In this document: in pieces, positions 1 to 22,788 of the stretch
Position numbering within the stretch: position 1 is the stretch's first letter
Layout: each line of letters begins with the position of its first letter
From: a virus
DNA: 22,788 nucleotides
Strand: one strand, 5' to 3'
IMG/VR virus record: IMGVR_UViG_3300043602_000079
Span: 1 to 22,788 of that record
Notes under the pieces: generated by a model
Seen by the model: only the letters and a program-made list of their open reading frames with translations
Database searches by the model: none
What the model was told of the DNA's origin: nothing
Position numbers and translations under genes: made by a program

Positions 1-18
1 GGGCTCTTCGCGCGGCGC
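1..18. repeat. Terminal direct repeat, left copy (contig closes into a circle)
   Basis: Bases 1-18 are identical to bases 22771-22788. Joining the ends through one copy keeps a zinc-ribbon reading frame open across the junction, which argues for a circular molecule of 22,770 bp rather than a chance match. It could instead be a real short terminal redundancy of the virion DNA. Confidence 0.8.
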
Positions 19-204
19 CTGGACGGCCGCACGCCGTACCGGCATGTCTGCTGCATCGATCCGACCTGGCGGCCGGCGCCGCGCGCGCGCTGCGAACACT
101 GCGGCGCGTATCTCAGCCGCGTCTCGAGAGATTGCCAAAAATGTACGCGACGGGCGCGCCGGCCGAACTCGATTCACGCTATCCGGGAATCGGTGAAGGC
201 ATGA
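1..204 (+). CDS. Zinc-ribbon protein, 3' part of a gene that spans the contig junction
   Basis: This is the C-terminal part of an 81-residue protein that starts at GTG 22729 and continues in frame 1 across the join to TGA 202-204. The joined protein has paired cysteines: CPGCG near the N-terminus, a CC pair, then CEHCG and CQKC, followed by an Arg-rich tail. That pattern is typical of a small structural zinc ribbon that may bind nucleic acid; no specific function is recognised. It starts in a GTGA overlap with the PEP-CTERM gene upstream, and its stop overlaps the next start (ATG 201) as ATGA, so it fits tightly between its neighbours. This tiling also supports circularity. The zinc-ribbon reading is inferred from cysteine spacing. 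Confidence 0.72.
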   Translation, partial: GLFARRLDGRTPYRHVCCIDPTWRPAPRARCEHCGAYLSRVSRDCQKCTRRARRPNSIHAIRESVKA

Positions 205-207
205 AGT
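171..207 (+). repeat. Leader repeat copy 1 with imperfect dyad, runs into a start codon
   Basis: This 37-bp segment matches 1051-1087 at 33 of 37 positions. Both copies end in the start codon context ATGAAGT of a cysteine-rich protein gene, and both contain a GGTGAAG ribosome-binding-like sequence. The dyad ATTCACG-N5-CGTGAAT is perfect in the other copy and has one mismatch here (CGGGAAT). It may be an operator, an RNA hairpin controlling translation, or a trace of gene duplication. Confidence 0.7.
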
Positions 208-1031
208 CTGACGATCGATTCATCGTTCGCGCGTTTCGAAACGCGCCGCCGGTCTTTCTCTGCCAAGTGTGCGATCAGACACCGGAGCGCGGGCACGCGC
301 CTGATTGTCCCGGCTGGACTGAGCATCTCTGCGTTTGCGGACATGACCGCGACTGGCATGGATCGGACGGGACCGGTCATTGCGGCGCGACCGAAACGTG
401 CCGGTCAAAAACCGGCTGCAAGCAATTCGAGGAGAGGAGTCCCCATGTTGACAACCTTCGCGCTGCAAACCTGGCCGAGCCTTCGATCTGTCGCCGTTGC
501 CTCTTGCCTCTTGGCAAGAGCGCGCGACAGTGCCGGACGTGTCGCTCCTCGGGCTCATCGGCCGCGCGGCGCCGGATCCGAAGGAGGCGTGAAATGACAC
601 ACACGTACGTCGTTCTAGAAATCCCCCCGACCGTCTATGCGGCGATCCGGGCGTTGCTCGAGGCGGCCGACTACGGGCACGCCGTCCAAAAGGATGACGG
701 CGACGAAGTCCTCGACATGCAGGGAATCGCGCTGAAGTCTCGCGGCGGCAGCTCGGACACGAACGTCGTGGTCACGTCCCTGCTGTCGTCACGCACCAAG
801 GACGGCCGGGTCGAACTCGCCGTGAACGGCGAATTGACTCAGATGTCCCTCGACAAAGCCCGAGAAGTCGTGGGACTGCTGCAAGGAGGGATCGAGGCGG
901 CCGTGAGCGATCAGCTGATCTACGCCTTCCTGACGACCAAGGTCGGCTTGGACCCACAGCGGGCCTCGGCGGCGCTCCTAGACTTCCGGGAACTGCGGCA
1001 GGGCTCGCGCGACACGGTTCATCCGGACTAA
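201..1031 (+). CDS. Cysteine-rich protein, possibly two products sharing one frame
   Basis: The frame is open from ATG 201 (ATGA overlap with the upstream stop) to 1031, giving 276 residues. The N-terminal half carries cysteine/histidine clusters: CQVC with a following C, CVCGHDRDWHG with further Cys, and CRRC...CRTC ahead of an Arg-rich stretch. This resembles zinc-binding segments of small phage proteins. The second half (from residue 132, ATG 594) has no cysteine cluster and looks like a separate 145-residue protein. A perfect AAGGAGG lies six bases before ATG 594, so the second half is probably translated on its own, with or without the fused form. No function is recognised for either half. 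Confidence 0.6.
   Translation: MKSDDRFIVRAFRNAPPVFLCQVCDQTPERGHAPDCPGWTEHLCVCGHDRDWHGSDGTGHCGATETCRSKTGCKQFEERSPHVDNLRAANLAEPSICRRCLLPLGKSARQCRTCRSSGSSAARRRIRRRREMTHTYVVLEIPPTVYAAIRALLEAADYGHAVQKDDGDEVLDMQGIALKSRGGSSDTNVVVTSLLSSRTKDGRVELAVNGELTQMSLDKAREVVGLLQGGIEAAVSDQLIYAFLTTKVGLDPQRASAALLDFRELRQGSRDTVHPD
581..596 (+). promoter_or_regulatory. Strong internal Shine-Dalgarno and start (ATG 594)
   Basis: AAGGAGG at 581-587 sits six bases before ATG 594, inside the open frame 201-1031. It is one of the strongest ribosome-binding sites in the window. It marks 594-1031 as a likely independent 145-residue product. Confidence 0.65.
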
Positions 1032-1050
1032 GGCGGGAGTTGCGTGCGTG

Positions 1051-1087
1051 GATTCACGCTATCCGTGAATGGGTGAAGCAATGAAGT
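1051..1087 (+). repeat. Leader repeat copy 2 with perfect dyad ATTCACG-N5-CGTGAAT
   Basis: This is the second copy of the 171-207 leader. The dyad at 1052-1070 is a perfect 7-bp inverted repeat with a 5-base spacer (CTATC). It is followed by GGGTGAAG and the HNH start ATG 1081. The hairpin would end about three bases before the ribosome-binding region, so it could act as an operator or as a translational hairpin. Confidence 0.72.
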
Positions 1088-1434
1088 TCTGCGATGAACC
1101 GGGATGCGGCGCGCTCGTCGCGCGGGCACGGTGCACGGTGCACACCCGCGTCGTCGACCGCGCCCGCGGTTCGCGCCAGGCGCGCGGGTACGGCAACCGG
1201 TGGGCCCGCCGCGCCCGGTTGTTTCGCGACGCGTACCCGCTCTGCGGGATGCGGCCCGCCGGCCTGGCGCCCGTGATGTCGCAGTGTTTCGACGAGCGTC
1301 GCGTCACGCTCGGCGCCCAGGTCGATCACGTCGTCCCGCACCGTGGAGATCAGGCGTTGTTCTGGGATGAACTCGGGAACTGGCAGACGCTATGCGCCGC
1401 GTGTCACACCCGAAAATCCGGCGCGGGGTTGTGA
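1081..1434 (+). CDS. HNH endonuclease (packaging-associated type)
   Basis: This 117-residue protein has the layout of small phage HNH nucleases. It has an N-terminal zinc knuckle (C4, C9, C18, H21) and a central RGYGNRWARRARLF segment. The HNH core is D82-H83 (VDHVVPHRGD), N100 in GNWQTLC, and the C105-x2-C108-H109 finger near the C-terminus. In HK97-like phages an HNH protein beside the terminase assists TerL in cutting DNA during packaging, and its position a few genes before terS fits that role. ATG 1081 is preferred over ATG 1069 because the 37-bp leader repeat ends at this start, exactly as at ATG 201. The last residues are short compared with longer HNH proteins, but no motif residue is missing. 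Confidence 0.85.
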   Translation: MKFCDEPGCGALVARARCTVHTRVVDRARGSRQARGYGNRWARRARLFRDAYPLCGMRPAGLAPVMSQCFDERRVTLGAQVDHVVPHRGDQALFWDELGNWQTLCAACHTRKSGAGL

Positions 1435-1725
1435 GTGAAGGCGCGGGCGACGGACGGCCGCGGCCGCCCGCTGGCCGGAAATGTCGAATTCTGCATATTG
1501 CCGAATTCCGCCGATACCGCCGATTCCGCCGTTTCCGGGCGCCGCCAAGCGCCCGACTTGGCACGGGATCAGCCCACGACGGCGCGTCCCAGGGGGGGAG
1601 GGTCGCGCTTGCCGAGTGAACAGTCGGGGGACCGGTCCCCGCCCCTACAAACGTTTTCGCGGAAAACCGGTTCGAACTGGTCGCCGTTTCGACCCCATTT
1701 TATGCAGGGGTTGTATACCGGTTGA
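1435..1725 (+). CDS. Doubtful 96-residue frame in the HNH-terminase gap
   Basis: GTG 1435 directly follows the HNH stop (TGAGTG), and the frame runs to TGA 1723-1725. The predicted protein is low-complexity (repeated Ala, Asp, Ser; Arg and Pro rich) and matches no family I recognise. All three forward frames are open through much of this stretch because of a 9-bp tandem repeat, so openness is weak evidence. A second frame (1481-1735) ends in an ATGA overlap with the next gene and encodes an IPPIPPIPPFPG stretch; either could be the real one, or neither. The 3' part holds three inverted repeats, which suits a regulatory or packaging site better than coding DNA. Confidence 0.3.
   Translation: MKARATDGRGRPLAGNVEFCILPNSADTADSAVSGRRQAPDLARDQPTTARPRGGGSRLPSEQSGDRSPPLQTFSRKTGSNWSPFRPHFMQGLYTG
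1505..1540 (+). repeat. 9-bp tandem repeat (ATTCCGCCG)
   Basis: Four consecutive nonamers are visible: ATTCCGCCG, ATACCGCCG, ATTCCGCCG and the diverged TTTCCGGGC. Two GAATTC sites (1486 and 1503) lie just before and at the start. Being a multiple of three, the period leaves all forward frames open. The array lies in the gap upstream of the terminase genes. Confidence 0.7.
1627..1681. other. Cluster of three inverted repeats upstream of the terminase genes
   Basis: Three dyads follow each other in 55 bp: a perfect 14-bp palindrome GGGGACCGGTCCCC (1627-1640), GTTTTC-GCG-GAAAAC (1653-1667), and ACCGGTTCGAACTGGT (1666-1681, one mismatched pair). This density is unusual for the window. The position ahead of terS and after the HNH gene is where cos or pac sites and late promoters often lie in HK97-like phages, so a packaging or regulatory site is a reasonable inference. 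Confidence 0.5.
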
Positions 1726-1731
1726 GGGGGG

Positions 1732-1989
1732 ATGATGGGGTGTGACAACACGGGTCAGACCGTGATCCTGGTCGTCGGGCGGCGGCTCGAGCTCCCCTGG
1801 CATTTCGCCGACGACGAGCTCGGGGCGTGCACCTACTGCGACGGGCTCGTCCGGTACCGCGCCCCGGGTCGCTCCCCTGGGGTCCTGGTCTGTCCCACTT
1901 GTTTCGGCCCGCGCGCCGTCCCGGGCGACGTCTGGATCCTGCCGCCCGCGGCTGTTATCTCAAATCACATACCCGCGGTCACGCCATGA
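1732..1989 (+). CDS. Small zinc-ribbon protein
   Basis: This 85-residue protein has CTYC and CPTC pairs about 20 residues apart, the pattern of a zinc ribbon. The rest shows no recognisable family. GAGGGGGG just before ATG 1732/1735 can serve as a ribosome-binding site; the two adjacent ATGs cannot be told apart. The stop overlaps the next start as ATGA at 1986-1989. It precedes the terminase genes, so a minor role in packaging or regulation is possible but not shown. Confidence 0.6.
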   Translation: MMGCDNTGQTVILVVGRRLELPWHFADDELGACTYCDGLVRYRAPGRSPGVLVCPTCFGPRAVPGDVWILPPAAVISNHIPAVTP

Positions 1990-2177
1990 TCCGCGCCCTC
2001 CGCCGGCTCGCGGTCAAGTTCTTCGGGGATCCCCCCGATCCCGCCTGGCACAAACAAACCCCGGTGCAACGGTTCACGGGGTACGACGCCGACCTGGCGC
2101 GGGCGGGCGTCCAGCGGGCGCGCGATCGGGCGGCGCGAATCCGGCGAGCGAACGACGGCCCCAGGCGGATCCCGTAA
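1986..2177 (+). CDS. Small basic hypothetical protein upstream of terS
   Basis: This 63-residue protein begins at ATG 1986 in an ATGA overlap with the previous gene and ends in a TAATG overlap with terS. It starts MIRALRRLAVKFFG, is rich in Arg and Ala toward the C-terminus, and has no cysteine or membrane segment. The Arg content suggests nucleic-acid contact, which is only an inference. The frame is open further upstream, but the overlap geometry and the shadow-like composition of that extension favour ATG 1986. Confidence 0.55.
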   Translation: MIRALRRLAVKFFGDPPDPAWHKQTPVQRFTGYDADLARAGVQRARDRAARIRRANDGPRRIP

Positions 2178-2668
2178 TGGGCAATTGGAACTCGGGCCGC
2201 CGGCCGGCGCCGACCGCGCTGAAAGTGCTGCGGGGCAACCCGAGTAAGCGGCCGCTGAACGTCGACGAGCCCACGGTCCCACCCGCCGATGCCTCGTTCG
2301 ACACGCCGCCGCTCGAGCTCGCCGATGACCCCGCCGCGGCCGCCGAGTGGACGCGCGTCGCGCCGCTGCTCCGTCGCGTCGGGCTCGTGAGCGCGACCGA
2401 GCGCGCCGCGCTGACCGCGCTCTGTCAGCAGTGGTCGCGGTACCTCGCCGCGCACGCGCAAGTGATGGCGCTCGGCATGTGCATCGAGACGACGAAGAGC
2501 GTCCCGATCCCGAATCCATATCTCCTGGTCGCCGATCGCGCGCTGCAGCATTGTCAACGGCTCTGGTCGGAACTCGGGCTCACGCCGTCGGGCCGCGCGC
2601 GCGCGTCGAAGCTCCCGACGCCGCCAGGCGAAGCGAAGCCGTCGAAATGGGCGGGGTTGCTCACGTGA
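2177..2668 (+). CDS. terS: Terminase small subunit, P27 family
   Basis: This 163-residue protein opens with GRRPAPTALKVLRGNPSKRPLN, the hallmark N-terminus of the P27 family (GRPxxPTxLKxLxGNPxKRPLN). The middle is helical (EWTRVAPLLRRVGLVSATERAALTALC) and the C-terminus carries the usual SPSGRA-like LTPSGRARASK segment. The small terminase recognises phage DNA and loads the large subunit for packaging. It starts at ATG 2177 in a TAATG overlap, and terL lies one gene downstream. The length is normal for the family. Confidence 0.92.
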   Translation: MGNWNSGRRPAPTALKVLRGNPSKRPLNVDEPTVPPADASFDTPPLELADDPAAAAEWTRVAPLLRRVGLVSATERAALTALCQQWSRYLAAHAQVMALGMCIETTKSVPIPNPYLLVADRALQHCQRLWSELGLTPSGRARASKLPTPPGEAKPSKWAGLLT

Positions 2669-3033
2669 CGCCGCAGAAGTTTCACTGCGTCACCCAACTG
2701 CGGAAAGATTCGTGGGAATACCGGGTGAAGGGCGATCACGAGGAGCCGAACGAGGACGACCTCGTGTCGATGGACGACTACCTCCGACTGCACGATCAAC
2801 TTCGTTTGGAGTATCAGGCCCACGACAATCGGCAGGTTCAGGTGATCGAGGCCCTTCGGCTCGCAGCAGCCGCGCACGGCAGGGCGCTCCTTGAGTTGCA
2901 GTGTTGCTTAGCGGATACGGCCGCCGCCTTGACGTATGCCAAGCAGGACCGCGACGAGGCGCGGGCGCTCTTCGCGCAGGCCGTGGAACGGCTAGAGGGG
3001 GAACTTGAACGCGCGCAGAAGGGCCGAGAATGA
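2665..3033 (+). CDS. Coiled-coil hypothetical protein between terS and terL
   Basis: This 122-residue protein starts at GTG 2665 (GTGA overlap with terS) and ends in an ATGA overlap with terL. The N-terminus is acidic and polar; the C-terminal two thirds is rich in Leu, Ala, Glu, Gln and Arg with heptad-like spacing, so a coiled coil is likely. No family is recognised. Lying between the two terminase genes, it might be a packaging accessory, but that rests on position alone. ATG 2647 is an alternative start that would overlap terS by 22 bases. Confidence 0.65.
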   Translation: MTPQKFHCVTQLRKDSWEYRVKGDHEEPNEDDLVSMDDYLRLHDQLRLEYQAHDNRQVQVIEALRLAAAAHGRALLELQCCLADTAAALTYAKQDRDEARALFAQAVERLEGELERAQKGRE

Positions 3034-4571
3034 AGAACCCGAACGGCCCCGGGCGCAAGGTCCAGATCATCAATCAGCTGACCCACACGAAAGGCCCGTT
3101 CGCGGGGCAACCGTTCAAGCTCCGGCCCTGGCAAGAGAAGAAGATCATCCGGCCGCTCTTCAAGATCGACCGCCGCACGGGCAAGCGTCAGCATCGAATG
3201 TGCCTGTTGATGATGCCGCGCAAGAACGGGAAAACCGAACTCGTCGCCGCGCTCGCGATCGACGGGCTGTTGTTCGACGGGGAAATCGGCGCGGAAGTGT
3301 ACAGCGCGGCCGCGGACAAAGATCAGGCGTCGCTCGCGTTCAACGTCGCCGCGCAGATGATCCGGAACGACCCGGAGCTGCTCGCCCGCTGCGACATTCT
3401 CGACTCGCAGAAGCGGATCGTCGATCACAAGACGGGCTCGTTCTACCGCGCGATCTCGGCGGAGGCGTACTCCAAACATGGGTTCAACGCGTCGCGCGTC
3501 ATCTACGACGAGCTCCATGCCGCGCAGTCGCGCGAGCTCTGGGATGTCCTGACGTCGTCGACGGGCGCCCGCGCGCAACCGCTCGTGATTGCGATCTCGA
3601 CCGCCGGGTACGATCGGCATTCGATCTGCTTCGAAATGTACCAGCACGCGAAAAAGGTCCTCGAGACGCCCGCGCTCGATCCGACGTTCCTCCCGATCAT
3701 CTTTGAAGCGCCGGACGACGCCGACTGGACCGATGAGCGGGTCTGGGCCCGCGCGAATCCCGCGCTCGGGGACTTCCGATCGCTCGACGAGATGCGCGCC
3801 GCCTGTGCCCGCGCGAAGGAAGTCCCCGCGCAAGAGCAAGCGTTCCGCCGGCTGTACCTGAACCAATGGACCGAACAAGCGTCCCGCTGGATTGGGCTCG
3901 ACGCCTGGGACCGGTGCCAGGTCCCGATCGATCGTGCGACGCTCCGCGGCCGCCGGTGCTTCGTCGGGCTCGACTTGTCGACGACGACGGACCTGACCGC
4001 CGCGGTCGCCGTGTTTCCCGACGGCGATCAGTTCGACGTGCTCCCGCATTTCTTCGTCCCCGCGGAGCGGATCGCGATCCGATCGTCACGCGACCGCGTC
4101 CCGTACACCGAATGGGCGCGCGCGGGTCTGCTCACGGCGACGCCCGGGCCCGTCGTCGACTACGACTACATCCGCCGGCTGCTCCTCGATTGGGATCAGG
4201 AGTTCGACGTCCAGGTCGTCGCGTACGACCCTTGGAACGCGACCGACGTGATCAGCCGGCTCGAAAAGGTCGACGGGTTCACGTGCGCGAAGGTCCGCCA
4301 GGGGTTCGCGTCGCTCTCGGCGCCGTCGAAGCTGCTCGAGAAGGCCATCGTCGGGCAGCAGCTGCGGCACGACGGACACCCGATCCTCCGGTGGAACATC
4401 GGGAACATGTCGGTCGAATCGGACGCGGCGGGCAATATCAAACCCTCCAAGGACCTGTCGACGGAACGGATCGACGGCGGGTACGCGCTGATCATGGCGA
4501 TCGATGCGATGTCCCGCCACGGGCACGACGCGACGCCCGAATACCAGATGATCATCCTCGGCGGGGCGTAA
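3030..4571 (+). CDS. terL: Terminase large subunit
   Basis: This is the 513-residue DNA-packaging motor: an N-terminal ATPase pumps DNA into the prohead and a C-terminal nuclease cuts concatemers. The Walker A loop reads PRKNGKT at residues 63-69, the deviant form normal for the Terminase_1 (HK97-like) family. Walker B is VIYDE at 157-161. The RNase H-like nuclease has FVGLDLS (D315), VVAYDP (D400) and a late aspartate in ERIDGGYALIMAID near 487-495. ATG 3030 overlaps the previous stop as ATGA. The length is normal, all key residues are present, and an HNH protein encoded nearby probably assists cleavage. Confidence 0.95.
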   Translation: MKNPNGPGRKVQIINQLTHTKGPFAGQPFKLRPWQEKKIIRPLFKIDRRTGKRQHRMCLLMMPRKNGKTELVAALAIDGLLFDGEIGAEVYSAAADKDQASLAFNVAAQMIRNDPELLARCDILDSQKRIVDHKTGSFYRAISAEAYSKHGFNASRVIYDELHAAQSRELWDVLTSSTGARAQPLVIAISTAGYDRHSICFEMYQHAKKVLETPALDPTFLPIIFEAPDDADWTDERVWARANPALGDFRSLDEMRAACARAKEVPAQEQAFRRLYLNQWTEQASRWIGLDAWDRCQVPIDRATLRGRRCFVGLDLSTTTDLTAAVAVFPDGDQFDVLPHFFVPAERIAIRSSRDRVPYTEWARAGLLTATPGPVVDYDYIRRLLLDWDQEFDVQVVAYDPWNATDVISRLEKVDGFTCAKVRQGFASLSAPSKLLEKAIVGQQLRHDGHPILRWNIGNMSVESDAAGNIKPSKDLSTERIDGGYALIMAIDAMSRHGHDATPEYQMIILGGA

Positions 4572-4586
4572 ACTACAGGCCCCGAG

Positions 4587-4778
4587 ATGGCGAACCCCCC
4601 CGGCCGGCCGCCCCTCGATCGGACCGACCGATCCGTCGTCGTCTCGATCGCGCTCCCTGGCCGCGCCTTCGATCGGTTGTGTCGCCGCGCGTCGCTCGAG
4701 CGGTTGTCCGTCCCCGAACTGATCCGTCGCGCGCTGCCTGATTCTGCGAATAAAAAAATAGAAACTCCCGGCGCGTAA
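4587..4778 (+). CDS. Ribbon-helix-helix (CopG-like) small protein
   Basis: This 63-residue protein has a beta strand (SVVVSIALP) followed by two helices (AFDRLCRRASLER and SVPELIRRAL), the order of the ribbon-helix-helix DNA-binding fold. Such proteins are usually repressors or antitoxins binding short inverted repeats as dimers. It lies between terL and the capsid gene, an unusual place for a regulator, and no toxin partner is visible. The last residues (SANKKIETPGA) look unstructured. A structural role in the head module cannot be excluded. Confidence 0.6.
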   Translation: MANPPGRPPLDRTDRSVVVSIALPGRAFDRLCRRASLERLSVPELIRRALPDSANKKIETPGA

Positions 4779-4790
4779 CCGTCCGGCCCC

Positions 4791-6665
4791 ATGCTCGCGG
4801 GCGTGCTACGCGCGTACGCGGTACTCGACACGAAGCGGGCCGACGGCCGCCCCCGACGGATCTCGGGCGTCGCGACGACCCCGACGCCCGATCGGGCGGG
4901 CGACATCCTCGATCCGCTCGGCGCGACGTTCCGAAACCCGCTCCCGCTCCTCTGGCATCACGACAGCCAACGGCCGATCGGCACGGTCGAACTCCGCGCG
5001 CCGACCGCCAAGGGCATCGACTTCGAAGCGACGATCCCGAACGTCGAGACGCCCGGGCCGCTCCGGGACCGCGTCGAAGAAGCTTGGCAAACGCTCGCCG
5101 CGGGCCTGATCACGGGCGTGTCGATCGGGTACCGGGTGCTCGACGGCGGGATGCAGATCCTCAAGAACGGCGCCCGCCGCTTCACGAACGTCGAGATCTG
5201 CGAGCTCTCGCTCGTGACCGTCCCCGCGAACATGGACGCGACGATCCACACGATCAAACAACTCGACGCGTCGTACCTCGCCGCGCCTGGCGCTTCGTCC
5301 GTACCGATCCCGAGATCTCCCATGACAACCGCAGAAAAGATCCAAAACCTCGAAAACACGCGCGCCGCGAAAGTCGCGCAGATCGAAAACCTCATGTCGG
5401 AGGGGCCCGACACGACGACGACCCCCGACGCGCAAGGGGCGACCGTCGACGCGCTCCGCCTGGAAGTGAAAGCCATCGACGTTGACCTGGTGCGGTACCG
5501 CGAGCTCGAAACGTTCCAGGCCGCGTCCGCGACACGGATCGTCCCAGGCCAGGGCGTCACGGCGCCGCGGAATCCTGTGGTCACGATCAAGAGCAACGTC
5601 CCCCCCGGGACCGCGTTCGTCCGCGCCGCGTGCGCGAAGCTCGTGTGCAACGGGAACATCCACGAAGCGGCCGAGTACGCCAAGCGGTGGGACTCCTCGA
5701 CGCCGGAAGTCGCGCTGTACCTGAAGGCCGCGATCGCGCCCGGCACGACGACCGACGCGACCTGGGCCGGCCCGCTCGTGAACCAGGCCATCGCGGCCGA
5801 ATTCATCGAACTGCTCCGGCCGGCGACGATTCTCGGCAAGATCCCTGGGCTGCGGACGGTCCCCTTCAACACGAAGGTCCCCGCGCAGACCGCCGGCGGG
5901 ACGTATGGGTGGGTCGGCGAATCGAAGCCCAAGCCCGTCACGAAACTCGCGTTCGCGGCGACGACGCTCGGGATCGCGAAGGCCGCCGGGATCATCGTGC
6001 TCACCGAGGAGCTCGTCCGGTTGTCGAATCCGTCCGCGGAGGATCTGGTCCGGCGCGACATGATCGCCGGGATCGCGCAGTTCCTCGATCAGCAGTTCAT
6101 CGATCCCGCCGTGGCGGCGGTCGTGGGCGTCAACCCCGCGTCGATCACCAACGGCGCGCCGACGGCCGCCGGCAGCGCGAACCCGCTCGCCGACGTCATC
6201 TCGCTGATCAACCACTTCGCGACGAATAACATCGCGGTCGACGGGGTCACGTTCATCCTGTCGGCGGCGAACGCCCTCGGGTTGTCGTTCCGCACGAACC
6301 CCGACGGGTCGCCGATGTTCCCCGGGATCACAATCAGCGGCGGGAACTACAAGGGGCTGACGTTCATCGCGAGCCAGGCCGCCGGGACGAACGTGATCGC
6401 GCTGCAGCCGTCGCTCGTGCTCTACGCCGACGACGGCGGGGTCACGATCGACGCGTCGCGGGAAGCGTCGCTCCAGATGGACACCGCCCCTGCGTCGCCG
6501 GCCGATGCGACGACGGTGTACGTGTCGCTCTGGCAGACGAACTGCGTCGGGCTGCGGGCCGAACGGTTCGTGAACTGGCTGCGGGCGAACGCGAACGCCG
6601 TCAAGTACCTGACCGCCGTCGCCTGGCCCGCGCCGTCCGGGGCGGCCGACGAACCGGCGCTCTAA
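4791..6665 (+). CDS. Fused HK97-family prohead protease and major capsid protein
   Basis: The single 624-residue frame joins two head proteins. Residues 1 to about 165 are an S78 prohead protease: LLWHHD (H56/H57) followed by PIGTV, GLITGVSIGYRV (S111) and ICELSLVTVPAN (E138). Residues about 178-250 are a charged, coiled-coil-like scaffolding (delta) segment. From about 255 the HK97-fold capsid protein follows, with LVNQAIAAEFIELLRP, the GGTYGWVGESKPKPVTKLAF E-loop region, and the C-terminal WLRANANAVKYLTAVAWP. The protease normally removes the delta segment during maturation. ATG 5322 (M178) could start a separate capsid precursor, but the ribosome-binding site there is weak. Protease-capsid fusions are known in HK97-like phages. 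Confidence 0.93.
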   Translation: MLAGVLRAYAVLDTKRADGRPRRISGVATTPTPDRAGDILDPLGATFRNPLPLLWHHDSQRPIGTVELRAPTAKGIDFEATIPNVETPGPLRDRVEEAWQTLAAGLITGVSIGYRVLDGGMQILKNGARRFTNVEICELSLVTVPANMDATIHTIKQLDASYLAAPGASSVPIPRSPMTTAEKIQNLENTRAAKVAQIENLMSEGPDTTTTPDAQGATVDALRLEVKAIDVDLVRYRELETFQAASATRIVPGQGVTAPRNPVVTIKSNVPPGTAFVRAACAKLVCNGNIHEAAEYAKRWDSSTPEVALYLKAAIAPGTTTDATWAGPLVNQAIAAEFIELLRPATILGKIPGLRTVPFNTKVPAQTAGGTYGWVGESKPKPVTKLAFAATTLGIAKAAGIIVLTEELVRLSNPSAEDLVRRDMIAGIAQFLDQQFIDPAVAAVVGVNPASITNGAPTAAGSANPLADVISLINHFATNNIAVDGVTFILSAANALGLSFRTNPDGSPMFPGITISGGNYKGLTFIASQAAGTNVIALQPSLVLYADDGGVTIDASREASLQMDTAPASPADATTVYVSLWQTNCVGLRAERFVNWLRANANAVKYLTAVAWPAPSGAADEPAL

Positions 6666-6677
6666 CACAAGGCAAGA

Positions 6678-6716
6678 CGCGGGGCGCGGCGACGCGTATG
6701 TCGCCCGCGCCCCGCG
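6678..6716 (+). terminator. Strong GC-rich hairpin between capsid and portal genes
   Basis: A 12-bp perfect arm (6678-6689 with 6705-6716) continues into four more pairs (6690-6693 with 6700-6703) around the loop GCGTAT, with one bulged C at 6704. There is no T tract, so this is not a classic intrinsic terminator. It could attenuate read-through or protect the 3' end of the abundant capsid mRNA. It ends at the base before GTG 6717, a possible portal start. Confidence 0.6.
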
Positions 6717-6737
6717 GTGGCTCGCTGGCGCCCCCCT

Positions 6738-8132
6738 ATGCAACTCGAAATCTTCGGGTACCACCTGATCGCGACGAAGGCGGCGCCGACGTCCGCGCTC
6801 CGTCCGCTCGACAGCGGGCGCAGCTGGTACCCGATCGTCCGTGAACCGTTCACGGGCGCCTGGCAGCAGAACGCGGAGATCCGCTGCGAGTCCGCCCTGT
6901 CGTACTTCGCCGTGTTCGCGTGCGTCACCCTGATCGCCGCCGACGTCGCGAAACTCGCGCTCCGGTTGATGCGGCGCGACGACGAGGGGGTCTGGCACGA
7001 AACGACGAACCCCGCGTACTCCCCCGTGCTCCGCAAACCGAACCGGTACCAGACGACGATCAAGTTCATCGAGCAGTGGATCACGTCGAAGCTGGTCCAC
7101 GGGAACACGTACGTCCTGAAAGAGCGCGACGCCCGCGGGGTCGTCGTCGCGCTGTACGTGCTCGACCCGACGAAAGTCTGCCCGCTCGTCGCCCCCGACG
7201 GCGCGGTGTACTACGAGCTCAAGCACAACGACCTGGCGGGCGTGCTCGGAAGCGCCGGCCCGATCGTCGTCCCCGCGAGCGAAATGATCCACGACCGGAT
7301 GATCGCGCTCTTTCACCCCTTGATCGGGGTCACGCCGCTCTATGCGTGCGGGCTGTCCGCGCTCCAGGGGCTCACGATTCAGCAGACGTCGAATAAGTTT
7401 TTCGCGTCGGGCGCGCAACCGTCCGGAATCCTCACGGCGCCCGGCGCCATCAAGGACGAGACGGCGTCCCGGTTGAAAGACTATTGGACGACGAACTTCT
7501 CGGGCGACAACGTCGGGCGCGTCGCGGTCGTCGGCGACGGGTTGAAGTACGAGCCCATGACCGTCAACGCGGTCGATGCGCAGCTGATCGAGCAGCTCCG
7601 GTGGACGGCCGAGACGATTTGCGCGTGCTACCACGTCCCCGCGTTCATGATCGGGGTCGGGCCGGCGCCGCCGTTCGCGAGCGTCGAGCCCATGCAGCAG
7701 CAGTACTACTCGCAGTGTATTCAGAGCCTCGTGGTCTCGTGTGAAACGTCGCTCGACGAAGGGCTCGGGCTCGGGGGGACGGACTACGGGACCGAATTCG
7801 ACATCGACGATCTGATTTACATGGACACGCAGACGCGGACGAAGGCCGCCTCGGAGGCGATCGGATCCGGCGCCGTGTCGCCGAACGAAGCGCGCGCGAA
7901 GTACTTCGGACTCGGGAAGGTCCAGGGCGGCGACACCCCGTACATGCAGCAGCAGAACTACTCGCTCGCCGCGCTCGACGAACGGGACCGGAATTCGCCG
8001 TTCGCGACGCCGGCGCCGGCGCCGGCCGCGCTGCCCGCACCGGTGGCTGTTGCGGCCGCCGCGTCCGTGACCGCGCTGGTCGCCGCCCTGGCGGCGAAGG
8101 ATTGGGGGGCCGTATCCCATGAGCTCGGATGA
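6738..8132 (+). CDS. Portal protein
   Basis: This protein of about 464 residues is an HK97-type portal, the dodecameric ring through which DNA enters and leaves the head. Features of the family are the early SALSYFAVFACVTLIAADVAKLALRLMRR helix, LVHGNTYVL, EMIHDRM near the middle, NKFFASGAQPSGIL, and the C-terminal MDTQTRTKAASEAIGSGAVSPNEARAKYFGL. The tail is Ala/Pro-rich and low-complexity. GTG 6717 is an alternative start adding seven residues; neither start has a good ribosome-binding site, and a hairpin lies just upstream. The position after the capsid gene is unusual, as portal genes normally precede the protease and capsid. Confidence 0.92.
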   Translation: MQLEIFGYHLIATKAAPTSALRPLDSGRSWYPIVREPFTGAWQQNAEIRCESALSYFAVFACVTLIAADVAKLALRLMRRDDEGVWHETTNPAYSPVLRKPNRYQTTIKFIEQWITSKLVHGNTYVLKERDARGVVVALYVLDPTKVCPLVAPDGAVYYELKHNDLAGVLGSAGPIVVPASEMIHDRMIALFHPLIGVTPLYACGLSALQGLTIQQTSNKFFASGAQPSGILTAPGAIKDETASRLKDYWTTNFSGDNVGRVAVVGDGLKYEPMTVNAVDAQLIEQLRWTAETICACYHVPAFMIGVGPAPPFASVEPMQQQYYSQCIQSLVVSCETSLDEGLGLGGTDYGTEFDIDDLIYMDTQTRTKAASEAIGSGAVSPNEARAKYFGLGKVQGGDTPYMQQQNYSLAALDERDRNSPFATPAPAPAALPAPVAVAAAASVTALVAALAAKDWGAVSHELG

Positions 8133-8601
8133 TCCCGCCCTCGTCAGTGCGTTCGTGACCGCGATCGAGCGCGCCATCCTGGCGGCCCTGACGCCCGTCG
8201 TGGGCCGCGTCAAGGCGCTCGAGGCGGCGACGGCGGGCTTGGGCGGGGTCCAGGAGACGGTCGCCGCGCTGGCGGGCGCCGGACCCGTCCCTGGGCCGCC
8301 CGGCCCACCGGGGCCGGCCGGGGCCGACGGCCAGGGCGTCGAGACGGTCACGTGCGAGTACGACGGGGAGCGGGCGGTCACGTTCCGCTGGACCCGCGGC
8401 GGGGCGACCGATGAGAAGGCGATCGTGCTCCCGCTCATGCTGTACCGGGGCGTGCACGTCCCTGGGCGCCTGTATGAGCGGGGCGACTGCGTCACGGCCG
8501 ACGGGTCGGTGTTTCACTGCAACGCGGACACGACGGCCGCCCCGGGCAGCGCGGCGGGCGCCTGGACGCTGGCCGTCAAACGCGGGAAGGACGCGCGATG
8601 A
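8119..8601 (+). CDS. Collagen-like head or tail decoration protein with a C-terminal carbohydrate-binding-like domain
   Basis: The 160-residue protein has a helical N-terminus (residues 1-52), then Gly-X-Y triplets GPPGPPGPAGADGQG (59-73), then a beta-rich C-terminus. The C-terminal segment LYRGVHVPGRLYERGDCVTA...WTLAVKRGKDAR follows a pattern seen in many phage structural proteins that resembles CBM5/12-type modules. A short trimeric fibre displayed on the capsid is plausible. It overlaps the portal gene by 14 bases and is followed by head-tail connector genes, so a head role is more likely than a tail-tip role. Binding specificity cannot be read from the sequence. Confidence 0.7.
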   Translation: MSSDDPALVSAFVTAIERAILAALTPVVGRVKALEAATAGLGGVQETVAALAGAGPVPGPPGPPGPAGADGQGVETVTCEYDGERAVTFRWTRGGATDEKAIVLPLMLYRGVHVPGRLYERGDCVTADGSVFHCNADTTAAPGSAAGAWTLAVKRGKDAR

Positions 8602-8942
8602 GATCCTGGGCGTTTCAGTTCAACGCGACGCCCGACGACCAGGTCCGGGACGGGGAGCTCCGGGTCGACGCGGCGCCGCCCTATGTCGGCCAGGTCACGC
8701 GGCTGTACCTCGACAACCTGGACCGCGACGGGCAGTACGTCCGCCCGATGATCGCCGCCTATCCGGCGGGGACGGGGATTTTCCTCGAGGGGGCCGGCGG
8801 GACCTTCGCGCACCTGGAACTGTTGCGCGCGCCGATCGCCCGGATCGGGTACCTCGAGCTCCCCATTGTCACGCTCGAGGCGACGCCGACGGGAATGACC
8901 GCGGGCCCGGTGACGGCCGCGTTTCTCGGGGGGATGCTCTAA
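8598..8942 (+). CDS. Hypothetical head-region protein
   Basis: This 114-residue protein starts at ATG 8598 in an ATGA overlap with the collagen-like gene and ends in a TAATG overlap with the connector gene. It is beta-rich with many Gly, Ala and hydrophobic residues (GQVTRLYLDNLDRDGQYVRP, LELPIVTLEATPTG) and lacks signal peptide or membrane segment. Its place in the head module suggests a minor structural or decoration protein, possibly acting with the collagen-like protein. I recognise no family. Confidence 0.7.
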   Translation: MRSWAFQFNATPDDQVRDGELRVDAAPPYVGQVTRLYLDNLDRDGQYVRPMIAAYPAGTGIFLEGAGGTFAHLELLRAPIARIGYLELPIVTLEATPTGMTAGPVTAAFLGGML

Positions 8943-9259
8943 TGGCCGACCCCCTGCTGGTCTCGCTCGCGTCCGCAAAACGGCATCTCTATGTCGCCGA
9001 TGATGTGCACGACGACCGCGTTCTGGAAAAGCTCGCGAGCGCGAGCGCGACGATCCGCAAGTATGTGAAGGATCAGAATGATCCGACGTGGGACGACACG
9101 ACGGCGCCGCCCGAGATTCAGCAAGCCGTCATGTTGCTCCTCGCGCATACCTACGAACACGCGGGCGATGAATTCGGCTCGGCGGGCGACAACGACGATC
9201 GGGTCTGGGCCGCGGTCGCGAATCAATTGCGCTTCTGGCGCGATCCGACGTTGGCCTGA
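8942..9259 (+). CDS. Head-tail connector protein (gp6-like)
   Basis: This 105-residue protein begins LLVSLASAKRHLYVADDVHDDRVLEKLASASATIRKYV, the typical N-terminus of HK97 gp6-like connectors (LxxaKxxLrVddxxdDalL). A second helical part (PEIQQAVMLLLAHTYEHAGD) follows, then a short acidic stretch and LRFWRDP. It forms a ring below the portal that joins the tail. The start ATG 8942 overlaps the preceding stop by one base. It is followed directly by the head-tail adaptor, the usual order. Confidence 0.88.
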   Translation: MADPLLVSLASAKRHLYVADDVHDDRVLEKLASASATIRKYVKDQNDPTWDDTTAPPEIQQAVMLLLAHTYEHAGDEFGSAGDNDDRVWAAVANQLRFWRDPTLA

Positions 9260-9261
9260 GT

Positions 9262-9588
9262 ATGGGGATCGGCGCGTTCCGGCACGTGGGGATGTTTCAG
9301 GCGCTCGTCTCGGTCCCGGACGGGGACGGCGGGATGGTCGACACCTGGACGGATCTCCCGCCCGCCTGGCCGATCGACATTCGGCCGGCGACCGTGCGGG
9401 ATCTGGAACGGCAAACCGCGGGGACGATTGTCGCGACCGCGACGCATGTGATTCACGGGCGACACCGGGCCGACGTGACCGTCGAATGTCGGCTCGTGTT
9501 TGACGGGCGGTTCTTCCTGATCACCGGGATCGCGCGCCCGTTCGAACGGCCGATCGACTTGTTTCTGTTTGCGAAGGAGACGATCTAG
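9262..9588 (+). CDS. Head-tail adaptor (head closure) protein
   Basis: This 108-residue protein fits the SPP1 gp16 / phage head-tail joining family: an initial strand with a polar loop (DGDGGMVDTWTDLPPAWPIDIRP), the TVRDLERQTAGTIVATATHVIHGRH middle, and the closing VFDGRFFLITGIARPFERPIDLFLFAKE. Head-closure proteins seal the portal channel and provide the tail docking surface. It starts two bases after the connector stop and ends in an overlap with the gp10-like gene. The length is normal. Confidence 0.87.
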   Translation: MGIGAFRHVGMFQALVSVPDGDGGMVDTWTDLPPAWPIDIRPATVRDLERQTAGTIVATATHVIHGRHRADVTVECRLVFDGRFFLITGIARPFERPIDLFLFAKETI

Positions 9589-9974
9589 TGCCGAACAAGC
9601 TCGAGCTCAGGGGATTCGACGAGCTCAAGCGCGAGCTCGCCGCGCTCCCCGTGAAGCTCCAGCACGACGCCGATCCGATCCTGCTCCGGTACGCGCGCCA
9701 AGCGGAAGCGCGAGTCCTGGCCGAGTATCCCATCGTGACCGGGGCGCTGCGCGCCGGCGTCAAGATCGTCGAGCGCACGGCCCGCGGGGTCGCGACGCTC
9801 TATACGCTCGTGTCGAGCGCGCCGCACGCGCACTTGTACGAATTCGGGACCGCGCGCACGGCGCCGCGGGCGACGTTTCTCCCGATCACCGAACGTGATC
9901 GCCGGGCGGCGACGGTCGAGGTCGCCGAGCTCGTCCGCGCGGAGGGGATCACGGTCGGAGGGGATCGCACGTGA
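9588..9974 (+). CDS. HK97 gp10-like tail/neck protein
   Basis: This 128-residue protein starts at GTG 9588, overlapping the TAG of the adaptor gene. It shows the gp10-family pattern: an N-terminal helical GFDELKRELAALP, then RVLAEYPIVTGALRAGVKIV, HAHLYEFGTARTAPRATFLPITERD and a C-terminal helix. The central YEFGT followed by a proline-containing PRATFLPI is a good diagnostic. Proteins of this family are minor tail or neck components in siphoviruses. The gene order around it is canonical. Confidence 0.88.
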   Translation: MPNKLELRGFDELKRELAALPVKLQHDADPILLRYARQAEARVLAEYPIVTGALRAGVKIVERTARGVATLYTLVSSAPHAHLYEFGTARTAPRATFLPITERDRRAATVEVAELVRAEGITVGGDRT

Positions 9975-10393
9975 TCGACGTGAGCGAAGTCGAGCGCGCC
10001 CTGATCGGGAAGCTCAGCGCCGATCCGGAGCTCACCGGGTACGTGCCCGACGGGGTCTACTTCGACCTGGCGGCCCAGGGGGCGACGAAGTTCGTGATCG
10101 TGAGCGCGTCGACGTCGCGGGCGCAGATGGAGTTTCACGGGGTCGACTCCTGGCGCGCGCTGATCTATGTCGTCAAGGCGGTCATGCAGAGCGGCGGCGG
10201 GAGCTCGATCGCCCAGGCGGACGCGCGCATCAACGCGCTCCTCGATCGGCAACCGCTCGCGCTCCCGCCTGAAGCGGGCGCGGGGCTGATGGTCCTGCGG
10301 TGGGTCGATCGCGTGCGGTACACGGAAAACGTTGACGGGAACACCTGGCAGCATCGGGGCGCGCGGTACGAAGTGATCGTCACGCCCGCGTAA
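9971..10393 (+). CDS. Tail terminator protein (DUF3168-like)
   Basis: This 140-residue protein starts at GTG 9971 in a GTGA overlap. Tail terminators cap the tail tube once it reaches full length and connect it to the neck. The sequence is consistent with this role: an N-terminal helix (VSEVERALIGKLSADPELTGYV), a beta core (KFVIVSASTSRAQMEF, RALIYVVKAV), the helix IAQADARINALLD, and a C-terminal strand ending in RGARYEVIVTPA. The position between gp10-like and major tail protein supports it. The family assignment rests on order plus overall pattern. Confidence 0.8.
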   Translation: MIDVSEVERALIGKLSADPELTGYVPDGVYFDLAAQGATKFVIVSASTSRAQMEFHGVDSWRALIYVVKAVMQSGGGSSIAQADARINALLDRQPLALPPEAGAGLMVLRWVDRVRYTENVDGNTWQHRGARYEVIVTPA

Positions 10394-10407
10394 AGGGGAG
10401 ACACGGT

Positions 10408-10818
10408 ATGGCACGCAGACATGGATCACACGGATCGGTCGAAATGGACCCCACGGGCGGAGCGACCCCGGCGGTCGTCGCAACGCTGAACACCTGGTCG
10501 CTGGACCTGAAGAGAGATCGCGCGGACGCGACCTGCTTCGGCGACACGACGAAGGTGTACGTCCAGGGGTTGCCCGACATCGGCGGGAAGCTCGAGGGGA
10601 TCTGGGATGAAACGACCTCCCCGGTGCTCTTCAACGTCGCGCTCGGCGAGCTCGCCGTGCTCCTGAAGCTGATCCCGTCGGACCTGGCGCCGACGTTCTT
10701 CTTCACGGGGCTCGCGTACCTCGACACGGGGATCGAAGTCGCGCACGACGGTGCGATCAAAGTCTCGGGGACGTTTGCGGGCGCCGGGCCGTGGACGATG
10801 GAACCCGTCACGCCCTGA
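10408..10818 (+). CDS. Major tail protein
   Basis: This 136-residue protein is the likely tail-tube subunit. It has the pattern of small siphovirus tube proteins: TLNTWSLDLKRDRADATCFGDTTKVYVQGLPDIGGKLEGIWDET, where a strand-rich core describes the added spike, then LFNVALGELAVLLKLIP and an Ile/Val-rich end (AIKVSGTFAGAGPWTMEP). AAAGGGGAGA about ten bases before ATG 10408 is one of the few strong ribosome-binding sites in the late region, as expected for an abundant virion protein. No Ig-like extension is present. Confidence 0.85.
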   Translation: MARRHGSHGSVEMDPTGGATPAVVATLNTWSLDLKRDRADATCFGDTTKVYVQGLPDIGGKLEGIWDETTSPVLFNVALGELAVLLKLIPSDLAPTFFFTGLAYLDTGIEVAHDGAIKVSGTFAGAGPWTMEPVTP

Positions 10819-10819
10819 C

Positions 10820-11122
10820 ATGCAGACGATCCGCGGGCGCGTCGCGGCCGTCAAGTGGGCGTACTACACGGCCGCGGCCGTCGAGGGGTACACCGTGACG
10901 CACGCGCCCGCGGCGGGCTGGTCGGTCCAGGGGACGCTGGTCCCCGGGGCCGTCGACGCGTACAAGCTCGCGCAGCGGCCGCTCTTCTTCGTCGCCCCGT
11001 TCAAGCGGGGCGCCTGGCGGTGGGAGATTCAGACGTTCACGCAGCGGGACGGGCGGTTCGCCGCGCGGCTCGGGCCGATTTCGATCGAGGGGGAGCATGG
11101 GATCACGCGTCCGACGCCCTGA
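10820..11122 (+). CDS. Hypothetical tail-module protein
   Basis: This 100-residue protein starts at ATG 10820, two bases after the major tail protein stop, and overlaps the tail chaperone gene by 26 bases. It is rich in aromatic residues (AVKWAYYTAAAVEGYTV, FFVAPFKRGAWRWEIQTF) and looks beta-structured and soluble. I do not recognise the family. Its place between tail tube and chaperone suggests a minor tail component. Further upstream in-frame sequence would lie inside the major tail gene and is not needed. Confidence 0.7.
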   Translation: MQTIRGRVAAVKWAYYTAAAVEGYTVTHAPAAGWSVQGTLVPGAVDAYKLAQRPLFFVAPFKRGAWRWEIQTFTQRDGRFAARLGPISIEGEHGITRPTP

Positions 11123-11564
11123 AACTGACGTCCTGCCGATTTCCGGCGGCGATACGCTCACGGTGAAACGGTTTCTCACCGCGGGCGAATTCCGCGCGTT
11201 GATGAGTGCGGTGACGAAACCTGTCCGACTCGACGCGGCGACCGCGGCGGCCGCGGCGACCGCCGTGACGAAGGGGTTGGACTTCACGCTCGAAATTGAT
11301 CCGACGGAGAGCGGAATCGCGACCGTCCTCGCGTACCTGATCGACTGGACGTTTACGGATTTCGACGGGCGGCCGCTCGTCATTCGCGATCAGCCCGCGC
11401 CGGTCGTCCGCGCCGCGCTCGACGCGATCGACGCGGCGAGCTATCTCGAAGTTCAGAAGGCGATCCAATCGCACGATCACGTCATGCGCGCGTACATCGC
11501 GGCCGAAAAAAAAACGACCAATGGCGCGACCGCGCCCGCTCCGACTTCGCCATCTGTCGCGTGA
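11097..11564 (+). CDS. Tail assembly chaperone (gpG-like)
   Basis: This 155-residue protein precedes the tape measure and matches the gpG position and style: an N-terminal KRFLTAGEFRALMSAVTKP, the helical LEIDPTESGIATVLAYLIDWTF and EVQKAIQSHDHVMRAYIAAEKK near the C-terminus. The chaperone coats the tape measure while the tube polymerises. A run of nine A (11506-11514) within the last 20 codons allows a -1 shift into the following frame, extending the protein to about 185 residues. GAGGGGGAG just before ATG 11097 is a good ribosome-binding site. Confidence 0.82.
   Translation: MGSRVRRPETDVLPISGGDTLTVKRFLTAGEFRALMSAVTKPVRLDAATAAAAATAVTKGLDFTLEIDPTESGIATVLAYLIDWTFTDFDGRPLVIRDQPAPVVRAALDAIDAASYLEVQKAIQSHDHVMRAYIAAEKKTTNGATAPAPTSPSVA
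11507..11513 (+). promoter_or_regulatory. Programmed -1 frameshift slippery heptamer
   Basis: In the zero frame the codons read GAA AAA AAA ACG, so A AAA AAA (11507-11513) is a classic slippery heptamer with AAA in both P and A sites. After a -1 slip the next codon is AAC at 11513, and the frame stays open through the 11564-11653 coding region to TGA 11651. The A run of nine stands out in this GC-rich genome. Confidence 0.8.
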
Positions 11565-11653
11565 TGGGCTGGACGCTGCCAGACGTCTGGGATCTCCCAA
11601 TGCACTATTACGAATTTCTGGTCGACGAAATGAACCGCGAATCCCGCGAGTGA
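11564..11653 (+). CDS. Tail assembly chaperone T domain (made by -1 frameshift, gpG-T)
   Basis: The frame from ATG 11564 (TGATG overlap with the G stop) encodes 29 residues, MGWTLPDVWDLPMHYYEFLV followed by an acidic, Arg-containing end. The W..LPDVWDLP...YEFL pattern is typical of gpT-like segments. It is unlikely to be used mainly as a free 29-residue protein. The -1 frame is open back to the slippery run, giving a fusion of 139 G residues plus 46 more (about 185 in all). In lambda and most siphoviruses G and G-T are both needed in a set ratio to assemble tails around the tape measure. Confidence 0.8.
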   Translation: MGWTLPDVWDLPMHYYEFLVDEMNRESRE

Positions 11654-11657
11654 CGTC

Positions 11658-13226
11658 ATGCCACTGACCGCGAATTTCCTCGCCGATTTCTCCTCGTTCA
11701 TCACCGCGTGCCGGGATGCGACGACGTCGACCGAGGAGCTCGTCGAGTCGGCGGGGAAAGTCGGCGCCGACGTCGACCAGGCGATCAGCCAGGCGGCCGG
11801 GTCGATCAAGAACGCCGCGACCGGGATCGCCGACTTCGCGAAGTCGACCTACAGCGTCCTGAGCTCGTCCCAGGTCAAGGACTTCGTCGGGGACGTGACC
11901 GCGGCCGTCTCGGGGTTCATCAACGAATTCGCCGAAGGGGAAGCGGCGACCGCACGGCTGACGGTCGCGTTGAAAGACGCGGGGCAAGCGTCGCCGGCCG
12001 TTATCGCCGCGTACGGCGAAATGGCGACGGCGCTCCAGAGGGTGTCGACGTTTTCCGATGAGGCGGTGACCGACGCGCAGGCGGTTTTCACAACGATTGG
12101 GCAGGTCGGCCCCGAGGCCATGCAGCCGACGCTCGAGGCCGCGATGAATCTCGCGAGCTTCCTGCAAACGGATCTGGTCACCGCCGCGAACATGATGGCG
12201 AAGGCGGCGCAATCGGACGGCGAAGAGCTCGGGAAACTCAAGAAAGTCCTCGGAGATTCGGTCCCCGAAGGGGCCAAATTCGCCGACATCGTCGACCTGA
12301 TCAGTCAGAAGTTCGCGGGGCAGTTTAGCGCCGACGTCGAGACGACGGCGGGCTCGATGAAGAATCTCAAGAATCAGATGTCGGATTTCAACGAGCAGGT
12401 CGGGGCCGTGCTCGCGGACAACTTGAAAGCCATTCTGTCCGCGTTCCAAGCACTCCCCGAAGGGGTACAGACGTTCATCATCGCGGCCGTCGCGCTCGGC
12501 ACGGCGCTCGCGCCGATTGTGATCTCGCTCGGGCCGCTCGTCTCGCTGCTCGGGGCGGCGGGGCTCGGGAGCGCGCTCGCGGCGGCCGGCGCCGCGATCG
12601 TGCCGTTCCTGCCCTTGATCGCGGCGATCGCCGCGGCGGTGCTTGCGGTGTGGGCGGTCTGGCACTACTGGGACGACATGGTCGCGATCGTTCAAAAGGC
12701 GGTCGGCGCGATCAAGGGCTTTCTCGTCGACACGCTCCCCGCCGCATTTCGCGCCGTGATCACGACGGTCGCGCAGTGGTACAGCGATCTCAAGGGCTGG
12801 TTGTTCGACAAACTCGCCTGGTTGATCGGTGAAGTGATCAAGCTCCCCGCAAAAATCGTCGACGCGTTTCGGTGGATGTACAACGAGATCATCGGGATGT
12901 CGTCGGTCCCCGACTTGATCGACGGGATCGCGGACCACTTCGGGCGCCTGGGCGGGATCATGGTGGATCCGGCGCTCGCGGCCGTCGACGACGTCGCCGC
13001 GGGGTTCGCGTCGCTCTCGGCGCCGATCGAACTCGGGACGCTGACGCCCGCGGCGGCCGCGGCCGCCGGCGGCCGCGGCGGGGCGGCGGGGCCAGTGACG
13101 GTCAACGTCAACATGTCGGGGATGTTTGGGACCGATGATCCCCAGACGCGGTCGATGATGGCGGATCTCGTGTCGGACGCCGTCATGCAGGGGATGCGGA
13201 ACACGCGCCGCCTCGGGACCGTGTAG
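11658..13226 (+). CDS. Tape measure protein
   Basis: This 522-residue protein sets tail length and may help DNA entry. It is largely helical: Ala-, Val- and Asp-rich N-terminus, a middle section with QVGPEAMQPTLEAAMNLASFLQTD and the QSDGEELGKLKKVLGDSVPEGAKFADIVDLI pattern of phage tail tape measure domains, and a strongly hydrophobic stretch at about 274-335. The C-terminus has GVTVNVNMSGMFG-like residues common in these proteins. It is short for a siphovirus tape measure; at about 0.15 nm per residue the tail would be roughly 80 nm, which is inferred. It follows the G/T chaperones, the canonical place. Confidence 0.9.
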   Translation: MPLTANFLADFSSFITACRDATTSTEELVESAGKVGADVDQAISQAAGSIKNAATGIADFAKSTYSVLSSSQVKDFVGDVTAAVSGFINEFAEGEAATARLTVALKDAGQASPAVIAAYGEMATALQRVSTFSDEAVTDAQAVFTTIGQVGPEAMQPTLEAAMNLASFLQTDLVTAANMMAKAAQSDGEELGKLKKVLGDSVPEGAKFADIVDLISQKFAGQFSADVETTAGSMKNLKNQMSDFNEQVGAVLADNLKAILSAFQALPEGVQTFIIAAVALGTALAPIVISLGPLVSLLGAAGLGSALAAAGAAIVPFLPLIAAIAAAVLAVWAVWHYWDDMVAIVQKAVGAIKGFLVDTLPAAFRAVITTVAQWYSDLKGWLFDKLAWLIGEVIKLPAKIVDAFRWMYNEIIGMSSVPDLIDGIADHFGRLGGIMVDPALAAVDDVAAGFASLSAPIELGTLTPAAAAAAGGRGGAAGPVTVNVNMSGMFGTDDPQTRSMMADLVSDAVMQGMRNTRRLGTV

Positions 13227-13228
13227 GC

Positions 13229-15949
13229 ATGGCGGCCGATCCGACCGCAGTCGTCATCATCGTCGATGGCAAGACGAGCACCCCGTTCGCGCGGTACGGG
13301 CGCCTCCGGATCGACGACCTGTTGAACGACGCCCCGAACACCGCCGCGCTCACGGTCGTCGCGGAACCGCGGTCCGCGTCTGCCGCCGCCTTCGCCCCGC
13401 ACGCGTTCGACAACGCCGCGTTCGCGACCGACCCCGGATTCGTCTCGATCACGCCCCCGCCGATCCTCCCAGGCGCGTCGATCGCGATCTACCTGGGCGC
13501 GATCGATCCCGCGACGCAGATCTTCGGGGGGCAGATCACTGTCCGTGAGCAGTACGCGGAGCTCGATGTCCCGGCCCACGTCCGGTACGACCTGTCGTGT
13601 ATCGACTATTCGAAGCGCCTCAACCATCGCAAGGTGACGACCGAGTATCTGACCGCCAGTGTGACGACGATCGTCCTGGACGTGATCGCCCGGTTCGCGC
13701 CCGTCATCACGACGGCCCACGTCCAGGCCGGGCTCCCCTCGATCCCCGGCATGACGTTCACCTTCGAAGATGTCTCGGGCGCGCTCTCGCGCCTGGCGGC
13801 GATGATCGGAGCGTACTGGTACGTCGACTATGTCGGCGACCTGCACTTCTTCATCGGGACGGAACCGGGGCCGGCGCCGGCGCCGCTCACGCCTGGCGGG
13901 CGGTACAGCGGCTTGAAAATCTCGGCGGATCTGACGCAGGTCCGGACGCGCCTGATCGTGGAAGGCGACGGCGCGACGGCCGCCGCGACGCTCGCGACGC
14001 CCGACACGTTGATCCCGCTCTCGACGGCGCAACCGTTCAACGCCGCCGGCGGCCGCGCGAAGATCGGGACGGCGCTCGTGACCTACACCGCGACGAACCC
14101 CGGGGGCGTGAAGGCGAATACGACCGCGCCGCTCCCCCCTGGGACGGCCCCGGTCGATCCGATCCCGCCGCCAACGGCCCCGGCGGCGCCTGGCGTCGCG
14201 CTCGCACCGACGACGACCCCGGGCAACGTGTCAGGCGGCCCGTACCAGTACGCGGTGACGCTGGAACTCGCCGATGGCCGGCGCTCGGACGTCGGCGCCG
14301 CGTCGGCGCCCATCACGATCACGCCCGCCGCGGCGCCGCCGCCGACGACGGCCGCGTTCCTCGCGCCGTCCGCGCGCGGGCCGATCGCCGTCGGGGTCGC
14401 CTCGAGCTATGCGACCGCCTTTGTCGATGCGGCGGGCCATCTCACGCCCGCAACGACCGGCGGGACCGTGCTCACGGGCCGCGCCGTCGCGACCCCGACC
14501 GGCGGGATTCCGTTCCAGGTCCTGGCGGCGGGGAACGGACGCATGAAGATTGGGTCGTATCACTACGCGATCTCGTTTCTGACGCCCCACGGGGAAACGC
14601 TCCCCATTCAGAGCACTCCCAGTACCAGGATCCCGATCACCGAGGACAATTCGGCCGTCATCCTGAATTCGATCCCCGTGGCGTTTGGGGACGCGCGCGT
14701 GACGGGGCGCCGGGTCTATCGATCGTCGGCGAACCCGGATCAGTCCCAGCAAGCGGTCGCGGTCTTCCCCTGGCATCACGTGATCGATATCCCCGACAAC
14801 ACGTCGAGCCAGTACACCGACCGCGCCGCCGATAGTGAGCTCGCGACCGCGACGCTCCCCGCGTTCTCGACCGCCAACGACGTCGGGGAAGCGGCGACCG
14901 CGACGGTCCCGACCTCGAGCGACCCGCGCGTCGTCGGCCGCCGCCTGTACCGCCAGGACGGCGCCGGCGGGTTCCGCCTGGTCGCGGATCTGAAAGACAA
15001 CGCGACGACGACCTACAACGACGTCGTCGTCGGGGGCGGCGGCGAGCTCGCGCCGACCGTCAACGCGATCACGACGGGGGCGATCCTCGTGTCGGCGATC
15101 GCGACGGGGCCCGCGGGGACCACGCGGCGGCGCCTGTTTCGTACGGTCGCCGGCGGCTCGCAATGGCGGGAGCTCCTCACGCTGAACGACAACACGACGA
15201 CGACCTACACCGACAAGGATCCCGATAGCGCGCTCGGCGGGGCGCCGCTCCCTGCGCAGGGGCTCCCGGGCAGTCCTGGGGGCGCGGGCGGGGTCGCACC
15301 GCCGACCGCCGCGGGCGCGACGACAATCGAGCTCGACTCGCTCGCGGGGATCCCGGCGGCCGGCTGGATCCTCGTCGAAACCCAAGTCATCCGGTACACG
15401 GGGACGTCGACGGCGGCGGGCCGCTTCTTTCTCACCGGGATCCCCGCGGCGGGCCCCGGAGCGATCACGGCCGACTTGCTCGCGGGAACCGTCGTATCGA
15501 CCGCCCCGGCGCTCGTCGGGGTCGCGCCGGCGCAACGCGTGACGATCGGCGACGACGTCAACCTGATCGTCTACGTCGACGACCTGGCCGCCCAGGCGGC
15601 GCTCGCGGCCGTCGAAGGCGGGGACGGGATCATCGAGCACTACATTCAGGATCGGCGCCTGAGCGAAGACGGGGCCCGCGCGCGCGGCCTGGCGGAGCTC
15701 GCGCTGTTCAAGACGATCGAAACGCGCCTGACGTACACGACGCACGATCCCGAGGCGCGCAGCGGGCGGACGGTGCACGTCGCTCTGCCGGCGCCGACGA
15801 ATCTCACGGGCGATTTTCTCATTCAGCGCGTGACGATCGACGACGTCGCGTACGCGGCCGGCACGTACCCGCGCCGCGTGGTGGACGCGTCGACGACGCG
15901 GTTCAGTTTTGACGACGTCCTGAATCGCGTACTACTGGGGCAAGTCTGA
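13229..15949 (+). CDS. Tail hub/tip protein with fibronectin-III-like repeats
   Basis: This 906-residue protein follows the tape measure, the place of distal-tail and tail-hub proteins. Residues 1-240 look like a baseplate hub domain (Tal/gp27-like): LNDAPNTAALTVVAEP, IFGGQITVREQY, YDLSCIDYSKRLNHRKVTTEYL and DVIARFAP. The middle has beta-sandwich-like repeats: PYQYAVTLELADGRRSDV near 334, SYHYAISFLTPHGETLPI near 438, then three RRxYR/RRxFR units near 491, 568 and 630, each ending in a Thr/Tyr stretch (SSQYTD, TTTYND, TTTYTD). Residues about 690 onward return to hub-like sequence (IIEHYIQDRRLSEDGARARG). It probably carries host-contact domains inserted in a hub. Confidence 0.82.
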   Translation: MAADPTAVVIIVDGKTSTPFARYGRLRIDDLLNDAPNTAALTVVAEPRSASAAAFAPHAFDNAAFATDPGFVSITPPPILPGASIAIYLGAIDPATQIFGGQITVREQYAELDVPAHVRYDLSCIDYSKRLNHRKVTTEYLTASVTTIVLDVIARFAPVITTAHVQAGLPSIPGMTFTFEDVSGALSRLAAMIGAYWYVDYVGDLHFFIGTEPGPAPAPLTPGGRYSGLKISADLTQVRTRLIVEGDGATAAATLATPDTLIPLSTAQPFNAAGGRAKIGTALVTYTATNPGGVKANTTAPLPPGTAPVDPIPPPTAPAAPGVALAPTTTPGNVSGGPYQYAVTLELADGRRSDVGAASAPITITPAAAPPPTTAAFLAPSARGPIAVGVASSYATAFVDAAGHLTPATTGGTVLTGRAVATPTGGIPFQVLAAGNGRMKIGSYHYAISFLTPHGETLPIQSTPSTRIPITEDNSAVILNSIPVAFGDARVTGRRVYRSSANPDQSQQAVAVFPWHHVIDIPDNTSSQYTDRAADSELATATLPAFSTANDVGEAATATVPTSSDPRVVGRRLYRQDGAGGFRLVADLKDNATTTYNDVVVGGGGELAPTVNAITTGAILVSAIATGPAGTTRRRLFRTVAGGSQWRELLTLNDNTTTTYTDKDPDSALGGAPLPAQGLPGSPGGAGGVAPPTAAGATTIELDSLAGIPAAGWILVETQVIRYTGTSTAAGRFFLTGIPAAGPGAITADLLAGTVVSTAPALVGVAPAQRVTIGDDVNLIVYVDDLAAQAALAAVEGGDGIIEHYIQDRRLSEDGARARGLAELALFKTIETRLTYTTHDPEARSGRTVHVALPAPTNLTGDFLIQRVTIDDVAYAAGTYPRRVVDASTTRFSFDDVLNRVLLGQV

Positions 15950-15960
15950 GGGGGGCTGAC

Positions 15961-16839
15961 ATGAGTGCGATCCTGCAACACACCCGGGCGAGCGCGAAAG
16001 CGAACGGGCCTGACGCGACGCAGATCCAGCCGTCCGACTGGAACGACGCCCATAAGTTCGTCGGCGGGGCCGACGGGATGATGCTCGTCCGCGGCTCGGC
16101 GGCCGAACCGTACGGCGCCCGCTGGCAAGCGCAGTTCTTCTTCGGCGGGCACGCGACCGCCGCAGGGGCGATCGCGTTGGAGCCTGGCTACGGGCACTAC
16201 GTGATCTCATTGCAAAGCGCGTCGGGCCAGATGGTGGTGCACGGCGCGGCCCCGTCGTCGGGGAGCATTCCCTTCGGGACGCATCTCGTCCTGATCAACC
16301 GCGCCCCAGGGACCGCGCTCCTCGTGCATCAATCCGCGTCGGGGCCGGCCGGGGGGAAGTTCCTCAATCGCTCGAGCAGCGTGAACGCGACGCACCTCGC
16401 CGGCTCGGTCGGCGGCGCCGCCGGCGGGACCGCCGAGTACGTCTGGGATGCGAGCGACTGGATCCTCGTCTCGCACGAGCAAGGCCGCTTGATCGGCCTG
16501 GGGTTCAGCGCGGCGAACTGCGTCGGCTTCACGCCGGGGTCGATCAAGAGCGACTTCTATCTCCACGGGAGCGACGCCCGCCTCCGGATCAGCGTGAAGA
16601 ACGCGACGATTCCCGCCGGGGTTGGGAACCTGGCGATCACGGGGTTTCCGTTCACGTTCGTCGACACGTCCGCGCTGCTGACGTTCTTCGGGAGTTTCAC
16701 GCCGGCGCACACCGGCTACGGGAACAATTCGATCGTCCTGGGCGGCCCGAACAGTCTGCTCCTCTACGCCGCGTTGGGCGCCTGGACGCCGTTGACGGGG
16801 TGGGAATTTGAAATCAACGTGACGATCCCGATCGGCTGA
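15961..16839 (+). CDS. Tail fibre / receptor-binding-type protein
   Basis: This 292-residue protein begins SAILQHTRASAKANGPDATQIQPSDWNDAHKFVGGADGMMLVRG, where PSDWN(D)AH-x-GG is a frequent N-terminal motif of phage tail fibre or tail-tip proteins, followed by a Gly-rich region. Beta-rich repeats follow (FFFGGHATAAGAIALEPGYGHYVISLQ). The C-terminus (VGNLAITGFPFTFVDTSALLTF...WEFEINVTIPIG) is probably a receptor-binding or trimerisation domain. It is the last late gene before the attachment region. AGGGGGG at 15950-15956 is a usable ribosome-binding site. Receptor type cannot be predicted. Confidence 0.75.
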   Translation: MSAILQHTRASAKANGPDATQIQPSDWNDAHKFVGGADGMMLVRGSAAEPYGARWQAQFFFGGHATAAGAIALEPGYGHYVISLQSASGQMVVHGAAPSSGSIPFGTHLVLINRAPGTALLVHQSASGPAGGKFLNRSSSVNATHLAGSVGGAAGGTAEYVWDASDWILVSHEQGRLIGLGFSAANCVGFTPGSIKSDFYLHGSDARLRISVKNATIPAGVGNLAITGFPFTFVDTSALLTFFGSFTPAHTGYGNNSIVLGGPNSLLLYAALGAWTPLTGWEFEINVTIPIG

Positions 16840-16897
16840 GTGACGGTCCGGGCGTCTACGTAGTTCGTCACCTAGAAATACACGCGATCGGGCCACG

Positions 16898-16922
16898 TGG
16901 GGCGCCCCTGTGGGGCGGCCCC
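16898..16922. repeat. GC-rich palindromic repeats, left of attP core
   Basis: TGGGGCGCCCC (16898-16908) and GGGGCGGCCCC (16912-16922) are separated by three bases. They are candidate arm-type binding sites for integrase or an accessory protein. The second repeat ends 43 bases before the 15-bp core at 16966. Confidence 0.6.
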
Positions 16923-16964
16923 TCGTAGAAGTCATTTGGAATCACATACTTCTGGCGTCGACTC

Positions 16965-17014
16965 TCGCCTTCACACGGCGGGGGTCACTGGTTCGAGTCC
17001 AGTAGCGCCCACCA
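16965..17014 (+). other. attP: attP core: 3' half of tRNA-Val(CAC)
   Basis: The segment folds as the 3' half of a tRNA. It has an anticodon stem TCGCC/GGCGG around the loop TTCACAC (anticodon CAC, Val), a five-base variable region, a perfect T arm (ACTGG-TTCGAGT-CCAGT), the acceptor strand AGCGCCC and encoded ACCA. No matching 5' half (GGGCGCT plus D arm) precedes it, so it is not a working tRNA gene. Temperate phages that insert into tRNA genes carry exactly this fragment so the host gene is restored after integration. The integrase operon lies just downstream. Confidence 0.85.
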
Positions 17015-17042
17015 CTTAATCCCTTCCGATTCAAGCACTTAC

Positions 17043-17262
17043 GGGGGCGGCCCAAACGAACAACCCACACCGGGCCGCCCCAAGCGTAATTAGAAATAGT
17101 TAAAAATAGGCCGAAATATACGGGGTTGGAAAACTTGGGGCGACCCCTGGGGCGCCCCCAGAGCCCGAAAACCGGCCGCGGAGTGGCGCTCGCCTGTACT
17201 GGGCGATGGTGATCGGATTAGGCAAGTGGGGCGCCCCAAGGCCCCGAAATCTGGGGCCGCCC
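17043..17262. repeat. GC-rich palindromic repeats, right of attP core
   Basis: Six copies or near-copies are present: GGGGGCGGCCC (17043-17053), GGGCCGCCCC (17072-17081), GGGGCGACCCC (17137-17147), GGGGCGCCCCC (17149-17159), TGGGGCGCCCCA (17227-17238, perfect palindrome) and GGGGCCGCCC (17253-17262). They lie outside genes and share a sequence with the repeats at 16898-16922 and 19281-19317. The last ones approach the 3' end of the lipoprotein gene. Confidence 0.6.
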
Positions 17263-17273
17263 TGGGGGTCGTT

Positions 17274-17639
17274 CTAGGGAAGATGATTGACTTGCCGATG
17301 GCCCGTGTTCAGGTTGATCGTCACGATCGCGCGCCGCGCCGCTTGTTGCGCGTCCGTCATGTTCTCGATCCGCTCTGGCACCTGGCGCGCGTCCGTCCAG
17401 ACGTGGAGCATCACGGCGCGGTTCGGCATCGTGGGCAGGAGCGATTCCGCGATCTTGAACAGTGCGGCTTCATCCGTTGCGACTTTCTCGTCCACGACGA
17501 TCGACCGGATCATTCCCTGCTGAGCGACGATTCGGAACTTGGGTACGGGCTCTGGCCGTACGGTGCACGCGAGGGGCGCGAACAGGATCGTCGCCAGGAC
17601 GACCCATCGACGCAGTTTGCCCGCGAGCTCGGCGGTCAC
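17274..17639 (-). CDS. Lipoprotein-like protein in the integrase operon
   Basis: This 121-residue protein starts at GTG 17639, four bases after the stop of the 67-residue gene. Residues 8-25 are KLRRWVVLATILFAPLAC: a basic n-region, a hydrophobic h-region and Cys25 in PLAC, which resembles a lipobox though -3 is Pro rather than the usual Leu. The mature part is soluble and mixed alpha/beta (MPNRAVMLHVWTDARQVPERI). Transcribed with int, it may be made in the lysogen and act at the cell surface, for example in superinfection exclusion, but that is inference. No family is recognised. Confidence 0.6.
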   Translation of the reverse strand: MTAELAGKLRRWVVLATILFAPLACTVRPEPVPKFRIVAQQGMIRSIVVDEKVATDEAALFKIAESLLPTMPNRAVMLHVWTDARQVPERIENMTDAQQAARRAIVTINLNTGHRQVNHLP

Positions 17640-17643
17640 TGAA

Positions 17644-17847
17644 TCACCAGTCCTGCGGGTCCCGTTGACCTTGCGTGCTGGCCGACTCCCAGAATTCAAT
17701 TCTCGCGACGATCGCGCTCGCGACTCCGCGCATCAACGCCCGATTCGCCTCGGCCATGAGGGCCGCCTTGTCTGGACTGCCGGCCTCGTTCGTGTAGGCT
17801 TCTGCGCCCGCGGCTCGCAAAAACAGCACGTAGTACGGCTCTCTCAT
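17644..17847 (-). CDS. 67-residue hypothetical protein in the integrase operon
   Basis: The gene starts at ATG 17847 (CAT on the plus strand at 17845-17847), three bases after the int stop, and ends four bases before the lipoprotein start. The product is helical and Ala-rich (DKAALMAEANRALMRGVASAIVARIEFWESA), without membrane segment or cysteines. I do not recognise it. The tight spacing places it in one transcript with int and the lipoprotein-like gene. Confidence 0.62.
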   Translation of the reverse strand: MREPYYVLFLRAAGAEAYTNEAGSPDKAALMAEANRALMRGVASAIVARIEFWESASTQGQRDPQDW

Positions 17848-17850
17848 GGG

Positions 17851-19059
17851 CTACACGCCGCGGACTAGGCGCAAGCGGGAGGCGGGCGCGACCGGCGCGG
17901 GGATTGTGGCGATCGTCGCGTAGGCGGCGCCGGCTTTCGCGATGGCGGCGGCGACGCGCGCGGACACGGCGCCCCGCGTGTACCGTTTCGTCGTCTCGAA
18001 CGACGCGTGCTGCAGCAGCTCCGAGACGGCGCCGATGTCGCCCGTCTCGCGATAGATCTCGGACGCGAACGCGTGACGCAAGTCGTACGGACGACACCGC
18101 GGTGGGAGCGCGGCGATCTCGGCGGCCCACGACGGATCGCCCGTTTCGGCGGCGACGCGATGGGCCGCGGCCGTCGCCCGCGCGATCCCGACGCGCCAGG
18201 TCTTGCCGATGCTCGAGCCCGACCAGGTTCGCTCCAGTAAGCCCGCGGCCGCGAAGTCGCGGAACGCGTCGACCGCGAGCGGGAGCAGCGTGACCCAGGC
18301 GCCGTGCGTCCCCTTACCTTTACGTCGGGGACGGAGGTACACGCGCGATCGCTCAAGATCGAGATCGCGGGCGCGCACGCGTCGGAGTGTGGCCGGCGCG
18401 ATTCCCGTCCAGGCCATCACGCGCAAGCGGAGTTTCGTTTCCGAGATCGTCGGGCGCGTTTCGCCGGCCGCCGCGCGGCCCTGATCGGGCAACGACGAGA
18501 GAATCAACTGGACGATCCGCGCGGGGATGTCTCGCGGCTCGGCTTTCGGTTCGCGCAAGTACTGGATCTTGTCAGTCGGGTTCTCGTCGTCGATGCCGTC
18601 GAGCGCGTGAAACAGTTTCCGCAAACGGCCGAGTCGACGGTTGCAGGAATTCTCCGCCGCGCCCGCCGTCGTCCAGTCGGAGATCACGCCGATCAGATCG
18701 AGACGCGAGATCGAGCGGCGATCGCGGTCGCCTAACGGGCTCCGCGCCCAGTGACTGAGCAGACCTTCCGTATCGACGCGGTACCGCCCTTCGGGCAACG
18801 CCGCGACGAACTCCGCGATGTCGGCCGCGAGCGATCCGCGCGATGGCGTAGCGCTCGCCGGCGCCGCGGTCGCGAGCTCGTGGCGGGCGCCGTGCTGCCA
18901 CGCCTTTATCTCCCCGATCGAGGTACCGAGCTTGAACCGTTGGCGCGCCCGCTGTTGGGTACCGTCGCGGGAACTGCCGATCCGGACTTCGCCGACGAGG
19001 ACATCGCCGTCGCGAAAGATTCCTTGACCGATCCGGATCCGGGGTTGTTGTCGTGGCAT
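17851..19059 (-). CDS. int: Tyrosine recombinase (phage integrase), with a non-canonical first Arg position
   Basis: This 402-residue integrase should catalyse attP/attB recombination. The N-terminus (IFRDGDVLVGEVRIGSS...KLGTSIGEIKAWQHGARHEL) resembles an arm-binding domain. Residues about 75-165 are a core-binding helical domain. In the catalytic domain K247/K249 lie in RRKGKG, PYDLRH gives Y325 and R328 (the usual HxxR begins with Y here), LLQH gives H351 and TKRY the nucleophile Y360. The first catalytic Arg, normally in TG(L/I)R, reads TGIA (A221) followed by PATLRRVR. Divergent promoters lie upstream, and the attP lies beyond the downstream operon. Family-wide loss of that Arg, or use of R225/R226, is possible. 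Confidence 0.88.
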   Translation of the reverse strand: MPRQQPRIRIGQGIFRDGDVLVGEVRIGSSRDGTQQRARQRFKLGTSIGEIKAWQHGARHELATAAPASATPSRGSLAADIAEFVAALPEGRYRVDTEGLLSHWARSPLGDRDRRSISRLDLIGVISDWTTAGAAENSCNRRLGRLRKLFHALDGIDDENPTDKIQYLREPKAEPRDIPARIVQLILSSLPDQGRAAAGETRPTISETKLRLRVMAWTGIAPATLRRVRARDLDLERSRVYLRPRRKGKGTHGAWVTLLPLAVDAFRDFAAAGLLERTWSGSSIGKTWRVGIARATAAAHRVAAETGDPSWAAEIAALPPRCRPYDLRHAFASEIYRETGDIGAVSELLQHASFETTKRYTRGAVSARVAAAIAKAGAAYATIATIPAPVAPASRLRLVRGV

Positions 19060-19117
19060 GTCGTCAGAACTCCGTCAGAGCGCGCGGGCGTCGCGGCGCG
19101 TCATATCACACAATCGC

Positions 19118-19139
19118 CTAATTCTGACTAATTCTAGTC
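19118..19139. repeat. Tandem decamer and palindrome at the int promoter
   Basis: CTAATTCTGA (19118-19127) and CTAATTCTAG (19128-19137) are a tandem repeat. GACTA-ATTC-TAGTC (19126-19139) is a perfect inverted repeat. Both overlap the proposed -10 of the leftward promoter, which fits an operator. Confidence 0.5.
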
Positions 19140-19158
19140 TGAAACCTTGACAATACAA
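19131..19158 (-). promoter_or_regulatory. Candidate leftward promoter for the integrase operon
   Basis: On the minus strand TTGTAT (19158-19153) is followed after 16 bases by TAGAAT (19136-19131), one mismatch from TATAAT. It points toward the int start at 19059. The -35 is only a partial match, so this is a moderate call. Confidence 0.4.
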
Positions 19159-19176
19159 TTGCACACCTTCTACAAC
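19147..19176 (+). promoter_or_regulatory. Candidate rightward early promoter
   Basis: TTGACA (19147-19152) is a perfect sigma70-type -35; TACAAC (19171-19176) after 18 bases is a moderate -10. It would drive the HTH gene at 19374 and the genes beyond. Its -35 abuts the proposed leftward -35, so the two promoters are likely mutually exclusive. Confidence 0.45.
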
Positions 19177-19191
19177 AGTTCGAAGTGATTG

Positions 19192-19237
19192 GCGTGTGAA
19201 GTTATTGCATTTTGAATAAAATCGCCGTGTGAAGGCG
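19192..19237. repeat. Inverted copies of the attP core sequence upstream of int
   Basis: CGCCGTGTGAAGGCG at 19223-19237 is the exact reverse complement of 15 bases of the attP anticodon stem-loop (16966-16980). A shorter copy, GCGTGTGAAG, lies at 19192-19201. Chance identity of 15 bases in a genome of this size is improbable. The larger copy lies 43 bases from GGGGCCGCCCC at 19281, the same spacing and relative orientation as in attP. Confidence 0.75.
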
Positions 19238-19280
19238 TGGGCCAACGATGGAAACCCTTTTTCTATCGTGATTTGGCGGA

Positions 19281-19317
19281 GGGGCCGCCCCAACGGGCCG
19301 CCCCGATGGGGCCGCCC
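19281..19317. repeat. Three GC-rich palindromic repeats in the int upstream region
   Basis: GGGGCCGCCCC (19281-19291), GGGCCGCCCC (19295-19304) and GGGGCCGCCC (19308-19317) are each separated by exactly three bases. They match the repeats flanking attP and occur in the early leader. They may be integrase arm sites, or operators bound by the HTH protein encoded next. Confidence 0.65.
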
Positions 19318-19373
19318 TTCACCGGTACGTCGCCCCCCGACACCTGTCGAGGGATTCCACAAAGGGGACCGCC

Positions 19374-19685
19374 GTGAAGCATTCACTCGCACCCGTGCTC
19401 GACCTCGAGGCCCTGCCCGTCATCCTGACGTTGAACGAACTCGCGCCGATCTACCGCTTGTCGGAGTCCACGATCCGGCGCCAGGTCCAGCAGGGCACGT
19501 TCGCCCCGCGCCCCTGGGATAAGTACCCGTATCGGTGGCGCCGCGAGGATGTACTCGCGGACCTGAAACGCCCGCGCGCCGAAAAGCCGCGGCGCCCGCA
19601 TGGCTTCGCCGCGACGCTGCCGAGACTCCGCGCCGCGAAAGCGACGCTCCCTCCGATGACTCCCGCGCGCCGCGGCCGCCGCTGA
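19374..19685 (+). CDS. Helix-turn-helix protein, excisionase/AlpA-like
   Basis: The first gene of the rightward operon encodes 103 residues. Residues about 18-65 (ILTLNELAPIYRLSESTIRRQVQQG...PYRWRREDVLADL) match the winged HTH of MerR/AlpA/excisionase-type proteins: a first helix, recognition helix STIRRQVQQG, and the wing before EDVL. The C-terminus is Arg/Pro-rich and basic. Such proteins act in excision or control the int/early switch, which fits its site next to the divergent promoters. GTG 19374 is chosen for AAAGGGGA at 19361-19368. A repressor role is equally possible, since no other repressor is seen. Confidence 0.72.
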   Translation: MKHSLAPVLDLEALPVILTLNELAPIYRLSESTIRRQVQQGTFAPRPWDKYPYRWRREDVLADLKRPRAEKPRRPHGFAATLPRLRAAKATLPPMTPARRGRR

Positions 19686-19709
19686 CGCGTCGAGATCAAG
19701 GAGGCCGCT

Positions 19710-20093
19710 ATGAAGTGGTTTCAACTCGACGCGGACACACCCGACGATCCCAAAGTCCGCGCCGTCGTGCGCGAGCTCGGGCCCGCGGGCTTCGGTGGGC
19801 TCGTCGGGCTCTGGTGTCACGTCGCGCGTCACGGCCGCCGCCCTGGACAGGCGATCGATTCACGGGGCGCTCCCCTCCCCGTCGAAGATCTCCAGGCCGC
19901 CTCGATGCTGCCGGCGGATCAGTTCGCGACGTTGATCGACGTCTGCACGCGGACCGGACATTTCCGGCGCGACACGTGGGATCTGCATCGCGGGATCTGG
20001 ATCCCCGCGATGGAACGGCGCGGCGATCAATACGCGCGTCGGCGCGCGCGGATCGGGCAACTCCCCCTCGGTTTTGAAGGCGTCGAGCGATGA
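19710..20093 (+). CDS. Replication initiator-like protein (DUF4373-type N-terminal domain), possibly truncated
   Basis: This 127-residue protein opens MKWFQLDADTPDDPKVRAVVRELGPAGFGGLVGLWCHVARHG, close to the N-terminus of DUF4373/Lin1244-type phage replisome organisers (a winged helix). The rest has FATLIDVCTRTGHFRRDTWDLHRGIWIPAMERRGDQYARRRAR and ends soon after. AAGGAGG at 19699-19705 gives a strong start. Full family members are longer, with a linker and a second domain. Here the same frame stays open for 71 codons past TGA 20091-20093, with coding-like residues, so read-through or a recent stop is possible. DnaA-box-like repeats lie just downstream. Confidence 0.62.
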   Translation: MKWFQLDADTPDDPKVRAVVRELGPAGFGGLVGLWCHVARHGRRPGQAIDSRGAPLPVEDLQAASMLPADQFATLIDVCTRTGHFRRDTWDLHRGIWIPAMERRGDQYARRRARIGQLPLGFEGVER

Positions 20094-20192
20094 ATCCCGG
20101 CGTCCGGATTTCGCTGCGCCTATTTCTGCGCGTTTTGTACGGATTTTGTATCGCAGACAGTACAAGACAAGACAAAGAACAAGATCAAAACC

Positions 20193-20211
20193 CGCGCGCC
20201 GCTGGCGCGCG
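20193..20211. other. Perfect 8-bp hairpin in the candidate origin region
   Basis: CGCGCGCC, loop GCT, GGCGCGCG form a perfect stem. There is no plus-strand T tract after it, so it is not a normal rightward terminator; on the minus strand the stem is followed by GGTTTTG, a weak fit. It may be part of the origin structure. Confidence 0.45.
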
Positions 20212-20277
20212 AAGAAAAAGAGATCTCGATTTTGACCGTAGATTTCGCTCAACACGAACAAGGTCAAGAGCTTAGGC

Positions 20278-20320
20278 TGTTGAAAAGTCTGTGGAAAACC
20301 TGTGGATGAATTGTGGAAGG
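20278..20320 (+). repeat. DnaA-box-like iterons at helical spacing (candidate replication origin)
   Basis: TGTGGAAAA (20290), TGTGGATGA (20301) and TGTGGAAGG (20312) begin exactly 11 bp apart, and TGTTGAAAA (20278) is 12 bp further upstream. The DnaA box read on this strand is TGTGGATAA; the first two differ by one base. The array sits right after an initiator-like gene and an A/T-rich stretch, as in iteron origins. Confidence 0.6.
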
Positions 20321-20328
20321 TGGGTCCC

Positions 20329-20757
20329 GTGCGAAATCTGACCTGGCGAATGCTGCTCGTGGTGGTCCTGTCGGCCCTCGCGATGGCGTGCCGGCCCACG
20401 ACGACCGTCAGCATCAACAACCTGCCGAACGATCCGACCCCGCTCCCGCCGGCCGTCGTGAAGCACACGATCCAGTTCCGCGTCACGGGCAACGCGACGA
20501 GCGCCCGCGTCCGGTACTCGACGCCCGTCGACGGGCTCGGGCAGGTCGTGACGTCCCTGCCCTACTTCAACACGCTCACGATCGCGGGGGACTCGCTCTT
20601 TCTCTCGCTCGAGGGATCGCCGATCACGTACGGCTTCGGGGTGCTCTATCCGTTCATGTCCGTCCAGATCGTCGTCGACAACACCGTTTTCCGTGAAGCG
20701 ACGACGCAGGATTTTCTGCTTTCGCCCTTGTCGATTAGCGGGCAGTGGCGGCAATAG
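20329..20757 (+). CDS. Lipoprotein-like protein, early region
   Basis: This 142-residue protein starts at GTG 20329 with GGAAGG eight bases upstream; the frame is open to GTG 20302, but that would start inside the iteron array. Residues 1-21 are MRNLTWRMLLVVVLSALAMAC, a signal peptide with Cys21 in a plausible lipobox (A-M-A-C). The mature part is beta-rich (VVKHTIQFRVTGNATSARVRYSTPVDG..., ITYGFGVLYPFMSVQIVVDN) and ends FLLSPLSISGQWRQ. Family unknown. As an early-region lipoprotein it may alter the host envelope, but no exclusion activity is shown. Confidence 0.68.
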   Translation: MRNLTWRMLLVVVLSALAMACRPTTTVSINNLPNDPTPLPPAVVKHTIQFRVTGNATSARVRYSTPVDGLGQVVTSLPYFNTLTIAGDSLFLSLEGSPITYGFGVLYPFMSVQIVVDNTVFREATTQDFLLSPLSISGQWRQ

Positions 20758-20762
20758 ATCCC

Positions 20763-21014
20763 ATGCCGGCCCCGCTCCTGCCGAACCCGATCGCGGCGCT
20801 CATGCTCGAGGATCTCCGCCGCGCCGCGGTGTATCTCGAGGAGCTCGGCGCCGGCCCGGCCGACTGGGCCCGCGCGAACACGGCGACGGCGCGCGCGCAC
20901 GCGACGCGCCTCTGGTCCGCGTCTCAAGCGGTCGAACGCCTGGTGATCGCCGTCGAGCAGATCGTCGTCCTCGAGCGGTCGCGGCGGGCCTATGAAGGGA
21001 CCGGCGAGTCATGA
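20763..21014 (+). CDS. Small helical hypothetical protein
   Basis: This protein of about 83 residues (89 if GTG 20745 is used, overlapping the lipoprotein by 13 bases) is mostly helix: ALMLEDLRRAAVYLEELG and RLWSASQAVERLVIAVEQIVVLERSRR. It has no cysteine pairs or membrane segment. ATG 20763 follows the lipoprotein stop by five bases but neither start has a clear ribosome-binding site. The stop overlaps the next ATG as ATGA (21011). No family recognised. Confidence 0.55.
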   Translation: MPAPLLPNPIAALMLEDLRRAAVYLEELGAGPADWARANTATARAHATRLWSASQAVERLVIAVEQIVVLERSRRAYEGTGES

Positions 21015-21205
21015 CACGGCGCGGTGTGTCTTGGCTCACGCTCGGGCCGAAGCCGTGGTTCGCGACCTGCCAACGGTGCGGGAAGCATGAGGATGGACCG
21101 AACCTCCCGATGCCGGTCCCCGTGTTCGTGGCGTTCACGAAGTATCTGATTTCGCTTCATCGTCACTGCCCGCCGCCGCGGCCGCCGACGGAGACCCCGT
21201 CGTGA
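21011..21205 (+). CDS. Small zinc-knuckle protein
   Basis: This 64-residue protein has CQRCGKHE near residues 20-27 and HRHC near the C-terminus, a plausible four-ligand zinc site around FVAFTKYLISLH. This pattern is common among small phage early proteins of unknown role. ATG 21011 overlaps the previous stop (ATGA), and its stop overlaps GTG 21202 (GTGA). Confidence 0.6.
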   Translation: MTRRGVSWLTLGPKPWFATCQRCGKHEDGPNLPMPVPVFVAFTKYLISLHRHCPPPRPPTETPS

Positions 21206-21609
21206 CGAGCGATCGCGCCGCCTGGACGCGGCAGCTCGGCGGCGAGCTCGACGCGCCGCCGCTCCGCGCGAACAAGTACCACGCGCAGATGTGTACGGTC
21301 GACGGGATCCGCTTCGACTCGACGAAAGAAGCGCGCCGGTATGAATACCTGAAAACCCTGGCGGCCGCCGGCGAGATCCTCGCGCTCGAGCGGCAACCGG
21401 AGTTTCCGATCATCGTCCTCGAACTCTGGCGCGACGATGGGCGCCAGGTCGTCTGCGGGCGGTATCGCGCGGACTTCCGGTACGTCGATGCGCAGAGCGG
21501 CGAAGTCGTGATCGAGGACACGAAGAGCGGGCCGACGAAAACGACCGCGTACCGCTTACGGAAGCGGCTCGCCGAAGCGATCCACGGCGTCACGATCCGC
21601 GAAGTCTGA
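21202..21609 (+). CDS. DUF1064 family nuclease (PD-(D/E)XK fold)
   Basis: This 135-residue protein matches DUF1064: NKYHAQMCTVDGIRFDSTKEARRYEYLKTL, ERQPEFPIIV, then RYRADFRYVDAQSGEVVIEDTKSGPTKTTAYRLRKRL. Glu in STKEA, Asp in ADF and E-x-K in IEDTK form the catalytic core of this endonuclease fold. DUF1064 proteins are phage nucleases of the VRR-NUC/endonuclease-I type, thought to act as Holliday junction resolvases in replication or packaging. GTG 21202 overlaps the upstream stop as GTGA. All key residues are present and the length is normal. Confidence 0.85.
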   Translation: MTSDRAAWTRQLGGELDAPPLRANKYHAQMCTVDGIRFDSTKEARRYEYLKTLAAAGEILALERQPEFPIIVLELWRDDGRQVVCGRYRADFRYVDAQSGEVVIEDTKSGPTKTTAYRLRKRLAEAIHGVTIREV

Positions 21610-21634
21610 ACTCAGAACTGAAAAGGGACCATCC

Positions 21635-21721
21635 ATGCTGCTAACCGTCGTCGTGATCGTCGTGCTCGGGGTCTGCATGTGGGCGGCCCAGGGCTCTGGA
21701 CCGTGCGGCCGGCCGCGGTGA
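21635..21721 (+). CDS. 28-residue single-span membrane peptide
   Basis: ATG 21635 is preceded by AAAAGGGA at 21621-21628, and the frame encodes MLLTVVVIVVLGVCMWAAQG followed by SGPCGRPR. The first 18 residues are a membrane segment; the basic end is probably cytoplasmic. It is short for a holin, but small hydrophobic proteins like this can be holin-like or membrane regulators. It fills the otherwise empty gap between the nuclease and the RHH gene. Confidence 0.5.
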   Translation: MLLTVVVIVVLGVCMWAAQGSGPCGRPR

Positions 21722-21728
21722 AACCCCG

Positions 21729-21962
21729 ATGACGCTCACCTGGTCGGACGACGAACAAGCGGCGGTGAATGAGATCCGCCGCGCGGGGCGCTTTCGCAGC
21801 GAGGCGGACGCGATCCGGGGCGCGCTCTGGTGGTACGCGCGCTTCCTCGAGCTCGACGTCCCGCCGGACGTGTTCGCCCTCTCGCTGCCGGCCGGCACGC
21901 GGCACGCGGCGGACGACCAGGGCGATCTGGGTTGTGAAGAACACGAAGGCTTTCTCGGTTGA
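21729..21962 (+). CDS. RHH-like small DNA-binding protein
   Basis: This 77-residue protein begins MTLTWSDDEQAAVNEIRRAGRFRSEADAIRGALWWYARFLEL, a helix-turn-helix arrangement like the second half of a ribbon-helix-helix protein (SEADAIRGAL). The rest is acidic. ATG 21729 is seven bases after the membrane-peptide stop. The fold is inferred from pattern, and a toxin partner is not apparent. Confidence 0.5.
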   Translation: MTLTWSDDEQAAVNEIRRAGRFRSEADAIRGALWWYARFLELDVPPDVFALSLPAGTRHAADDQGDLGCEEHEGFLG

Positions 21963-21976
21963 AGGAGATCTCCGCA

Positions 21977-22732
21977 ATGAAGCACGTTCTGTACGCCGTC
22001 CTCTGTCTCGCCCTCGCGTCGACCGCGGACGCGTCGGCCCTGTTGAACTTCACGTCCGGCGCGGCCGCGGCGCTCTGCGATACCCGCGTCGCCGTCTCCG
22101 CCATCAACTGCGGCGCGGGGTTCACGGTTGTCGGCGACACGATCGCATACGTGGGCGCGATCGGAACGTGGCAGATCGACACGCTCGCGATCACGACGTC
22201 CAACACGCCAGGCGCCCCGACGCTCGGCAAGATCAACCTGGGCCTGGTCGACGTGCGTCACCTGAGCGGGCCCGACGATCTGACGGTGGACTTCGGCCAC
22301 GATAGGTTCACCGCGCCCGTCGGCCAGGGCCCGCTGACGGCCACGGGCGCCGACAGTGCCGACACGGTCGTCGCGGGCGATGCGTCGTACCTGACCGGGT
22401 ACGCCCGCAATGCGAACGACATGGCGATCGCCGCCCCGACGTCGGCCACGGCCCTCGACGTGATCCTGCACGTGCCCGGGTGCTTCCCGGCCGCCGGCGC
22501 GACGCAGTCGTGCGCGATGAACTCGCCGGACGTCCCGTTCACGGTCGTCGGGCCGTTCTACAGCCTGAGCGCCCGGGCGGAGATTCATCAACACACGAGC
22601 GCGACCGACCAGGCGTCGTACTTGGCGAAGGCGGCGGCGACCGTGCCCGTCGTGCCGGAACCGGGGACGCTGCTCCTGATCGGGACGGGGCTACTCCTGG
22701 CGCGGCTCGGGCGCCGGGCGGGCGCGCGGTGA
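21977..22732 (+). CDS. PEP-CTERM sorting-signal exported protein
   Basis: This 251-residue protein has a signal peptide (residues 1-20, MKHVLYAVLCLALASTADAS) and a C-terminal VPEPGTLLLIGTGLLLARLG-R-R sequence: PEP at 227-229, a hydrophobic span, and a basic end. That is a classic PEP-CTERM signal, which in many Gram-negative bacteria is cleaved by exosortase during export. Between them is a mostly beta-strand region with two Cys pairs. GAAGGAGA just before ATG 21977 supports the start. It shows no obvious match to a virion protein, so it is best read as a cargo gene altering the host surface. Confidence 0.88.
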   Translation: MKHVLYAVLCLALASTADASALLNFTSGAAAALCDTRVAVSAINCGAGFTVVGDTIAYVGAIGTWQIDTLAITTSNTPGAPTLGKINLGLVDVRHLSGPDDLTVDFGHDRFTAPVGQGPLTATGADSADTVVAGDASYLTGYARNANDMAIAAPTSATALDVILHVPGCFPAAGATQSCAMNSPDVPFTVVGPFYSLSARAEIHQHTSATDQASYLAKAAATVPVVPEPGTLLLIGTGLLLARLGRRAGAR

Positions 22733-22788
22733 CGGGCCCGATCGCGCGCGTCACCTGTCCAGGCTGCGGCGGGCTCTTCGCGCGGCGC
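22729..22788 (+). CDS. Zinc-ribbon protein, 5' part of the junction-spanning gene
   Basis: GTG 22729 overlaps the PEP-CTERM stop (GTGA) and begins MTGPIARVTCPGCGGLFARR, which reaches the right end of the contig. The frame continues without a break at base 19 after the 18-base terminal repeat, giving the 81-residue protein described at 1-204. The 5' part carries the first cysteine pair, CPGC. The tight fit on both sides of the join supports a true circle. Confidence 0.72.
   Translation, partial: MTGPIARVTCPGCGGLFARR
22771..22788. repeat. Terminal direct repeat, right copy
   Basis: These 18 bases equal bases 1-18, as described for the left copy. One of the two copies should be removed when closing the circle. 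Confidence 0.8.

Follow-up and report, generated by a model that had tools for sequence, protein, structure and literature searches.

An Inverted, attR-Like Second Integrase Site at the Regulator Border of a Small Soil Phage

The genome of a soil phage analyzed here carries, in addition to its attachment site attP, a second site of similar build (site 2) that lies inverted where the integrase module borders on the first regulator gene. The first-pass annotation had described this site as att-like, a description now strongly supported: in three lineages, the core, arm repeats, and geometry of site 2 track those of attP. From these sequence comparisons, we give roughly even odds (a probability of about 0.5) to a reading in which site 2 is a second assembly site for the integrase (Int) and controls the adjoining regulatory region.

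The Phage and Its Attachment Site

The window (the whole stretch of DNA that was analyzed) is an IMG/VR virus record of 22,788 bp. An exact 18-bp direct repeat is common to both ends (1-18 and 22771-22788), and the record, although classed as linear, is therefore probably the complete circular genome, about 22.77 kb, of a small tailed phage. Family matches indicate that the window encodes a terminase, a portal, and a capsid protein. A PEP-CTERM sorting motif (Pfam 1.3e-4) marks the C terminus of one further phage gene product (21959-22732). A comparison with INPHARED phages gave no match to the integrase, and no portal relative exceeded 31% identity.

The attP site follows the tail genes. Its core, CGCCTTCACACGGCG (16966-16980, plus strand), consists of 4-bp half-sites around the 7-bp overlap TTCACAC, corresponds to the anticodon stem-loop of tRNA-Val(CAC), and begins the 3' half of that tRNA, which the phage carries (16966-17014, plus strand). 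The P arm (16899-16922, plus strand) holds two tandem arm-type repeats (16899-16908 and 16912-16922) with CGCCC at +48 and +61 from the core. The P' side (17044-17159, no strand assigned) holds further arm repeats (17044-17054, 17071-17081, 17137-17147, and 17149-17159) and a conserved TTAAAAATAGGCC element (17100-17112). A tRNA 3' half, a core in the anticodon stem-loop, and flanking arm repeats are together the marks of an attP that uses a tRNA gene. Intact tRNA-Val genes in three Acidobacteria MAGs have a 3' half identical to the one carried by the phage, which points to Acidobacteria as the host. No lysogen with a related integrase was found in genome contigs, and no close lysogen of the window clade among 193 genomes of the class and 396 of the phylum Acidobacteria.

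The attP core lies 870 bp past the 3' end of int, and the tRNA and int are convergent. The integrase (17851-19059, minus strand) is a 402-aa tyrosine recombinase (PF00589, 7.6e-11; PHROG 1 and 216) whose motif residues R, K, LRH, H, and Y are invariant among relatives. A 67-aa ORF (17644-17847, minus strand) and a 141-aa ORF with a lipobox-like LAC (17274-17699, minus strand), neither of which has a Pfam match, complete the set of three genes that the first-pass annotation had correctly placed between the two sites. The 141-aa ORF is variable cargo, since the sequence between int and attP is different in every relative.

Site 2 and Its Surroundings

As first annotated, the attP core recurs as an exact reverse complement at 19223-19237 (minus strand); the window contains no further exact copy of the 15 bp. 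Also correct was the observation that GGGGCGGCCCC stands 43 bp from the core at both sites (16912-16922; 19281-19291 on the minus strand) and that a second repeat follows after 3 bp (TGT at attP, AAC at site 2). The arm region of site 2 (19281-19318, minus strand) contains three repeats (19281-19291, 19295-19304, and 19308-19318), the first two with CGCCC at +48 and +61 as in attP. Site 2 thus copies the P-arm half of attP, with the same 15-bp core, core-to-arm distance, and 13-bp arm period, and consists of the parts of an attR (core and P arms) without the bacterial half. The 43-bp match alone is weaker evidence than first thought, because attP, int, and site 2 are surrounded by about ten repeats of the GGGG..CCCC family.

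On its outer side, site 2 borders a divergent 103-aa HTH_17 gene (19374-19685, plus strand; PF12728, 1.7e-6; PHROG 66, 1.7e-7), the product of which is, by family similarity, a probable excisionase or regulator. A conserved TCGTGATTT (19266-19274, plus strand) between the core and the arms is a candidate element of the regulator promoter. On the int side, two invariant, promoter-like 17-bp blocks, CTAGAATTAGTCAGAAT and TATTGTCAAGGTTTCAG, are found at 19121-19155 (minus strand), and the core lies about 65 bp upstream of the promoter-like block. A strict sigma-70 scan of the int/HTH intergenic region gave no hit, neither for the int blocks nor for a regulator promoter. A role for the core as a hairpin or terminator in the leader RNA of int was not supported, as the promoter-like blocks lie downstream of the core and a terminator scan found none.

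Conservation and Co-variation of Site 2

Four contigs (L003, L004, L005, and the near-identical L006), whose integrases are 84-86% identical to that of the window, share its tRNA-Val target and carry the exact site 2 core at -178 from the int start. Across the four distinct phages of this Val clade, the int/HTH intergenic region holds three invariant 17-bp blocks, namely the core plus AT (2 bp) and the two promoter-like blocks, against a background invariance of 43% in the local flanks and 55% at fourfold-degenerate sites of int. Because the core is invariant at -178 in every phage of the clade against this 43-55% background, site 2 is, on sequence conservation, beyond chance; a rough estimate, which assumes independent columns, puts the probability of 15 invariant columns at 3e-6 to 1.5e-4. 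The arm repeats of the clade lie 48 and 61 bp from the core at attP versus 48-49 and 61-62 bp at site 2. The identical core-to-arm spacing first noted is therefore exact in the window, whereas in relatives it measures 43 bp at attP and 44 bp at site 2. Arm co-variation inside the clade (GGCC versus GACC) was set aside as weak, since the P' arms vary likewise.

Two contigs extend the picture of the Val-type core. L052 encodes another relative of the window integrase and has a Val-type attP core, TGCCTTCACACGGCG (position 3688), but ends before the int upstream region. L012, a contig without a window-type integrase, has window-like P arms and the Val core (3468-3545) beside an unrelated P4-type integrase and a degraded tRNA half.

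Two other lineages, L039 and L074, which are related phages by tail protein, have their own versions of site 2. The L039 integrase is about 60% identical to that of the window, and its attP lies in tRNA-Arg(CCT); its second core, CGCACTCCTAAGGCG, stands at -181 from int and compares with an attP core of CGCCCTCCTAAGGCG, while its arms, GGCCATCCC, lie at 46/58 at site 2 versus 45/58 at attP. L074 encodes a distant 393-aa integrase and has its attP in tRNA-Glu; its second core, GGCCCTTTCAAGGCG, is inverted, lies downstream of int, and compares with an attP core of GGCCCTTTCAAGGCT, and its GGGGACC arms lie at 37/49 at site 2 versus 36/48 at attP. Both second cores are inverted, match the respective attP core at 14 of 15 positions, preserve the 7-bp overlap exactly, with the mismatches confined to the half-sites, and have two arm repeats beside them. 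The letters of the core, those of the arms, and the core-to-arm distance thus each agree with the attP of the same phage, and overlap-scrambled cores used as a control gave 0 matches in 299 trials. This co-variation identifies site 2, at the level of sequence, as an attR-like assembly site for the integrase that is real and maintained.

It also bears on whether site 2 could be a chance match or a non-functional leftover of a duplication. The 22 bp beside the core are 50% alike between attP and site 2 at the same offset, compared with 13-33% at shifts of 1-4 bp, a partial flank similarity compatible with an old inverted duplication. However, the core has stayed invariant while the flanks diverged, and neither the three co-varying cases nor the scrambled-overlap control fits an inert remnant, which we regard as very improbable.

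The attP layout is constant among integrase relatives: the core is accompanied by a pair of outward arm repeats with a spacing of about 13 bp and by P' repeats that surround an A/T-rich element. The letters of the arm-type repeats vary widely between related phages (CGCCCCA, GGCCATCCC, GTTCCCCCA, CCCCGCCCC, TGTCACGCA, and GTACACA), as seen by comparing the attP regions of the window, L003-L010, L016-L019, L039, L041, L053, and L056. The core-to-arm geometry is nearly constant despite these changes, and the set offers a natural series for the study of integrase arm-domain specificity.

Relatives Without Site 2

The first-pass annotation had proposed that the duplicate would be incidental if related phages kept attP without it. 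The relatives are split on this point: the close Val clade keeps the second copy, many more distant relatives lack it, and two lineages have their own version. No second core was found in L007-L009 and L016 (Arg-TCT), in L010, L017-L019, and L053 (Arg-CCT), or in L041, L047, and L056. Searches upstream of int for each phage's own arm heptamers found none in L007, L009, L016-L019, L041, and L056, and in L010 and L053 found only isolated heptamers far upstream, with no tandem pair. A weak half-site in L047 (11/15 at -168, p 0.06) was not counted, as arm repeats are missing nearby. Other phages share the Val core but have unrelated integrases; these carry a single core. In L007-L009, a second small helix-turn-helix gene, of AlpA type as read from the sequence, appears to lie beside attP, between int and attP.

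Because many relatives lack it, site 2 is evidently optional, and mapping the trait onto the integrase tree takes two changes between the window clade and L039; it would be either old with losses or gained repeatedly.

Possible Functions of Site 2

Three features are constant in the three lineages: int lies between attP and site 2, the cores are inverted, and the arm pairs face outward. Site 2 also lies within about 140 bp upstream of the start of an HTH gene in all three. In the window and L039, it is placed between the divergent int and HTH_17 genes; in L074, int is reversed (tRNA-then-int order) and site 2 falls between the end of int and an XRE regulator. The earlier proposal that Int binds its own promoter region consequently fits by position in the window and L039 but not in L074, where site 2 is downstream of int; the neighbor common to all three is the regulator gene.

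The favored reading, in which site 2 serves as a second assembly site, would work as follows. An Int dimer would bind the site 2 core and contact the arm pair as in attR, and the resulting complex would cover or loop the DNA directly preceding the regulator gene (HTH_17, or XRE in L074), such that rising Int would lower regulator expression. In the window and L039, the complex would also reset the divergent int promoter. The expected outcome is that integration would be favored over excision and lytic growth. Consistent with an assembly site, where the second core is missing (L007, L009, L016-L019, and L041), the phage's own arm repeats are missing upstream of int as well. The same divergent HTH gene is nevertheless present without site 2 in L007-L009, L016, L017, and L041, and regulation therefore does not require the site. 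A further point against a regulatory role is that the 7-bp overlap would be superfluous in a pure operator.

A narrower version holds that site 2 only autoregulates int. An int promoter overlapping attL mediates negative autoregulation by IntS of the KplE1 prophage, and convergent (OC) tRNA-int pairs, as here, are predicted not to be autoregulated (PMC2951348); site 2 could replace such an overlap for an integrase convergent with its tRNA. The fixed distance of -178/-181 from the int start and the conserved promoter-like blocks of the window clade agree with this proposal. However, it alone does not explain L074, because site 2 there is downstream of int in a tRNA-then-int arrangement; the close convergent relatives L007-L009 manage without the site, and the core sits well upstream of the promoter-like block. 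We therefore consider autoregulation alone unlikely.

Because the 7-bp overlap is exact, site 2 may also be competent for recombination. Its exchange with attP or attL would invert the int segment and keep int rather than delete it, because site 2 is inverted. A tentative alternative is accordingly that site 2 is a working recombination site at which Int (with Xis in a lysogen) inverts the int segment as a switch. In a lysogen, site 2 would mimic attR and could pair with the int-proximal att end; the outward P arms would restore a full attP at the opposite border, with a swap of the DNA that precedes the regulator gene. The crossover regions fit this proposal: in the window clade they are identical over 15/15 positions, and L039 and L074 keep 7/7 of the overlap, even though no tRNA occupies site 2. 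So do the inverted orientation (3/3), the sole orientation without loss of int, and the equivalent P-arm geometry at both sites, by which a functional attP would be kept. Conversely, none of the 7 contigs with both sites (the window, L003-L006, L039, and L074) is inverted, the tRNA half always being on the tail side. Pattern scans of viral contigs (core plus inner site 2 flank; core plus tRNA half) returned known contigs and unrelated matches but no swapped junction, and inversion in an integrated phage would break the host tRNA gene. The fuller model of an Int/Xis latch, in which the int segment would flip between attP (or, in a lysogen, the att end nearest to int) and the attR-like site, rewriting the DNA upstream of the lysis-lysogeny regulator with attP functional in both states, is slightly more doubtful.

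The suggestion that the segment is a mobile integrase cassette with flanking att-like ends has in its favor that Int lies between two inverted sites. It is not supported by the comparison: what lies between the sites varies from phage to phage, the arm-bearing sides face outward, the tRNA half and P' arms occur at one end only, and the segment always lies between the tail genes and the regulator gene. A cassette is barely credible.

Relation to Known Systems

The usual view is that a phage genome has one att site and that regulation arises where this site overlaps a promoter. In phage P2, the excisionase Cox also binds early promoters. The Apl excisionase of phage 186 binds both att and early promoters (PMC7498355), and together with KplE1 IntS provides precedent for recombination proteins that double as regulators (PMC2951348; PMC7498355). 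As proposed here from sequence, IntS controls phage genes close to an att located in a tRNA by way of the core- and arm-type sites of the integrase itself. Unlike here, its regulatory site is attL itself; in the window, attP is found beyond the 3' end of int, and a separate half-att stands inverted at the regulator border. The window accordingly shows no attL or attP overlapping the int promoter in the STI or OD shape of the KplE1 type. Apl and Cox resemble the present case in that a recombination protein has sites both at att and at lysis-lysogeny promoters, but theirs is a directionality factor, whereas the letters of site 2 are those of the integrase core and arm sites, crossover overlap included.

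Inversion by tyrosine recombinases is known from Int1 of phiH1, phiCh1, and ChaoS9 (PMC6471424), Rin of bifidophages (PMC6109161), and the E. coli fim switch (PMC9993118). They resemble the arrangement described here in that inverted recombinase sites bound a segment, which in phiCh1 contains the recombinase gene. These systems, however, employ dedicated invertases at tail-fibre or fimbrial loci, Rin lacks an arm-binding domain, and here it is the integration enzyme's own att specificity that is duplicated, with no inverted isoform among the 7 contigs.

A second inverted att half-site flanking int was not described in the literature searched, most subscription journals being outside its reach. 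Site 2 represents a second half-att site that three lineages, each with its own tRNA target, arm letters, and core-to-arm distances, have kept at the border of the regulator, and offers a natural case of attachment specificity and gene control evolving together. Its presence suggests a further role for the integrase in controlling, or flipping, the decision region of the phage, and raises the question of whether Int represses the regulator or flips its own gene. Should site 2 recombine, engineered integrase/excisionase inversion switches would have a natural counterpart in it.
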